From the NCBI GenBank assembly GCA_028279405.1, contig JANQNU010000060.1, positions 248,001 to 312,000 on the forward strand: a DNA stretch of 64,000 bases, given 5' to 3'. Positions 1 through 64,000 of this stretch are shown piece by piece. This DNA comes from Phycisphaerae bacterium. GTDB lineage: Bacteria > Planctomycetota > Phycisphaerae > UBA1845 > Fen-1342. The translations under genes and the position numbers were made by a program. How positions within the stretch are numbered: position 1 is the stretch's first letter; every line of letters begins with the position of its first letter. The notes beneath the pieces were generated by a model. That model ran no database searches. It was not told the origin of the DNA and saw only the letters and a list, made by a program, of their open reading frames with translations.

Positions 1-95
1 GGTCGCATGAGCCAGCTCCGGGGACATGAGCGCAAAGTTTCCCGCGCCGCACGGCTTGCGTCAACGATAAAACGAGGCCCCGTCGGCGGTCTCCG

Positions 96-1850
96 TCACC
101 GCGTGTAGTTGAAATTGTCGTGTTGCACGCCGTGGCAGACGAGCGTACACGAGCCGCTGAAGCGTCCCGTATCCACGAACTGTCGCTGTCCCTGCACGAT
201 CGCGGTGTCGAAGTTGATCAGGTGGCTGTGCTCGCGCGGACTGCCCTCGACGCCGTGCGGCGTATGGCAGGCGCTGCATGGCGAGCGCCCGTCGATGATA
301 TGCCGGCGATGGAGCGAAAAACTCTCGTCCGCAAGGATCGAATTGCGGTCATGGCAGCGATAACACAGCGCGAATGTGTTCGCTGACTCGATCGTGAAGT
401 CAGCGGTCTCGTAGCGCGCGACCAGCAGGTTGTCGAACCGCGAGCCGTGCGGTCCGTTGGCAGCGGCGCCGCCGAACCGTCGGCTATCCGGGTTGTCGTG
501 ACAGTCCTGACAGCTCATCTGCCCCTGGGTGCGTGCCCCCGGGAGGAGGCTCGGATTGTCGACCGTCGACTGCGACGCCGCGATCGCGATCGGATGGGCC
601 GAGGCGGCGGACGGCTGGAATTGGCGGCGAATGTTCCCGAACGTATCTCGATCGCGAACGATGCGTCGATCGATCGGTACCGGTTTGTCAGCATGACACC
701 GGAAGCAAACCTCATACGAGAACCGTGCTTTGTCGATCACGCTGCCCTGGATCGAAACGCCTTGCACATGCTCCATTGTCTCGATCCGCGCCGGTCCTTG
801 TTGGCGGGCGACGTTCGCGGTTCCCGCACCGCTTGCCTGGGCCGCGTGTGGGTTGTGACAGTCCACACAATTGACGTGTGGCGGCATCGACAGCGGGTCT
901 TCCGCAGGATCGTGCCGGTCGCGGCGCGCAAATCGCGTGCCGTGGCCGCTGCGTTGTCCGATCGCGGACCGGACATCGACGCCGCTGATGCCGTCGTGGC
1001 AGCCGAGGCACAAGTCCTGTGTCGGGCCCCGGAGCAAACGTTCCCGCTGCGGCGCCCCATGCGAAACGTGGCAGGTGCCGCAGGCGTTGTCGGCCAGCGA
1101 CGTGAACGCCAATGGCTCGCCGGTCGTCAGGGTCGCCGGCACGGGCCGACCGCTGTTCGCGTGGGCCGACCGCCGCCATCCGTCGAGCTGGTGGCAGGTC
1201 AGGCACAGCGCGCCGCGCCGGGTCGGCGCCCGGAGGAAGTCGCCCAATTCGTTGTTGTGCGGGTCGTGGCAGGCGGTACATTCCAGCTCGCCGCGGTCGC
1301 CGAGCGGAATGCTGCGTCCTACCTGGTCCGGCGTGCGCAACTGCGGGTCGCGATTGCTCAGCAGCCGATCGAATCGCAGACCGACCGGGTGATCGTCGGA
1401 AAGGTCGTTGGTCAGGTCGCTGGGACCGGTCGGAATGAACGGATGGGTCATGGGGATCGGCTGCTCGCGACTGACCGTCAGCCCCAGTGCGATGCTGCCG
1501 TCGTGGCAGCTCAGGCACAACTTGCTCGCGGCGCCCGGCTGATCGATCCGGGCGTCGATCGTGCTGCTGTTGTAGATCCGATAGTGCGTTCGGGGGTTGT
1601 AGCGGTTCCAGAGCGGCGCGGCCGGGTTCGCGTTGTGCGGCGTATGACAGAATATGCACACGCGCGACTCGTTGATCGCTCGAACGCGGCCCGGACCGAA
1701 ACGCGACAGGTCATGTCGCGAGTTGACCACGCTGTCGTCGGCGAGCGCGACAGACGCCACGATCGCCGAAGGCAGGCCGGTTGCAATGAGCACGAGACAC
1801 GCTTCCAGTCGAGCGCGCCGACGTCTGGTTATTGCACGGGGTCGTTCCAT
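96..1850 (-). CDS. Exported multihaem c-type cytochrome, doubled-CXXCH type (11 haem sites)
   Basis: A 584-residue protein with an Arg-rich N-terminus and a hydrophobic stretch ending near VASVALA, read as a signal peptide. Eleven CXXCH haem-binding motifs run through it (CIFCH, CLSCH, CTACH, CLTCH, CGTCH, CLGCH, CVDCH, CFRCH, CQDCH, CYRCH, CSACH), several followed by DPH/TPH/NPH as in the doubled-CXXCH family. A twelfth site near the C-terminus is CTLVCH, a CX3CH spacing that may or may not bind haem. The likely role is multi-centre electron transfer in the periplasm or outside the cell. It is the last gene of a leftward trio: its start lies inside the end of the NHL lipoprotein gene (22-base overlap), with a GGGAG ribosome-binding sequence before the ATG. 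I see nothing recognisable in bases 1-95 downstream. Confidence 0.9.
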   Translation of the reverse strand: MERPRAITRRRRARLEACLVLIATGLPSAIVASVALADDSVVNSRHDLSRFGPGRVRAINESRVCIFCHTPHNANPAAPLWNRYNPRTHYRIYNSSTIDARIDQPGAASKLCLSCHDGSIALGLTVSREQPIPMTHPFIPTGPSDLTNDLSDDHPVGLRFDRLLSNRDPQLRTPDQVGRSIPLGDRGELECTACHDPHNNELGDFLRAPTRRGALCLTCHQLDGWRRSAHANSGRPVPATLTTGEPLAFTSLADNACGTCHVSHGAPQRERLLRGPTQDLCLGCHDGISGVDVRSAIGQRSGHGTRFARRDRHDPAEDPLSMPPHVNCVDCHNPHAAQASGAGTANVARQQGPARIETMEHVQGVSIQGSVIDKARFSYEVCFRCHADKPVPIDRRIVRDRDTFGNIRRQFQPSAASAHPIAIAASQSTVDNPSLLPGARTQGQMSCQDCHDNPDSRRFGGAAANGPHGSRFDNLLVARYETADFTIESANTFALCYRCHDRNSILADESFSLHRRHIIDGRSPCSACHTPHGVEGSPREHSHLINFDTAIVQGQRQFVDTGRFSGSCTLVCHGVQHDNFNYTR

Positions 1851-2947
1851 TCCGGCTTCTCCCGCAAGTATTGAAACACCTGGACGCGGCGATTGCGCGT
1901 GTCCGCGACCCAGATGCGATCCTGATCATCAATCGTAATCCCCGATGGCAGGTTGAACATCCCGGGATCGCTCCCGCCCTGCCCGAACGCCATCAGCAAC
2001 CGCCCCCGTTCGTCGAACATCTGGATATTCTCGAACTGGTTGTCGAGAACGTACAGGTGTCCCTCGGAATCAAACGCAGCATCACGCGGCAACGAAAAGT
2101 CGCCGGCGCCGTTGCCCTTCTTGCCGATGAATCGCAGATCCGCCGAATCGCGTGCCATGAGCGCCACGCGAAAGTTCATTGTGTCGCAGATCGCGACCCG
2201 CCCGTCGCGCCCGGTCGCGACCGCGGTGGGAAAACGCAGCGCGTCCTCTCCAAGCGTCGTTGCGACTGCTCCTGTCCGGTCCAGGCCCAGGCAGCGATGG
2301 GCCGCGCTGTCCGCAACCCACAGGCGCTGCGCATCCGCCGACCACGCCGCCGAAACCGGGCGATCGAATGCGTGCGAGACCGCCAGACGTCGAGCAGTGC
2401 CACCCGCGTCGAGCAGCCAGATATTGCCGGCTTGAGCGTCGACGATGCCGAGCGCACCATCCATGTAGAACAAGTCGAGCGGCCATTCCAGCGATGTGCC
2501 GTTTACCTCGCGGATGGTTGTCATCGTTCGTGTGCGCAGGTTCATCCGGTATACCGTCGGTCCGCCGGGGGCAGCCGGATCCGCGACCGCGACTTCGTCC
2601 CCGCGGACCGCGACCGCGTTCGGCGACGCAAACTCGATCGCCGATCGAGGTCCCGTGAAGACCTCGCCGAGGATCTGCAGGCCGTTCTTGGTGCGCCCGA
2701 GACTGCGTTCACCGTCGAGCCAGCCGACATAGCGGATGCGCGGCACGTCCGGCGACGGCGGCCAAACCAAGTCCGACGGCCCCTGCGGAAACCGGGCGGC
2801 CCGTTCTGCACAGCCGCTCGAAACCGCCATCAGCGCGGCAAGCGCCGCTGGCAGTGCCACCCAGAAGGGCGTGATCAGCTGGGTGCCCCACCCCATCTTG
2901 GGGTGGGGGACGGAACTGCGCATCTTGTGCTTCCGTGCTCTTATCAT
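1829..2947 (-). CDS. NHL-repeat beta-propeller lipoprotein
   Basis: A 372-residue protein with a lipoprotein-type signal (hydrophobic run ending SSGC, Cys near residue 46), then repeated NHL blades such as PNAVAVRGDEVAVAD, FPTAVATGRDGRVAICD and LPSGITIDDQDRIWVAD. It is probably a membrane-anchored six-bladed propeller acting as scaffold between the beta-barrel and the cytochrome encoded on either side. The ATG overlaps the stop of the beta-barrel gene by ATGA, which supports this start. Codons for VPHPKMGWGT, just before the hydrophobic core, are an exact copy of a 28-base palindromic repeat found in spacers elsewhere in the window. A downstream ATG inside the repeat (MGWGT) is an alternative start, but it would leave a signal with no basic N-region. 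Confidence 0.85.
   Translation of the reverse strand: MIRARKHKMRSSVPHPKMGWGTQLITPFWVALPAALAALMAVSSGCAERAARFPQGPSDLVWPPSPDVPRIRYVGWLDGERSLGRTKNGLQILGEVFTGPRSAIEFASPNAVAVRGDEVAVADPAAPGGPTVYRMNLRTRTMTTIREVNGTSLEWPLDLFYMDGALGIVDAQAGNIWLLDAGGTARRLAVSHAFDRPVSAAWSADAQRLWVADSAAHRCLGLDRTGAVATTLGEDALRFPTAVATGRDGRVAICDTMNFRVALMARDSADLRFIGKKGNGAGDFSLPRDAAFDSEGHLYVLDNQFENIQMFDERGRLLMAFGQGGSDPGMFNLPSGITIDDQDRIWVADTRNRRVQVFQYLREKPEWNDPVQ
2883..2910 (-). repeat. Palindromic repeat copy inside a coding region
   Basis: A 28-base imperfect palindrome whose arms are CCCCACCCC and GGGGTGGGG. Read on the minus strand it is identical over all 28 bases to the copy at 25572-25599, and close to those at 9281-9308 and 52824-52852. 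Here it is translated in frame as part of the N-terminal region of the NHL lipoprotein. Confidence 0.85.
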
Positions 2948-5028
2948 CTTCGAATCACCGGGATTTCACGTCGCAAGCGGAACCAGGCGGCAAACGTCTC
3001 GTCGTTCGAGCCCGGCAAGTCCAACCGATCGTATTCGAGTTCGACGCTGGCGGTGAACAGTCCGATCTGCCAGAAGATGCCGCCGTTGAGATCGAAGCCG
3101 TGCGTCGCGCCGAAGATCGAGTCATCCTCATACCGGTAGAGCGCCTGAAACCGGCACTCGCTGCGGTCGCCGAGCAGGCAGCGGTAGCCGACGCCGGCGT
3201 CGAACAGCAGCGTATCACGCGGTGCGAGCCCGGGGGCCCCACGAAAATCAAAATAGGAGAAGTTGCTGCGCCCATCGAGCGTGTGCGGCGAGCGGTTGAG
3301 CAGCACGACGTCACCCGTGAAATGGGCCGCTTGATAGGGATCGATCGAGTCGTCGTTGTACTCGTATTCGGCGCCGACCGACCCCCGCGGGCGCTGGTAG
3401 CGCACACCGAGTCGATGCCGGTTGATGTCCCGGGCCGGCGTGAAGCCGAAGTTACCATCGACACTCTCGAATTGGTACGACCCATAGTAGTACGGCGTCC
3501 ATCCGTTCTTGAAGTCCTGCTGGAGGCGCAGGTCGACCCGATCGCGATCGAGCATCAATCGTGGCGAACGGTTGAATCGATAGGTCACGCGCACCGCCTG
3601 CCCGTTCTGGATCCGGCCGTTGAGTACGCGTCGTAGTTGCGTGAAGCGCCCGAAGGTAATCACGACGTAGTCCGTTCCTTCGACGTAGACCCGTTGTCGT
3701 TCAAGATCGGTGATCCGGATACTGAGCCGATCGATATCCGCATTCTGCAAATAGGCCGAGAGCGGATCGCGGAACGTGACCGTTTCGTTGATGACTTGTC
3801 CGACGCGCTCGTCGGCTTCCGTTTCGATTGTCGCGTGCGTGTAGTTCAGGTTGCCGCGGAAGCTGCCGAGCGCATTCTCGCGGGCGTAGGCGAAGTTGAT
3901 CGTTCCACCCCACTCGTCGGTATCGCCGAACCGCTCAGCGTCCTGGCGCAGAAAGTAAAGGTTGGCTGTCGTGAGCAGCGCATCGTTCGCCTGATGCGTG
4001 AAACCGGCCTCGCCGCGCCATTGCGAGATCTGCGTCCCTTCGAAGGCGTCCTGGTAGTACTGAAAGCGATAATGCGTCGCGAACGAGTCCGTATGCTGGA
4101 GGATCAGCTGCGGTGACACCTCATAAATGTCGCGGGCCAGGTCTCCGACTTCATCCTGGAAGCGGCCGAATGTCTGAAAGCTGCTACGCTCGTCGGCACC
4201 AAAACGCAACTCGTGACTCAGCGTGAGGTCGCTGCGCGCCGTATCGAAACGCGTGCGCGAACCCGCAAAGCGCTGTCGCTGGTCCGAATACTCGTAGTTG
4301 AGGTTGAGCCGCTGTGTGTCACTGGGGCGCCAGGTGGCATCGTAGGTCAGGCGTTTGTCAGAGTAGATCTCGTCATCGAGTCGGCCGCGGCCGATGCTCG
4401 TGCGATCCTCGAACTCGTTCTCGAACGTCAGGCGCATCGGAAGCACCGGGTCGTTGTACAACAACTCGACGCCTTCGACCTGTCGATCGAATTCGATGCT
4501 CGGCAGGAACGGTCGCGGGATGCGCTCCTGCCGACGTCTGGCGAACGTGTTGAGGGTCAGCTTGCCCGCAGGGAAGAGAGTGGCGCGCGCATCGTATTCC
4601 AGCAGGTCGCCGTCGGGATTGTCGCGCCGGCCGAAGCCGAATCCGCTCTCTTCGAAGTCTTCCTGGACCAGTCCCCAGCGGCCGACGAACTGGAATTGCA
4701 GGAAGCGATCGCTGACGAGCGACCCACTCGCCTCCATGCCCAGCGACTCCTCCATCCGTAACGACTGGTAGCGGCGACGGGCAACGCCGCGACTCGCGCC
4801 GGCGGGGTCGTTTCGCGTTCGTCGTGAAAGGGTCTGCGACTCGATTTGGAGGTCGAACGAGAGATCGTCGAATTTGAAGAACGATTGCGTCGGCGATCGG
4901 GTTGCGCCAAACGCCGCATTCTCGCGCGTTTCTGCGTCGGATGACTCAGTTGTTGATGGCGCGTCGTCGGGCCGCGCCGCGTCAATGGCGAGGCAGACGA
5001 TTCCGATGGCAAGAACCCGTCGTCGCAT
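2944..5028 (-). CDS. Putative outer-membrane beta-barrel (porin component of a cytochrome conduit)
   Basis: A 694-residue exported protein: a short signal (MRRRVLAIGIVCLAIDA), then about 600 residues of alternating polar/hydrophobic strands rich in Tyr, Phe, Arg and Asp, without hydrophobic helices. This is what a large outer-membrane barrel looks like. Strand-like segments recur, for example FLQFQFVGRWGLV, LNLNYEYSDQ and HRLGVRYQRP. It ends REIPVIRR rather than in a terminal aromatic residue, so the last strand is not the textbook form. In porin-cytochrome complexes of Geobacter and relatives a barrel of this size surrounds multihaem cytochromes, and its position as first gene of an operon with NHL and multihaem genes fits that. 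I infer function from architecture and context and cannot name a specific family. Confidence 0.65.
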   Translation of the reverse strand: MRRRVLAIGIVCLAIDAARPDDAPSTTESSDAETRENAAFGATRSPTQSFFKFDDLSFDLQIESQTLSRRTRNDPAGASRGVARRRYQSLRMEESLGMEASGSLVSDRFLQFQFVGRWGLVQEDFEESGFGFGRRDNPDGDLLEYDARATLFPAGKLTLNTFARRRQERIPRPFLPSIEFDRQVEGVELLYNDPVLPMRLTFENEFEDRTSIGRGRLDDEIYSDKRLTYDATWRPSDTQRLNLNYEYSDQRQRFAGSRTRFDTARSDLTLSHELRFGADERSSFQTFGRFQDEVGDLARDIYEVSPQLILQHTDSFATHYRFQYYQDAFEGTQISQWRGEAGFTHQANDALLTTANLYFLRQDAERFGDTDEWGGTINFAYARENALGSFRGNLNYTHATIETEADERVGQVINETVTFRDPLSAYLQNADIDRLSIRITDLERQRVYVEGTDYVVITFGRFTQLRRVLNGRIQNGQAVRVTYRFNRSPRLMLDRDRVDLRLQQDFKNGWTPYYYGSYQFESVDGNFGFTPARDINRHRLGVRYQRPRGSVGAEYEYNDDSIDPYQAAHFTGDVVLLNRSPHTLDGRSNFSYFDFRGAPGLAPRDTLLFDAGVGYRCLLGDRSECRFQALYRYEDDSIFGATHGFDLNGGIFWQIGLFTASVELEYDRLDLPGSNDETFAAWFRLRREIPVIRR

Positions 5029-5230
5029 GGAGCCCGTGTTCAGTGGGACGCTGCCGCAATTACACTGTTATTGGCGCTACACCGTTGCACGATCACTCCT
5101 GGGGCCGCCAAGCCGACGACCAATTCGTTGGCCTATTCGTGATCGCTGTCGACGTCGCGCGGTAACGTACCGCACGCGATAGGGGATCGTCTAGCGTTAT
5201 GCTGGTGAAGGCGTGGCAAAAGCTATTCCA

Positions 5231-5259
5231 TTGATTGGCGCGCAGCGACGCTCTATAGT
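5231..5259 (+). promoter_or_regulatory. Candidate sigma-70-type promoter for the rightward cytochrome operon
   Basis: TTGATT at 5231-5236 and TATAGT at 5254-5259 are separated by 17 bases. The ATG of the 4-haem cytochrome begins only 10 bases after the -10 element, and no Shine-Dalgarno sequence lies between, so a transcript from here would be nearly or fully leaderless. Confidence 0.45.
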
Positions 5260-5268
5260 CGCAACATC

Positions 5269-5883
5269 ATGAGACGCAACATCGCGTGGTTGGGGTTTGC
5301 ACCACTGGCAGCGCTGCTCGCGCTGACGGCATGGACCGCAGCCAACGGCAATGACGAACGATCGGCCGAGCGCATCGCGAAGACGGTTTGGCAGGCCGAC
5401 CACGGCCTCATCGGCAGCAAGCACGACTTCACCGAACAGGGGGCCTTTACGAGCGATTTGTGCTTACCTTGTCACGCGCCGCACATGACATCGCAGGATG
5501 CGGCGCTGTTGACGCGCGATGTGCCCAACGAGAGTCGACAGGGGAGGTCCACGGAGCGCGTGGTGTTCGACGCGAGTTCGTTGCTTTGTCTGAGCTGTCA
5601 CGACGGAATCACGGCCCAAGACGTCTACGCGACCACGCACGCTGCTATCGGCATCACACTGACTGACCGATCACGGTTGACGACACACCCCGTCGGCGTG
5701 CGTTATCGCCCGACCGATCCACGCTATCACAGCGCGGCGGCCGTTCAGCAGACGTTACCGTTACCTGGAGGGCGGATCCAGTGTGTCACTTGCCACGACC
5801 CGCACAATACCGGTCGTCATCCGGGAATGCTGGTGATCTCCAATGACCGCAGTCGACTCTGCCTGACATGTCATCGTCTATGA
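5269..5883 (+). CDS. Small exported multihaem cytochrome (4 CXXCH)
   Basis: A 204-residue protein with a signal peptide (hydrophobic segment up to about residue 26, ALTAWTAANG) and four CXXCH motifs: CLPCH, CLSCH, CVTCH and CLTCH. CHAPH, CHDG and CHDPH contexts match the doubled-CXXCH/cytochrome c3-like family. It resembles a short version of the N-terminal part of the 11-haem protein encoded leftward; both contain an LCLSCHDGI/S element followed by a THP(V/F) segment. It is probably a periplasmic electron shuttle feeding the conduit. First gene of the rightward operon; its TGA overlaps the next ATG by ATGA. No ribosome-binding site is visible. Confidence 0.88.
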   Translation: MRRNIAWLGFAPLAALLALTAWTAANGNDERSAERIAKTVWQADHGLIGSKHDFTEQGAFTSDLCLPCHAPHMTSQDAALLTRDVPNESRQGRSTERVVFDASSLLCLSCHDGITAQDVYATTHAAIGITLTDRSRLTTHPVGVRYRPTDPRYHSAAAVQQTLPLPGGRIQCVTCHDPHNTGRHPGMLVISNDRSRLCLTCHRL

Positions 5884-7826
5884 GCCGGGCTGAGCGCCGA
5901 TTCCGGTGTGCGATGGCGCGCGACGTTAAGCAGCTTCCTATTTTCGGATGGGGCGCGGAACGTCTGTGCCAGTCTGTACTGTCGATCCTCTTGGCGCTGT
6001 CGACCGTTGGTTGTGAGAGTACGCCGCGCCAGCGGTCGACCGATCGGGCGCAGCGGACGGAAGGCGCCGTCAACCTCGGAAACCTTCGGTTTGGCCGCGC
6101 CCCGAGTGCCGGCGAGGTGCGCCTGGCGGACTTCCTCTTTGGATCGGTCCCCGCTTCCGGCGTCACGCCGATCAAGCCGACCGACATTGCATCGTTGCCA
6201 GGTGGCGCGTTGATGATCAGCGACATGGGGCATGCCACTGTCTTGCACTTCGACGGTCGGGCGCTGGCGGGCCTTCCGATCGCCGGTGTCGGCGTGTCGT
6301 GGTCGCCCGCCGACGATACGCTCCTCGTGACCGATCCCGGTGGGAGCGTCGTGTCGCGTTACAACAGCAACGGCGATGTGCTCCAACGCTACACCTTGTC
6401 GTCGAGCGGTTTCCGTCCAGTGGCAGCAGCGATCGTTGGCGACGCGGTCTGGGTTACCAACAGCGCCGCGCACCGTATCGAAGTGTTCGATAGCGCCTCC
6501 GGGGCTCATCGCCGATCGATCGGTCGGCGTGGTAGCGGCGTTGGCGAGTTCCGGATGCCCGCGGGGATCACGTTCGACGCGGAAGAGGTGTTCGTCGTCG
6601 ATACGCTCGGGCGCCGCGTGCATGTTTTCGACACGGACGGCTCATGGCGTCGTGAGATCGGCACGCTGAGTGCGACGCGGATTGGCCTCGGGCGCCCGAA
6701 GGATGTTGCGGTCGGACCGGATGGGCGTGTATTCGTCACCGATGCGACGGGGCCGGCGGTGCGTGTCTACGAGCGTGACGGCCGGTACCTGACCTCGTTC
6801 GGCTTCGACCCCGACGATTCGGCGACGTTGGCACTGCCCAGCGGCGTGGCAATCGTGTCTAATCTGCGAGCAGCAACTGAGCGCGCAGGCCCGGCGCGGA
6901 TTGCGTATCACGTGCTGGTCTGTGAGCAGGTCAACGATCCGGGAGTTCGGGCGTTTGCCTGGCTAGGACGGCCGTCGAAACCGGTGCGTCCGACAACGAG
7001 CGGGCGGCTGGCGCGGGTGACGCCGACGGTCGCGAATCCGCACTGGGAGCCGACGGGCTGCGCCGCATGCCACACGGAATCGCCGCCGCGCGCAATCGCG
7101 CGGGATCGAGCGGATGCGATTTGTCTCTCCTGCCACGACAACCAAAAAGCGGTCGCGGAGGTGCATCCGATCGGGCGCGCCGCGACGAGCGCGATGACGC
7201 GGCCGGCCGACGGCTTTCCGCTCGTTGACGGGAAGTTGGGTTGTCTGACGTGTCACGATGTTGCGCGCCACTGCGACCCGACGGCCCGGCCGTCGGCGTC
7301 GAATCCCGCACTCGTGCGAGCCTTCGATCGCGCGGCGCCGCTCGAGTTCTGTCGACAATGTCATATCGCGGACAACTGGCGCTTCAATCCGCACCAGCCA
7401 AAGATCGACGGGCAGACGTCGCAGCGGACGTGCCTCTTCTGTCATGAAGTGTCAAACGGGACTGCGGGTGATTCTGCTAGCAAACGTGTTTCACGTGAAA
7501 CGGCGTTGCGCGTCGACGGTACGAGACTGCATGCGGAGCCGACGCGATTGTGTCTGGGGTGTCATACGGTGCACGCCGACCTTGCGCCCAACGGGCACCT
7601 CGGCCAGCGGATCGACGCCAGTGACCGCTACAGACCGCCTGTAGACGCTTCGTTGCCGCTGCATTCCGATCGGATCACCTGTGCGACGTGTCACAATCCT
7701 CATCGTTTCAATGATCGTGATCCCGCGCCGTTCCGAATCGGAACGTTGGCGCCGTCGGTCGCCGATCGTGCGATCCTGCTGCGCCAATCGTATGATCGGC
7801 TCTGCACGAACTGTCATCCGCAATAA
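5880..7826 (+). CDS. Lipoprotein fusing an NHL beta-propeller to an 8-haem cytochrome domain
   Basis: A 648-residue protein. The start at 5880 is chosen because it gives an ATGA overlap with the upstream stop; an in-frame ATG four codons earlier (5868) is possible. The signal ends at a lipobox (LSTVGC). Residues of about 85-330 hold NHL-like blades (RMPAGITFDAEEVFVVD, GRPKDVAVGPDGRVFVTD). The C-terminal 300 residues carry eight CXXCH motifs: CAACH, CLSCH, CLTCH, CRQCH, CLFCH, CLGCH, CATCH and CTNCH. The leftward operon keeps these two functions in separate genes, so this is a natural fusion linking propeller and cytochrome in one physical unit. The segment PIFGWG near the N-terminus resembles the translated palindromic repeat in the other NHL lipoprotein, but at DNA level the match is weak. 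Confidence 0.88.
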   Translation: MSRAERRFRCAMARDVKQLPIFGWGAERLCQSVLSILLALSTVGCESTPRQRSTDRAQRTEGAVNLGNLRFGRAPSAGEVRLADFLFGSVPASGVTPIKPTDIASLPGGALMISDMGHATVLHFDGRALAGLPIAGVGVSWSPADDTLLVTDPGGSVVSRYNSNGDVLQRYTLSSSGFRPVAAAIVGDAVWVTNSAAHRIEVFDSASGAHRRSIGRRGSGVGEFRMPAGITFDAEEVFVVDTLGRRVHVFDTDGSWRREIGTLSATRIGLGRPKDVAVGPDGRVFVTDATGPAVRVYERDGRYLTSFGFDPDDSATLALPSGVAIVSNLRAATERAGPARIAYHVLVCEQVNDPGVRAFAWLGRPSKPVRPTTSGRLARVTPTVANPHWEPTGCAACHTESPPRAIARDRADAICLSCHDNQKAVAEVHPIGRAATSAMTRPADGFPLVDGKLGCLTCHDVARHCDPTARPSASNPALVRAFDRAAPLEFCRQCHIADNWRFNPHQPKIDGQTSQRTCLFCHEVSNGTAGDSASKRVSRETALRVDGTRLHAEPTRLCLGCHTVHADLAPNGHLGQRIDASDRYRPPVDASLPLHSDRITCATCHNPHRFNDRDPAPFRIGTLAPSVADRAILLRQSYDRLCTNCHPQ

Positions 7827-7828
7827 GC

Positions 7829-9172
7829 GTGCTCGTAGTAACGGATTGGATGGATTCCGTGGCTGTTGACGATCGACGACAATCGGGCTCCTGGTGGCTG
7901 ATCGGGGTGGCAGTGCTGGTAGCGTTCGGAGGTTTGGGGCTTGCCGGGTGTCCGCCGACGATGCCGACCAATCCGGTCGGGTTCGAGAACATCAGCGATC
8001 CGACCAATAACGGCGCGACCTTTGTGGGTAGCCCTTCGTGTCGCGGGTGTCATGCTGACATCGGCGCGTTGGTTGACCGGCACGGTCATGCGCAAGCGAT
8101 TCAGGCGTTGCAAGGCGCGGCACCCGTGTTCCCGGAGACTGCCCGCGACACGTCGATTCCGAGTCCACCTGCCGATTTCGCGTGGACCGCGTTCAGTCAC
8201 GTTGTCGGCGGCTATCGTAAGTCGGCGCTGTTCGTGGACCAAAACGGATTCTTCGCGACGACTGGCGAGACCGGGGTCGACACGCAATGGAACGCGGCGC
8301 TTCCGCACAGCGGGATCGAACGCGGGTTCGCGCCGTACCTTCCGGACGCGACCGAACCGGTACCGTTCGATTTCGAGTGCTTCCGTTGCCATGCGACCGG
8401 GGCACAGTCGGCTCCGCCGGGCGCTTCAGTGTTCCAAGGCGGTCGGGCGGGAATGGCAGGTTCGTGGCATGAAGCAGGTGTCGGTTGCGAGGCCTGTCAC
8501 GGTCCCGGGTCGAATCATTTCGGTTCGACGGGCGCTGACGTGACGATCGACACGGCCGGGGTCTTCGTCGATCCGGACGGCGGCAACAGCTGTCGTCATT
8601 GCCATGGCGGCGGAGCGGACGGTGATGACGAACGAATCAGCGCTGCCGACGGCTTCATCACGCATTATGAGCAGTGGTCGGAATTGCGGGCCAGCGGCGG
8701 GCACGCCGACTTCGCTTGCACGGTGTGCCACGACCCGCATGTGTCGCTCACCACTGGTCGCGAGACGGCGATTCGCAATGACTGTACCGCGTGTCATGCG
8801 GAGATGAGCATGGCCGGGCATCGCGGCGCTACGTTCCGTCGCGGCGAGTTCGCCGAAACGCTACGCTGCGAGAGTTGTCATATGCCCTACGCCGGGATGA
8901 ACCTGACGCGGGCCGATGCCTCCGTTGTCGGCGAGGATGCGCGCGTCGGCGATGTACGAGCACATATCTTTCGCATCGACGTGCGCGAAGGCGATTTCAA
9001 CATGATGTTCAACGAAGACGGTACGCGCGTGCGAACGGACTCGCAGGGCCGGGCAGCCGTCACGGTCGACTTCGTCTGCTTGCGCTGCCACAACGGGCTC
9101 GGTAACGTGTTTCCGCTTACGCTCGAACGCGCGGCCGAGATCGCACCCAACGTGCACGCGCTGCCGGAGTGA
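7829..9172 (+). CDS. Multihaem cytochrome c lipoprotein (8 CXXCH, cytochrome c554-like)
   Basis: A 447-residue protein, starting with GTG two bases after the previous stop; an ATG at 7850 is an alternative. A transmembrane/signal stretch (LIGVAVLVAFGGLGLAGC) ends in a lipobox. Eight CXXCH motifs follow: CRGCH, CFRCH, CEACH, CRHCH, CTVCH, CTACH, CESCH and CLRCH. The spaced arrangement, with a GVGCEACHGPGS element and long inter-haem segments, recalls cytochrome c554-like multihaem proteins rather than the doubled-CXXCH type of its neighbours. It is the last gene of the rightward operon and probably the terminal or surface-exposed electron carrier. Catalytic activity on a small substrate cannot be excluded. 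Confidence 0.85.
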   Translation: MLVVTDWMDSVAVDDRRQSGSWWLIGVAVLVAFGGLGLAGCPPTMPTNPVGFENISDPTNNGATFVGSPSCRGCHADIGALVDRHGHAQAIQALQGAAPVFPETARDTSIPSPPADFAWTAFSHVVGGYRKSALFVDQNGFFATTGETGVDTQWNAALPHSGIERGFAPYLPDATEPVPFDFECFRCHATGAQSAPPGASVFQGGRAGMAGSWHEAGVGCEACHGPGSNHFGSTGADVTIDTAGVFVDPDGGNSCRHCHGGGADGDDERISAADGFITHYEQWSELRASGGHADFACTVCHDPHVSLTTGRETAIRNDCTACHAEMSMAGHRGATFRRGEFAETLRCESCHMPYAGMNLTRADASVVGEDARVGDVRAHIFRIDVREGDFNMMFNEDGTRVRTDSQGRAAVTVDFVCLRCHNGLGNVFPLTLERAAEIAPNVHALPE

Positions 9173-9180
9173 GGAGTTAG

Positions 9181-9267
9181 GGGGTGTCATGCCGACGCGT
9201 AGCGCTCGGCATGCTCTCGGGAAGGCGTTGCGAGCACGTCGAACGCTGCGCGTCGGCATGGCACCCC
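9181..9267. repeat. Large imperfect hairpin
   Basis: Arms at 9181-9199 and 9249-9267 are inverted copies of each other over 19 bases with one mismatch; pairing continues weakly inward. It starts 8 bases after the stop of the rightward cytochrome operon, so it could end or protect that transcript. No T-run follows. Confidence 0.6.
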
Positions 9268-9280
9268 GGTGATAGGTCAG

Positions 9281-9308
9281 TCCCCCACCCCAAGATGAGG
9301 TGGGGCAC
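9281..9308 (+). repeat. Palindromic repeat copy (CCCCACCCC...GGTGGGG)
   Basis: Same 28-base element as at 25572-25599 with one substitution in the right arm. It sits in the 464-base spacer between the cytochrome operon and valS, a spacer that consists mostly of repeats and holds no convincing gene. Confidence 0.75.
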
Positions 9309-9312
9309 CTGC

Positions 9313-9414
9313 TTGATCCCCTCGCTTGCGCTCGGGGCTCGTTGTGTTGAGGTGCTTGGTTCGCGCCGAGGCCTGTGGCGTAGACACAGGCCTCGTAGAG
9401 GAAGCTTGCTCCCC
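9313..9414 (+). repeat. Composite repeat with GCGTAGA-loop hairpin
   Basis: A roughly 100-base unit alignable with 20204-20305: a CTCGC-TGCGCTCG-GGCTCG block, a TGGTTCG block, a hairpin (9368-9394, 10-bp perfect stem GAGGCCTGTG, loop GCGTAGA) and a GGAAGCTTGCTCCCC block. The loop is conserved between copies while stem bases change in compensating pairs. Confidence 0.7.
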
Positions 9415-9432
9415 CCTTGCTTGCGCTCGGTA

Positions 9433-9580
9433 TCGGGTGGCACTGGCGGCTTGTCCGCCAGTGTTCGGATCACTCGTTCAAGGGCTGGCGCAGGCATGCC
9501 GGTCGCGGCTCCGGTTTGTGAGTGTGACCTCGGATAATCAGCGCACATACACTGGCGGACAAGCCGCCAGTGCCACCCGA
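9433..9580. repeat. MITE-like segment with 31-base perfect inverted repeats
   Basis: Bases 9433-9463 and 9550-9580 are perfect inverted copies of 31 bases, enclosing 86 bases without a gene. Each arm contains its own 9-bp hairpin (CACTGGCGG / CCGCCAGTG). No transposase or clear target-site duplication was seen. Confidence 0.65.
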
Positions 9581-9636
9581 CCGCTCGCTGAAAGGTGCCA
9601 TGGCCGTCCGGGCGAGCCCGGAGTGCGAGCGACGGG

Positions 9637-12600
9637 TCACTCTTCGATTTGTTGGAGGTTTTCCCGCAGGGTTACCGCCTTCTCCTGCAGTTCGGTGAGC
9701 CGTTCGCGTTCGCGTTGCACGATCGCCGGCGGTGCCTTTGCGACAAAACCCTCATTTGCGAGCTTGCCCTCGATCCCGCGGACCACGCCTGCCAGCTGAT
9801 CGATCTCTTTGCGCAGCCGCTTGCGCTCGATGTCCAGGTCAGCGAGTCCGGCGAGCGGCACGTAGACCTCGTATCCCGCAAAGACCTTGCTCGCGGACTG
9901 CGCCGGCTTGTCGATTCCGGTGCCGATCTCGAGGTTGTCACACTGGCCTAGCCGACAGATCACCGCACGGAGCGGCTCCAGCGTGGCTGCGACCTCGGGG
10001 GTTGCGCGAACGACGCCGTGCGGCAGCGTGCGCAGGACCGTCTCTTTCGCCTGGGCGCGCAGGCCGTTGACGCGTGCGCGGATGTCGCGCAACGCGCGAA
10101 TCACATCCTGCAGCGCTGCCATCCGTCGTTCGGCGTCATCGTTGACCAATGACTCATCCACCTGTGGCCACTCGGCAGCGATCAAGGCCGACCCGGACTC
10201 CGTCAGTGTGCCGATGCCGCGCCAGGCAACGGTCTCGTTCAGCCGGCTCCAGAGCGATTCGGTCACGAACGGGGTGATCGGATGGAGCAAGCGGAGCGTC
10301 TGATCGAGCACCCACGCGAGCACCTGTTTGACGCCCATCCCACCCTTGGAGGTGTCGCTTGATCCGCCCTCGTCGGATGTGTCACCCGATTGCGCTGTCG
10401 CGCCGACCTGGAGCCGCGGTTTGACCAGTTCGAGGTACCAGTCGCAGAACTCGCTCCAGAAGAACGCGTAGAGCCGACCGACGGCGTCGCTGAATTGATA
10501 GCGGTCCAGACGCTGATCGACATCCCGGATGCACGCCTGGAGGCGTGAGAGTATCCAGCGGTCATCGAGCGTCAGGTCGCTCGTTGCAAGCGTACGGATC
10601 GCGCTGCGGTCAAGATCGGCGATACTCGGTATCACCAGGCCGGTTGCCGCCTGCCAGAGCTTGTTGCAGAAGTTGCGGCCCAGCTCGAACCGTTCGGAAG
10701 TGTCGAGCCCGATGCCCAACTCGTCCTTGAGCGTCTTCGGCGCCCAGACCGTCGCGAACTTCTGTTTGCAGCTGCCGCACTTCACTTCGTGGATCTCACG
10801 TGGTGCTTTGTTGTGCGGCACGACTTGGCTGTGCGGCACGAGGTCGTCGCAATGCGGGCAGTCGTAGGAGATCGGGACGCGCGCGTCCTGCGTCTCGCCG
10901 GCCATGCCCGTGAGCGTATATCGCATCGCATCGGTACCGTAGAGCGTGATCAGGTCGACCGGGTCGACGCCGTTGCCGGCCGTCTTGCTCATGCGCTTGC
11001 CGGTGCCGTCCTGCACGACGGGGTGAATGTACACATCGCTGAACGGCACGCGACCGAGATTGTACAGCCCGGTCATGACCATCCGCGCTACCCACAGCGA
11101 GATGATGTCGCGCGCCGTCGATAACACGCTAGTCGGGTAGTAGTAGTCGAGGTCGGCGCTGACCGCTCGCTCGCGCTCGCGGCTCGTCGTGGGCGTCTCC
11201 GAGCCTTCGGGCGACTGAGCTTGCGAGTCTGGCGCCGGCCAGCCGAACGTCGAGTGCGGCCAGAGCGCCGAGCTGAACCACGTGTCGAGCACGTCGGGGT
11301 CCTGCTCGAAGCCGGCTTTTTCGAGCCATGCCTTCAGCTTGCCCGCAGTTTCGGTCAGCGTGTCGCCTCCGCCTGCGTGGAGACAGACGTACCAGTTCGC
11401 GATTCGATCGTCGGTGGCGCTGAGATCTCGAAGCGCGGCCGCTTGCTCGTAAGCATTCGGTGCGCCAGCGATGGTAAATCGTTGACCGTCGTCACGCACA
11501 ACCGTGACGCACGCCTGTCTCGACGTTTCATCTCCAAGCAGCTCGTTCTTGATGGGTTCGTCCGCACCAAGTTTCAGCCACTCATTCCACGTCATCTGCT
11601 TCGACCACACGGGGATTCGGTGGCCCCACCAGAGCTGTCGGCTGATGCACCAGTCGCGCTTCTCTCCGAGCCAGTCGAGGTACGTCTTCGCGTATCGCTC
11701 GGGGTGGAACTGGACGCGGCCGTCGCGGACTGCTTCCATCGCGAGCTCGGCCAGCGACTCCATCTTCACGAACCACTGCTCGCTGAGCATCGGCTCGATC
11801 GGCGTCTTGCTGCGGTCGCTGTGCCCGACCTCGTGCTCGTGCGGCTCGGCTTTCTCCAGCAGTTCGGCCGCTTCCAGGTCCTTCACGATCTGTTTGCGGG
11901 CGGCGAGTCGGTCCTGTCCTGCATACGCGGCGAAGAGCTGCTTGCCCTCCTCGTCGTCGCGGATGCGGCCATCCTTCGTGAGGATGTTGATCATTGGCAG
12001 GTCGTTACGCTGGCCGCATTCGTAATCGTTGGGGTCATGACCCGGCGTCACCTTCACAACACCCGTGCCGAATCGCGGGTCGACGAGGATCGGGTCGGCG
12101 ATGATCGGAATGCGACGATTCACCAGCGGCAGGATCGCGTGTCGGCCGATTAACGCCTTGTAGCGCGGATCCTCGGGGTGGACTGCGACGGCCGTATCGC
12201 CGAGCATCGTTTCCGGTCGAGTCGTTGCAACGATCAGGTGCGGCGTATCGCTCGGCAGCGGTCCGTCGCTGGTGTCCAGTGGGTAGCGGATGTGCCAGAG
12301 GTTGCCTTTGACGGTCTCGTGGACGATCTCGTCGTCGGCGACAGCCGTTTGCAGGTGGGCGTCCCAGTTGACCAATCGCAGGCCACGATAAATCAGCCCG
12401 TCGCGGAACATGCGGAAGAACGTCTGGTAGACGGCGTTGGCGCATTGTTCGTCGAGCGTGAACCGCGTGCGCTCCCAATCGCAGGAGCAGCCCATCATGC
12501 GGAGCTGGTTGAGGATTCGCTGGTTGTACTCTTCCTTCCAGTCCCAGATTCGCTGGACGAGGCCGTCGCGGCCGACCTCATGGCGGGTCTTGCCCTCTTC

Positions 12601-12894
12601 CTCCTTCAGACGACGTTCGACGACCGCTTGGGTCGCGATACCGGCGTGATCGGTCCCGGGCAGCCAGCAGGCGTTGTAACCCTGCATTCGCTTGCGGCGG
12701 ATGAGGACATCCTGCAGCGTGTTGTTCAGCGCGTGTCCGAGGTGCAGGGCGCCGGTGACGTTGGGTGGCGGGATGACGATCGTGTAGGGCTTGCGTCCCG
12801 GGTCCGGCGTCGACCGAAAATAGCCGCCCGTTTCCCAGAAGCGGTAAATCTCGGGCTCGATCGTCTTTGGATCGTATGAAGTGCCCTTGCTCAT
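9637..12894 (-). CDS. valS: Valine--tRNA ligase
   Basis: A 1085-residue cytoplasmic class I aminoacyl-tRNA synthetase that charges tRNA-Val. The HIGH-type signature is PPNVTGALHLGHALN (about residues 40-54) and the KMSKS loop reads KRMSKTAGNG, so the usual Lys-Met-Ser-Lys-Ser is Arg-Met-Ser-Lys-Thr. The editing-domain region and the C-terminal coiled coil (LADLDIERKRLRKEIDQLAG) are present. Three insertions stand out: a Ser/Arg/Glu-rich stretch at about residues 555-580 (ETPTTSRERERAV) encoded by a dispersed repeat module; a zinc-ribbon-like CPHC...CGSC insertion after the KMSKS loop; and a Ser/Gly/Asp-rich segment (about 830-850). It is monocistronic and divergent from the acyl-CoA mutase gene. 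Confidence 0.97.
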   Translation of the reverse strand: MSKGTSYDPKTIEPEIYRFWETGGYFRSTPDPGRKPYTIVIPPPNVTGALHLGHALNNTLQDVLIRRKRMQGYNACWLPGTDHAGIATQAVVERRLKEEEGKTRHEVGRDGLVQRIWDWKEEYNQRILNQLRMMGCSCDWERTRFTLDEQCANAVYQTFFRMFRDGLIYRGLRLVNWDAHLQTAVADDEIVHETVKGNLWHIRYPLDTSDGPLPSDTPHLIVATTRPETMLGDTAVAVHPEDPRYKALIGRHAILPLVNRRIPIIADPILVDPRFGTGVVKVTPGHDPNDYECGQRNDLPMINILTKDGRIRDDEEGKQLFAAYAGQDRLAARKQIVKDLEAAELLEKAEPHEHEVGHSDRSKTPIEPMLSEQWFVKMESLAELAMEAVRDGRVQFHPERYAKTYLDWLGEKRDWCISRQLWWGHRIPVWSKQMTWNEWLKLGADEPIKNELLGDETSRQACVTVVRDDGQRFTIAGAPNAYEQAAALRDLSATDDRIANWYVCLHAGGGDTLTETAGKLKAWLEKAGFEQDPDVLDTWFSSALWPHSTFGWPAPDSQAQSPEGSETPTTSRERERAVSADLDYYYPTSVLSTARDIISLWVARMVMTGLYNLGRVPFSDVYIHPVVQDGTGKRMSKTAGNGVDPVDLITLYGTDAMRYTLTGMAGETQDARVPISYDCPHCDDLVPHSQVVPHNKAPREIHEVKCGSCKQKFATVWAPKTLKDELGIGLDTSERFELGRNFCNKLWQAATGLVIPSIADLDRSAIRTLATSDLTLDDRWILSRLQACIRDVDQRLDRYQFSDAVGRLYAFFWSEFCDWYLELVKPRLQVGATAQSGDTSDEGGSSDTSKGGMGVKQVLAWVLDQTLRLLHPITPFVTESLWSRLNETVAWRGIGTLTESGSALIAAEWPQVDESLVNDDAERRMAALQDVIRALRDIRARVNGLRAQAKETVLRTLPHGVVRATPEVAATLEPLRAVICRLGQCDNLEIGTGIDKPAQSASKVFAGYEVYVPLAGLADLDIERKRLRKEIDQLAGVVRGIEGKLANEGFVAKAPPAIVQRERERLTELQEKAVTLRENLQQIEE
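11161..11186 (-). repeat. Dispersed repeat module embedded in valS
   Basis: These 26 bases are identical to 20204-20229 in a spacer. Extending to about 11192, the same stretch matches, in reverse complement, the spacer at about 52794-52825 with two mismatches. Within valS it is translated as the RERERAV segment between STFGWP and the DLDYYYPTSVL block of the catalytic domain. Confidence 0.85.
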
Positions 12895-13266
12895 GATTCA
12901 ACAACTCCCGTCCAGGCGTCGTATCGGCGCGCCGGTGTGGGTCCAGGTCGATTCCACGCGGGAATCGGCTCGGTGAGGTGGCCCACCGGGCAACAATCGT
13001 CGGGACAATGATCTTCAATTCGGATCGATCGACGCCGAGAGCCGATCGAAAGGGAGAGTGTACCACGCGCCAAGCGGCGGGACAAAGCGGCGTGGCAGCG
13101 TGCACCCTTAGTCGCGGGAGCCTGGTCGATAGGTGCGGCAATCCGCGTTTGCGGGGGCGCTTGGCGTTTTCGAACTGCCGCGATCTGCCGTTACAATAGA
13201 GGAGTCAAGTCGGCATCGTTGCCGTTGGGCTTGCGGGATCACGTGTCTTGGAATCGGAGTTCGTTC
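12895..13266. other. Divergent intergenic region valS / acyl-CoA mutase
   Basis: 372 bases with no convincing gene. It holds the candidate valS promoter at 13057-13085. On the other strand a TACAAT at 13192-13197 could be the -10 element for the mutase, though no good -35 accompanies it. No T-box-like element was recognised. Confidence 0.5.
13057..13085 (-). promoter_or_regulatory. Candidate valS promoter
   Basis: On the minus strand, TTGTCC (13080-13085) and TACACT (13057-13062) are 17 bases apart, each matching four of six consensus positions. The leader to valS would be about 155 bases. Confidence 0.3.
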
Positions 13267-14913
13267 ATGTCGCAGTTGTCGTCGCCAACGCCGAGTGAGG
13301 TCGTTTTTCCGCCGCACGATGCGCCGCCGAAGGATCCGACGACCATGTCGGGCATTCCGATCAAGGCCGTATACGGCCCCGAGGACATCGGACATATCGA
13401 CTTCATCGACGAGATCGGCGAGCCAGGGGCGCCGCCATTCACCCGCGGGTTTCATCATGATATGTATCGGACCAAGCCATGGACGATGCGGCAGTTCGCG
13501 GGCTTCGGTAGTGCTCAGCAGACGAACGAGCGTTTCAAGTACTTGTTGGAGGCGGGTCAGACGGGGTTGTCGACGGCGTTCGATCTGCCGACGCTGATGG
13601 GCCGTGACGCGGACGATCCGCTGTCCCTCGGCGAGGTCGGCAAATGCGGTGTTGCGGTGACCTCGCTGGAGGACATGCGGGTCCTGTTCAGCGGGATCAA
13701 CCTGGCGGATGTCAGCACGAGCATGACGATCAATGCCCCGGCGGCGATCGTGCTGGCGTTTTACATTTGCGTGGCGCGCGAGCAGGGTGTACCGCTGGAC
13801 AAGCTGCGCGGGACTTTGCAGAACGACATCCTCAAGGAGTTTCACGCGCAGAACGAGTATGTGTTTCCGCCGCGGCCGAGCGTCAAGCTGGTGATCGATA
13901 CCATTGAGTATTGCACCGAACACATGCCGTCGTGGAATACGGTCAGTATCAGCGGCTACCACATTCGCGAAGCGGGTGCGACGGCCCAGCAGGAACTGGC
14001 GTTCACGATCGCGGACGGGATGTGCTACGTGGAGGAGGCGCTGGCCCGCGGCCTGAGCATCGACGCCTTTGCGCGCCGACTGAGTTTCTTCTGGGACGTG
14101 CACAACGAGTTCTTCGAGGAGATTGCGAAGTTCCGCGCTGCACGGCGGATGTGGTACCACATCATGAAGAATCGTTACGGTGCGAAGAACGAGCGATCAT
14201 GGTGGCTGCGCTGCCACGCCCAGACTGCGGGCGTGTCACTGACCGAACAGCAGCCACACGTGAACATCATTCGCGTCGCCTACCAGGCGCTCGCGGCTGT
14301 GCTCGGCGGGACGCAGAGCCTTCACACGAACAGTATGGATGAGACGTTGGCGTTGCCGACAGAGCACGCTGTCAAGGTCGCGTTGCGCACGCAGCAGGTG
14401 ATCGCTGAGGAGACCGGCATCACGCGGACCGTTGACCCGCTCGGCGGTAGCTACTTCGTCGAGAACCTGACCTCAGACATGGAGCGCCGGGCGACGGAGA
14501 TCATCGATCACATTTATGACTCCTACGGCGGGGTGCTGGCCGCGACCGAGGCCGGCTACTTCCGGCGGGCTATCGCTGAGAGCAGCGCCAAGTTCGGTGC
14601 CGAGTTCGATCGCGGCGAACGGGTCATGATCGGCGTTAACAAGTTCGTAGAGAGCGACTACGAGCGCATCCCGACACTCAAGATCGACGAACAGGTCGAG
14701 CGCGAACATGTGGCGCGCGTGCAGGATATGCGTAAGCGACGCGACGCCCAGCGGCATCAGGCGGCGCTGGACCAATTGCGCGCGGCGGCGCTCGCTGGCG
14801 AGAATGTGATGCCGGCGCTGATCGAAGCGAGCGAGGCGCTGGCGACGGTCGGCGAGATGATGGCGACGCTGCAAGGCGTTTACGGCACCTACGATGGAGG
14901 GCCGGAACTGTAG
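13267..14913 (+). CDS. Adenosylcobalamin-dependent acyl-CoA mutase, large subunit
   Basis: A 548-residue TIM-barrel subunit of the methylmalonyl-CoA mutase superfamily, recognised from [41 protein letters not shown] and [10 protein letters not shown]. It catalyses carbon-skeleton rearrangement of an acyl-CoA using a 5'-deoxyadenosyl radical. The C-terminal B12-binding domain is absent, so a separate small subunit must be encoded outside this window. The position of Tyr89 in Propionibacterium methylmalonyl-CoA mutase is His63 here and that of Arg207 is Gln195; the catalytic-site His244 is kept (His232). Gln at that site is characteristic of isobutyryl- and 2-hydroxyisobutyryl-CoA mutases, so methylmalonyl-CoA may not be the substrate. 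The ATG follows a GGAG; an upstream in-frame TTG at 13219 is less likely. Confidence 0.92.
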
Positions 14914-15111
14914 CAACTCCCCAGAGAATCGCCGGGTGTTTTGTTATCAAGCATTCGACGAATCGTGTCGGAAATGGCACGATCGGTTTTCTTCAATTCT
15001 TCATCGCGGCGCGCGTTTCTCAGGGCTAGACTTGCGCATTGAGACTCGCACTAGCGCGTAGCGCTGTGCCGGGGCGGTAGGGGCTACGCGACAAACTTGG
15101 GAGGAGCAATC

Positions 15112-17709
15112 ATGCGGACGACGCTTGCGATTGCGGCGCTGGGTGTCTGGTTGGGGGCGGTCTCAGTCGGCAGAGGTCAGGAGTGCGCTTTTTCATGGTC
15201 GACCGATTTTGGCGCAGGGAACTTCCAGTTGTACCCGCCAGAACCGGTAGACCTGCAAGCGTTTACTTCCGCGACGCTGTTGAATGGCGACCGTCTTTAT
15301 GTCGGCGGGGAGTTCACTTCCATCGGTGGGTCGCTGATCAACGGAGTTTCGGAGTGGAACGGGTCGCGTTGGGCGCGGCTCGGCGCGGGCCTCGGCGCTG
15401 GCGCGCGGGTCAACGCGCTGACGGTCCATGATGACGGCCCGGGTCCTGCGCTCATTGCCGGTGGTTCATTCGGAAATGCCGGCGCGTTGCCCGCGCTCAA
15501 CATTGCTGCCTGGAACGGGCGGGTGTGGCGACCGCTCGGCGCCGGGCTGAGTGGCTTGGGCGCATCCGTGTCCGCGCTCGCCACGTACGATTTTCAGGAC
15601 GGCGCGGGTCCTAAGCTCGTGGCCGGTGGCCGTTTCGATGGCAGCGGCGGAACGACAATCTCAAACATTGCCGCCTGGGACGGAACGAAATGGACTCCGC
15701 TCGGAGCCGGATTGCCGAACGAAGTGAGGTGTGTCGGCGTGTTCCATGGGCCCGGTGGCGACCAGATGTTTGCTTCGCAGTCAGCTAGCGCGGCGATCTA
15801 CCGTTGGACCGGGGCCGGCTGGGACGTGGCCCCCGGGTTGGAGGGGTTTGTGCAGGTTGACCCGGCCAACTTCCTTTTCTTCGACGACGGCACGGCGCGT
15901 CTGTTCGCAGCAGGGAGATTTCAGACGACAAGTGGCGTCCATTACTCCGTGCTTGCCTGGGATGGCACGAGTTGGGCGCCCGCCAATGACGGATTGCCCC
16001 GGCCTCCTGGCGGTCTCACAGGTCGCTTGAGCCGCATCCGCATCGACGGCATCGAGCGGCTGGTCGTCGCTTTGGAGTCGGACACGCAGTACGAATGGCA
16101 GGGAGGCGATTGGGCAATCGGAGGTTGGGGAGCCCAAAACTCCGCTACGCGCTTGCTTGCCAACTTTCCTTCGAACAGCTCGAGTTTCTACGCCATGCTA
16201 CCGGAAGACGTAGGCACGCTGGAAGGAACCTGGGTGCGCGACCTGGCGTCTAGGCTCGGACTCAATAGTTCGTGTTTTGCGTTGGCCACGAGCGAGGCCA
16301 AAGAAGGTCGACGGGCCTGGATTGGTGGCCATTTTCAGGTAACCGTACGTCGGGAATTCTACAGAAGGATTTGCATCTGGGATGGAGGTTCGTCCTATCT
16401 CCCGCCACTGGGCGAAGGTCTCAGTCGGGAGGTGCTGGCCATCGCGACAACTCCCGACGATCCCGACGCGGCCTACCTTGGCGGGGCTTTCCGCGATGCC
16501 GTCGGCGAATCCGGTGACTATGTCGTGCGTTGGAGCGGGACGGAATTCACGGAGATTGGCAATCTGGACGGCCGTGTCGCAGTGCTGGCGTTCCATGACG
16601 ACGGTAGCGGCAACGCCCTTTATGCCGGAGGCCTGATTACAGGCGGAATCGCTCGCTGGGATGGTGCCAACTGGAACGCGCTGGATGCTGGCCCATCCAG
16701 TCGTGTCTTTGCGACCGCCATTTACGACGATGGTTTCGGTCCTGCACTCTACGCCAGTGGACAGGTACGCACCCCGGACGACCAAGTCACCTACAAGGTG
16801 GCGCGATGGGACGGCACGAATTGGCATCCTGTCGGGATCGAAAGTCAGTTCGACTACGTTGTGTCGTTGGAAGTCTTTGATGACGGAAGTGGCGAAAAGC
16901 TCTACGCCGGCGGCAAGTCTACGGCGCTGGGCTCAGGTATCGCCCGATGGGACGGGGTCCAGTGGGAACCCGTCGGGAACAGCGTAAACTTCGACGTTAC
17001 CGACCTGACCCCGTACACGATGCCGGGTGTTGGCGAAGTGCTTGTCGCGGTCGGACGACGCGGTGGCGAATCCATGGCGTTCTGGGATGGCGTTGCCTGG
17101 ACGACCGTTCCCGGGGCACCCTACTACGTCGATGCCGTGACAGTTTGGGGCGAGGGCGATCAGGCCGGCCTCTTGATCGGCGGTGACTTCCATGGTGTGG
17201 ATGGAATCGCCTCATCCCACATCGCCTACTGGCGCCCCGGGCCGCCAATCGTTTCATCGATCAGTTCGGCGAAGCGATTCGTCCGGGGCCAGAGCGGGGC
17301 ACTGAGCGTCGACGCGATGGGATCCGCCGCGCTGGCGTATCAGTGGTACCACGGCGATCAACCGCTCAGCGACGGCGGCGGATTGAGTGGGACGCAGACG
17401 GACACGTTGACGTTCACCAACTTCCAGCCTGCGGATGTCGGCACGTACTGGGTCGAACTGACGGACGACTGCGGCACGAGTGCCAGTCCTGGCATTCTCG
17501 TGGGAATCAGCGCAACGCCCGGCGACATGAACTGCGACGGGAGTGTTTCGGTCGCGGACATCAACGGATTCGTTCAAGCGTTGATTGCGCCCAATGAGTA
17601 CTCCCTAGCAAACCCGACGTGTGATGTGAATCACGCAGATGTGAATCTCGACTTCCGCATCTCGGTGACTGACATCAACGGCTTCGTGGAGTTGCTCATG
17701 GGACCCTAG
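15112..17709 (+). CDS. Exported kelch/delta-60-like repeat protein with Ig-like and dockerin-like C-terminus
   Basis: An 865-residue secreted protein. The ATG at 15112 follows GGGAGGAG; a TTG 15 bases earlier is not preferred. A signal peptide (LAIAALGVWLGAVSVGRG) is followed by about ten repeats of roughly 55 residues with the pattern LYAGG-F...IARWDG-NWxPLG, probably forming a beta-propeller. An Ig-like domain at about 705-795 contains AYQWYHGD and DVGTYWVEL. The last 60 residues hold two dockerin-like calcium loops, DMNCDGSVSVADINGFV and DVNLDFRISVTDINGFV. Such tails are common on planctomycete exported proteins; whether they bind cohesins is unknown. No enzymatic motif was seen. Confidence 0.85.
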   Translation: MRTTLAIAALGVWLGAVSVGRGQECAFSWSTDFGAGNFQLYPPEPVDLQAFTSATLLNGDRLYVGGEFTSIGGSLINGVSEWNGSRWARLGAGLGAGARVNALTVHDDGPGPALIAGGSFGNAGALPALNIAAWNGRVWRPLGAGLSGLGASVSALATYDFQDGAGPKLVAGGRFDGSGGTTISNIAAWDGTKWTPLGAGLPNEVRCVGVFHGPGGDQMFASQSASAAIYRWTGAGWDVAPGLEGFVQVDPANFLFFDDGTARLFAAGRFQTTSGVHYSVLAWDGTSWAPANDGLPRPPGGLTGRLSRIRIDGIERLVVALESDTQYEWQGGDWAIGGWGAQNSATRLLANFPSNSSSFYAMLPEDVGTLEGTWVRDLASRLGLNSSCFALATSEAKEGRRAWIGGHFQVTVRREFYRRICIWDGGSSYLPPLGEGLSREVLAIATTPDDPDAAYLGGAFRDAVGESGDYVVRWSGTEFTEIGNLDGRVAVLAFHDDGSGNALYAGGLITGGIARWDGANWNALDAGPSSRVFATAIYDDGFGPALYASGQVRTPDDQVTYKVARWDGTNWHPVGIESQFDYVVSLEVFDDGSGEKLYAGGKSTALGSGIARWDGVQWEPVGNSVNFDVTDLTPYTMPGVGEVLVAVGRRGGESMAFWDGVAWTTVPGAPYYVDAVTVWGEGDQAGLLIGGDFHGVDGIASSHIAYWRPGPPIVSSISSAKRFVRGQSGALSVDAMGSAALAYQWYHGDQPLSDGGGLSGTQTDTLTFTNFQPADVGTYWVELTDDCGTSASPGILVGISATPGDMNCDGSVSVADINGFVQALIAPNEYSLANPTCDVNHADVNLDFRISVTDINGFVELLMGP

Positions 17710-17787
17710 TTGACCTGTCCGTTTACGGGTGGCGCGCCCTGTCCAGGAGGGCGGGGCGCGATGGTGACCGCCGTCAGCTAATGCGTC

Positions 17788-19551
17788 CTAGCGCGCATTT
17801 CGGAGCCGAACGAGCAGGTCATGCAGTGCGTCGCGTGATGACGGCTCGTCCGGGAGCGCGCTGGCAGCACTGGCCGTTTCCAGCTCCTGCATCAGGCGCC
17901 GATACTCTTCTCGGTGAAACTCGAGGTCGGCGCCCGTGGCCAGGCCCTTTTCCCGACCTTGGGTCTTCTGTCGCAAGAGGTACTCAATGTACGGTAGCGG
18001 ATACGCGCGAGTGAGCGATACGAGGTTGGCTTCGATGACGCCGGAGCGCATCAGGTGGATGCCGGTCAGCAGCACGCGGTAGAGATAGAGGAGTGGCTTG
18101 ACGCGACGTTGTTTCTCGAACAACGACCACTGGGTCCGGGCGAATCCGAGATAGTGCTGCGCGTGGTGTCGCGTAATCAAATCACGCGAGATTGCTTTCA
18201 GTTCCGCATGCTCCGGTGTCGTGTGCAGGATCAACGGCGAGTAGAGCTGTTCGAGTACGTAGCCATTCTTCTTCAGCAGTAGACGGAAAAACTTCGCTGC
18301 GTCGTGCGTGACGAGATCGAGCTCCAAATCCGGGCGATCTTCGCTGTGCTCGATCGTCTTGCGCGGCGGGTAGAGCCCCACCAAGTCGCGTGTCGGCAGC
18401 ACGTGCACCCCGCGCAGATCGAAATCCGAGTCTGCGGATGGGAAGCCGTAGAGATGAGCGCCGCTTACTGTCGCGAAGAGCAGCGGGTATTCGGCCGCGT
18501 CGATCACGCTGCGCAACGCGTCGAACCGTGCATGGACCTCGATACAGCACGTTGCAAGAGAATCGCGTAGAGCTTCGACCCGCGCCGTGGATGCCTTGCC
18601 CTCGATGGGCCGCAACTTGGTTGCCACCGCGCGCGCTCGAACCAGGTAATCATTAACGCGATCGTAGTCGGGTCGGTCGGGTAGCGTCGTGTGCGCGTAG
18701 GCCTCGTCGAACTGCCGATGCAGCGCGCGGCGCCAGGCGTCGACTTCGGTCCAGGGCATCTCACCACTGCGGATCGCCAGCAATTGAGCGCGGTGCTCCT
18801 CTACCGCCACGGGAACGACGCCGTCGCGCAGGGCAACGATGCCAGCCAGGAGCAGCCGAATGAGGTGCATCGCGTGCTTCCATTTGATCTCGTTGTGGTT
18901 GCGGATTCGCGCGTGCAGTTTCTTGAACTGGCTGAGGACGTAGCCATTGTAGGTCTGGTACAGCAGCTTCGATAGAAACGCGTCGCGCATTCTGCGCAAC
19001 TCCTGCGCAATCGGCGCCGCATGCTCGACCAAGGGCGTGTAGAGGCACTCGAGCACGTTGGGGTTCGCTTTGAGCGCGAGCGTGAGGAACTTCTGCAGCT
19101 CCCAGTAACACTCCTCGGTCTCGGGGCTTTCGAGTTGCTCGGGAACGCCGAAGAGCGACCAGTGCATTTCCGCCGGCGGGAGGTAGATGCCGCGACGATC
19201 AACGTCCGAAGTTTCGTGGTCGAGTCCGTAGGCTCGCGAGCCGACGACGCAGCGATAGACGACGCGATCCATCAGGTCGAACTCATCCAGAACGTCATCA
19301 GTGGGCCATTGCGGCGGGCGCCGGAGATGCTTGAGTACAGCAAACTGCGTGCGGCGCAGGGCAATCTCGTCGCCGTCGACGAACCGGACGCGATAGGCAT
19401 GGGTGTGATCGATCGGCGACTGGACGATTTCGCCGACCGCACCCTGCGGACGTTCGTCCTGCGTCTCGGCGAACGCTAGCGCAACACGCGTCACCACCTG
19501 CGTTCCGGGCGGCAGAATGGCGTTCGGGTTGTATGCGACCTTGCGCGACAT
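17788..19551 (-). CDS. Tandem-domain predicted nucleotidyltransferase (COG3541-like)
   Basis: A 587-residue protein containing two copies of a minimal nucleotidyltransferase domain. The first has GSRAYGLDHETSDVDRRG (104-121), the second GAHLYGFPSADSDFDLRG (364-381); both keep the Gly-Ser-type turn and the Asp-x-Asp pair that binds metal in DNA polymerase beta-fold transferases. Each is followed by a matching helical region (first copy LLYQTYNGYVLSQFKKLHAR, second QHYLGFARTQWSLFEKQRR). Residues 1-78 look like a small SH3-like beta domain (HAYRVRFVDGDEIALRRTQF). The family is also found in large phages and its substrate is unknown. The gene is cytoplasmic and monocistronic, convergent with the dockerin protein gene. 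The protein is about twice the usual single-domain length. Confidence 0.75.
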   Translation of the reverse strand: MSRKVAYNPNAILPPGTQVVTRVALAFAETQDERPQGAVGEIVQSPIDHTHAYRVRFVDGDEIALRRTQFAVLKHLRRPPQWPTDDVLDEFDLMDRVVYRCVVGSRAYGLDHETSDVDRRGIYLPPAEMHWSLFGVPEQLESPETEECYWELQKFLTLALKANPNVLECLYTPLVEHAAPIAQELRRMRDAFLSKLLYQTYNGYVLSQFKKLHARIRNHNEIKWKHAMHLIRLLLAGIVALRDGVVPVAVEEHRAQLLAIRSGEMPWTEVDAWRRALHRQFDEAYAHTTLPDRPDYDRVNDYLVRARAVATKLRPIEGKASTARVEALRDSLATCCIEVHARFDALRSVIDAAEYPLLFATVSGAHLYGFPSADSDFDLRGVHVLPTRDLVGLYPPRKTIEHSEDRPDLELDLVTHDAAKFFRLLLKKNGYVLEQLYSPLILHTTPEHAELKAISRDLITRHHAQHYLGFARTQWSLFEKQRRVKPLLYLYRVLLTGIHLMRSGVIEANLVSLTRAYPLPYIEYLLRQKTQGREKGLATGADLEFHREEYRRLMQELETASAASALPDEPSSRDALHDLLVRLRNAR

Positions 19552-19645
19552 TGGTCAGGATCTCCCCAATCGACTCCGCATTGTAGCATAGCGGCGGGAT
19601 CGTCGCGGATTCTCCGTGCCATTGCGTGATCCGTGGCCGCGCTTA

Positions 19646-20119
19646 TCAGGTCGCTTCGGAGCGCCAGGCGGCACCGCACTCCGGGCAATAACGGCAACCG
19701 TCCGGTTCGCGCAACGTTCCCTGCAGATCGTATGCGCACGATGCGCAGTATCCCGCGCGCAAATACAAACGCGCGATGCGATCCGCAGCAATTCTTCGCG
19801 TGAGCCAAACGGTTACCAATGCAGGTATCGTCCCGATGAGCAAGGTTGCCGGGATCAACACCCACCACGGCGCCCGAAGCCAGAACGTCAATCCCACCGG
19901 TGCCACCGCGGGAACCAGCAGTGCCGGCAAGGCGAGCAGACCATAGCCAAGGCCACGCCAGACCTCGCGCGCGGTAACGGGCGCGCGTGGATAGCGAGAC
20001 GCTGCCCGCAACCGCGCGATACGCTGCTGATCTCCCCTGAAAGCAAGTAGCGGTGACAGCGGTACGAGCGGCACGCGCTGCCCGCGTGCATCGCGAATCA
20101 TCACACGCAGAATTGCCAT
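19646..20119 (-). CDS. Small membrane protein with C-terminal zinc ribbon
   Basis: A 157-residue protein. Two hydrophobic segments at about 55-80 (LGYGLLALPALLVPAVAPVG) and 85-108 are followed by a cytoplasmic-type Cys4 ribbon, CASCAYDL...CRYCPECGAAW. It is a paralogue of the gene at 20347-20823: same length, layout and ending (CGAAWR.E). Function unknown. Both belong to the CGYDL...CPECG ribbon family of planctomycetes, represented by four proteins in this window. The first Gly of the usual CGYDL is Ala here. Confidence 0.7.
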   Translation of the reverse strand: MAILRVMIRDARGQRVPLVPLSPLLAFRGDQQRIARLRAASRYPRAPVTAREVWRGLGYGLLALPALLVPAVAPVGLTFWLRAPWWVLIPATLLIGTIPALVTVWLTRRIAADRIARLYLRAGYCASCAYDLQGTLREPDGCRYCPECGAAWRSEAT

Positions 20120-20203
20120 CGAAAAACAATATACACGCGTCGGGTGTCCAAAAGGAGTCCACCAACCGTGATCGCTCGGTCAGGAGGCAGGCGCTTTGTC
20201 ACA

Positions 20204-20305
20204 GACCGCTCGCTCGCGCTCGCGGCTCGCTGTGATGGTTGCCTGGTTCGTGCAAGGGGCCGCGGCGTAGACGCGGACCTCATCAAGGGAGCTTGCTCCC
20301 CGCTC
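20204..20305 (+). repeat. Composite repeat with GCGTAGA-loop hairpin, second copy
   Basis: Aligns along its length with 9313-9414. The hairpin (20257-20279) keeps the loop GCGTAGA, but its stem is GG-CCGCG/CGCGG-CC, so two T-A pairs of the first copy are C-G pairs here. It lies between two paralogous zinc-ribbon genes; bases 20204-20229 are the exact twin of the module inside valS. The remaining spacer (20120-20346) shows no gene. Confidence 0.7.
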
Positions 20306-20346
20306 GTCGGCGAATCGTCCGGATTTGCGAATCGTGCGCGCGCTTG

Positions 20347-20823
20347 TCAGGCATTCTCGGCCCGCCATGCGGCACCGCACTCGGAGCAGCGTCGACACCC
20401 GTCTTCCTCGATCACGGCTCCTTCGAGGTCATAGCCGCAAGAGGCGCAGAACCCGGCACGGATATAGGTGCGCATTATCCGTCCGGGTGCCACGCGGTGC
20501 GCGAGCCGAAACAAAGCCAGGATCATTGCAATGGCCACGCAAAAACAGATTGTGAACGCAGCCCACCAGGGTAGTCTCGTTATCGAACGGAGGCGGGGCG
20601 GCACGACGGATACCATCAAGGGGACCGAAAGAACGAGGACCAGAAAGCCGGCCATTCGCATTAGCTCCGTGCGGGTCAGCGCGACTTCCAGCTGTTCCCG
20701 TGCCGCGTGGTCGAGGCGTGTCCGTTGCTTCGTGTCCATCGCGCGCCGACTGCGCAGGTCGTTCCGCATAAGCGGCACCCGCTTTCCTCGATCGTCCACC
20801 ACAGTCACTGGACCCCACAACAT
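20347..20823 (-). CDS. Small membrane protein with C-terminal zinc ribbon (paralogue)
   Basis: A 158-residue protein starting MLWGPVTVVDD. The frame stays open further upstream, but that part lacks protein-like composition. Two transmembrane segments (about 65-88 and 96-118; FLVLVLSVPLMVSVVP and AFTICFCVAIAMILALF) precede CASCGYDLEG...CRRCSECGAAW. It is a tandem paralogue of the gene at 19646-20119, separated from it by a repeat-filled spacer. The ribbon keeps four Cys but has CSECG in place of CPECG. Role unknown. Confidence 0.7.
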   Translation of the reverse strand: MLWGPVTVVDDRGKRVPLMRNDLRSRRAMDTKQRTRLDHAAREQLEVALTRTELMRMAGFLVLVLSVPLMVSVVPPRLRSITRLPWWAAFTICFCVAIAMILALFRLAHRVAPGRIMRTYIRAGFCASCGYDLEGAVIEEDGCRRCSECGAAWRAENA

Positions 20824-20903
20824 CTCAACAAGATAACCGAGCGGGCTCCCCGAAGGGCACCCGCTCGGTCGCGATCGTGACAGGATCTGACAAGCCGATG
20901 GAG

Positions 20904-23681
20904 CTACGCCGACTTTGCTCCGCGGCGACGGACCCGCGACTTGGAGCCGGCCAGCGAGAGCATGCACATCATGCCCGCGGACAGCGCTCCGAAACCACAC
21001 GGAGCCGGCAGCAACGGCACCATCTCGTTCAACTCCTCGTCAAGGTCGTCGACTTCGTCGAGATCGTCGTTCTCTTCGTCGAGCTGATCATCGTCAACGT
21101 CCTCGTCGTTGCCGTCGATGTCATCTTCATTGTCGTTGAGGTCGTCGTCGTTCTCGTCGTTCCCATTATTCTCATTGTCATCATTCTCGTTGTCGTCGTT
21201 CTCCTGGTTGTCATCCTCGTCCTGTTCGTTTTCTTCGTCTTCGTCCTCGTTCTGATCGTCGTCCTCGTTCTGGCCGTTGGTCGGGTCGAACGGGAACGCG
21301 TCGTTGCAGTCGAGAACGCCATCGTTGTCGCTGTCGACGTCCTCGACGCCGCAGCCGCATTCGCCGGGCTCGGTCTTTTCAGCGTCCTGCGGGCAACCGT
21401 CCTGAATGTCGGGTGTGCCGTCATTATCGCTGTCGAGGTCGTCGGCGATCGTCGGGAAGGCGTCGCAGGCATCGATCAGGCCGTCATTGTCGCTGTCGGT
21501 CTGGCACTCATCAGGCTGGCCGTCGCCGTCGCAGTCCTCGCTGGTGCCGTTCGTGATGTCGTCGGCATCTTCGATGCCGTTGCCGTTGCAGTCCTGCTGC
21601 GGGAGCGGCTGGGCGGTCGTCGCCGCCACGTTCAACGTGAAGGTCGCCTGATTGGGATCGTTGGTTGCCATGGTGACCTGCGTTTCGAACAATCCGTCGC
21701 CGTCATCCGGCTGCGAATCGAACGTGATGGTCAGCGTGGCGGTCTGTGTCGCGATCGGCGCGATCGTCAGCCGATCGATTGAGGCAGTGAAGCGGACGTC
21801 GCCAACGAGCGTCATATTGCTGATGTTGAGCACGTCGTCGCCAGTATTGCGGATCGTGAATTCGACAGTATGTGACTCGCCGGCGTCGATCGTCGGGAAG
21901 AACTCGTCCGCGATGGTCTGCCCGTCCTCGATCGTCTGGCCGTTGCCGCTGACGCGCATCTCGGGTGCCAGCGGCTCGAGCGCCGTGGCACTGAGGATGA
22001 ATCCAAACTCCGGCTGGTCCGCGTCGTTGCTGAAGATCGTCATGACGGCAACGCGCTGGCCGGTGGCGTTCGGCGTGAAGCTGATGCCGATGTTGGTGGA
22101 GCCGCCCGGCTGGACCGTGTCCTGCAACAGGACGAAGCTGTAGTCGGCGGCACCCGGACCCTGGAGGGTGATCTCGTCGATCTCGAGCGGGCCGTTGCCG
22201 GTGTTCGAGATGACCAACGTGTGGGAGGTCGTTTCGTTGACGCGGGTCGTCGCGGGGCGAACCGTCGTACCGTCATTGACCTGCGTCCCGGCGGTGAGGT
22301 CAAAGACGCTCATCTCGGCTGGTTCCTGCGTCGCTTCGATCGCGACGTTACTGATCTTCAGGCGGTACTGCTGGACGTCGTCGACGTTGTCGGTCGAGTA
22401 GACTTGCGCGACCATCAGTCCGGCGACAAACTGCGGAACCGGCGGGTAGTATTCGGCCTCGCCGGCTTCGTTGAAGTCGATCTGGGCCACCATCTGGAAC
22501 TGCAACGGCTGGACGCTGGTACGGCGCCAGAGTCGCACCGCGAGGTTGCGGGCGGCGGTGGCATCGATGACGCTCGTGGTGCCGCCTTGCGGACCGACCT
22601 CGTACGCACTGCCGACGGGCTCGACGCGCATCGCAACCGGTGAGCCGGCGAACGCCGTGAAGCTGTAGCAGTCTTTGGCGTCGAGTCGCTCGAGCGATCC
22701 TTCTTCTTCCAGCAGGACGGTGCCTTCGGTCGGCTTGCGGAGCGGTCCGCCGATGAACGTTGCGTCGGCGAAGGCGTCGTTCGGTTCGTGGGCGTCGCCG
22801 TAGAGGAAATGTGCGGCGCGGATGTCGTCCTCCTGCGGGCCGTCGAAGCCGGTGTTGAGGAACGGTTCCATGAGCTTGGTGCCGCTGGTCGGGATGACGT
22901 GCTTCATGCCGAGCCCGTGGCCGTGCTCGTGTGCAATGACGTTTCGCAGGCTACGAAAGTCGTTGCTGGGGTTGGTGAACGTGCCGATGTCCTGGCTGTC
23001 CATGATCATGTCGCCGCCGAATTGCGGGTAGAAGTTCACAGCCAGCGGAGAGCCGATCGGGCGCATTGCGATGCGGATGTCGCCGCGGGCGCCAGTCTGG
23101 CCGAGGGCGTTCGGGAACACCTGGCCGTCGTCACTGACCTCGACGAAGTTGATGTTGGTCAACTCACCCCATCGGGCGAAGGCCTGCGCGAACTTGGCCT
23201 TCCACGCCGACCGGCCGCCGGGGAAGTTGGCGTCGAGGGTCGCGAAGAGGTTGCTCGGCGCGGTATCGCCGGTGGTGATCAGGAAGACGTCAGTGCCGTC
23301 CGGGACGAAGCTGTACGTCAACGTGAAACGCTCACCTTGCGCAACGTTGCCGTCCGTCGCGGTGAAGGTCCAGCGGCTGCCTTGTGGCTCGAACGCTGCG
23401 AACTGGTCCTGGTCGAGACCCTTCAGCGAATCGGCAATCTCGTCCGCCGACGCGTGCGGATTGAACAATACGCTCATCGACGCCAATTCGACGCACAGGC
23501 CAGCACCGTCATGGTCGTGGCCATGCGCGTGGGCAACGGTCTTCGTGGCGCATTCCGACGCGAGTTGCTCGGCGGTCGGCAGTCGATTGCCGATGGGCTG
23601 GGCACTCGCGGCCAACGTGAGGGCAAGCATCATCGTCGTGCTGGCGATACGGATAAGTCGGTTGGTCCGGGCTGCATGCAT
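20904..23681 (-). CDS. Secreted matrixin-type metalloprotease with acidic tail and Cys-type C-terminal sorting signal
   Basis: A 925-residue exported protein; start chosen at MHAART because GGAGG lies just upstream. A signal peptide ending ASAQP precedes a zinc-protease domain with NVIAHEHGHGLGMKHV (HEXXHXXGXXH) near residue 260, followed by KLMEPFLNTG as the Met-turn region, typical of matrixin-like M10 peptidases. Next come two choice-of-anchor/ASPM-SPD-2-Hydin-like beta domains (NTGNGPLEIDEITLQGPG; NTGDDVLNISNMTLVG), then thrombospondin type 3 calcium repeats (DSDNDGLIDACD, DSDNDGTPDIQDGC). An acidic linker of about 85 residues (almost only Asp, Glu and Asn) leads to PAPCGFGALSAGMMCMLSL and a basic end (SRVRRRGAK). 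That end resembles MYXO-CTERM-like tripartite sorting signals. Likely a surface-anchored protease. Confidence 0.85.
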   Translation of the reverse strand: MHAARTNRLIRIASTTMMLALTLAASAQPIGNRLPTAEQLASECATKTVAHAHGHDHDGAGLCVELASMSVLFNPHASADEIADSLKGLDQDQFAAFEPQGSRWTFTATDGNVAQGERFTLTYSFVPDGTDVFLITTGDTAPSNLFATLDANFPGGRSAWKAKFAQAFARWGELTNINFVEVSDDGQVFPNALGQTGARGDIRIAMRPIGSPLAVNFYPQFGGDMIMDSQDIGTFTNPSNDFRSLRNVIAHEHGHGLGMKHVIPTSGTKLMEPFLNTGFDGPQEDDIRAAHFLYGDAHEPNDAFADATFIGGPLRKPTEGTVLLEEEGSLERLDAKDCYSFTAFAGSPVAMRVEPVGSAYEVGPQGGTTSVIDATAARNLAVRLWRRTSVQPLQFQMVAQIDFNEAGEAEYYPPVPQFVAGLMVAQVYSTDNVDDVQQYRLKISNVAIEATQEPAEMSVFDLTAGTQVNDGTTVRPATTRVNETTSHTLVISNTGNGPLEIDEITLQGPGAADYSFVLLQDTVQPGGSTNIGISFTPNATGQRVAVMTIFSNDADQPEFGFILSATALEPLAPEMRVSGNGQTIEDGQTIADEFFPTIDAGESHTVEFTIRNTGDDVLNISNMTLVGDVRFTASIDRLTIAPIATQTATLTITFDSQPDDGDGLFETQVTMATNDPNQATFTLNVAATTAQPLPQQDCNGNGIEDADDITNGTSEDCDGDGQPDECQTDSDNDGLIDACDAFPTIADDLDSDNDGTPDIQDGCPQDAEKTEPGECGCGVEDVDSDNDGVLDCNDAFPFDPTNGQNEDDDQNEDEDEENEQDEDDNQENDDNENDDNENNGNDENDDDLNDNEDDIDGNDEDVDDDQLDEENDDLDEVDDLDEELNEMVPLLPAPCGFGALSAGMMCMLSLAGSKSRVRRRGAKSA

Positions 23682-23793
23682 GGGTCTCTGCCTCCATCGC
23701 ATATAGTTAAGTCGTTCTCGTTCCTGCACTTCCCACGAACGAGCCGACCCGGTCGGACCGCAGAAATCGGCGGATTCGGGCCCAGACGAGGCC

Positions 23794-23838
23794 CCTTGAA
23801 GTTATTGGACTAATATGCGAATCAGATTCGCTTCAAGG
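23794..23838. promoter_or_regulatory. Nested inverted repeats in a divergent promoter region
   Basis: CCTTGAAG (23794-23801) pairs with CTTCAAGG (23831-23838), and inside lies the palindrome GCGAATCAGATTCGC (23817-23831). It sits in an AT-richer part of the 297-base region between the protease (leftward) and photolyase (rightward) genes. It could be an operator or a transcript hairpin; no regulator is assigned. Confidence 0.35.
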
Positions 23839-23978
23839 CTATTGTTATAGGACGTTTTTGTCAGCTTGATCGGTGGGATCGGGATAGGATCATTGCGATT
23901 GGTGTTGTTGGTGCACTCTTCCCCGGGGAGAACTTGGCTGGGGAGAAGTGTCCCGGTGGTTGAAGGAGTGCGTTTGCA

Positions 23979-25439
23979 ATGAGTTCGCGTCCGGCATCGA
24001 TCGTCTGGTTTCGTCAGGATCTGCGGTTGGCGGACAATCCGGCGTTGTCGGCGGCGGTGGCGCGCGGGGGCCCGGTGATCCCGGTGTTCATCGGGTCGGC
24101 CGATGACGGCCGCATGGAGCTCGGGGGATGGGAGCCCGGAGCGGCGTCGCGTTGGTGGCTACATCAGTCGCTGGTTGCCTTGGCGGAGGGCTTGGCGGGC
24201 CTCGGTTCCGAGTTGATCGTCCGTCGGGGAGCGTCGCTTCCGGTCTTGCGTGCGCTGATTGGGGAATGCGGTGCGACGGCGGTCTTCTGGAATCGGCGTT
24301 ATGAGCCGGTCGCTCGCGATCTCGATCGAGCGATCGCGGCTGCCCTGATCGCGGACGGGGTGGCCGTGGAGACGTTTAATGCAGGGCTGCTGTACGAGCC
24401 GGACGAGATTCGGAACCAGGCAGGCGGCCCGTTTCAAGTGTTCTCCGCTTTTTGGCGCGCGTGCTGCAAGCTCGACGAGCCGCTCCCGCCGACTGCGGCC
24501 CCGCATCGGTTGGTGCCGCTCGCGAGAGCCCCGAGCTCGATCGCACTCGAAGCGCTGGAGCTGGAGCCATCGATCGACTGGGCGGGTGGGATGCGTGAAA
24601 TGTGGGAGCCGGGAGAGGCCGGGGCTGCGAAGCAGTTGCGGGCCTTTCTCGACGGGGGATTCTTCGATTATCCCGTCGGGCGTGACTTGCCGGACCGGCC
24701 CGGCTCGTCGCGGCTGTCGGCGCACCTGCACTTCGGTGAGGTCTCGGCGCGACAGATCTGGCACGCAGTTCGCGCCCGGGCAAACCGCCATGAGGATCCT
24801 GCTGCCGAGAAAGCTGCCGAGGTCTATCTGCGCGAACTCGGATGGCGTGAATTTGCCCATGCGATGCTCGTGCACTTCCCCGAGACCGTCAGCGAGCCGC
24901 TGCGCGCGCCATTCGCACGGTTTCCGTGGAAACGTGATCCGGCGGCGCTCCGCGCCTGGCAACGCGGACTGACGGGCTACCCGATCGTCGACGCGGGGAT
25001 GCGCGAGTTGTGGGCGACGGGTTGGATGCACAATCGGGTTCGAATGGTGGTGGGGTCCTTCCTGGTGAAGGATTTGCTCATCGATTGGCGGGATGGGGCG
25101 GCTTGGTTCTGGGATACGCTCGTGGACGCGGATCTGGCGAACAACACACTGAATTGGCAATGGGTGGCGGGCTGTGGTGCTGATGCGGCGCCGTACTTCC
25201 GGATCTTCAATCCGGTTCTTCAGGGTCGAAAGTTCGATCCGGACGGCGACTACGTTCGGCGATGGGTGCCGGAACTCGCCGCGTTGCCGGCGCGCTGGAT
25301 TCACTCGCCGTGGGAGGCTCCGTCGCAGGTGCTGCGCGAGTCGGAAGTGATGCTGGGCGACACGTACCCGTCGCCGATCGTGGATCATGGTGAGGCGCGA
25401 AAAGCCGCGCTCGCGGCACTTGCAGAAACGCGGTCGTAG
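23979..25439 (+). CDS. phrB: Deoxyribodipyrimidine photo-lyase
   Basis: A 486-residue class I photolyase/cryptochrome-family flavoprotein that uses light to split cyclobutane pyrimidine dimers in DNA. The N-terminal antenna domain starts SIVWFRQDLRLADNPAL. The C-terminal FAD domain contains SRLSAHLHFGEVSARQIW, WRDGAAWFWDTLVDADLANN and WQWVAGCGADAAPYFRIFNP, the FAD- and DNA-binding blocks of CPD photolyases. Length is normal. AAGGAG lies 11 bases before the ATG. A repeat-filled spacer follows. Confidence 0.95.
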   Translation: MSSRPASIVWFRQDLRLADNPALSAAVARGGPVIPVFIGSADDGRMELGGWEPGAASRWWLHQSLVALAEGLAGLGSELIVRRGASLPVLRALIGECGATAVFWNRRYEPVARDLDRAIAAALIADGVAVETFNAGLLYEPDEIRNQAGGPFQVFSAFWRACCKLDEPLPPTAAPHRLVPLARAPSSIALEALELEPSIDWAGGMREMWEPGEAGAAKQLRAFLDGGFFDYPVGRDLPDRPGSSRLSAHLHFGEVSARQIWHAVRARANRHEDPAAEKAAEVYLRELGWREFAHAMLVHFPETVSEPLRAPFARFPWKRDPAALRAWQRGLTGYPIVDAGMRELWATGWMHNRVRMVVGSFLVKDLLIDWRDGAAWFWDTLVDADLANNTLNWQWVAGCGADAAPYFRIFNPVLQGRKFDPDGDYVRRWVPELAALPARWIHSPWEAPSQVLRESEVMLGDTYPSPIVDHGEARKAALAALAETRS

Positions 25440-25441
25440 TC

Positions 25442-25599
25442 GGCGGGCGAGACGCCCGCCCCACCCATTGATTGGTGCGACGTGCTTGCCGGGGCCCGTG
25501 CCAACGCCACGGGCCCCGGCACCAATCTGGTACCGTCATTCTGAGCAAGGGCGTTTTTTTGCCGATGTTCGTCCCCCACCCCAAGATGGGGTGGGGCAC
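25442..25599 (+). repeat. Cluster of palindromic modules
   Basis: Three modules follow the photolyase stop. GGCGGGCG-AGA-CGCCCGCC hairpin at 25442-25460. A 14-bp perfect stem at 25487-25521 (TGCCGGGGCCCGTG, loop CCAACGC). The 28-base CCCCACCCC/GGGGTGGGG element at 25572-25599, identical to the copy coding for part of the NHL lipoprotein. A partial second GGGCGAGACGCC unit follows near 25608. The 14-bp stem could serve as a transcription end for phrB; a T7 run lies 31 bases beyond it. No gene is apparent in 25440-25721. Confidence 0.75.
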
Positions 25600-25721
25600 C
25601 AGGCGGTGGGCGAGACGCCTGCCCTACCCAGAATGGTTGAGCACCGGCCGCCGATGCCGCGCAAACGGTCTGGCTGAGCACCACTATCGAATAACCGTGC
25701 TCGGGGTGCGAAGACCAGGGC

Positions 25722-26603
25722 ATGCAGGAGTGTTCGGAGACCGCGCATGCGATGACGGATGACGGTTGTCTGGTCCGACCGGCACGCGCCGTCAGGGCGG
25801 GTGGCGCGCTGGTGCGAATCGTTCGCTATCCGCCGGGGGCGCACTATGCGCCGCATGCGCACCGTACCGCGACCGTATCCATGATCGTGTTCGGCGGGCT
25901 CGAAGAACGGAGCGAGCAAGTTTGCTTTCAGGCGGGGGTCGGGGATTGTGTCGTCAAGCCCGCCAGCTTCGTGCACCAGAATCGCATCGGTCCCATGGGT
26001 GCAGTGACGCTCCAGTTCGAGTTGACATCCGATCGAGATGGGCGGCAGCTACGCGTTGGCGACTACGGCTGGCTACCGGTGGTGCCGCGGATCGATCGGT
26101 TGCTGGCCCTGTTTGGTACAGTGGCCGGTGTCGCCAGGTCGGGTTGGCGTCGGACGGGTCTTCGATTACCGGTGGACGATGCGATCAACACGCTGGTCGC
26201 CGAAGCGCAGGTGCACCCCAGGTGGCCGGCGCCGAGCTGGTTGCCGGAAGTCGAGCAGGAGATCGAGCATCGGCTGGAGCAGCCGGTTCGCATGGCCGAT
26301 CTGGCGGCCGTGGCAGGTGTCCATCGTGTCCATCTGTCGCGGACCTTTCAGCGTGTACACCGTTGTACGCCGTCGGCCTATGTGCAGCGACGACGCGTGC
26401 AACGAGCTGCCGTGCTCTTGCAGGATCCGACGGTTGATGCGGCGCAGGTGGCGATCCGCGTCGGCTGTTGCGACCAGGCGCATCTATGTCGATTGTTCGC
26501 GCGGCGGATGGGGCTCTCGCCTACCCAGTATCAACGCCTCGTACGGTCGTGGTCGCGCCCGGAACCGGAAATCGGGACCGAGGTTGCAAACGTCCAATTC
26601 TGA
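25722..26603 (+). CDS. AraC-family transcriptional regulator
   Basis: A 293-residue regulator. The N-terminal half is a cupin-like sensor domain (GAHYAPHAHRTATVSMIVFGG), and the C-terminal 100 residues hold two helix-turn-helix units of AraC type (MADLAAVAGVHRVHLSRTF; AAQVAIRVGCCDQAHLCRLF, ending GLSPTQYQR). It likely binds DNA as an activator. The start is uncertain: ATG at 25722 or 25752. It precedes the serine hydrolase gene by 61 bases in the same direction, so that gene is a plausible target. Confidence 0.88.
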   Translation: MQECSETAHAMTDDGCLVRPARAVRAGGALVRIVRYPPGAHYAPHAHRTATVSMIVFGGLEERSEQVCFQAGVGDCVVKPASFVHQNRIGPMGAVTLQFELTSDRDGRQLRVGDYGWLPVVPRIDRLLALFGTVAGVARSGWRRTGLRLPVDDAINTLVAEAQVHPRWPAPSWLPEVEQEIEHRLEQPVRMADLAAVAGVHRVHLSRTFQRVHRCTPSAYVQRRRVQRAAVLLQDPTVDAAQVAIRVGCCDQAHLCRLFARRMGLSPTQYQRLVRSWSRPEPEIGTEVANVQF

Positions 26604-26664
26604 GGCGACGTGCCGATCTATGCTGGTCTCGTGAGCAAGGCGTTATCAGGAAAGGAGCGCGAGC

Positions 26665-28203
26665 ATGCGTGCAGCGAATCGGATCGGCATCGGTTTTTTC
26701 CCGCTATTGGGGGTTGGTCTCGCGTTCGGCATCTCAGCGTCGGCTGCGCCGTTTGACGGTTCTTCCCAGTCGGCTCCGAAGACACTCGCTGCGCTTCCGG
26801 ATCGATGGAAGGGAGCGATGGGCGATCTGCTCGCGCCGGGATTCGCGGTGGTTGTGGTTCAGAATGACGAAGTCGTATTGCTCGACGCCCTCGGCGAGCG
26901 CGATCCACAGCGCGGATTGCCGGCGACGCCCGATACCGCGTACTACATCGCGTCCGCGACCAAACCGTTCGTTGCAATGGCCGTCATGGCCCTGGTCGAC
27001 GATGGGCGGGTGGAACTCGACGCGCCGGTGCAGCGTTATCTGCCACGATTCCAGCTTCCGGACTCGGCGTACGCGGCGCGCGTGACGGTCCGCGATCTAT
27101 TGTGCCATCGTCCGGGGATCAATGCCGGCGGGGCCGTCTTCCTGGATGCCTATACTGGCGAGATCACGGAGGATCGGTACTACCACTTTCTGCTGCACGA
27201 TGCAGATGTTGCAAAAAAGACGCGGTACTCGAACATCCACTTCACCCTGCTCGGACGTCTGATCGAGCGTGTTACAGGCAAGACCTGGCAGGCGTTTCTT
27301 ACCGAGCGGATCTTCGTTCCTGCAGGAATGCACCGGACAACGCCTTATGCGGATGACGCTTACGCGTGGAAGAACGTCGCAATTCCGCAGCGGCATACGT
27401 CGACGGGCGGCTTTCGCGCCGCAGAGGTCCGCAAGACCAACCGCACCATGCACGCCGCCGGTGGGCTCATCACCACGGCGCGCGACCTCGGTCAATGGCT
27501 CAAACTCAATATCAACCGCGGCATGGTCGACGGGAAGCGGATCGTCTCGGCAGAGCGCGTCGAAGAAATGTTCCGTCTGCAAGCGGAAATCGAATCCTCC
27601 GGACGGATCCGTGTCCGCCAGGGGTTCGGACTCGGCTGGGGACGCGGCACCTATCGCGGCCGACAATACGCCTTCCACGACGGTGGGTACGTGGGCGCGG
27701 CGGCGCACACCTCATTCCTGATCGACGATCGCATCGGCGTCTGTGCCCTCACCAACGCCGGCGGTCCGGCGAGTGCGTTCGTCGAGGCCATCGTCTCGAT
27801 CGACGTTTACGATCGCCTGTTGAACGACATCGGCCGTGACCTTCTGCCGGCCTACCGCAAACAGCTCGAGCGCCAGGGCGAAGCGTACCTGAAGTCGCAA
27901 AACCCTCCGAGCAGGACGCTCCAGGCATCGGCGCTCTCTCTGTCGCAGCAGATGTACGTCGGTGTGTTCGTCGATCGCAATTGGGGGACGTTGCGTGTCG
28001 AGTCCGCGGGCGACGCATTGCGCGCTCGTTGGGGGGATATGCCGGTCGCGCTCGTTGCCGGGGATCAGCCCGATCACTTCACGCTGATTTGCGGCGGGGG
28101 GCGATTCGCCGGCCAGTTCGAAACCGCTGATGGACAGGTTCGCGGCGTTGCGTTTCCGGAGCGCGGGATTGCGCTACAGCGTGAAGCGAAACCGGGCCAA
28201 TGA
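26665..28203 (+). CDS. Exported serine hydrolase, class C beta-lactamase/DD-peptidase family
   Basis: A 512-residue secreted protein with a signal peptide (FFPLLGVGLAFGISASA). The catalytic SxxK is SATK in YYIASATKPFVAMAV (about residue 95). The second motif is YSN (RYSNIHFTLLGRL), and the third is HDGG (AFHDGGYVGAA) in place of the K/H-x-G box, as in many esterase/beta-lactamase class C proteins. A C-terminal beta domain of about 100 residues (QQMYVGVFVDRNWGTLRV) follows. Likely substrates are peptidoglycan peptides, D-amino-acid peptides or esters; true beta-lactamase activity is not implied. GGAG precedes the ATG. It converges with the PAAR gene, leaving 13 bases between. Confidence 0.88.
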   Translation: MRAANRIGIGFFPLLGVGLAFGISASAAPFDGSSQSAPKTLAALPDRWKGAMGDLLAPGFAVVVVQNDEVVLLDALGERDPQRGLPATPDTAYYIASATKPFVAMAVMALVDDGRVELDAPVQRYLPRFQLPDSAYAARVTVRDLLCHRPGINAGGAVFLDAYTGEITEDRYYHFLLHDADVAKKTRYSNIHFTLLGRLIERVTGKTWQAFLTERIFVPAGMHRTTPYADDAYAWKNVAIPQRHTSTGGFRAAEVRKTNRTMHAAGGLITTARDLGQWLKLNINRGMVDGKRIVSAERVEEMFRLQAEIESSGRIRVRQGFGLGWGRGTYRGRQYAFHDGGYVGAAAHTSFLIDDRIGVCALTNAGGPASAFVEAIVSIDVYDRLLNDIGRDLLPAYRKQLERQGEAYLKSQNPPSRTLQASALSLSQQMYVGVFVDRNWGTLRVESAGDALRARWGDMPVALVAGDQPDHFTLICGGGRFAGQFETADGQVRGVAFPERGIALQREAKPGQ

Positions 28204-28216
28204 CGTCACAGCTCGG

Positions 28217-28861
28217 CTATCCGCCGGCGCTGACGGTCGGAGCGCCGCCGGTAATCGGGTTTGCTCCGCCGACGGCTTCGAAGAGCTGATCACCCTGGCG
28301 TGCGAGCGGAAGACCGTCGACCGAGACGGTCGTGCTACCGATGGTTACCAGGCCGGGACCATGAGGCGGCAACGGCGTTCCGCAGACGTGAATGTCGAAA
28401 CCGCTTCCGAGGGCATTGAAGATCGTCGTCGCCGCTGTTGCTGCGAGTGCGCGAATGCCTTCGGAGTACGCTTCGTCGGCTGCGGGTTGACCGCCGGGGA
28501 GCGCAGAGGCGGTGGTCCACGCCGTTGTGAGCAGGACGTTCGATGTCTGGACCGTGACCAGCGCGGTGGCGGCGATCGCGGGTGCGGTCGGGTTGTTCGT
28601 GGCGGCGGCCTGGGCCGCGGTGCGCAGCGTGCTGTCCATGGCGGCGAGCATGGGGGTGGCCAATGTCGGGTTGAGCAGTGGGGCATCCATTAGCGCTTTG
28701 CCGGCGAGTGCTGCGGCTTGGACGGTGGCGCCCAGGGCGGCGGGGAGTGCGCGCCAGGCGGGGAGTCCGTTGATGGAGACGGTGAGGCTGCCCGGGCCGC
28801 CGGTGAGGATCGGTGGTGTCGGGTGGCTGACGGTGTCTGTGAGGCGAGCTGCGAGCGGCAT
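28217..28861 (-). CDS. PAAR-domain spike-tip protein
   Basis: A 214-residue protein. The N-terminus (MPLAARLTDTVSHP) and the C-terminal part (HVCGTPLPPHGPGLVTIGS, then TVSVDGLPLARQGDQL) make up a PAAR-type cone with the usual His/Cys zinc ligands and Gly-rich turns. An Ala/Thr-rich helical stretch of about 90 residues lies between them. PAAR proteins sharpen the VgrG spike of type VI secretion systems and can carry effectors. It is the last gene of the leftward vgrG cassette, 10 bases after the NlpC/P60-like gene. The helical insertion is longer than in minimal PAAR proteins and may be an adaptor or a toxin-like element. Confidence 0.72.
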   Translation of the reverse strand: MPLAARLTDTVSHPTPPILTGGPGSLTVSINGLPAWRALPAALGATVQAAALAGKALMDAPLLNPTLATPMLAAMDSTLRTAAQAAATNNPTAPAIAATALVTVQTSNVLLTTAWTTASALPGGQPAADEAYSEGIRALAATAATTIFNALGSGFDIHVCGTPLPPHGPGLVTIGSTTVSVDGLPLARQGDQLFEAVGGANPITGGAPTVSAGG

Positions 28862-28871
28862 CGACGCACTC

Positions 28872-30299
28872 CTAGTGGCTATCGGATTCGGCGTGTCGCG
28901 ATTGCGGGTCGTTCATGTTGATGAAGCGGAAGTTGGCTGCGAGTGCTGCTGCGGTTGAGCCCTCCGCTTTGAGCCGGACGCGGTTGGCGCTGCCGGCGGA
29001 TTCGATCCAGCTGACCATCCGGCCCTTGTCGGGATCGTCCCAGACTTGCCAGACGAGTCGGACGTGGCTGTGTCCGACCTGGTCGAGCAGGTCTCCCGGG
29101 CGGAGTTCGTCGGCGGTGATCTCGACGCCGGGGAAGCGCAGGTAGGGGTTCGATCCGCCTTTGGAGAGGGTGACGCGGTACCAGTTCTTGGGCCACGGTT
29201 TGACGATCCGGTGTCCGCCTTCGTGCGGGTGTTCGAGGCCGCATTTGCTTTCTCTGTGGGTCGGGATCAGGACGTCGGGCCATTGGACGCCGCCCAGGAA
29301 GGCGGCAGTGTTGATGAACCCGTTGCAGTCGATGCCGCATCCCTGGTAGCCGGAGCTCGCCGATCCGGATTGCGGCTGGTCTTCCGCTTCGCGGCCGCCG
29401 AACCACATACCGCCGTTCTCGTAGGGGGTGTTCAGGAACGCGGTCGACCAGAGCAGCATGTCGGCGAGTTCCTGCGAGCGGGGTCCGACGCCGCGCGCGT
29501 CGTCGGCAGGTGAGAAGCGTGGGGCGTCGAACCGACGGACGGACAGTCGGAGTGAGAAGCCTTTCTTGAACTTTTTTCGCGAGCCGCCGGTTCCGTCGGC
29601 GGAGCTGGATGCCAAGGTTGCCTTGCGCTTACCGCTGCGGGTGACGACGCCCTCGGGCAGCGCGACCCTGACGCGGAATCGGCGGGTGCCGGCTGGCAGT
29701 CGGCCGGTTTCGGAATCGACCGGAACGATGTAGGTCCAGCCGTCCGCGTCCTCGGGCAGTTCGAGGTTCACCGGCGCCTTGTACTTGTAGGTGCGCGTGC
29801 TGGGGCTGTTCTTGTGGGTGGTTTTGATGATGAGTTCTTGCCAGGTGAAGGTCGGGACGCGGTCCGTCCACGGCCAGGGGAGCAGTTCCGGTACGTCGGG
29901 TCCGAGCCGCGCGCGCCACATCAGGTTCAGCTTGAAGTTCGGGTTGGCGTTGGGCTTTTCGCCGAAGCCGGCCTTGCGATTCTGGCCCATGCCGGGGCCG
30001 AAGCGTCGGCCGGTTTCGAATAACAGGTCGTTGTTCTTGAAGCCGTCGCCGCAGTAGGGCAGGAAGTCACCCTTGTCGCCCTTGGGTTTGGCCCACACGA
30101 CAGCGAAGAGGCGTACGACGTCGACGTCGAGTGGCGAGATTGCCCGATCATCATCGGTGCACTTGCCTTGCATTTCGCGGCTGAGTGTCTCGTTGCGAAG
30201 ATAGAGGTCGATCTTTTGCACGACGATGTCGCGCACATCGACGGCATTGCCGGCGTCATTCTCGGCGGCGCTGCGTGCTACTTCGAGGACTATGGCCAT
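28872..30299 (-). CDS. NlpC/P60-like cysteine peptidase, candidate secreted effector
   Basis: A 475-residue protein without a signal peptide. Residues 1-260 are an uncharacterised beta-rich region with a basic patch (GSRKKFKKGFSLRLSV). The C-terminal part has GCGIDCNGFINT (Cys325), which resembles the nucleophile box of NlpC/P60 enzymes (DCSGF), followed by RPGDLLDQVGHSHVRLV (His410/412) as the GDL...GH(V) box. I infer a peptidoglycan amidase/endopeptidase or related acyl hydrolase. Its place between a LysM/peptidoglycan-binding gene and a PAAR gene in a vgrG cassette suggests export by a type VI-like spike. No immunity gene is obvious next to it. The family assignment rests on the two short boxes. 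Confidence 0.55.
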   Translation of the reverse strand: MAIVLEVARSAAENDAGNAVDVRDIVVQKIDLYLRNETLSREMQGKCTDDDRAISPLDVDVVRLFAVVWAKPKGDKGDFLPYCGDGFKNNDLLFETGRRFGPGMGQNRKAGFGEKPNANPNFKLNLMWRARLGPDVPELLPWPWTDRVPTFTWQELIIKTTHKNSPSTRTYKYKAPVNLELPEDADGWTYIVPVDSETGRLPAGTRRFRVRVALPEGVVTRSGKRKATLASSSADGTGGSRKKFKKGFSLRLSVRRFDAPRFSPADDARGVGPRSQELADMLLWSTAFLNTPYENGGMWFGGREAEDQPQSGSASSGYQGCGIDCNGFINTAAFLGGVQWPDVLIPTHRESKCGLEHPHEGGHRIVKPWPKNWYRVTLSKGGSNPYLRFPGVEITADELRPGDLLDQVGHSHVRLVWQVWDDPDKGRMVSWIESAGSANRVRLKAEGSTAAALAANFRFINMNDPQSRHAESDSH

Positions 30300-30365
30300 T
30301 TGTCTGAACTCCTTCGTGCCCGGCGTGGCGGTTGTTGGGAGCGGGCGCGATCATCTTTTTTCGTA

Positions 30366-31154
30366 TCAGGCGCCGTGTTCTTCGCGCAACCGGTCGCAGG
30401 TTTCGGCGTCCGCCGTCGCGGTGGGTTCCAGTCCCCGGGAGATCTGGTAGCTCTTGATGGCCGCGGTCACCTGCTTGGTGTAGGCGCCGTCGATCGGCCC
30501 GCTGTAGAAGCCCAGGTGTCGCAGGCGCTGTTGCACGCCGCGGAGCAGCTCGGTCGGTTCGAGGTTGCCGAAGTGCAGGGCGAAATCGCGCGACTCCTCT
30601 TTGGAGCGGAGTGTGAGCTTGGCGCGCCGGGCGGTACTGGGCATGGGGCACTCCAGTTGCCCGCGGTCGTTCGTGGCGCTGCAGAGTTCGGTTCCGTCCT
30701 CGAAACGCAGCGTGTATTCCTGATTGGCGAGCGGGTTGCCGTTCTCCGCGAGCCGCAGTCGGAAGATCGTGGGTTGGCCGATGCGGACGAACTTGTGGCG
30801 TCGATCGGTCTCGCCCGGCTCGGACTTGGGCCGGAGCGGCGGGATCGTCATCCGGTCGCCGATTGCGAGGACGTTGGGGTCTTTCCGGATGTCCTTGAGT
30901 TCGGCATTCGCCGGTTCGTCCCAGATCGTTTGCCAGAGGTGTCCGGTCTGTGCGGCGATGGACGACATGCAGTCGCCTTCGAGGACGACGAGGTCGCCTT
31001 GTCCTGCGGGTGCCGGTACCGCGACGGGTTCCGCGGTCGGCTCGGCTTCGGGTGTCGGCGCAGCCGTATCGATGGCATGACGCCGCATCGCTTGGCGCAG
31101 GCGGTTCGTAAAATCGTCGGATCGTTCGGATGGGGACAACTGAGCGTTCGTCAT
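30366..31154 (-). CDS. LysM-like and peptidoglycan-binding protein of the vgrG cassette
   Basis: A 262-residue protein; the start MTNAQ at 31154 overlaps the vgrG stop by ATGA and has GGAGG eight bases upstream. An N-terminal disordered segment rich in Pro/Ala/Glu precedes a LysM-like domain (GDCMSSIAAQTGHLWQTIW ... DPNVLAIGDRMTIPP). A small beta domain (NPLANQEYTLRFEDGTE) resembles the C-terminal extension of the adjacent VgrG. The last 60 residues are a PG_binding_1 fold (VQQRLRHLGFYSGPIDGAYT). There is no signal peptide, so it probably travels with or loads onto the secretion spike, or helps it engage the wall. Such genes often accompany vgrG. Confidence 0.75.
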   Translation of the reverse strand: MTNAQLSPSERSDDFTNRLRQAMRRHAIDTAAPTPEAEPTAEPVAVPAPAGQGDLVVLEGDCMSSIAAQTGHLWQTIWDEPANAELKDIRKDPNVLAIGDRMTIPPLRPKSEPGETDRRHKFVRIGQPTIFRLRLAENGNPLANQEYTLRFEDGTELCSATNDRGQLECPMPSTARRAKLTLRSKEESRDFALHFGNLEPTELLRGVQQRLRHLGFYSGPIDGAYTKQVTAAIKSYQISRGLEPTATADAETCDRLREEHGA

Positions 31155-33415
31155 GACAAGCGCCTCCAAGCGGCAGCATCAATTTTCGGGAATCGGATCT
31201 GGCACATGCCCGGGTTCTCGAGCTCTTCACGGGCGACGCCGTTCTTGTCGAGCGTCCCGGGGTAGACCTTCCCGTCGGGGCCGATGATTTCGTATTCTTC
31301 GTCGCTCCAGGGGCGACCGATCTCGTCGCGCATCTCGATCTCGATCCAGTGGGTCTTCTTTTCGGTCGGATCGTCGTCGTCGCCGCCGTTGTTCGGGACG
31401 GGATCGTCGTTGGGGTCGGTGTTGTCGCCGCTGTAGTGCACATCGCGACCCGGTTTGGTGGTGCGCGCGGCTTTCGCGTCCAGCGGTGTTTCGAAGAGCG
31501 TGTCGGCGACGTTCATCAGCGGTGTGCCGCCGCTGTTGAGTCCGATGTGCGTGGCGGAGATCCAGACGCCGGTCTGATCGATGGTGATGAAGTTGCCGCC
31601 GCAGCGCAGGGTGATGCCTTCGTCGGCCTCGACGATCGCTTTGCCGAAGCTCTTCAGGTGGTAGGTTTGGTCGACGAACTGAACGTGGGTCCCGATGTAC
31701 TCCTTCAGCAACTCCTGGACGACCGAGTAACGGTTCTGCTGGATCATTTCGTGATGATCGCCCCAGACCTCCGTATGTCTGTCGCGCTCCGTGAGTTCGA
31801 GCTGATCCCGCTTTACGTATCGGTGGTGGTCGCAGCCGACCGTGTGATAGGCGTTGCCCTTGGCGCGCGTGTGCAGCGAACGCTGGGCATGGATCAGCAA
31901 GTGCTCTTTGCCCTTGGCGTCCTCGAAGCGGATCTCGTTGGTACCCTTGCCGCCCTTCGAGCTGTTGGTCTTGATGCAGCTGCGGGTCTTCTCGTCCGGT
32001 AGCGGGTAGGGTGGCATATGGTCGTTGTTGTAGACCGAGCCCGTGACCAGCGGGCAATCCGGGTTCCCTTCGAGGAAATCGACCACGACTTCCTGGCCGA
32101 CGCGGGGCAGGAACATCATGCCGTAACCACCGCCGGCCATTCCGTGACTGACGCGGATCCAGCAGGAGCTGAACTCGTCGAACCGTCGTTCACGGTCCCA
32201 GTGGAATTGGACCTTCACGCGGCCATACTCGTCGGTGTAGATCTCCTCGTTCTTGGGACCGACGACGATCGCGGTCTGGCTGCCGCGCACGATCGGACGC
32301 GGCGTTACCTGCGGGAGACGGAACTGGACGTCCGCCGGCAGTACTTCGACTTCGACGCGGTAGTCGACCCGGCCGTCGAGGGCACCCTCTTCGGCCGCTT
32401 GCGGGCGGCTCGCCATGTGTCGGACGCGGGTCAGCAGATAGCCGCGGTTCAAACGTTCGGCGGGGTGGTCGGCTAACTGGAACGTATAGCCCGGCAACAA
32501 GGTGCGAACGTTGCCTGTGAGTTCCACCGAGCGACCGACGCACGCGATGGACTCGAGGCGTACTTGTGCCAGTCGGCCTCCGCGATGCTCGTCGACGAAG
32601 CGGCCGGGGTAATCGCTGTGCTCGAGTGCGGTAAACGTCTTGCCGGCGCGGGTGGTCTCGAGGTCCTTGCCCGGCGTACGAAAGTTGTAGTCGTCGAACG
32701 TGACCGCTCCGCTGGCGATCGAGCGGCGTTCGCGGAGTCCGTCAAACCGTTCGCGGCGTTCGGCGCTGAGCAGTCCGTTTGGATCTCGAAAGGAGAATGT
32801 GGCTTCACCGGGCAGCTCCGGATGGCCGTCGGGCAAGTCCGCCATCACCAGGCGGCACGCGTCGGGACCGTGTTCGAAGAAGAAATAGATGCCCTCTTCT
32901 TCCATCAGGCGACAGAGGAAGTCGGCGTCGGATTCGCAGTACTGGACGACGTAGTTGCGCGGCTGGTAGTCGCCGTAGAGTTCGAACTGATAGCGGTCGT
33001 CGGGAATCCCGGCCGTGTCGAAAACGCGTTCGATAATGCCCGGGACGCTCATGTCGGCACAGTTGTGCGCCTGAAAAATCCGCGACTGGACGCGTTGAGT
33101 GAGCAACCAGTGCTCGGGAACGATATCGACGGAATAGTAGGTGTGGCTGTGCCCGTTGCCGGTCCGCTCGAACTGCCCGACGATTCCATGCACATGGCGC
33201 GTTCCGTCGGCCCCGTGGATCTCGAGATCGGCAACCTTGCCGAGCATCATTGCCGGGTCCAGGTCCGGATTGGCGCTGCAGAGTCCGAGCCGGAAGCGGA
33301 AGAACTGACCCAGGGCCTCTTCCCCGTCGAGCAGCGAGACGGCCAGGTCATCGGCCGGTACGCCCTCGATTTGCAGCACGAAGTCTGCTTCCAATGCCCG
33401 ATGCTGTTGAATCAT
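31151..33415 (-). CDS. vgrG: VgrG-type spike protein (type VI secretion)
   Basis: A 754-residue protein; start chosen at MIQQHRALEAD with GAGGAG upstream (an in-frame start 129 bases earlier is not protein-like). The N-terminal two thirds is the Gp27/Gp5-like core: RNYVVQYCESDADFLCRLME, GIYFFFEH, DEYGRVKVQFHWDRE, SCWIRVSHGMAGGGYGM and PRVGQEVVVDFLEGNPDCPL are diagnostic blocks. A beta-helical region with ITIDQTGVWISA follows. The last ~65 residues form an extra beta domain (WIEIEMRDEIGRPWSDEEYE) related to one in the next gene. VgrG trimers form the spike of contractile injection machines. No tss sheath, baseplate or ATPase genes lie in the window, so the core apparatus must be elsewhere. First gene of a four-gene cassette. 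Confidence 0.93.
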   Translation of the reverse strand: MIQQHRALEADFVLQIEGVPADDLAVSLLDGEEALGQFFRFRLGLCSANPDLDPAMMLGKVADLEIHGADGTRHVHGIVGQFERTGNGHSHTYYSVDIVPEHWLLTQRVQSRIFQAHNCADMSVPGIIERVFDTAGIPDDRYQFELYGDYQPRNYVVQYCESDADFLCRLMEEEGIYFFFEHGPDACRLVMADLPDGHPELPGEATFSFRDPNGLLSAERRERFDGLRERRSIASGAVTFDDYNFRTPGKDLETTRAGKTFTALEHSDYPGRFVDEHRGGRLAQVRLESIACVGRSVELTGNVRTLLPGYTFQLADHPAERLNRGYLLTRVRHMASRPQAAEEGALDGRVDYRVEVEVLPADVQFRLPQVTPRPIVRGSQTAIVVGPKNEEIYTDEYGRVKVQFHWDRERRFDEFSSCWIRVSHGMAGGGYGMMFLPRVGQEVVVDFLEGNPDCPLVTGSVYNNDHMPPYPLPDEKTRSCIKTNSSKGGKGTNEIRFEDAKGKEHLLIHAQRSLHTRAKGNAYHTVGCDHHRYVKRDQLELTERDRHTEVWGDHHEMIQQNRYSVVQELLKEYIGTHVQFVDQTYHLKSFGKAIVEADEGITLRCGGNFITIDQTGVWISATHIGLNSGGTPLMNVADTLFETPLDAKAARTTKPGRDVHYSGDNTDPNDDPVPNNGGDDDDPTEKKTHWIEIEMRDEIGRPWSDEEYEIIGPDGKVYPGTLDKNGVAREELENPGMCQIRFPKIDAAAWRRLS

Positions 33416-33428
33416 GAACCACTCTCCT

Positions 33429-33474
33429 CTTGGCGGATCGGCGGGAGCCCCGGTTGGGTCCGATCCGCGCCAAG
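33429..33474 (-). promoter_or_regulatory. Stem-loop directly before the vgrG ribosome-binding site
   Basis: On the minus strand a 13-bp stem (arm CTTGGCGGATCGG against CCGATCCGCGCCAAG, two-base bulge, 18-base loop) ends exactly where the AGGAGAG ribosome-binding sequence of vgrG begins. There is no T-run, so it may control vgrG translation or mark a processing site rather than terminate the kinase transcript. Confidence 0.4.
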
Positions 33475-33567
33475 GGGACGAGCGGCGAAATCGTCGATTA
33501 CTCACGCGACCGGACGAAAAAGCACCGTTTCGGAGCCGGATCATCGGAATCGGCCGTTTTCGTTTCG

Positions 33568-34995
33568 TCAGGAGCCGTTTTGGGTAGCGCGTGGCAGCCG
33601 AATCTCGACGGCCAGGCCGCCGGTGGGGTGGTTGGTGGCACGAATCTGTCCGCCGTGCATGTGGATGGCGCGAGCCGCGATTGCGAGACCCAAGCCGACC
33701 CCGCCGATCCCGCGTTCTCTGGCACCGTCCACGCGGTAGAAGGGGCGGAAGATCTCCGCCAACTCGGGCTCCGGGACGCCAGGACCGCGATCGTGCACCC
33801 GAACGATCGCCTGGGCAGCGACGGCCTCCAGTCTGACCTCCACGATGGTTTCATCCGCGGTGTGCGACAGCGCGTTGCGGACGACGTTTTCGATCGCCCG
33901 GCGAACCAGCTCGGGAATGCCGACGATGCGGCATGGGGCTCCTTCGACCAGTTGCACGGATCGCGTGCCGTTGCAGGCCTCGAACGCGGCGTTGTCGATG
34001 ATCTCACGAATGAGTGCAGCGAGATCGATTTGCGATCGTTGTGGTCCGTCCGTTTCGCTTTCAAGACGGGTCAGTGTCAGTAGCTCGCGGATGAGTTCCT
34101 CGAGTCGCTCAGCTTCCCGTTCGGCGCGGTTCAGCGCTCTCGCGGCGTCCGGGCCGGCGTCGCGTCGAATGAGTTCGAGCGCGACCCGCTGGCGGGCCAA
34201 CGGTGATCGCAGTTCGTGAGAGATGTCCTGTAACAGACGGCGTTGCGATGCCAGGAGCGTTGCGATCCGCTCTGCCATGTGGTCGAAGTCGCGCGCCAGT
34301 TGTCCGATTTCGTCGCGCCGTGTCCCGATCGTCGGCGCGACGCGCTGGTCGAGCTGGCCCTGGGCGAATCGCCGCAGTGCGGTCCGTAGCTTGAGGACCG
34401 GGTTTGTGATGTAGCGGGCGAGCAGGTAGCACACGAGCCCGAGGCTCAGCGTGATCGCTCCCAGCCGGAGCACCGCCATCCATGCCAACGTTGAGGGCGG
34501 CGGAATCGGGGCCGTGGGGGACTCGGCGACCAGAATAAACGGCGTCCCGTCGGCCGTTCGCAGCCGAGCTGCGAGCGTCACCGTCGCACCCGTCGCGCGC
34601 TGAACGTCATCCGTACCGAGGGCTTGCGCGACGAGTCGACGACTCGTGGGTGACAGTTCATCGTCGTGCCGATCCGTTTCGTCGGCGCGGAACAGGCGTG
34701 TCTGCAGGTCCCAGGTCGTCGCGAGGCGTTTTGTGGCGTTCCTGGCTTCGATCGGCCCGTTCTCGCGCAGCAGCGTCTTTACCGTTTGGACGTGCATATC
34801 GAGCAGCCCCGTCATTCGCGCACGCCAGGCGCTTCGCATGCCCGCAGGGTTCCAGCGTCGGTCGCCCTCGCGCCCCGCCAGACCGTGGGGGATGGGCACG
34901 GGCATCAGCCAGATCGCGATCGCGATGCCGCCGGCGAACGTGAGAAGCACGGTCGTGAGTACGGAAAGGAAGATCTTGAGAAACAGTTGGCGCAT
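33568..34995 (-). CDS. Sensor histidine kinase, CpxA-like
   Basis: A 475-residue inner-membrane kinase; start MRQLFLKIF chosen because a membrane helix follows directly and upstream codons are not protein-like. TM1 lies at about 8-30, a periplasmic sensor of about 140 residues follows, TM2 (LRLGAITLSLGLVCYLL) is near residue 185, then HAMP. The H-box is LLQDISHELRSPLAR, the N-box NVVRNALSHT, the G1 box DRGPGVPEPE and the G2 box GGVGLGLAIA. All catalytic boxes are intact. The layout, the OmpR-type partner 49 bases upstream and a CpxP-like protein gene across the intergenic region match the envelope-stress kinase CpxA. Its direct downstream neighbour is vgrG. Confidence 0.93.
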   Translation of the reverse strand: MRQLFLKIFLSVLTTVLLTFAGGIAIAIWLMPVPIPHGLAGREGDRRWNPAGMRSAWRARMTGLLDMHVQTVKTLLRENGPIEARNATKRLATTWDLQTRLFRADETDRHDDELSPTSRRLVAQALGTDDVQRATGATVTLAARLRTADGTPFILVAESPTAPIPPPSTLAWMAVLRLGAITLSLGLVCYLLARYITNPVLKLRTALRRFAQGQLDQRVAPTIGTRRDEIGQLARDFDHMAERIATLLASQRRLLQDISHELRSPLARQRVALELIRRDAGPDAARALNRAEREAERLEELIRELLTLTRLESETDGPQRSQIDLAALIREIIDNAAFEACNGTRSVQLVEGAPCRIVGIPELVRRAIENVVRNALSHTADETIVEVRLEAVAAQAIVRVHDRGPGVPEPELAEIFRPFYRVDGARERGIGGVGLGLAIAARAIHMHGGQIRATNHPTGGLAVEIRLPRATQNGS

Positions 34996-35044
34996 GGTGG
35001 TTCCGCATTCCTCACGGCGGGACTGGCAGCGTTGTGCGGCGGGG

Positions 35045-35767
35045 TTACGGATCGGTGGCTGCGCGGTCATCCGGGGTGCACGTGTAGATGTAGCCGACGC
35101 CGCGGACGGCCTTGATCCGTTCATTCCCGCCGTGCAGATGCCCGAGCTTCTTGCGTAGATGGCTAACGTGCATGTCGATGCTGCGATCGAGCGGGATGGG
35201 ATCGCGATCCAGAACCGTCCGGAAAAGCTTCCGACGGTCGACAACCGCCCCCGCCGACCGCAAGAGGGTCTCCAGCAGATCGAACTCGGCCCCGGTCAAC
35301 TGCACCAGTCGACCCCGACACCGGACCTGGCGTGCTGCGAGGTCGAGTTCCACGTCGCCGACAACCATCCGATCGCGACCACGCGTATCCAGTTCACGCC
35401 CTGATGCACGGCGAATGATTGCACGGATTCGCGCCGCCAGTTCGCGCGGGTTGAACGGCTTCGGCAGATAATCATCGGCCCCCAACTCGAGACCGACGAT
35501 GCGGTCAATGTCTTCGCCGCGCGCCGTGAGCATCAGCACCGGCGTCATGGATCGCTCACGGATTCGCCGTAACACCTCGAACCCATCCATCCGCGGGAGC
35601 ATGACGTCGAGAACAATCAACTGATGCGCGCCCGAGAGGGCGCGCTCCACACCCGTTGATCCTTCATGGACCGTCTCGACCGAAAACGCCTGCGAACCGA
35701 GATACTCTTTCACGAGCTCGCACAGCTCGAGATCGTCGTCGATGATCAATAGTTGGTCTGCGCACAT
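35045..35767 (-). CDS. OmpR/PhoB-family response regulator, CpxR-like
   Basis: A 240-residue two-component regulator starting MCADQLLIIDDD. The receiver domain has the acidic pocket (IDDD), the phospho-acceptor Asp in LIVLDVMLPRMDG, Thr in MLTARG and Lys in LPKPF. The C-terminal winged helix (about 140-235) contains LTGAEFDLLETLL and HVSHLRKKLG ... IKAVRGVGYIYT. It probably binds the GTAAA-N5-GTAAA element 91 bases upstream of its own start, giving autoregulation, and a related site before the divergent LTxxQ lipoprotein gene. It forms an operon with the histidine kinase. Confidence 0.95.
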   Translation of the reverse strand: MCADQLLIIDDDLELCELVKEYLGSQAFSVETVHEGSTGVERALSGAHQLIVLDVMLPRMDGFEVLRRIRERSMTPVLMLTARGEDIDRIVGLELGADDYLPKPFNPRELAARIRAIIRRASGRELDTRGRDRMVVGDVELDLAARQVRCRGRLVQLTGAEFDLLETLLRSAGAVVDRRKLFRTVLDRDPIPLDRSIDMHVSHLRKKLGHLHGGNERIKAVRGVGYIYTCTPDDRAATDP

Positions 35768-35857
35768 CACCACGGCCTCCAGCGCCCCAACCCACCATTC
35801 AGTATAGCCATCCGATCCGCAACAGGTTGCGGTTGCGCGTGCCATGTGCAGGCGATG

Positions 35858-35872
35858 GTAAAGAAAGGTAAA
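35858..35872 (+). promoter_or_regulatory. CpxR-type box, exact GTAAA-N5-GTAAA
   Basis: GTAAAGAAAGGTAAA. All ten conserved positions of the Escherichia coli CpxR consensus are matched with the exact 5-base spacing. It lies 91 bases before the response-regulator start. Confidence 0.65.
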
Positions 35873-36047
35873 GATCCGAGCGCGGTCGACTGACGGTTCT
35901 TGACCACACGGCGACGAAGTGATGATCGTTGCGTGCCGATAAAACTCGTGGGGCGTACGCGATGCGGTGCGCGTCGCGAGGTCGGACCCGTGCGCGCTGT
36001 TGCCCGGTGGGTTGCGATATGTCGTTGATCGTTCGGCGGAGCGCAGC

Positions 36048-36062
36048 GTTACGATTCTTTAC
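36048..36062 (-). promoter_or_regulatory. Second CpxR-type box, near match
   Basis: Minus strand: GTAAAGAATCGTAAC, nine of ten consensus positions with exact spacing. It lies about 126 bases before the LTxxQ lipoprotein start. Confidence 0.5.
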
Positions 36063-36187
36063 CATGTCGACAGCAACCGACGCCTGGGGACTGCGAACAA
36101 TGGTAGGCGAACCGCGTACGTCGGTGCAGCGCGATGAAACGCCGAGCGTACGTGAGGAATCGGTCGTACCTGTTGAAGGAGAAGAAC

Positions 36188-37123
36188 ATGCGGAGTCGAA
36201 CGATGTGGAGCCGAAGAAGAACGCGTGGCGCGACACTGGTTGGCGTTGTTGTCATGGGCACGCTGGTTGGCGGTTGCGGAACGTCGCTGTTGTCTGACGA
36301 ATCGAATGGCTTGCTGGATGTCCTGGCAAACCTCGGTATCAGCGATGACCAGACCATAGCGGAAGCGCTCAATCAGTTTACGGTAGGCGACCTCGCCGCC
36401 GGCTTCGTCGGTTTTGCCGACGAGGCAGCCCTGGGACTGGGCCGCGGAATCGGTCCGGGCCTGACCGACGAGCAACTCGGAGAGATCGAGACGTTGCAGT
36501 CGCAGCTCGATGCGGGCGAGATCGACGCAGCGTCTTTTGGTGGTGCGGTCCGTGAAATCATCGGTGATCGCGGCGTCGGGGTGCCATTCGCGGGCTTCGG
36601 CTTCTTCGGTGCACCGTTCGGGCATCGGATGGATGGCGGTGCGACCCATGCGCTGGGCTTGACGGATGAACAGCGGACGGCGGCCGAGGAAATCTTCCAG
36701 CGGACGCATGATGAGATCCGCGCGCTGCGGAGCGCAGCGCACGACGATATCCGCACGCTGCTTACCGGCGAACAACGTGCGATCCTTGACGAACTGTTCC
36801 CCGGTTACGGCCCGGACGCAGCGGCGGAGTCGGCGGACGGCGAGACCAGCAACCTCACGGCGCTGCCGTTTCGGGGTGGTTCACCGGGTCGCGGGTTTGG
36901 AAGGTTCGCTCCGGGCCGTCGCGGCGCCGATCAGGTAGCAGATGAGTTGCAACTCACGGAAGCGCAGCAGATTGCGATCGACGAGATCCGGACGGCGCTC
37001 CGCGACGCGGTTCGCGCTCGTCACGAGCAGGCGCGCGACGAGTTCGTTGCGCTGTTGACCGACGAGCAACGAGCGCAACTGGGTTGGGGCGTCGACGAAG
37101 CGACGGGAGAAGCGGGCAACTGA
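36188..37123 (+). CDS. Periplasmic lipoprotein with LTxxQ motifs, CpxP/Spy-like
   Basis: A 311-residue lipoprotein; the ATG follows GAAGGAG by six bases. The signal ends at a lipobox LVGGC (Cys30). It contains five LTxxQ-type motifs (LTDEQ three times, LTGEQ, LTEAQ), each opening an amphipathic helix, for example LTDEQRTAAEEIFQRTHDEI. This motif defines the CpxP/Spy family of periplasmic chaperones and stress sensors; Escherichia coli CpxP has two. A Gly-rich stretch (GRGFGRFAPGRRG) separates two helical halves. Divergent from the CpxR/CpxA-like genes, it is the expected position of the feedback inhibitor CpxP. Differences are lipid anchoring, greater length and duplicated helical units. Confidence 0.72.
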   Translation: MRSRTMWSRRRTRGATLVGVVVMGTLVGGCGTSLLSDESNGLLDVLANLGISDDQTIAEALNQFTVGDLAAGFVGFADEAALGLGRGIGPGLTDEQLGEIETLQSQLDAGEIDAASFGGAVREIIGDRGVGVPFAGFGFFGAPFGHRMDGGATHALGLTDEQRTAAEEIFQRTHDEIRALRSAAHDDIRTLLTGEQRAILDELFPGYGPDAAAESADGETSNLTALPFRGGSPGRGFGRFAPGRRGADQVADELQLTEAQQIAIDEIRTALRDAVRARHEQARDEFVALLTDEQRAQLGWGVDEATGEAGN

Positions 37124-37152
37124 CATGTGATGCAGCATTTTGGAGAGCGGTA

Positions 37153-37314
37153 ATGAGATCCAGAAAGTGGATGATGATCGTTGTATCGGGCGGCTTGCTA
37201 CTCCAGACGGGGTCCTGTGTGACCGATCTGACGACCTACGCGGTCGATCTCTTTGTGCAGTCCCTCCCCGAACTCCTTGATGCCTGGCTCGGAACTGGCA
37301 CCGAGACGGTCTGA
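37153..37314 (+). CDS. Small lipoprotein
   Basis: A 53-residue open frame preceded by GGAGAG. A lipoprotein signal (MMIVVSGGLLLQTGSC, Cys at about 22) is followed by about 30 residues predicted to be an amphipathic helix (LTTYAVDLFVQSLPELLDAW). It lies 29 bases after the LTxxQ lipoprotein gene in the same direction and is probably cotranscribed. Function unknown. Short secreted lipoproteins with a hydrophobic helix sometimes act as envelope-stress outputs; here that is only a suggestion. Confidence 0.6.
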   Translation: MRSRKWMMIVVSGGLLLQTGSCVTDLTTYAVDLFVQSLPELLDAWLGTGTETV

Positions 37315-37363
37315 GTCGGGTCGGCCGTAGCCGAGCGGCTACGATTGGATCGCGATCCGGAAC

Positions 37364-37387
37364 GGGGAGCGCACCGCGCCCCCCTTT
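37364..37387 (+). terminator. Candidate intrinsic terminator
   Basis: A 9-bp stem with one mismatch (GGGGAGCGC against GCGCCCCCC, loop ACC) followed by TTT, 50 bases after the small lipoprotein. A second hairpin (CGTAGCC/GGCTACG) lies just before it at 37326-37343. Confidence 0.4.
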
Positions 37388-37598
37388 CCGGTGGTGCGAC
37401 GACATCACTTCCAAGCTTGTCGCCGGGGCTGCCGAGTGCGGGCGTTCGTCACTGGCCCGGCGCGTCAAAATCACCGCGGAACCGTAGAATATTCTGATCC
37501 GTACCGGGAATCCCCCAGGAATCGGCTTGTGGCGCTGCCTGTCGCGGCGCTGGGGACGCGCAACGCCGCGGTTCGCCACCGGTTCTTGGAGAGAGAGC

Positions 37599-39485
37599 AT
37601 GAGACGGTACCGATTCGCTTGGCCGGGCCTTCTATTGGCTCTGATGATGATCGGGTGTGTCACGCCGCGCGTTCACGCGAAATCGGAGCGCGCCGCGGAC
37701 TATCTTCCGGACGGCCTGGCGCTGGCCGTGAGCGTGCGCTCGGGGGACCGCCAGATCGAGGCGCTGCGCGCTACCCTCGCGGCCCGGGACTTCTTTGGTT
37801 CCGCGGCGATCCAAGCGTTATTGGAGAACCCGGACTTGATCCAGGCGCGCGTCGGTTTGACCGGTATCGCGGCGATTTCCGGTATGGATTTGTGGGAGGC
37901 GAGCGGAGTCGTGCTTGGGCGCGACTTGATGGCGGGTGTTCGGCCGGGCAAGGACGGGAAACCCGAGGTGCTGTTGGTCACTGTCGCACGGCATCCGGAG
38001 GGGTTGGATCGGATTCTGGGGTCGATTCACGGGCTGGTCGGGCTGAGTCGCGACGATTCGCCGGCGGCGCAGCGCACGTGGACGGTCGACGGCGTGCGCG
38101 TTCATTCGGCGGCGCCGCAAGTGATGCATTGCCGTGTTGACGACGCGCTGCTCGTTTCCAACAGTCGCGACCTGTTGAAGGCGGCGATCGCCGCCCGAGA
38201 TGCGGGGCCGCTGATCAATCGATCGAAGGCGTATCGCGAAGCACTGGAGAGTGTGCCGTTGGACGCGCCGGTGTGGGCGTATGCGGACGTTGCGACGATT
38301 CGTCGGCGCATCGGCGCTCTACCGGAACGTCTGCCGAATCCAGCTGCTGGATTCGTCGCCGGTGGGGCGTGGCATGCGATCCGGCACGCCGACGCGGCGG
38401 TCGCGTGGTTGGAAGCTGACGGGGCTGACTTGGCGCTCAAGGTTCGCGTCGCATCGAAGGCGCCGTTGCCGGGTTCACATCGTGGATTCATCGTCAAGGA
38501 GGTTGCGCCGGCAAAGTGGTCGGCTGAAGCGTTGCCACGGTTTCTGGCCGAGGTGTCCGTTGCGCGCGGATGGGCCGACTTGTTCGCCGACCGCGAGGCG
38601 CTGCTGACCCTTCCCGCGTCGTCGGACGTCGTCAATTTCAACAGCGTGTTGACGACGTTGCTTGGGCAGGTGGATTTCATGGACGAGATTCTGCCGGTCG
38701 TGAACGGTCCGGTGCGATTGGTCGCCACGCGGCGCACCTTTGCCGGCAGCGATTTCGTCCCGAGCCCGAAGCTACCCGCGTTCGCGCTGATCACGCCGCT
38801 GAGCGGTAGGACGGAGACCAATTTTGCTCGTCGACTGCAGTCCGGTACGTTGACGGCGTTCTCGCTGCTGAGCGCCGATGCGGCGCAGAAGAAGGAAGCA
38901 GGCTTTTTCGTTGATACGGATCGCTATCGCGGGCACAAGATCTACTACACCGAGTTTAACACGCCGTCGAGCGGCGGCATGCGAATGGACGCGCCGGCGC
39001 GCACGTCGACGGACGCCGCCGACGGAGCGGGTCCGGACGCCGACGGCTCCGAGACGACGGTAGCCGGCGTACGCTACAACTTCGCACCCGCGGCCGCGCT
39101 GGTCGATGATCAGTATGTCGTGGCGACGTCGCGGCAGATGCTGCGCGATGTCATCGATGCGATCGCCGCTTCGGCCGGGGCCGGGATTGCCGATCTGCCG
39201 CGCGGCGCAGACCGGCTGCGCATCAACGTCGTCGAAGTGGTCGAAACGTTGCTGCAAAACCGGCAGGAGCTGGTTGTGAACAGTATGCTCGAAAAGGACC
39301 ACTCGAAACGAGATGCCGAGCGCGAGGTCGATGCCTTGCTCGGGGCGTTGCGGTTTCTGGATTTCGTCGAGTTGACGTCCTGGCTCGATGAACACGGCGC
39401 GCGGGCGGATCTGCGGGTAAGGCTACGGTCCGTGCGGGATGCGCGCACGGGAACGACGAGTACCGGCAGGACGGGTGATGACTGA
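37599..39485 (+). CDS. Exported protein of unknown function
   Basis: A 628-residue protein; the ATG follows GGAGAGAG. The signal sequence (WPGLLLALMMIGC) could be cleaved as a lipoprotein at Cys or after VHA. The mature part has repeated alpha/beta units such as YLPDGLALAVSVRSG, VDDALLVSNSRDLLKAAI and VDDQYVVATSRQMLRDVI. This is the pattern of DUF3352-like planctomycete proteins that alternate a threshold-type beta strand with a helix. No catalytic motif was seen. Its end overlaps the start of the DUF1800 gene by eight bases, so the two are cotranscribed with DUF1501 downstream. Confidence 0.7.
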   Translation: MRRYRFAWPGLLLALMMIGCVTPRVHAKSERAADYLPDGLALAVSVRSGDRQIEALRATLAARDFFGSAAIQALLENPDLIQARVGLTGIAAISGMDLWEASGVVLGRDLMAGVRPGKDGKPEVLLVTVARHPEGLDRILGSIHGLVGLSRDDSPAAQRTWTVDGVRVHSAAPQVMHCRVDDALLVSNSRDLLKAAIAARDAGPLINRSKAYREALESVPLDAPVWAYADVATIRRRIGALPERLPNPAAGFVAGGAWHAIRHADAAVAWLEADGADLALKVRVASKAPLPGSHRGFIVKEVAPAKWSAEALPRFLAEVSVARGWADLFADREALLTLPASSDVVNFNSVLTTLLGQVDFMDEILPVVNGPVRLVATRRTFAGSDFVPSPKLPAFALITPLSGRTETNFARRLQSGTLTAFSLLSADAAQKKEAGFFVDTDRYRGHKIYYTEFNTPSSGGMRMDAPARTSTDAADGAGPDADGSETTVAGVRYNFAPAAALVDDQYVVATSRQMLRDVIDAIAASAGAGIADLPRGADRLRINVVEVVETLLQNRQELVVNSMLEKDHSKRDAEREVDALLGALRFLDFVELTSWLDEHGARADLRVRLRSVRDARTGTTSTGRTGDD

Positions 39486-40791
39486 TCTGCGGCCTGTCGA
39501 GTTCGGTTCGCACGTGCGGTGGAATGGCAAGTCGGCCGCGCACCTGCTGCGTCGGACAGGTTTTGCGCCGAGTCCATCTGAGCTGCGCGCCGCCCTGTCC
39601 GTGGGTGCCGACGCTACTGTCGAGCGGTTGATTACCGCGGTCGATGATTCGGCACGGCACGATGAGCTCGACGAACTCGGATCGGCCCTCGCGGCGCGCG
39701 ACGATATTCAAGCGCTTCGCGGCTGGTGGTTGCAGCGCATGTGCCACACGCGCCGGCCGCTGCACGCGCGGATGGCGGTTTTCTGGCACGATCACTTCGC
39801 TACAAGCAATGCCAAGGTGCGTAGCGCCGCCATGATGCTCCAGCAACTGCGGACGTTCGAGCGACATGCGCTCGGTCGCTTCGAAGACCTCTTGCTCGCG
39901 ATTTCCCGCGACCCGGCCATGATCGTCTGGCTCGACGGCAGCGAGAACATCAAGGGGCGCCCGAACGAGAACTACGCGCGCGAGTTGTTCGAGCTGTTCG
40001 GGCTCGGGGTCGGCAACTACACCGAGACGGATATCCGCGAGGCGGCGCGCGCGTTCACCGGCTGGCACCAGCGAAGCGGTTGCTATCGGTTTTCGCGTCT
40101 GGAGCACGACGACGGCGAGAAAGTCGTCTTCGGCCAACGCGGCCGCTTCGATGGGGCGGACGTCGTTCGTCTGACGCTGCAGCATCCGGCTTGCGCCCGA
40201 TTCCTCGCGACGAAGTTGCTGCGGGAGTTCCTCGGCCCGCAGCCGCCAGAGCCGCTCGTTGCGGAGCTGGCATCCCGACTGCGGGAAACAGAGTACGACA
40301 TGGCGGCGTCATTGCGAACGCTGTTGACCAGTCGAGCGATGTTCGATCCGCGCTGGTACCGCGCCAGGATCAAGTCCCCCATCGAGTTCGTGGTCGGGAT
40401 CGTGCGCTCACTGGAGATGCGGGCGCCCGCCGACGCGCTGGCCACAGCTGTTTCGCAACTGGGACAGCGACTCTTCGAGCCGCCGTCCGTCAAGGGCTGG
40501 GACGACCATCGTGCATGGCTGAACAGTGCGACGATGTTGCTGCGGCTCAACGTCGCCAACCAGGCGACGCGGACCGACGGCGCGATCGGCGTTGATCCGT
40601 CGACCTTGTGTTTGCGGTACGGACTCGCCACCCGGGCGGACGTGGTTCGTTTCTGCGAACAGCTGACGCTCGACGGCGAACTTCCGGCGGTCCTGCGGGA
40701 ACAATTCGCTGCGTCGGATGACGACCTGAACCCATTGATGCGCCGGACGCTGCGCGTGCTACTCGCGAGCCCGGAATACCAGATGTCATAG
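39478..40791 (+). CDS. DUF1800 family protein
   Basis: A 437-residue protein beginning MTDLRPVEF. Blocks typical of DUF1800 are present: HLLRRTGFAPSPSEL, RMAVFWHDHFATS, RDPAMIVWLDG, NENYARELFELFGLGVGNYTE, AFTGW and PSVKGWDDHRAWLNSATMLLR. Members of this family are almost always encoded next to DUF1501 proteins in planctomycetes and other bacteria, as here; the molecular function of the pair is unknown. No clear signal peptide is visible. The start overlaps the previous gene by eight bases. Confidence 0.9.
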   Translation: MTDLRPVEFGSHVRWNGKSAAHLLRRTGFAPSPSELRAALSVGADATVERLITAVDDSARHDELDELGSALAARDDIQALRGWWLQRMCHTRRPLHARMAVFWHDHFATSNAKVRSAAMMLQQLRTFERHALGRFEDLLLAISRDPAMIVWLDGSENIKGRPNENYARELFELFGLGVGNYTETDIREAARAFTGWHQRSGCYRFSRLEHDDGEKVVFGQRGRFDGADVVRLTLQHPACARFLATKLLREFLGPQPPEPLVAELASRLRETEYDMAASLRTLLTSRAMFDPRWYRARIKSPIEFVVGIVRSLEMRAPADALATAVSQLGQRLFEPPSVKGWDDHRAWLNSATMLLRLNVANQATRTDGAIGVDPSTLCLRYGLATRADVVRFCEQLTLDGELPAVLREQFAASDDDLNPLMRRTLRVLLASPEYQMS

Positions 40792-40829
40792 CGGCCGGGA
40801 ACCGCCTGGCGAACATACGAGGTGGGCGA

Positions 40830-42041
40830 ATGAACATCACGCGACGCGATTTTGTGGCCCGCGGCCTCGGCGGGACAACCCTGCTGGCCTCCGGCGTTTC
40901 CCTGCCCGGCTTTCTGACGCGGACTGCGGTCGCTGCGCCCGGCGCGGACGACGAACGGATTCTCGTCGTGATTCAACTTACTGGCGGTAACGACGGTTTG
41001 AACACGGTGGTCCCGTTTCGCGACGACGAGTACCACAAAGCACGACCCACGCTGCGGATTCGCGCCGACCAGGTGTTGAAGCTCACCGACGAGTTGGGTC
41101 TGCACCCGGACATGGCAGGCTTCAAGCGACTCCACGATGACGGGCTCCTGGCGGTCGTCAACAATGTCGGATATCCCAATCCCGATCGATCGCACTTCCG
41201 CTCGATGGATATCTGGCATACAGCCGATGCGCGCCCGGAAGCCGTCGACAGCGGCTGGCTCGGACGCGTGGTCGATCGCGGGGCCGGCCCGTCCGACGTG
41301 CCGCGCGCACTGCACCTCGACGAGGGCGCATTACCATTGGCCCTGAAGAATCAGCGTGTAGCGGTTCCTTCCCTGCGGAACATCGACGCGTTCCGGTTGC
41401 AGGGCGATACCGAGGACCTGCAGCGGGTGATCGGCGCATCGCGTAGAGACGCGAGCGACGACCTGCTTTTCGTGCAACGCCTGGCGGTCTCGAGCTGTGC
41501 GAACGCTCGACGTCTGGAGCGTGTCGGTGCAGGTTCGGCGGTGTCGAGTCCGTATCCAGACTACCGACTGGCGCTACGACTGCGTCAGATCGCACAGCTG
41601 ATCGGCGCTCGGTTCGGGCCGCGCATCTACTACACGTCGCTCGATGGATTCGATACGCACGCACGTCAGGCGCTGGCGCATGGTCCACTGCTGCGCGAGT
41701 TGAGCGATTCGGTGACGGCGTTCTACGATGACTTGCGACAGCGGCGCATCGCCGACCGTGTCGTGGTGCTGACCTTTAGCGAATTTGGGCGGCGGGTTGG
41801 CGAGAACGGCAGTCAAGGCACGGATCATGGCGCAGCTGCACCGATGTTTGTGATGGGCCCCGCGGTTCGTGCGGGTGTTGTGGGGGGCCGACCGGATCTG
41901 ACGCGGCTCATCGACGGCGACGTGCGGCACGAGTGCGACTTTCGGCGGGTATACGCGGGCGTGCTTCGCGATTGGCTGGCCGTCGACCCCGACTCCATCC
42001 TTGGGCGCCGATTCGACCCGCTAGCCATCATTCGGTCGTGA
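40830..42041 (+). CDS. DUF1501 family protein, Tat-exported
   Basis: A 403-residue protein with a twin-arginine signal (TRRDFVARGLGGTTLLASG) and an alkaline-phosphatase-like fold suggested by VVIQLTGGNDGLNTVVP, GYPNPDRSHFRSMDIWHT, YTSLDGFDTHARQ, TFSEFGRRV and GTDHGAAAPMFVMG. These conserved Asp/His blocks are shared with sulfatase/phosphatase-type metalloenzymes, so a periplasmic hydrolase role is likely but unproven. It follows the DUF1800 gene by 38 bases with GAGGTGGG upstream. Confidence 0.92.
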   Translation: MNITRRDFVARGLGGTTLLASGVSLPGFLTRTAVAAPGADDERILVVIQLTGGNDGLNTVVPFRDDEYHKARPTLRIRADQVLKLTDELGLHPDMAGFKRLHDDGLLAVVNNVGYPNPDRSHFRSMDIWHTADARPEAVDSGWLGRVVDRGAGPSDVPRALHLDEGALPLALKNQRVAVPSLRNIDAFRLQGDTEDLQRVIGASRRDASDDLLFVQRLAVSSCANARRLERVGAGSAVSSPYPDYRLALRLRQIAQLIGARFGPRIYYTSLDGFDTHARQALAHGPLLRELSDSVTAFYDDLRQRRIADRVVVLTFSEFGRRVGENGSQGTDHGAAAPMFVMGPAVRAGVVGGRPDLTRLIDGDVRHECDFRRVYAGVLRDWLAVDPDSILGRRFDPLAIIRS

Positions 42042-42071
42042 TCTGGGTCTGCGGTCGCGCCCTGGCGGGGC

Positions 42072-42842
42072 TCAGCCGCGACCCTGGCGCGCGCGGACCT
42101 TGAGTGCGGCCAGGCCGCCGTCGACGCCGAGGACCTGCCCGGTGACCCAGCTGCTTGCCGGGCTCAGCAGCCAGCACACAGCGCGCGCGATGTCGGTGGG
42201 CTGCCCGATTCGTCCCAGTGGATGCAGCGCCGTCGAAGCTGCCAGCGCAATCTGATTCGACGTGATCTTCTCGCTCAGTGGCGTGTCGACCAACCCCGGC
42301 GATACTGCATTGAAACGGATTCCGTGAGCAGCGTAGGTCGCCGCGGCGGCGCGCGTCAGGCCGACCACGCCGGCCTTGGCGGCGGCGATCGCCTCATGGT
42401 TCGCGAGGCCGATTTCGGCGGCAGCGGAGCTCATGAGAACGACCGAGCCGCCGGAGTCACGCAACGTACGGGCGGCGGCCCGCACCGTCTGAAAGGCGGT
42501 GATCAGGTTGGTCCGGATCGTTTGCTCGAATTCGTCCAGCGATGTGCTGTGCGCCGGCTTCAACAGGATCGAACCCGCACAATTCAGCACACCGTCAACG
42601 CGTCCGCCCCAATCAGCCGCTTCTCGAATGCAGGCTTCCCAACCTCCATCGTTAGTGGTGTCCAGCCGGCACACGCGCGCCGCCAACTCGTCGGCAAGCG
42701 GTGCGAGGCGTTCGGTATCACGGCCGACCAATACCGTGCGTGCGCCCGATGCAACCAAGGTGCGGGCCACGCACGAGCCGATCCCCCCACTGGCGCCGAA
42801 GATGACGTGTACGGTTTCCTGCAAGTCGGGCGATTGGACCAT
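42072..42842 (-). CDS. Atypical short-chain dehydrogenase/reductase (catalytic Tyr missing)
   Basis: A 256-residue Rossmann-fold protein. The cofactor loop is GASGGIG (16-22), the adenine-region Asp and NCAG block are present, and it ends VTGQVLGVDGGL as usual for SDRs. The active-site segment reads SSAAAEIGLANHEAIAAAKAG: Ser and Lys are kept but the YxxxK Tyr is Ile. It may have a different chemistry or act without redox turnover. Last gene of a leftward operon with a small membrane protein and an SRPBCC-epimerase fusion, 16 bases after its neighbour. Confidence 0.85.
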   Translation of the reverse strand: MVQSPDLQETVHVIFGASGGIGSCVARTLVASGARTVLVGRDTERLAPLADELAARVCRLDTTNDGGWEACIREAADWGGRVDGVLNCAGSILLKPAHSTSLDEFEQTIRTNLITAFQTVRAAARTLRDSGGSVVLMSSAAAEIGLANHEAIAAAKAGVVGLTRAAAATYAAHGIRFNAVSPGLVDTPLSEKITSNQIALAASTALHPLGRIGQPTDIARAVCWLLSPASSWVTGQVLGVDGGLAALKVRARQGRG

Positions 42843-42858
42843 TGATCGTTCCTCCAGG

Positions 42859-43344
42859 TCAGTCGTGGCGGTTGTGTGTCGGGTCGCGGGCGGTTTCGGA
42901 GTGTGCTATCCGCGTCGAATCGGCGGGTGCGCACCGCGCGCGGTGCGCGTGTATCAGGATGAGCGCGAACGGCAGCCACCAGATGAGATCATTGGTCAGA
43001 ATCGTCCATCCCAGCGACCAGGGCAGTTCGCCGCGGGCTGCGGTCATGGCGAATCCCAGCGGGCCGCAGATCTTTCCCAGCAACCCCACGAGCACGATCG
43101 GCCAATGGCGAAGTGGATCGCGGGCAGCAGCCACGTAGCCGATGCCGTAGACACCGACGATCATTCCGACGCACTGCCAGATCGAAGGGTAGTTGGGTGG
43201 CGGAATGTTCATCCAACGGAAGGCGGCCATGGGAAAGAGCACGACGAATGTGCCCCAGAGCAGGTTGTAGACGCCGGCCACCAGCAGGCAATAGGCCATC
43301 CAGCGCGGAGCGCGCTTCACGTTCGGTTCCTCGTTCATTCTCAT
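42859..43344 (-). CDS. Small integral membrane protein
   Basis: A 161-residue protein with four hydrophobic helices: MAYCLLVAGVYNLLWGTFVVL, WQCVGMIVGVYGIGYVAA, WPIVLVGLLGKICGPLGFAM and LTNDLIWWLPFALILIH. The conserved Asn/Asp near helix 4 (TNDLIWW) is the only distinctive polar motif. The ATG at 43344 overlaps the stop of the upstream fusion gene by ATGA; a second ATG two codons on (43338) is possible. It probably works with the enzymes encoded on either side in a membrane-associated pathway, so far unnamed. Confidence 0.75.
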   Translation of the reverse strand: MRMNEEPNVKRAPRWMAYCLLVAGVYNLLWGTFVVLFPMAAFRWMNIPPPNYPSIWQCVGMIVGVYGIGYVAAARDPLRHWPIVLVGLLGKICGPLGFAMTAARGELPWSLGWTILTNDLIWWLPFALILIHAHRARCAPADSTRIAHSETARDPTHNRHD

Positions 43345-44729
43345 GGTTGTTCGTCAGGTTTCCCGAACAGGTGACGTAAGCCGGCGCCGAGCGTTTCATG
43401 ACGGAAGCGATATTGCGTGTCCCTGAGGCGCGCGGGTGCGACACGTTGGCTCGAGAGCAGCAATTCGTCCGCCATTTCGCCAAGAATGGTGCGTGCCGCG
43501 AGCGCCGGCAGCGGTGCCAACGCCGGCCGGTTGAGAACGGCACCAAGCGTGCGGGCGAACTCACGGTTCGTGACCGGTGTGGGCGAAACGACGTTGACGG
43601 GGCCTTCGAGTGTCGGGTACTGCAACGCATGCAGCAATGCGCCGGCAGCATCGTCGATGCTGACCCAACTCCAGAATTGCCGACCGTTGCCGATCGGTCC
43701 ACCCAGGCCCAGGCGGAACGGCGTCATCAGGTTGGCGAGTGCGCCGCCGCGCGGGCTGAGCACGATTCCGAGTCGTGCACAGACGACGCGCGTATCGGGA
43801 GCGCGGGCTTGCGCGGCCGTGTCCTCCCAGGCATGGCATACGTTTGCCAGGAAGCCGGTTCCCGATGTGCTCCGTTCGGTCAAATACTCATCGCCGCGGG
43901 CGCCGTAGTAGCCGATCGCGGAGGCACACACGAACGTTCGCGGCCGTTTTTCGAGCCGTGCCATCCACTCGACAATCTGCCGTGTTCCATCCAGGCGTGT
44001 GTCGCGGATCCGTTGTTTGTGGCGCGCTGTCCAGCGGCCCGCGATCGGTGCGCCCGCCAAATGCACGACGGCGTCGATCGTTTCGGGTTCGGGGCACGTG
44101 ATCCGGCCGGTGTCGGTATCCCAGACGGCCGTGTCGCGTTGTGGGGTCGTCGACGATCGCCGAACCAGTTGGATCGCTTCGTGACCGCCGGTCGTGAGCA
44201 GCGATACGAGGTTCGCGCCGACCAGTCCTGTCGAACCGCTGACGAGCACGCGGAGCCGGGCGCTCTGTGCCGCAGCATGATGCGCTTCGACGTCGGCGCG
44301 GGTCACGGCATGCCGGTAGCGAAACATTCGCTCGAGCTTGGATTTGACCAGCGCGTTTCCGAGCAGGCGGCCGGGGGCGCCGAGCGGTAGTTGGTACTCG
44401 ATCTCGTCTTCGAGCGTGGATGCGTGCGGTCCGTCCGGGATGACGCGGTGCGTGTGTTCCCAATTTCGGAACGGGCCGGCGATCTGAACGTCGCGAAACT
44501 GCACGCCTTCGATGTAGTCGCGATGCTCGACCACCCACCGCGTCCAGAGCGGACCGACGCGCGATCGGATCATCACGCGGTCGCCGTCGCGGATTCCGCC
44601 GGTGCGCTCAACGACCTCGACCGCCTCCCACGGGGGTAGCAGTCGTTCGAATGCGCCCGGCCGCGCGTGCCAACGAAAGACCTCGGCCGCAGGGGCGTCG
44701 ATACGCGTACGATGGGTGTACCTGGGCAT
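43341..44729 (-). CDS. SRPBCC domain fused to TIGR01777-type epimerase
   Basis: A 462-residue fusion. Residues 1-150 are an SRPBCC/START-like lipid- or ligand-binding domain (HRTRIDAPAAEVFRWHARPGA; LEDEIEYQLP). From about residue 160 comes an extended-SDR nucleotide-sugar-epimerase-like domain: VLVSGSTGLVGANL for NAD(P), VVHLAGAPIAGRWT, SAIGYYG (Tyr of the YxxxK region displaced, typical of TIGR01777) and a C-terminal DUF1731-like tail (FRHETLGAGLRHLF). The start MPRYTHRTRIDA was preferred over an upstream ATG that precedes it by 12 codons. First gene of the operon; it probably modifies a hydrophobic ligand captured by the SRPBCC domain. Confidence 0.85.
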   Translation of the reverse strand: MPRYTHRTRIDAPAAEVFRWHARPGAFERLLPPWEAVEVVERTGGIRDGDRVMIRSRVGPLWTRWVVEHRDYIEGVQFRDVQIAGPFRNWEHTHRVIPDGPHASTLEDEIEYQLPLGAPGRLLGNALVKSKLERMFRYRHAVTRADVEAHHAAAQSARLRVLVSGSTGLVGANLVSLLTTGGHEAIQLVRRSSTTPQRDTAVWDTDTGRITCPEPETIDAVVHLAGAPIAGRWTARHKQRIRDTRLDGTRQIVEWMARLEKRPRTFVCASAIGYYGARGDEYLTERSTSGTGFLANVCHAWEDTAAQARAPDTRVVCARLGIVLSPRGGALANLMTPFRLGLGGPIGNGRQFWSWVSIDDAAGALLHALQYPTLEGPVNVVSPTPVTNREFARTLGAVLNRPALAPLPALAARTILGEMADELLLSSQRVAPARLRDTQYRFRHETLGAGLRHLFGKPDEQP

Positions 44730-44961
44730 CCAAAGCTCTCGGTGCGACCGCTCCTCGGATCGCACTCATCATCGACGGACGTCGCCATCCGTCAACGACG
44801 GCCTGGCGAGAATTCTGTGAAGAGTCGCGGCTTCATCGTCTGCCGCGCCAGTCGTTGTCTCTATCGGTATTCGTTTCCGCTCCTCGCTTGGATTCGCGCT
44901 AGTGGGCCGATTGTGATTTGCTGGCGTAATTCGTGATCGCGCGCTATCGTTCGGATCGCGG

Positions 44962-45411
44962 GTGGTGATGTCATTCAACCGACTGTCAAAGGAAGCGAGT
45001 CCGATCGTGCCGTTCATACCGAGGTGGTTGGTGCTGCGCTATTGGCCCAATCTGGACGAGCGGGACGTCGGGCCGATTCTCGACCGGTACGAAAAGCGCC
45101 GTCCTATATGGCGTCCGTTGCTCATCGTATTGGCGACATGGCCGTTGCCGATCCTCCTGATCCTCGCGTGCTATCTGCTCTTTCGAATCAAGGGGACCTG
45201 GATCGAAAACCCCACGTGGTGGCTTGGGTTTGTGCTGCACTTTCAGAGTATCTGGTTGCTGGATTTTCGCTTGAGCCTGAAAAGCACACGATCGCATATC
45301 GAAGAGCGGGGATTATGTGCGCATTGTGGATACGATCTCCGTGGGCGCCTCGACACAGGCTGCCCGGAGTGCGGCGCGTTGCGACAGACTACCTCGTCGC
45401 GCGACGCGTGA
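44962..45411 (+). CDS. Small membrane protein with C-terminal zinc ribbon
   Basis: A 149-residue protein; the start may be GTG at 44962 or ATG at 44968. Two hydrophobic segments (LLIVLATWPLPILLILACYLLF; WWLGFVLHFQSIWLLDF) are followed by CAHCGYDLRG...CPECGA. It belongs to the same CGYDLRG ribbon family as the genes near 20 kb and 48 kb. Function unknown; the ribbon probably faces the cytoplasm and could bind a partner protein or nucleic acid. Confidence 0.7.
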   Translation: MVMSFNRLSKEASPIVPFIPRWLVLRYWPNLDERDVGPILDRYEKRRPIWRPLLIVLATWPLPILLILACYLLFRIKGTWIENPTWWLGFVLHFQSIWLLDFRLSLKSTRSHIEERGLCAHCGYDLRGRLDTGCPECGALRQTTSSRDA

Positions 45412-45440
45412 CTACGCACGCGATGCCCGCCGACTGGCAG

Positions 45441-47234
45441 CTACTCCGTTTCGAGATCGTGGACGAAGATATCGGTGCGGTCGTTCGTGTCATCTGAGAC
45501 CAGGTCGCTGCCTTTGCTCTCGAAGACGACGATGCGTCCGTCAGCGCTGATCCAGGGGACCGTACTGGCGTCGTTGGCCGGCACGCTCTCCGGCGTCATG
45601 CTCACGAGCCGCGTCTCGCCGCGAGTGACCATGTAAACGAAGATATCCTGGCTCTGATTCGCGTCCGTGGCGATCACATCTGCGGATGCGGTCTGGAAGA
45701 CGACCCGTGCGCCGTCGGCGGAAACGTGCGGGCGTCGCGCGTTGTTGATCGCAGCCCCGCCTTCTGCCTTGCGGCTGACCAACACCGTTTGGCTCGTCTG
45801 CAAGTCGTGCCGATAGACGTCCGAACCGGGGTCGCCGTCGGCGGAGGCCAGGTTGGTTGCCCGGCTGACGAATACGACAAATCGCGATCCGCCAAAGGCC
45901 GGCGAGTCGCTGGCACCGTCCGCTTGCGTTCCTCTGTCCGTGACGCTGATGCGGAAGGTGTCCGCGGTCAGTCGATCGTGGACGAAGATATCCGCGACGT
46001 CGTTGTCGTCGTCGTTAACGAGGTTGCTCGCCGCGCTGCGGAACGCGACGTAGCGCCCGTCGGCGGAGATCGCCGGTTCGATGGACGGACCGTTGGCCTC
46101 GTCGCCGGCGCCGCTGACACTGACGCGCGTCGTTGTGCCGTTGGTTCGATCGCGGACGAACACGTCTTCATGGCCGAGTCGGTCGTCATCGACCAGGTTG
46201 GCCGCCGTACTGCTGAACGCGACGAAGCGACCGTCTGCCGACACGGCGGGGGCGTTGCTGGCCCCGTCGCCGACCTGTCCACGCGTATTACGGCTGACGA
46301 GCGCAACGTTGTTTGTTTCCAGATCGACGGCGAAGATGTCGGCGGTCCGATTGTCGTCGTCCTCAGCGAATTCATCGGAGAAGCTGCGGAATACGACTAC
46401 CGTACCGTCGCCGGAGATCCGCGGGAAGCCGCTGGGCTCGCGCACCTCCGCGCCGGTTGCCGTAACGCTGACGCGCGTCATCTGTTGCCGACCGCGGTCG
46501 TAGACGAAGATATCGCCTTCCTCGTTCTCGTCGTTCGGCACGAGATTGGCCCCGTCACTCGCAAACGCGACATAACGGCCATCGTCCGACGTGGAGGCAT
46601 CGCTGCTGGCCCCGTCGGCGGGTGAGGCGCTCATTCCCATGCTGATGAGTTGTTGCGTGGGTGGTCGGAACATCTCGACGGTGACCAGGAATGCAGCCGA
46701 GTCGGACCCGCCGGGTCCCTCGGCGGTCGCCTCGACCAGCGGGCTCAGACCCAGGACCGGGTCGTCCCAGACGAGAACGCCCGTTTCCGACTCGATTGTC
46801 AACCCTGCCGGTCCACGGTCGAGCGACCACGTGATCGGTGCCGTGCCGGCTTCGAGTGGGAGCGCGTCGCTGCGAAACGGCACGCCCTCCGGGATCACGA
46901 AGTCATCGATAGTGCCGATTTGCGGGGCGACGATCGTCACATCCCCGTTATCGTTGCCGTTGGTGCTCGTATTGCTATTGGTGTTGCCGTTGGCTGAACC
47001 GTTGTCGTTGGCGTTGCCGCCGGCATTCGCATTGGCGTTCACGTTGTTGCCGGTGTTGGCGTTGGTGTTCGGGCTGGCGCTATTGTTGTTGGGCGCCGGG
47101 CGATCGCTGCCGCCGTTGTTCCCGTTGTTGGTCGGTGGGGTGGTCGGGGTCATGCACCCGAACAGGATCGCGTACGCGATCACGAGTACGTAGACGACGC
47201 CCCCGCATGCTCTTCGCAGATTCCACCAGCGCAC
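45441..47234 (-). CDS. Lipoprotein with Asn-rich linker and TolB/WD40-like beta-propeller
   Basis: A 597-residue protein; a GTG start at 47234 is preferred (GAGGGAGAG upstream, signal peptide directly after) over more distal ATGs. The lipobox is near ILFGC. A linker of about 75 residues consists mostly of Asn with Gly, Ala, Thr and Ser, including NANANAGGNANDNG. A cadherin-like/putative Ig segment (GTAPITWSLDRGPAGLTIE) leads into about seven 53-residue blades (ISADGRYVAFRSAASNLV..DIFVHDR) of the PD40 type. Likely outer-membrane anchored and binding protein or polymer; no enzymatic residues were seen. Confidence 0.8.
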   Translation of the reverse strand: MRWWNLRRACGGVVYVLVIAYAILFGCMTPTTPPTNNGNNGGSDRPAPNNNSASPNTNANTGNNVNANANAGGNANDNGSANGNTNSNTSTNGNDNGDVTIVAPQIGTIDDFVIPEGVPFRSDALPLEAGTAPITWSLDRGPAGLTIESETGVLVWDDPVLGLSPLVEATAEGPGGSDSAAFLVTVEMFRPPTQQLISMGMSASPADGASSDASTSDDGRYVAFASDGANLVPNDENEEGDIFVYDRGRQQMTRVSVTATGAEVREPSGFPRISGDGTVVVFRSFSDEFAEDDDNRTADIFAVDLETNNVALVSRNTRGQVGDGASNAPAVSADGRFVAFSSTAANLVDDDRLGHEDVFVRDRTNGTTTRVSVSGAGDEANGPSIEPAISADGRYVAFRSAASNLVNDDDNDVADIFVHDRLTADTFRISVTDRGTQADGASDSPAFGGSRFVVFVSRATNLASADGDPGSDVYRHDLQTSQTVLVSRKAEGGAAINNARRPHVSADGARVVFQTASADVIATDANQSQDIFVYMVTRGETRLVSMTPESVPANDASTVPWISADGRIVVFESKGSDLVSDDTNDRTDIFVHDLETE

Positions 47235-47573
47235 GCTTCTCTCCCTCGAACGGTTTTGATGACGTCGTGACCCGGGTCCGAAAACGTCGGTGTCCTGGCC
47301 GCGAACTACTGCAACAAGCTCGGACGCTTCCCGCAATCAGCGCCCGCGACCCATGATGGTATCGGGGCGCGCCCATCGATGTCCACTGGATGGGTGCCGG
47401 CCTGGCGTTTGGAAGTTTCGCTTGCGAACGAGCTGCGGCAGGTCTCATAATCCTTGATACGGTTCATCGGAAGCGCGCACGATCATTACGCGCGTCCTGC
47501 TTCGATCGTTGGAGCGGGTTGCGCGGCGCCGGCGTCCGAACCCGCGATCGCCGGACGAAGAAAAGGCCAGGTC
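47235..47573. other. Divergent intergenic region, no gene seen
   Basis: 339 bases between the WD40-like lipoprotein (leftward) and the duplicated zinc-ribbon protein (rightward). The frame of the latter stays open back to 47454, but composition before 47574 is not protein-like. No repeat module or clear promoter was recognised. Confidence 0.4.
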
Positions 47574-48761
47574 ATGTGCGGTGCAGGTACGACGTTTGCA
47601 CGCATTCGACGCGGGCTGTTGCGGTTCATCTTCGTTCGCTTGTTCGTCTGGATCATCTACGTTGGTTTCGTGTGCAGCTTGGCCACCTACTGGCTCAGCT
47701 ACTCCCCGAGGCACAACGAAGTCCGCGCGCGCGGGCTGCTCGATTTTCATGTCGTCGTCGGTCCGCCGTGGATGAATTTGACAGACCGTCAACCATTTCG
47801 TCTACGCGTGAGCGAAGGCGGGGCGCACTTCGAGGCCCGATTCCGGCGCTGGCAGCCGGAGCCGACGCATTGGAGCGATCTGGTGCTGCCAAAGAAGGAG
47901 GTGGCCCGCTTCGGCGCGCTGGGCGCACCGGAGCACATACGGCTGACGGTTGACGGCCGACACTACTTCCTGGCCGGTCGCTTCGATATGAACTGGCTGC
48001 TGTGGCCGTTTGCGGTTCTCGCGGCGATGATCACGGCGGTGAGGGTGTTCGCTTGGATTCGGCGCCGCCGACGGTCGCGGTCACGGTGCGCCGTGTGCCG
48101 CCACAACCTTCAAGACCCGACTGCGGCAATTTGCCCGGGTTGCGGAAGGGCGCTCGTGCGGCGGCCGATGATCACAGCGCGGATGCTGCTACGATTCGCG
48201 TTTGTGCGCTTGCCGCTCTGGCTCGTCGGTATCGGGTTCGTGCTCAGTCTGGCGGCCTGCGGACTGAGCTACAGCGGGACGACTCACGAGATTCGCACCC
48301 GCGGGCTGCTCGATCTACATCTTCGCTGCGGGATGCCGCCGACCACATTGCCCACGTTCTCGGAACCAACCGTGAGTGTCGTGGTACACGAGGGAAACGC
48401 GAGCGTGCGCGGGGGTGTTGCGCGAAGGAATCCGCCGCCGGTTGCATTTCATCCCAGTACGCCATCGACTCTCGTCGCATTCGGTGCCCCAAGTGCCGGG
48501 CGCTGGACGGGAGGAGAATGCCTGTTTCTGACAAAAGGGCCCCGCGCGTACCGGCTGTTTGGGTATTTTGGGATGCGTTGGGTTCTGTGGCCGCTCGGGC
48601 TGGTCGTTGCGCTGATTGTGGCGGGGAAGCTTCTGTTGTGGTGGCGATTGCGGCAATTGCCAAGCGTGCATTGCCGAACCTGCGGATACGACCTGCGCGG
48701 GAATGTCACCGGCACTTGTCCCGAATGTGGCGACTCGACGGTCGGCGTGAACGAGATTTGA
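47574..48761 (+). CDS. Membrane protein made of two tandem TM/zinc-ribbon units
   Basis: A 395-residue protein starting MCGAGTTFARIRRG. It is an internal duplication: each half of about 190 residues has an opening helix (RFIFVRLFVWIIYVGFVCSL; RFAFVRLPLWLVGIGFVLSL), a WLSYS/GLSYS plus RGLLD block, an extracytoplasmic beta region, a second helix (MNWLLWPFAVLAAMITAV; MRWVLWPLGLVVALIVAG) and a Cys4 ribbon. The first ribbon is CAVCRHNL...CPGCG, the second the canonical CRTCGYDLRG...CPECG. Four TM helices in all. Function unknown. Confidence 0.75.
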   Translation: MCGAGTTFARIRRGLLRFIFVRLFVWIIYVGFVCSLATYWLSYSPRHNEVRARGLLDFHVVVGPPWMNLTDRQPFRLRVSEGGAHFEARFRRWQPEPTHWSDLVLPKKEVARFGALGAPEHIRLTVDGRHYFLAGRFDMNWLLWPFAVLAAMITAVRVFAWIRRRRRSRSRCAVCRHNLQDPTAAICPGCGRALVRRPMITARMLLRFAFVRLPLWLVGIGFVLSLAACGLSYSGTTHEIRTRGLLDLHLRCGMPPTTLPTFSEPTVSVVVHEGNASVRGGVARRNPPPVAFHPSTPSTLVAFGAPSAGRWTGGECLFLTKGPRAYRLFGYFGMRWVLWPLGLVVALIVAGKLLLWWRLRQLPSVHCRTCGYDLRGNVTGTCPECGDSTVGVNEI

Positions 48762-48863
48762 GCGGGCGTTCGCTGGCGCGAGCGCCACCCTTGCGATGCA
48801 GTTCATCGAACTCGCATAATTACGGAATCCGTACGACACTCCCGTACATTCGGGTGAGGCTTG

Positions 48864-49886
48864 ATGTTGCACGACGTTCCTTACGAAGCGAAACCGGCGC
48901 AGCCGCTGCGGGCTGTGGCCCGATTCATCATTGTCGCCGTTTGCATAGCGACGATGATGCTGATCTTCGGCACCTATTGGCCATTCAGTGCACAACTCGG
49001 GGTCCTGCTGGCCTTCTTCGCGATCGCGATCCCGTTTCTGGTGATCGTCCTGGCGGACTCCTGGCGTCGACACCGGTACTTTTCGCGTCGGAATGCCTGG
49101 TTTGCGGGTGGGTCGGCGGCACAATACGCTCGGCATCTGCTGGCGATCCCGAACCGCAACGACTCGGAGCTGGTCGAGACCGTGGTCCGAGAGACCTGGG
49201 CGCGGGCCGCGGCTGAGGGCGAGTGGGGAAAGACGCTTCGTATTGCCGAGTCTGGTGACTTCGAGCCCGTCGAGCCATTCGAGCATGTTTTTGAGCCGCG
49301 CCAACTCGGCGATCAACTCGACGATGCTCCCGGCGGAGATGTACGGAAAACGAGCGCTGCTGAGACCGCAGTGCGTCTGCGACGTGCGCTTCCGCGACTT
49401 GCGATGCTGATCGGGGTCGGACTGCTTGGCCTGGCATTGTTTCGTTCGGCCATCAACGGGAGCGTCTTTGCATGGGTCCTGTTGCCGGTGATTGCGGGCG
49501 CGGCCTACGGGCGGTTGTTCGCGCTCTTTCGTCCCGGTGCTCATCGAGCGCGGCAAAGCGGCGCCGCGTTTGGCCCGCCGCCGAATCACGCTGTGTTGCG
49601 GCCGGAGGCGGAGTTGATGGGCGAGTGGTGGCTCGTACCGGCGGGGATTGCGATCCGCACGCCACGTGGCACGGGGGCCGAGATCGCGCTATTCAAGCGT
49701 TCGGAATCGGTTGCGACGATGGCTCGGCATCATCGGTGGGGGCAGGAATGGCGCGTTACGCTGGCGCGTCGCGATGGGCGCTGGGCGGCGAGCCAGCTCA
49801 CGCCGGAGGCGTTGGAGGGATTCTTGCAGGCCTGGCTGAGCCCGGCTGCGCCCCCTGATGCGGATCGGCTTTCGGACTTGACTTGA
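48864..49886 (+). CDS. Membrane protein of unknown function
   Basis: A 340-residue protein; ATG at 48864 with TGAGG upstream. Two N-terminal helices (FIIVAVCIATMMLIFGTYW; LGVLLAFFAIAIPFLVIVLA), a charged cytoplasmic middle, and two further helices (ALPRLAMLIGVGLLGLALF; VFAWVLLPVIAGAAYGRLF). The C-terminal domain (GEWWLVPAGIAIRTPRGTG ... WRVTLARRDGRW) looks like a small PH- or YcxB-type beta domain. Lies between the zinc-ribbon gene and lysS; no recognisable family motif. Confidence 0.65.
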   Translation: MLHDVPYEAKPAQPLRAVARFIIVAVCIATMMLIFGTYWPFSAQLGVLLAFFAIAIPFLVIVLADSWRRHRYFSRRNAWFAGGSAAQYARHLLAIPNRNDSELVETVVRETWARAAAEGEWGKTLRIAESGDFEPVEPFEHVFEPRQLGDQLDDAPGGDVRKTSAAETAVRLRRALPRLAMLIGVGLLGLALFRSAINGSVFAWVLLPVIAGAAYGRLFALFRPGAHRARQSGAAFGPPPNHAVLRPEAELMGEWWLVPAGIAIRTPRGTGAEIALFKRSESVATMARHHRWGQEWRVTLARRDGRWAASQLTPEALEGFLQAWLSPAAPPDADRLSDLT

Positions 49887-49994
49887 CGTCGTATCGCCGA
49901 CTCCCGGCGGGGCGTTGGCCGTAGCATTTCTCAGGTCGCGCGCCAGGCGGTATAACTGGCGTTTTCGTGCCTCTTTCAGGAGCCGACCGCGACC

Positions 49995-51470
49995 ATGAGT
50001 GACCAACGACAGGACCGTATCGCAAAACTCGACAAGCTGCGCGACCTCGGCGTCGACCCTTACGGCTGGCGATATCCGGACATCACGCCGAACGAGCGAA
50101 TCCGCGCCGCCGGCGAGGCGTTGTCGCTCGAGGCGGGGCAGATTGCGGATACCGACGAAGCGTTCTTTCGCGGTGCCGGGCGGGTTGTGCTGTACCGGGA
50201 CATCGGCAAGCTGATTTTCATCACCGTTCGAGACCGTACCGGAGACCTCCAGTTCGCGGTCAGCAAGAAGGGTTGCGAGGATGGCTGGGAGGTCGCGAAG
50301 CTGCTGGATCTCGGTGACACGATCGGCGGGGAGGGATTCCTCGGTCGCACCAAGACCAACGAGCTGACGCTGTGGCTCAAGAACGTTCGCATATTGAGCA
50401 AGGCGCTGCGGCCGCCGCCGGAGAAGTGGCACGGGCTTACGGATGTGGAAGCGCGGTACCGTCGGCGTTACGTGGATCTGTTCGCGAACCCGGCTTCGCA
50501 GGCCGTCTTCAAGCAGCGGGCGGCCATCATCGCTTATTTCCGCGAGAAGCTGGCCGAGCGCAACTTCATCGAGGTCGAGACGCCGGTGTTGCAGCCGATC
50601 TATGGTGGGGCGGCGGCGCGACCGTTCACGACGCACCATAACACGCTCGACATGTCGCTCTATCTGCGCATTTCGCCGGAACTGTATCTCAAGCGCTGTT
50701 TGGTGGGCGGATTGGAGCGTGTGTTCGAGTTCAGCAAGTGTTTTCGGAACGAGGGGATCAGTCCGCGACACAACCCCGAGTTCACGATCATGGAGCTATA
50801 TCAGGCATACGGCGACTACCACGACATGATGGAGATCTGCGAGCTGCTGATCGGCGGCGCCGCGCGCGACGTGATCGGCGCCACCCGAATCCAGTACGGA
50901 GAGCGCGAGATCGACTATACGACGCCGTGGCCGCGCCGGCGGTATGCTGACTTGTTTGCGGAACATGTCGGCATCGCGATGAGTGATGTTTCGGCTGCGC
51001 GCGGGCGGCTCCGCGAGTTGACTGCGAAGAACGTCGTCAAGGCGGATGAGTCGAAGCTCGACGACACGATCGTGATCAACACGCTGTTCGAGCACTATGT
51101 CGAGGACAAGCTCGTGAACCCGACGTTCGTGGTCGACTATCCGGCGCCCATGTGTCCGTTGACGCGGCGCGATCCGGAAGATGCGAACACGGCGCTGCGG
51201 TTCGAGCTGTTCGTCAACGGGATGGAGTTGGGCAACGCGTACACCGAGCTCAACGATCCACAGGTCCAGCACGAGACGTTCAGTCAGCAGTTGCGTGGCG
51301 AAGGTGACGAGACCATGGCCGTGATGGACGAAGATTATGTCGAAGCGCTCGAGTTCGGCATGCCGCCGGCCGGCGGCCTGGGAATCGGTATCGATCGCAG
51401 CGTCATGCTGTTGACGGGATCGGCCAGCATCCGCGACGTGATCCTGTTTCCGCTGCAGCGCGGGACGTAG
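49995..51470 (+). CDS. lysS: Lysine--tRNA ligase, class II
   Basis: A 491-residue cytoplasmic class II synthetase that charges tRNA-Lys. An N-terminal anticodon-binding OB fold (about 55-150; YRDIGKLIFITVRDRTGDLQF) is followed by the catalytic core with motif 2 (FEFSKCFRNEGISPRHNPEF), the ELYQAYGDYHDMM block and motif 3 (GLGIGIDRSVMLLTG). It ends at RDVILFPLQR as expected for bacterial LysRS. All motifs intact and length normal. It lies 156 bases upstream of lpxD in the same direction. Confidence 0.97.
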   Translation: MSDQRQDRIAKLDKLRDLGVDPYGWRYPDITPNERIRAAGEALSLEAGQIADTDEAFFRGAGRVVLYRDIGKLIFITVRDRTGDLQFAVSKKGCEDGWEVAKLLDLGDTIGGEGFLGRTKTNELTLWLKNVRILSKALRPPPEKWHGLTDVEARYRRRYVDLFANPASQAVFKQRAAIIAYFREKLAERNFIEVETPVLQPIYGGAAARPFTTHHNTLDMSLYLRISPELYLKRCLVGGLERVFEFSKCFRNEGISPRHNPEFTIMELYQAYGDYHDMMEICELLIGGAARDVIGATRIQYGEREIDYTTPWPRRRYADLFAEHVGIAMSDVSAARGRLRELTAKNVVKADESKLDDTIVINTLFEHYVEDKLVNPTFVVDYPAPMCPLTRRDPEDANTALRFELFVNGMELGNAYTELNDPQVQHETFSQQLRGEGDETMAVMDEDYVEALEFGMPPAGGLGIGIDRSVMLLTGSASIRDVILFPLQRGT

Positions 51471-51626
51471 TCGCTGACGGGTTCGAATGGCGTTTCGTCG
51501 TTCGCTGGCGTGCTTTGACACTGCTTGCCACGATTCCGTAGAATGTCCCGATTACGGGGCAGGCGCGGTCTTCAGCGGGAAATCCGGCGCTGCGCCCCTG
51601 CGGTTCCGGTCCAGGTGCCTCCGAAA

Positions 51627-52691
51627 ATGCCCCATACGCTCGTCGACGTTTGCCGCCGACTGGAAAAGCACGGTTTTGCCGCCGAGATCGTCGGCGACCG
51701 CGACCGCGAGATCGTCGGCGTCGCGACGCTCGAGGACGCGACCGACCGCGAGATATCATTCCTTTCAAACCCGAAGTACGAACGCATGCTCGGGCGGACG
51801 CAGGCCGCGGCGGTCGTTCTGAAGCCTGGGGTGGTGGCACCGGATGAGCTTGCACAGATTCGGGTCGACGATCCTTACGCCGCCATCACCGCGTTGATCG
51901 TCGAACTGCACGGTTATCGGAAGCACCGGGCGGCTCCCGATCGGACTGACGACACGCGCATTGCGCCGAGCGCGATCGTCGGCGAGAATGCGACGATCTA
52001 TCCCGGTGTGACGATCGATGAGGATGTTCGGATCGGTCGGAACGTCGTGTTGTACCCGGGTGTCTATGTCGGGCCGCGCTGCCAGATCGGTGACGACGTG
52101 ATCTGTTATCCGAACGTCGTGTTGTACGACGATACGCGGGTCGGCAATCGGGTGACTCTTCACGCGGGCACGGTTGTCGGGAACGACGGGCTAGGCTACG
52201 CGCCCGTGAATGGCAAGTGGATCAAGATCCCACAGATCGGGCACGTGGAAATCGAGGACGACGTCGAGATCGGGTCGAACTGCTCGATCGACCGGGCGAC
52301 CCTCGGACGCACACGGGTCGGGCGTGGCACGAAGATGAGCAACCTCATCGCGATTGGTCATGGCACGCATGTGGGCGAGGATTGCATGATCGTCGCGCAG
52401 GTCGGGCTGGCGGGTTCGGTGACCGTGGGGAACCACGTGACGCTGGCGGGTCAGGCCGGGATCGTCGGCCACATCTCGATCGGGGACCACGCGACGGTGG
52501 GGGCCAAGGCAGGCGTCACGAACAACGTCGAGGCAAACGAGACCGTTCTGGGGCAGCCGGCCGTACCGATCACCGAGGCCAAGCGCCGGGTGCTGAGCCT
52601 GGGCCACCTGCCGGAACTGCGGCAGAAAGTGCGGCAGATGCAGAAGGAACTCGACGCGCTGCGGGAGCAGGTTAGGGGACGTGCGACGTGA
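51627..52691 (+). CDS. lpxD: UDP-3-O-acylglucosamine N-acyltransferase
   Basis: A 354-residue cytoplasmic enzyme of lipid A synthesis that adds the second acyl chain from acyl-ACP to UDP-3-O-acyl-glucosamine. The N-terminal uridine-binding domain includes DREISFLSNPKYERML. The left-handed beta-helix has many hexapeptide repeats (IYPGVTIDEDVRIGRNVVLY) and the catalytic His region NLIAIGHGTHVGEDCMIVAQ. A C-terminal helix (LPELRQKVRQMQKELDAL) closes the trimer. Start MPHTLVDV was chosen; the frame stays open upstream without protein-like content. Its presence supports an LPS-bearing outer membrane. Confidence 0.95.
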   Translation: MPHTLVDVCRRLEKHGFAAEIVGDRDREIVGVATLEDATDREISFLSNPKYERMLGRTQAAAVVLKPGVVAPDELAQIRVDDPYAAITALIVELHGYRKHRAAPDRTDDTRIAPSAIVGENATIYPGVTIDEDVRIGRNVVLYPGVYVGPRCQIGDDVICYPNVVLYDDTRVGNRVTLHAGTVVGNDGLGYAPVNGKWIKIPQIGHVEIEDDVEIGSNCSIDRATLGRTRVGRGTKMSNLIAIGHGTHVGEDCMIVAQVGLAGSVTVGNHVTLAGQAGIVGHISIGDHATVGAKAGVTNNVEANETVLGQPAVPITEAKRRVLSLGHLPELRQKVRQMQKELDALREQVRGRAT

Positions 52692-52694
52692 CCG

Positions 52695-52852
52695 GCGGGC
52701 GAGACGCCCGCGCCACCCATCAACTGGTGAGACGTTCTTACCGCAGCCTGCGGCCTAGACACGGGCCTTGGTGCGGGACCCGGTGCTCAACACGACGAGC
52801 CCCGAGCGCGAGCGAGGGGTCAGTCCCCGCACCCCAGGATGGGGTGGGGCAC
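52695..52852 (+). repeat. Composite repeat array after lpxD
   Basis: In order: GCGGGCG-AGA-CGCCCGC hairpin (52695-52711), matching 25442-25460; a hairpin with loop GCCTAGA (about 52746-52766), related to the GCGTAGA hairpins but with a weaker stem; an inverted GAGCCCCGAGCGCGAGCGAG block (about 52794-52825), matching the module in valS; and the CCCCACCCC/GGGGTGGGG-type palindrome (52824-52852). The rest of the 324-base spacer (to 53015) shows no gene. Confidence 0.75.
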
Positions 52853-53015
52853 CGTCGGCGATCGATCACCCAACCCGCCCGCAGAGCGCTCGATTTTCGG
52901 GCCGAATGTCGTCACAATAATGGATGGGCGGCGCGGCGACGTCATTGGGAATGGAGCCGGGCGCGCCGCGGATTCCAGAGTCAGGGTCGACCGCAACGGC
53001 GGCCCGGAGTGATCG

Positions 53016-54353
53016 ATGTCACACGAAGTCGAAGCGTTCATGCAGGAGGTCATCGGCCGGGATCCGGACGAGCCCGAGTTTCACCAGGCCGTTCACGAAG
53101 TGGCCGAGTGTGTCGGCCCGCTTCTCGACCGGCATCCGGAGTATCGACGGGCGCGAATCCTGCAGCGGATCGTCGAACCGGAACGCGTCATCTCTTTTCG
53201 CGTTAACTGGATGGACGACAACGGCGACGTGCAGGTCAATCGCGGTTATCGCGTGCAGTTCAATTCGGCACTCGGTCCTTACAAGGGCGGCACCCGTTTC
53301 CACGCGTCGGTCCATCTCGGCATCATCAAGTTTCTCGGCTTCGAGCAGATGTTCAAGAACGCGCTGACCACCTTGCCGATGGGCGGTGGAAAGGGCGGCA
53401 GCGACTTCAGCCCGAAGGGCAAGTCGGATGCCGAAGTAAGGCGGTTCTGTCACGCATACATGAACGAACTGTATCGACACATCGGTCCGAGCACCGATGT
53501 TCCGGCAGGCGACAACGGCTGCGGCGGTCGCGAGATCGGTTACCTCTACGGGCAGTACAAGCGGTTGACCAATCGCTTTGTCGGCGTGTTCACTGGCAAG
53601 GGTATCGACTGGGGCGGCAGTCTGATTCGGCGGGAGGCCGCGGGGTACGGCACGGTCTACTTCGCGCAGGAGTTGCTCGCGACGCGCGGAACGTCGTTCG
53701 AGGGGAAGACCGTTACGGTTTCCGGGTTCGGCAACCTGGGATACCACGCGATCGAGAAGCTCAACGAGCTGGGTGCCAGGGTCGTCACGATCGCGGACGA
53801 GGACGGGTTCGTGCACGATCCCGACGGGATTCGCGGCGAGAAAGCAGCGTTCGTGCGCGACTTGTGGACCGTGCACCGCATGTCGGCGCGCGATTTCGCG
53901 GAGCGATACGACCTGCGATTTCGGCCGGGCAAGCCCTGGCAGGTAAAGTGCGACGTTGCGCTGCCGACGGCGACGGAGAACGAGATTCAGCTCGAAGACG
54001 CGCAGCAATTGGTGGAAAACGGTTGCATGTGCGTTGCGGAGGGCGCGAACATGCCGTGCACGCGCGACGCCGTGCGGTTGTTCGCAGAGCACAATGTGCT
54101 GTTCGGACCCGGCAAGGCGGCCAATGCCGGCGGTGTCGCCGTCTCCGGGCTCGAGATGTCCCAGAATTCGATGCGACTGAAGTGGTCGCGGGCGGAGGTC
54201 GACGATCGGCTGCGGCGGATCATGAAGGGCATTCACGACCTTTGCCTGGAGACAGCTGCCGATTTCGGCAAGCCGGGCAATTACGTGGTAGGCGCCAACG
54301 TGGCCGGGTTCCGCAAGGTGGCGACAGCGATGCTGGAGCAGGGACTGGTTTGA
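53016..54353 (+). CDS. Glutamate dehydrogenase, copy 1 (NAD-type features)
   Basis: A 445-residue hexameric-type enzyme converting glutamate, NAD(P)+ and water to 2-oxoglutarate, ammonia and NAD(P)H. Substrate-site blocks [22 protein letters not shown] and NAGGVAVSGLEMSQNS are intact. The dinucleotide loop is SGFGNLGYHA followed by DEDGFVHDPDGI, which resembles the NAD-dependent clostridial enzyme more than the NADP enzyme. The block DVPAGDNGCGGREIG replaces the usual [19 protein letters not shown] precedes the ATG. It lies 60 bases upstream of a second gdh gene. Confidence 0.93.
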   Translation: MSHEVEAFMQEVIGRDPDEPEFHQAVHEVAECVGPLLDRHPEYRRARILQRIVEPERVISFRVNWMDDNGDVQVNRGYRVQFNSALGPYKGGTRFHASVHLGIIKFLGFEQMFKNALTTLPMGGGKGGSDFSPKGKSDAEVRRFCHAYMNELYRHIGPSTDVPAGDNGCGGREIGYLYGQYKRLTNRFVGVFTGKGIDWGGSLIRREAAGYGTVYFAQELLATRGTSFEGKTVTVSGFGNLGYHAIEKLNELGARVVTIADEDGFVHDPDGIRGEKAAFVRDLWTVHRMSARDFAERYDLRFRPGKPWQVKCDVALPTATENEIQLEDAQQLVENGCMCVAEGANMPCTRDAVRLFAEHNVLFGPGKAANAGGVAVSGLEMSQNSMRLKWSRAEVDDRLRRIMKGIHDLCLETAADFGKPGNYVVGANVAGFRKVATAMLEQGLV

Positions 54354-55775
<1,422 letters not shown>

Positions 55776-56035
55776 GCGGTCTGTAGCCGTCGCTGGCGGC
55801 ACGGGGCGGCGTTTCGACGGGATGGGGAGGCGTCGTCCTTAGGGGTCGGACGGAGCGTAGTGCGTCAGTTGGCGTGCTGCGCCGGGGGTTCATTTGTGCG
55901 GTGGACTTAGAGGCAGGGCGACCGTTTGCCTACTACGACGATCACTGGACGCGTTCGCGATTCATGCCTCGCTGGCATCGAGCCGCGTGGGAGAAATAGC
56001 TCAACGATCCGTCCGCGTGCGGCGGAGCGTCAGGT

Positions 56036-57547
56036 TCAACTCCGCGCTGCGCTCAGCAGGCGCGGATCGTCGCGTAGCAGATGGAGCGCGTTGCGGATGT
56101 CGACGTTGAACTGGCGGTCCTCGTCGGCATGCGGGATCGCCTCGCGCACCAGCGCGTGCGCTGCGCCGGGGCCGGCGCCCGGTCGCAACGGAGCGTGATA
56201 GTCGAGCGCTTGTGCGGCGCAGACCAGTTCGATCGCGAGGATATGCTCCACGCGGTCGAGAATCTCATAACACTTCAGCGCGCCCGTTGCGCCCATGCTG
56301 ACGTGGTCCTCTTGGCCGAGCGACGTGGGGATCGAGTCGATCGACGCCGGGGCTGAGAGCACCTTGCATTCGTTCAGCAGCGACGCGGCCGTGTATTGCG
56401 GGATCATGAAGCCGCTGTTGATCCCTGTGTCGGTCATCAACAGCTTGGGCAGCACATCGTCACCGGCCAGCAGCAGGTAGGTTCGGCGTTCCGAGATGTT
56501 GCCCAGCTCGGTCAGTGCCATCGAGACGTAGTCCAGCGGCAGCGCCAGTGGTTCGCCGTGAAAGTTGCCGCCGCTGATCGCTTCCCGCTCGAAGATTAGC
56601 GGATTGTCAGTCACGCTGTTGATCTCGCGCTCGATGATGGTTCCGAGGTGCTCGACGGCGTCGCGGACGGCACCGTGTACCTGCGGGACGCAGCGTAGCG
56701 AATAGGGGTCCTGCACACGGTCGCAATCCGCATGTGATGCGCGAATCTCGCTGTCACGCATTAGTCGCCGAACGTTTTCCGCGACGCGCTGGGCACCCGG
56801 GTGCGGGCGGAGCGCGTGCAGGCGTTGGTCGACGTGCTTATCCGTGCCGCGGCAACCTTCAAGCGTCATGGTCGCGATCAAGTCGGCCAAGTCCGCCAGG
56901 CGCCGCCCGCGAACGACGATGTTCGCTCCGTATGCCGACATCATTTGCGTGCCGTTGATCAGCGCCAACCCTTCCTTCGCGGCGAGTTGATGCGTTTGGA
57001 GCTTGTGCTTCGCGAGGGCCTCGCTGGCCGGAAGCGTGCCGTCCGGTGTGTGCATTTCGCCGGCACCGATCAGCGGCAGGAATAGGTGGGCCAGCGGTGC
57101 CAGATCGCCGCTGGCGCCGAGCGAGCCGCGGGTCGGCACGACTGGAAGCAGGTCATGCGCGAGCCAGTCGCAGAGCGTTCGCACGATTTCGAGACGGACG
57201 CCGCTGTGGCCGATCGCGAGCATGTTGATCTTGAACAGCAGCATCCAGCGGACGATTTCGGGAGGGACTGCGGCGCCGACGCCGACGGCGTGAGAAACGA
57301 GCAGGTTTTCCTGAAGCTTGTCGAGGCGGTTCGGCGGGATGCGCTTGTTCTTCAGATACCCGAAGCCGGTGTTGATTCCGTAGATCGGATCGGCCGATTG
57401 CGTGAGCGTGTCCACGTGTGCGCGCGCCGCGCGGATGCGCTCGACTGCGTCATTCGACAATGCGACCCGCAATCGACGCCCGAGCGCCGCATCGAGCCGG
57501 TGCAGCATCAGCGGTTCGTTGCCGATGAGCTGCTCGGCGACGCTCAT
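56036..57547 (-). CDS. hutH: Histidine ammonia-lyase
   Basis: A 503-residue cytoplasmic lyase that converts L-histidine to urocanate and ammonia, the first step of histidine breakdown. The MIO prosthetic group would form from Ala145-Ser146-Gly147 in TRGSLGASGDLAPLAH. YGINTGFG, ENLLVSHAVGVG (the His typical of HAL rather than PAL) and IPTSLGQEDHVSMGA are all present. The ATG overlaps the stop of the upstream 900-residue protein by ATGA, an unusual partner; no other hut gene is nearby. The 260-base spacer downstream contains nothing recognised. Confidence 0.95.
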   Translation of the reverse strand: MSVAEQLIGNEPLMLHRLDAALGRRLRVALSNDAVERIRAARAHVDTLTQSADPIYGINTGFGYLKNKRIPPNRLDKLQENLLVSHAVGVGAAVPPEIVRWMLLFKINMLAIGHSGVRLEIVRTLCDWLAHDLLPVVPTRGSLGASGDLAPLAHLFLPLIGAGEMHTPDGTLPASEALAKHKLQTHQLAAKEGLALINGTQMMSAYGANIVVRGRRLADLADLIATMTLEGCRGTDKHVDQRLHALRPHPGAQRVAENVRRLMRDSEIRASHADCDRVQDPYSLRCVPQVHGAVRDAVEHLGTIIEREINSVTDNPLIFEREAISGGNFHGEPLALPLDYVSMALTELGNISERRTYLLLAGDDVLPKLLMTDTGINSGFMIPQYTAASLLNECKVLSAPASIDSIPTSLGQEDHVSMGATGALKCYEILDRVEHILAIELVCAAQALDYHAPLRPGAGPGAAHALVREAIPHADEDRQFNVDIRNALHLLRDDPRLLSAARS

Positions 57548-60246
57548 CGGTTCACGCTCCCCTCGAGCACGACCCGGCGCGCGTCGGCGATGAACTCGCT
57601 GAGTAGCGGCGCGCCCACTTCGTTGAACGCGACGTCGACCATCCGTCGAATCTCGGCGCGCGAGCGAACGGCCCAGTAGCCCGCGGGCAGCACCTCGTTT
57701 GTGATGTCGAGTCGTTCGACCCGGTTGTCAGTCGTGCCAACGCGGAAGACGGTTCCGCCAAAGCGCGGCGGAGACGCGACGTATACCCAGCGCGGGTCGC
57801 GGCGATCATAGGGACACGATTCCGGAACGATCGATGGAAACGGTTGTTCGTCGGAGAGCGGGATGCGCGTCACGCGCGGCACGCGTGGCAGAAACCGTAT
57901 CAGGCCCACGTCGCTAGCGAGGTAGATCGTGGGCTCTGTCTGCCCACGGGGAATGATCGGAAAGAACAGCGGCGGCGCAGCAAGAGCGAGTTGTTCCTGG
58001 ATCCACAGGGACGTCCATGCGGTGCGCGAGCCGCGCTCGATCAGCAGCTGCGGACCGCCGCGCAGGGCTACGTGCAGGTAGTCATCCAGCGGCGTGAGTG
58101 TTTCCATCACGCCGATCTCGGGGAGATCGGGATCCGCAACGTACTCGGTGTTTGCGATCAGCTCGCGACGCAGGAACTCTCCGGTCTCGCCTTCGAGTGG
58201 CGGCATTCGGCTGACGGCGTTCGCCAGTACTTCAAAGACTGGTGCCACGTCACGGTCGAACGTCACGATCTGTTCGGGACGGATGTTGATTTTCAGGCCG
58301 TTTGGCCGGGCAAGCTCGAGGACGCGTCGACGCGCGTAGCACCAGACGCGACCGCTCCGTTCGTCGCGGCCCAGCCAGGGCCAGTTGATCACGCCCGGAA
58401 TCCAGGCGCCCGTGGGACGTTCCAGCACGGTGCGCGTGCCAGCGGCTCGGTCGAGGAGGACGATCTGCCGATCGCGGTCGACTGTGATCCAGCGCTCGGC
58501 CGCCTGAGGTCCGAGCGGGACCGCGAGCAGGATGTCGGCCCGGTCGCGCGGCGCGCCCTGACCGGCGCCAGACAGGTACGCCGCCGTCGAACGCAATGCG
58601 GCGATGCCCGCTTCGTGAGGGCTGTCCGCAAGCAGACGCGTGGCTTGGTCGGGCCGGCCCGCTTGTAGCTCGAAGAGCGCCGCAGCGATCGTACGCCAGT
58701 GTTCGGCCCGTGGATCGCTACTGCGGATCAGCCCCTCTCGAACGGTTGCTTGCAGTTGGGGGTCGGGCTGCTGGTCGAGGTAGGTGAGGATCGCCAGGGC
58801 CCGCGCGACCGCAAAACACTGCGCGTCGTCCATCACTAGCAACAGCTCGGCCAAGTGGCGCCGGAGCAGCGCCTCATTGAGGTGCGTATGGCTGAACAGC
58901 ATCCAGCGCACGTAGGCGTCGTGTGCCGGAAACTGGGGCCGTCGGACGGTCTCGAGCAGTTCGGCGACGCGCGGGTCGTCCGGCTGCTGATAGAGAAAGA
59001 ACGCCACCTGGGCGGCGATCTCCGGGTTGCGGGTGAGCGTTCGTCGATCGCCGGGGAGTGACGGGTTCTGCAGAATGGACCGCGCGTCCTCCCAGTAGCG
59101 GTCGAGCGCCGCCGCCGGCTCGTTCCGCAGAAAGTCGGGCCAGGCGTCCGCCTGAACACGAATCCATTTGCTTCCAAGAATCCGACTTCGTGGTTCTGTC
59201 AGTTCGATACACTCCGAGACCAGCCCGAGATCCGACATCATCCATGCCACTACCGCGAGCATGTTGCCGTGGATTCGTGGTTCGTTGGTGCCGTTCAGCA
59301 GTTCGGCCCGAAACCGACCCCACCACAGGTCCGCCGCCTGCGCGGCGGCGTTGACGAATTGTCGCGCGGGAACGTAGACGCGCTGGACCAGCAGATCAGG
59401 CTCGGAACCTGCCGCCAGTGTCCGTTCGGACTGAAGCGTTCCAAGATGGAGGGTCTCGAGGTGGAGCGGCGCCTGCAACGGTCCTTCCAGGTCCAGGCCG
59501 GATTCGTTGGTCCAGGTCAACATTCCGTCCGGCCGTTGAATCATGCGGGGTTCGATCAGGGCGCGTGCGGTCGCACCATCCCCAGCGGTCCAGGCGATCA
59601 GCCCGCGAAGCTGCGGGGTCAGTTGCTGCGGATCAATTGAATCAAGCTCGCGAATGATTGCTTGCGCCCGCTCGGCGAACCCTTCGCGGTAAAGCTGCAA
59701 GGCTTCCCGGATCGGGGCGCCCTGCGGAAGCACGTAGTTCAGAGAACGCGGCAGGTCGCCGATCTGCAGCGGACCAACGTTCATCGGCGTCTGATCGCGA
59801 CGGATACGCAGAATGAAATCGCCTTCCGATCCGCGAATACCATCGTGGAGCTGTTCGAGGTCCGTGATCGGACGGCTGTTGAGGTGCGTCACGAGGTCGC
59901 CGCTGCGCAGCTTCCGGTCGGCTGAATCGCGGATGATCAGGACCGCTTGCTCCGGCGGTGTGATGTTCTCGAGAACGTAATGGAGCCGATAGCGGACCTC
60001 GAGGTCCGTTGTGTGCTGCAGCTCGGAGCGGAGTGCGCTCGCGACATCCGGTCCGAGCGCGATGATCTGGCGCGTTGCCGCATCGCGGACCGGCCACTCT
60101 TCGCTGCCAAGCTGGCGCACGAGTGCCGCGAGCTGCTCCGGAGCGGCCGGTGTGTCGGAGGCGGTGCCGTCCATGCTGGCAGCCATCAGCAAGAGACTGG
60201 CGGCGAGCGTGCCCAACGTGGCTGTAGCTGTTCTCGTCCGGTTCAT
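57544..60246 (-). CDS. Large exported protein with HEAT-like and PDZ-like domains
   Basis: A 900-residue exported protein with a signal peptide (LGTLAASLLLMAASMDGTAS). Residues of about 35-100 look like HEAT-type helices (LVRQLGSEEWPVRDAATRQI), followed by a PDZ-like segment (SADRKLRSGDLVTHLNSRPI, about 105-155). The following 600 residues are helical repeats (TPR-like in places, REALQLYREGFAERAQAII) and then a beta-rich region (TRIPLSDEQPFPSI). No catalytic residues were recognised. It is translationally coupled to hutH downstream although the products act in different compartments. The role may be in envelope protein quality control, as inferred from the PDZ-like domain only. Confidence 0.65.
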   Translation of the reverse strand: MNRTRTATATLGTLAASLLLMAASMDGTASDTPAAPEQLAALVRQLGSEEWPVRDAATRQIIALGPDVASALRSELQHTTDLEVRYRLHYVLENITPPEQAVLIIRDSADRKLRSGDLVTHLNSRPITDLEQLHDGIRGSEGDFILRIRRDQTPMNVGPLQIGDLPRSLNYVLPQGAPIREALQLYREGFAERAQAIIRELDSIDPQQLTPQLRGLIAWTAGDGATARALIEPRMIQRPDGMLTWTNESGLDLEGPLQAPLHLETLHLGTLQSERTLAAGSEPDLLVQRVYVPARQFVNAAAQAADLWWGRFRAELLNGTNEPRIHGNMLAVVAWMMSDLGLVSECIELTEPRSRILGSKWIRVQADAWPDFLRNEPAAALDRYWEDARSILQNPSLPGDRRTLTRNPEIAAQVAFFLYQQPDDPRVAELLETVRRPQFPAHDAYVRWMLFSHTHLNEALLRRHLAELLLVMDDAQCFAVARALAILTYLDQQPDPQLQATVREGLIRSSDPRAEHWRTIAAALFELQAGRPDQATRLLADSPHEAGIAALRSTAAYLSGAGQGAPRDRADILLAVPLGPQAAERWITVDRDRQIVLLDRAAGTRTVLERPTGAWIPGVINWPWLGRDERSGRVWCYARRRVLELARPNGLKINIRPEQIVTFDRDVAPVFEVLANAVSRMPPLEGETGEFLRRELIANTEYVADPDLPEIGVMETLTPLDDYLHVALRGGPQLLIERGSRTAWTSLWIQEQLALAAPPLFFPIIPRGQTEPTIYLASDVGLIRFLPRVPRVTRIPLSDEQPFPSIVPESCPYDRRDPRWVYVASPPRFGGTVFRVGTTDNRVERLDITNEVLPAGYWAVRSRAEIRRMVDVAFNEVGAPLLSEFIADARRVVLEGSVNR

Positions 60247-60862
60247 ACGCGTGATAGTCTATGCGGGCCATTTCCGCAGTCGCAACGTCTGGCTCGGGCC
60301 TGCGTCGAAATCTCTCCTTTTTTATCGGTTTCCGACAGCCGACGGCTGATTTAATGCGACTTCTCCCCTGACACGACCGTGTCGGGCCGCCTATTGCCAG
60401 AATGCCGGCGAGGCAGTGGTCGGTCAACTCGAGCGGCGGAAACGCTCTCGCGCTCGGTCAAGTTTGCCGCTGGCCGCAGGCCAATGTCGTTGGAGGTTCG
60501 TCGGGACGATCGGTGCGGCGATTGTTCGGAGGGATTGCCGACGTCGGAGGCAGCGACCGGATGCACTTGATCAGGCATCGAGGCGTGCTCGGCGACAACG
60601 TCGAGTCCGCCGCTCGAGATATTTTTTGCGCCTCGAAACACTCCCTGATGATCAAAACCACCTAATTTGACCGGCAGTTGCGACCCGGTATCCGCCTAAT
60701 ACACCACATGCGCCCAACGGTGCGCAACGTTACCGCTTGCGGGCAACGGGCTCGCGGCCCACGGACGCCGACAGGCGAGGACGACGATTGCTTTTGCCGA
60801 GGCGGATCGATACCGTGGGAGCAGTCGGATTGCCGTTCGATTCTCGATTTGGAGACATCATC
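60247..60862. other. Divergent intergenic region, no convincing gene
   Basis: 616 bases. Short open frames near 60400-60670 lack ribosome-binding sites and protein-like composition. An AT-richer stretch around 60600-60680 (with TTGACC near 60667) is where a promoter for the deiminase gene would be expected, but no full -10/-35 pair is convincing. Confidence 0.4.
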
Positions 60863-62560
60863 ATGCGAATTCGCGCGTTATTGCTGGGGATGCCGTTGTT
60901 CCTGACGAGCATCGTCGTCGGTCAGGTGCAGGAAGTATTGCCGGCGAACGCGCCGGACGAATTGGTGCTCGAGGCGCTGTCGGACTTGTACGTCGAAGGC
61001 GCCGCGATTCCGCGCTATCAAACGGAGGCCGAGCGGGCGCTGGCCGCGCAGCTCACCTCGGGGATTGAACTCGGGTCGACGGCGCCGCCGACCGGGCCCG
61101 TCAGTTGTCCCGGTGAGTACGCCCCGATGGACGGGATCCTGATCGCGTGGGAGGGGCCCTCGGCCTGGCTTTCCATCCTCGCGCAAATGACGGCGCAGAT
61201 CACGACTGTCGGCGATGCGGACGTATATGTCGCGGTCGACAGCTCCGGGGAACAGATCTTTGCGCGAAGTTCGATTCAGGGCTCCGGTGCCGATATGAAC
61301 CGCGTCATTTTCACGGTGCGGCAGACGGATACGATCTGGATGCGCGACTACGGCCCGCGTTACATCTACGAAGGGCAGTGCCGCGCGATCGTCGACCATA
61401 CCTACAACGTATTGCCGCGTACCTGGGACAATCGCTATCCCATGCACTTCGCGGGCCTGAAGAACCACGCGTACTACGAGATTCCCCTGGTGCACGGCGG
61501 CGGCAACTACCATCTGGATTCGACCGGACGGGCGCACGCCACTCGCCTGATCAACAACGAGAACCCTGGATTGAGCGAGCAGGAGATCTTCGATCTCTGG
61601 AACGACTATCAGAACGTTGACACCACGTTCTATACGCCGTTCCCGCGGTTCGTCGACGCCACACAGCACATCGACATGTGGATGCAGGTGATCGCGTCAG
61701 ATGCGGTGATCATCAGCGACTGGCCGTTCAACGTCGGATCGACGCAGGACGTGATCTGCGATCAGGCCGCTGTCGACCTGGCCGCGCGCGGCTACACGGT
61801 CCATCGTGTGCCGGCCCGCTCTCTGGACGGGGTGCACTACACCTACACGAATGTCGTCCTATGCAACGACCTTGTCCTGATTCCGACCTACACGCATCCA
61901 TCGATCCTCGGCGCGGGGCACAATGACGAATCGCTCGCGGCTTGGCAGGCTGCGGTCCCCGGCAAGACAGTCGTACAGATCAACTGCCAGGGGATCGTCT
62001 GGGCCTCCGGCGTCATGCACTGCATTGTGATGCACCTGCCCCGGCATCTCGGCGGCGAGAACCCGACCGCGTTTCTCAAGAACTTCCGCGGCGGCGAGGT
62101 CGTCAAGCCGGGTCAGAACGTCGAGATCCGCTGGATCTCCGATGACGATGTCGGTACGCAATCGGTGGACCTGCTGCTCTCGCTCGACGGCGGCGCCAAC
62201 TTCGATACAACGATTGCCAGCGGGCTCGCCGATGACGGGACTCATTTGTGGACCGTTCCCGACGTGTTCAGCAACGATGCGCGGCTTCGTGTCGTCGTTC
62301 ATGATGCCGACACCAACACCGGCGCGGACGAGAGCCCGGCTGCGTTCGTCATCAACGGCACAGCGTTGCTCGGCGACCTGAATTGTGACGGCGTGGTCAG
62401 CGTCGGCGACATCAATCCGTTCGTTCTTGCGCTCACGGATCCCGTGGCGTACGCGGTGGCGTTTCCCGGCTGCGACCCGCTCAACGGCGATTTCACCGAC
62501 GATGGAACGCTCAGCGTAGGCGACATCAACGGGTTCGTGGCGGCAGTGACCGGCGGGTAG
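60863..62560 (+). CDS. Exported agmatine/peptidyl-arginine deiminase-family enzyme with dockerin-like tail
   Basis: A 565-residue secreted protein; the ATG follows GGAGAC, and the signal peptide is LLLGMPLFLTSIVVG. The catalytic domain shows the guanidino-modifying-enzyme blocks TIWMRDYGP, VHGGGNYHLDSTG, DATQHIDMWMQV (HxD) and a late Cys in SGVMHCIVMHLP, as in agmatine deiminases and the Porphyromonas peptidyl-arginine deiminase. The reaction would release ammonia from agmatine or from arginine side chains, giving citrulline. After it come an Ig-like segment (EIRWISDDDVGTQSVDLLLS) and two dockerin-like loops (DLNCDGVVSVGDINPFV; DFTDDGTLSVGDINGFV). Export points to a protein or peptide substrate rather than cytoplasmic agmatine. 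Confidence 0.85.
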   Translation: MRIRALLLGMPLFLTSIVVGQVQEVLPANAPDELVLEALSDLYVEGAAIPRYQTEAERALAAQLTSGIELGSTAPPTGPVSCPGEYAPMDGILIAWEGPSAWLSILAQMTAQITTVGDADVYVAVDSSGEQIFARSSIQGSGADMNRVIFTVRQTDTIWMRDYGPRYIYEGQCRAIVDHTYNVLPRTWDNRYPMHFAGLKNHAYYEIPLVHGGGNYHLDSTGRAHATRLINNENPGLSEQEIFDLWNDYQNVDTTFYTPFPRFVDATQHIDMWMQVIASDAVIISDWPFNVGSTQDVICDQAAVDLAARGYTVHRVPARSLDGVHYTYTNVVLCNDLVLIPTYTHPSILGAGHNDESLAAWQAAVPGKTVVQINCQGIVWASGVMHCIVMHLPRHLGGENPTAFLKNFRGGEVVKPGQNVEIRWISDDDVGTQSVDLLLSLDGGANFDTTIASGLADDGTHLWTVPDVFSNDARLRVVVHDADTNTGADESPAAFVINGTALLGDLNCDGVVSVGDINPFVLALTDPVAYAVAFPGCDPLNGDFTDDGTLSVGDINGFVAAVTGG

Positions 62561-62597
62561 CGCACGGCATTCGCGAGGCGTCGAGCCGGCGGCGGCG

Positions 62598-63320
62598 ATG
62601 CGTACCTACGAACGGGAGATGTCCGCACAGGAGCGCCGGCTGATCGAGGCCGATCTGGCCGACGCCGAACGACCGGTGTCGTTCGTCGTGCCAGTCGTCT
62701 GGGCCTCGGTCGGGGCCATCGCGATTGGTGCGATCGTCGTCGTCATCGTACGGACGGCTGCTGCGCCGGGTTTCCGGCCGGCCGACTGGCTGCCGGTGCT
62801 GACGCTCATGGTGCCATTACTGCTGGTAGCAGGGGGAATCACGTTCGGTGCGATGCGAGCGATCGCGGAGCGCCGGCGGTGGGGGCGCAATCTACGCGAA
62901 CAGTCAGTCCCACTGATGCGCGCGCTGCTGGCCGAAGGCCGTGTCCGTGCGCACGCCTTCGCGTCGACAAAGGGTGTGCGTTTTGCCGAGTTTGAGGACG
63001 AGGGGGATGTGTACCTGTTTGAGTTGACTGGGGGTCGAACGCTCCTACTCGAAGGGCAAGGCATCCCCTTCCCGGACGGTGACCTGGATTGGCCGGGCGC
63101 GGCGTTCGAATTGGTCGAGGCCTCGGTCGGCGACTGGTTCGTCGTTCTGGCCGGGGACGGGACGCCATTGGAATTGAAAGAGCGGCCGCGGAGTGACGCA
63201 GCGTGCGAGCCGCTACTCGGTTCGGAGTTCGTGTGCGCCGCTCCCTTTATGGTGCGGCTCATCGATCAGCCGTTCGAGGATTGTCTGCGGCAGCTGACGG
63301 CGGAGCCTACGGGATGGTGA
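62598..63320 (+). CDS. Membrane protein of unknown function
   Basis: A 240-residue protein with two helices near residues 28-52 (FVVPVVWASVGAIAIGAIVVVIV) and 64-86 (WLPVLTLMVPLLLVAGGITFG). A cytoplasmic beta-rich domain of about 140 residues follows (RVRAHAFASTKGVRFAEFED; LLLEGQGIPFPDGDLDWPG). It lies 38 bases after the deiminase gene in the same direction, with GGCGGCG but no clear Shine-Dalgarno. No known family was recognised. Confidence 0.65.
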   Translation: MRTYEREMSAQERRLIEADLADAERPVSFVVPVVWASVGAIAIGAIVVVIVRTAAAPGFRPADWLPVLTLMVPLLLVAGGITFGAMRAIAERRRWGRNLREQSVPLMRALLAEGRVRAHAFASTKGVRFAEFEDEGDVYLFELTGGRTLLLEGQGIPFPDGDLDWPGAAFELVEASVGDWFVVLAGDGTPLELKERPRSDAACEPLLGSEFVCAAPFMVRLIDQPFEDCLRQLTAEPTGW

Positions 63321-63397
63321 TGGGTTTCAAAGTGATCGAAGGCTGAGGCGCGTCCTCAGCCCACGATCACTGTCGTTGCGCCACGACGCGGACCGGC

Positions 63398-64000
63398 CTA
63401 GCGAGAGGCGACCCAACTCCAGCGTGCGGCAGTCGCCATGAGCAGTATCAGCAATGCGGCGCTACTCGGCTCCGGCAGGTAGCGAACGTTGTCGACGGTC
63501 GCCTGGCCCGCAGTCGTCGCGCCGGGGCTCTCACCGTCGAACATCGTGATCGCATCGTAGGCGCCGCGGGCGGGGTCCCAGCTGGGCACCGACCCGCTCA
63601 ACGAGCCCAGAACGCTGCCCGAAGCCGCGTCGGAAACCGTGGCGGAAACGAACCCGTTCTGAGTGTCGACGCCGATTGATATCGTGTACCACCGGCCGAC
63701 GACAATCGGCGGCGAATTGATGAGCACGTCGATCGCCGGTCGATCGACCCCCTGCGAAACAAAGAGATGCCAACGCCGATCCGTCCATGCATAGACCAGG
63801 TTCTGCGGATTCTCGTTAACGTCGGAGAAGCCGACGTCCTGGATGTATCCGACGCCGATCGGCCAACCCTGATTCGGTGCCGCGAATCCGTCGATCCGCA
63901 CATCGATGCTCATTTGGTGCGTGTTCGCCGGGTCGATCAGTGAGAACGCCCCCGAAGCCGATCGGAAAGCCCGTGCCGTCTGCAAAGCACGCGTCGGCGC
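63398..64000 (-). CDS. PEP-CTERM exported protein, N-terminus outside the window
   Basis: The frame stays open to the window edge, so the start lies beyond 64000; 200 codons are visible. The body looks like a concanavalin/LamG-type beta sandwich (TVSDAASGSVLGSLSGSVPS; VVGRWYTISIGVD). The C-terminus is LPEPSSAALLILLMATAARW and a short basic end (VASR), a PEP-CTERM sorting signal recognised by exosortase systems. It is probably anchored to or processed at the cell surface. It converges with the membrane-protein gene; the 77-base gap holds nothing recognised. Confidence 0.75.
   Translation of the reverse strand, partial: APTRALQTARAFRSASGAFSLIDPANTHQMSIDVRIDGFAAPNQGWPIGVGYIQDVGFSDVNENPQNLVYAWTDRRWHLFVSQGVDRPAIDVLINSPPIVVGRWYTISIGVDTQNGFVSATVSDAASGSVLGSLSGSVPSWDPARGAYDAITMFDGESPGATTAGQATVDNVRYLPEPSSAALLILLMATAARWSWVASR

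Follow-up and report, generated by a model that had tools for sequence, protein, structure and literature searches.

How a repeat that is scattered between the genes of a planctomycete came to be read as part of the catalytic domain of an essential aminoacyl-tRNA synthetase is the question raised by a 64,000-nucleotide stretch (hereafter the window) of a Phycisphaerae bacterium genome. The gene concerned is valS (positions 9637–12894, minus strand), encoding a valyl-tRNA synthetase (ValRS) of 1085 amino acids that is recognized by NCBIfam TIGR00422 / NF004349 and by Pfam tRNA-synt_1, Anticodon_1 and Val_tRNA-synt_C. Its reading frame is unbroken over all 1085 residues, and a search of the assembly gave a single valS match. 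Alignment to the Thermus thermophilus enzyme (1GAX) and to relatives with a short native linker delimited a segment of 27 residues between the motifs GWP and DLDYYYP (11155–11235, minus strand). In 1GAX these motifs are separated by only four residues (EETE), so that the window enzyme carries 23 extra ones; a preliminary description of the window had rightly held STFGWP and DLDYYYP to be nearly adjacent elsewhere. The same description had ascribed about 20 extra residues to the repeat. The size of the excess agrees with this, but the repeat unit, which spans only about 34 bp, encodes no more than about 11 of these 23 extra residues. The part of the insert upstream of the unit, APDSQAQSPEGSETP, had no high-copy match in the approximately 150 kb of the same genome that were searched.

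The repeat-derived part is a hairpin unit (11161–11195, minus strand), bounded by blastn coverage and by its hairpin layout and encoding TTSRERERAVS. Its core, GAGCCGCGAGCGCGAGCGAGCGG (11163–11185, minus strand), was counted 263 times in the whole 5.6-Mb genome with up to two mismatches allowed, against zero for a reversed-pattern control. An intergenic copy at 20204–20234 (minus strand) is identical to the valS copy over 26 of 26 nt (11161–11186 and 20204–20229) and 94% identical over 31 nt. Another copy, in the opposite orientation at 52791–52823 (plus strand), is 94% identical over 33 nt to the reverse complement of 11159–11191. These are the two similarities from which the preliminary description had started, as 26 common bases and a match of about 32 bases with two differences, and both were recovered. 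In the 52.8-kb copy, compensatory changes at the two differing positions convert the stem CCGC/GCGG into CCCC/GGGG. A diverged copy with a CCCC stem and a GCAA loop lies downstream of valS (9316–9346, minus strand; a weaker match, 81%). The length shared among copies is about 30–35 bp, and divergence starts immediately beyond. Among 30 exact copies, the one in valS is alone in being clearly coding and two more are uncertain, so that the family is mostly extragenic; two copies framed with a sigma-54 activator and a racemase domain (L005 and L018) were not counted, since they may precede the true start codons. The preliminary description was right in that the catalytic domain of an essential planctomycete gene holds, in frame, a dispersed repeat that is mostly intergenic. 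A second dispersed palindromic family, GTCCCCCACCCCAAGATGGGGTGGGGCACC, is present at 2883–2912, 9280–9309, 25571–25600 and 52824–52853, and forms mosaics with the first, for example at 52.8 kb.

The units follow the layout X4-GA-Y2-GNRA-Z2-GA-W4, that is, a 4-bp stem, GA/GA, a 2-bp stem and a GNRA loop. All six stem positions were paired in 56 of 126 skeleton matches in the same genome (280 kb over both strands, a sample enriched for the repeat because it was mostly fetched around copies, which affects neither pairing nor stem variants) and in none of the shuffles. Stems among the fully paired units were CCGC, CCCC and CCCG. The valS unit, with six of six stem pairs and about 34 bp, fits the 20–40 bp palindromic unit of REPs of the RAYT type, RAYT standing for REP-associated tyrosine transposase, and REPs of matching layout (CCGC and CC stems, GTGA or GTAA loops) surround the RAYT transposases of relatives. 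This common layout makes the window element a RAYT-type REP by architecture. No class-3 RAYT was found in the window's own genome; its sole RAYT-like gene (C30:48773) belongs to another class, and no valS-type REP lies within 1.5 kb of it. On its predicted fold, the element is therefore filed here as a REP by structure and not as the proven substrate of a known RAYT.

In the preliminary description the element had been likened to the Rickettsia palindromic elements (RPEs). What holds of the likeness is that both are dispersed palindromic repeats inserted in frame in protein genes, where they create new peptide segments. Kinship found no support: the host phylum is another one, as the sequence family probably is, the unit is of 34 bp, shorter than the RPE-1 type units described in PMC3733652, and the element is linked to RAYT-type REPs. 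Judged from phylum and REP layout, common descent is unlikely.

The insertion was to be timed by comparison of ValRSs, which was done with family and order relatives of the window genome. Differing inserts, mostly hairpins or tandem repeats, were found at the exact valS site in 20 of 21 genera of the family. They comprise octamer hairpins of the GGGATCAA type (G003, G008 and G012) and of the GGCACGAA type (G001 and G019), heptamers AATTCGC (G020) and GACGAAC/GACCAAC (G034), and REP pairs (G006, G022, G036, G046, G049 and G058). In genus g43, three species show three different palindromes at the site. Most genera of families f4 and f8 have a short native linker, and the insert is missing in G011 and in many order relatives. 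Compared with shuffled sequences, folding was far stronger in about 16 of 24 inserts and in none of the native linkers. The repeats that make up the inserts are abundant within their own genomes wherever counted; the GGGATCAA octamer pattern, for instance, gave 86 matches in G003, 105 in G008 and none in many other genomes. An inserted repeat would have been contradicted by relatives in which unrelated DNA codes for these very residues; such relatives were also looked for, and the relatives carry other residues. The comparison yielded no single insertion event to be dated: as far as the alignments tell, nearly every genus has seen the valS site re-colonized by an element of another kind. In G046, one 150-nt REP pair occupies two valS sites in the same frame with 143 of 150 nt identical, a direct sign of in-frame copying. 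Other valS genes of the sample show further peculiarities. In that of G001 (L107), arrays of one 8-mer repeat (RRHEGTEARRHEG-type peptides) occur in frame at four or more separate places, in different loops; that of G040 (L068) has a repeat-rich insertion of 176 residues (SPSAASG and QNSTDSGQ-like repeats) and no RAYT at a second valS site, and that of G019 (L102) has its N-terminal part out of frame, by decay or assembly error.

From these sequences we consider it likely that a RAYT-type REP came to lie in frame in a ValRS loop that tolerates it and is translated with the enzyme, as one instance of a recurrent colonization by REPs and RAYTs in the phylum. Several observations speak against this reading: no valS-type REP lies near the sole RAYT-like gene of the genome, the upstream half of the insert corresponds to no repeat found, a single one of the 30 exact copies is clearly coding, and some relatives have inserts of simple tandem repeats that form no hairpin. 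That inserts keep to a single exact site in almost every genus of the family, and that most of them fold into strong hairpins, could also mean that valS is served by the hairpin in its mRNA or by the peptide gained, through translational pausing, regulation or stability, mobile repeats being just the raw material. Under such selection, neither the unrelated peptides of different genera nor the lack of an insert in G011 and many order relatives would be expected, and no hairpin was found in the inserts of L033, L035, L039, L041 and L045. A function of this kind is the best of the alternatives, and we still judge it unlikely.

The colonization reading extends to whole transposases. In G015, an insert of 343 amino acids at exactly the valS site of the window contains a Y1/RAYT transposase, bordered by the REP peptides SRDRKGAV and PLPHGRGSE. 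Across Planctomycetota, RAYTs were found in frame in valS, purH, alaS, leuS, ileS and some DNA methyltransferases. A second valS site is occupied in G027 (= L239), G428, G258, G432, L280, L282, L284, L302, L303 and L309; the purH site in L234–L238, G036 and others; one alaS site in L281, L298, L299, L306 and L307, and another in L304; leuS in L240 and ileS in G016. The methyltransferases are of the restriction or phage-defence type and include an MmeI-like (L241) and, by eye, a PglX-like enzyme (L222, in G351), as well as L301, where a type ISP enzyme has the RAYT following its specificity domain and the contig ends soon after. At the purH site, RAYTs were present in 13 of about 28 relatives inspected. 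They fall into two classes, each with REPs of its own: class 3 in G036, G032, G006, G013, G049 and, with a damaged HUH motif, G018; and a Y..NP class in G011, G012, G015, G010, G016, G009 and G019. The G019 gene (L316) retains its RAYT behind a broken upstream frame, attributable to decay or to an assembly error. The purH of the window genome itself has no insert. Both valS and purH gave a single match each in nearly all RAYT-related assemblies examined. In a class-wide survey that relied on the gaps separating match segments, the second valS site looked RAYT-bearing in just 2 of about 60 genomes (G258 and G027) and the alaS site in none. With these sites mostly empty, the embedded state is patchy and sporadic outside the purH hotspot. 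Long frames around the RAYTs of G421, G330 and L272 were rejected by eye, as they look like spurious GC-rich frames. AlphaFold2 models of the window ValRS and of a PurH–RAYT protein (L237) were poor (mean pLDDT of 51.6 and 43.8, respectively, with only 5–7 sequences aligned) and were set aside.

These observations bear on a second alternative, in which the insert is nothing more than a ValRS loop of variable length, shaped by drift through replication slippage and template switching, its likeness to repeats reflecting a common local mutational process. Tandem arrays of 7-mers and 8-mers (G034, G003 and G008) could indeed expand by slippage, and the upstream half of the window insert matches no known repeat. 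A dispersed family of 263 copies with covarying stems, a 150-nt unit at two sites of one valS and entire RAYT genes in host sites all call for the transfer of sequence from elsewhere, which leaves local drift with a smaller chance than a function for the insert.

The condition of the embedded RAYTs was assessed in a class-3 survey that retained the best 80 loci from 84,980 species genomes, 21 of which were classed as embedded. Whereas 56 of 59 free RAYTs had a start codon within 20 codons upstream, this was the case for 5 of the 21 embedded ones, most of which lack both a start and a stop codon of their own. Inverted REPs stood on both sides of 20 of 21 embedded and 37 of 58 free RAYTs, compared with 5 of 80 mismatched control pairs. 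The HUH and Tyr-Gln motifs were recovered in nearly all of 27 embedded rows, with four misses when simple patterns were used, and the transposases were identified as Y1_Tnp by Pfam and, below cut-off, as REP_Tyr_transpos by NCBIfam. Their pN/pS ranged from 0.19 to 0.45, with dS near saturation. In a tree, the embedded RAYTs fell into two parts; the valS copy of G015 was sister to an alaS copy (support 98/87), and one methyltransferase copy was nested among alaS copies. From these positions the elements appear to change host gene while the frame is kept.

A third explanation would have the insert removed after transcription or translation, as an intron, an intein or through ribosome bypass, leaving a normal mature enzyme. 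It draws on the location within the catalytic domain of an essential enzyme and on the inverted REPs at the ends of the RAYT units, which could pair in RNA. No catalytic intron RNA (group I or II, or IStron) was matched by Rfam at the gathering threshold in eight loci, and inspection of the purH and valS junctions by eye revealed none of the residues of inteins (N-terminal Cys/Ser; C-terminal His-Asn followed by Cys/Ser/Thr). Furthermore, the frame is open through every insert, the RAYTs are in the frame of the host and dN/dS is low, none of which removal would require, and we hold such processing to be very improbable. Lastly, an assembly or binning artefact, suggested by the preponderance of metagenome-assembled genomes, by the tendency of repeats to break assemblies and by the broken purH frame of G019, is the least credible explanation and is largely refuted already, given that the sites recur across many independent assemblies with low pN/pS and that embedded RAYTs occur in the single-contig genomes G036 and G032 (purH), G428 (valS) and G351 (methyltransferase), which excludes assembly chimeras as a general explanation.

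If RAYT-type REPs do colonize these genes, the core of the valS segment would be a REP hairpin that entered between GWP and the YPTS strand and yields a short peptide on translation. Landing would recur in a few loops: that of ValRS between GWP and YPTS, that of PurH before FIKHTN, one in AlaRS, the editing domain of LeuRS and a position of IleRS near KMSKS. The entrants would be hairpins of simple repeats, single REPs, pairs of REPs (in one gene the same pair was copied to two sites) and complete REP–RAYT–REP units. REPs and the complete units would most likely be seeded by RAYT-type transposition, or by copying of REPs through another route; we infer that a RAYT moved the REP of the window. 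Because the host genes are essential and single-copy, insertions would survive only in frame, free of stops and in a tolerant loop, as the ValRS loop would structurally have to be, and the fact that few loops satisfy all three conditions would account for the recurrence at the same sites. The whole frame would be translated with nothing spliced out and the peptide kept. Some RAYT lineages would have become in-frame residents, mostly with neither start nor stop of their own, expressed through the frame of the host enzyme, and the embedded transposases would be active. A broader proposal, to which we lean with less assurance than to the landing of the REP, is that such lineages occupy a splicing-free, intein-like niche: kept by purifying selection as domains in the frame of single-copy ValRS, AlaRS, LeuRS, IleRS and PurH and expressed from that frame, they would move REPs and themselves between the few permissive loops. 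The REP of the window would then be a minimal, transposase-free trace.

In this way an isolated repeat in valS becomes part of a system. RAYTs are often regarded as domesticated single-copy genes. Were the proposal true, essential enzymes would serve as home and expression platform for mobile DNA that has no splicing device, opening a route to new protein segments and whole domains; the great length of ValRS and PurH in these bacteria would be explained, and it would become possible to test whether RAYTs retain activity and by what means their targets are chosen.

Part of this has precedents. In the portion of PMC3733652 (BMC Genomics 2013) considered, GTAG/CGTC REPs lie inside ORFs, often paired and encoding about 20–30 residues, tRNA synthetase genes outside Rickettsia are among the targets, and two Xanthomonas species have different REPs at about the same recB site. 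On that basis the window element, taken by itself, is one more case of something already known. A complete transposase in the host frame is not described in that portion, whereas here the valS and purH sites are reused across genera and accommodate whole RAYTs. RAYTs, or TnpAREPs, of class 3 were described as Y1 HUH transposases with a Y...Q motif, present in Planctomycetes and flanked by high-copy hairpins (PMC6006769), features shared by the embedded ones. That study found REPs in frame inside some RAYT genes and left out proteins of unexpected length, taking them for fusions or annotation errors; here, the long proteins are the phenomenon itself, which cautions against dropping such fusions. 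Coding palindromes in mitochondrial genes of Nematomorpha indicate that long inverted repeats are tolerated in protein genes, the abstract of PMC6649704 mentioning neither a transposase nor a dispersed REP family. Like inteins and homing elements, embedded RAYTs are mobile, in frame at fixed sites of essential single-copy enzymes and independent of a start and stop of their own. Unlike them, they encode an HUH transposase and not a homing endonuclease, the searches for splicing residues and intron RNA were negative, and the host enzyme is presumably functional while still carrying the insert. A search of the open-licence PMC literature returned no description of an aminoacyl-tRNA synthetase or a PurH that contains a whole RAYT; as far as that literature shows, what is new is the apparent population, recognized from genome sequences, of entire RAYTs that form in-frame domains within essential enzymes at reused sites.

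Two further observations concern RAYTs and the surroundings of valS. One locus (L261:3950–5665) encodes a RAYT fused in frame N-terminal to a class II lysyl-tRNA-synthetase-like (EpmA-like) protein. In the window, a perfect 32-nt inverted repeat, TCGGGTGGCACTGGCGGCTTGTCCGCCAGTGT, lies just downstream of valS (9433–9464 and 9549–9580, with 84 nt between the arms), and the same type of sequence, read as LADKPPVPPG, also adjoins the only RAYT gene of the genome (L081).
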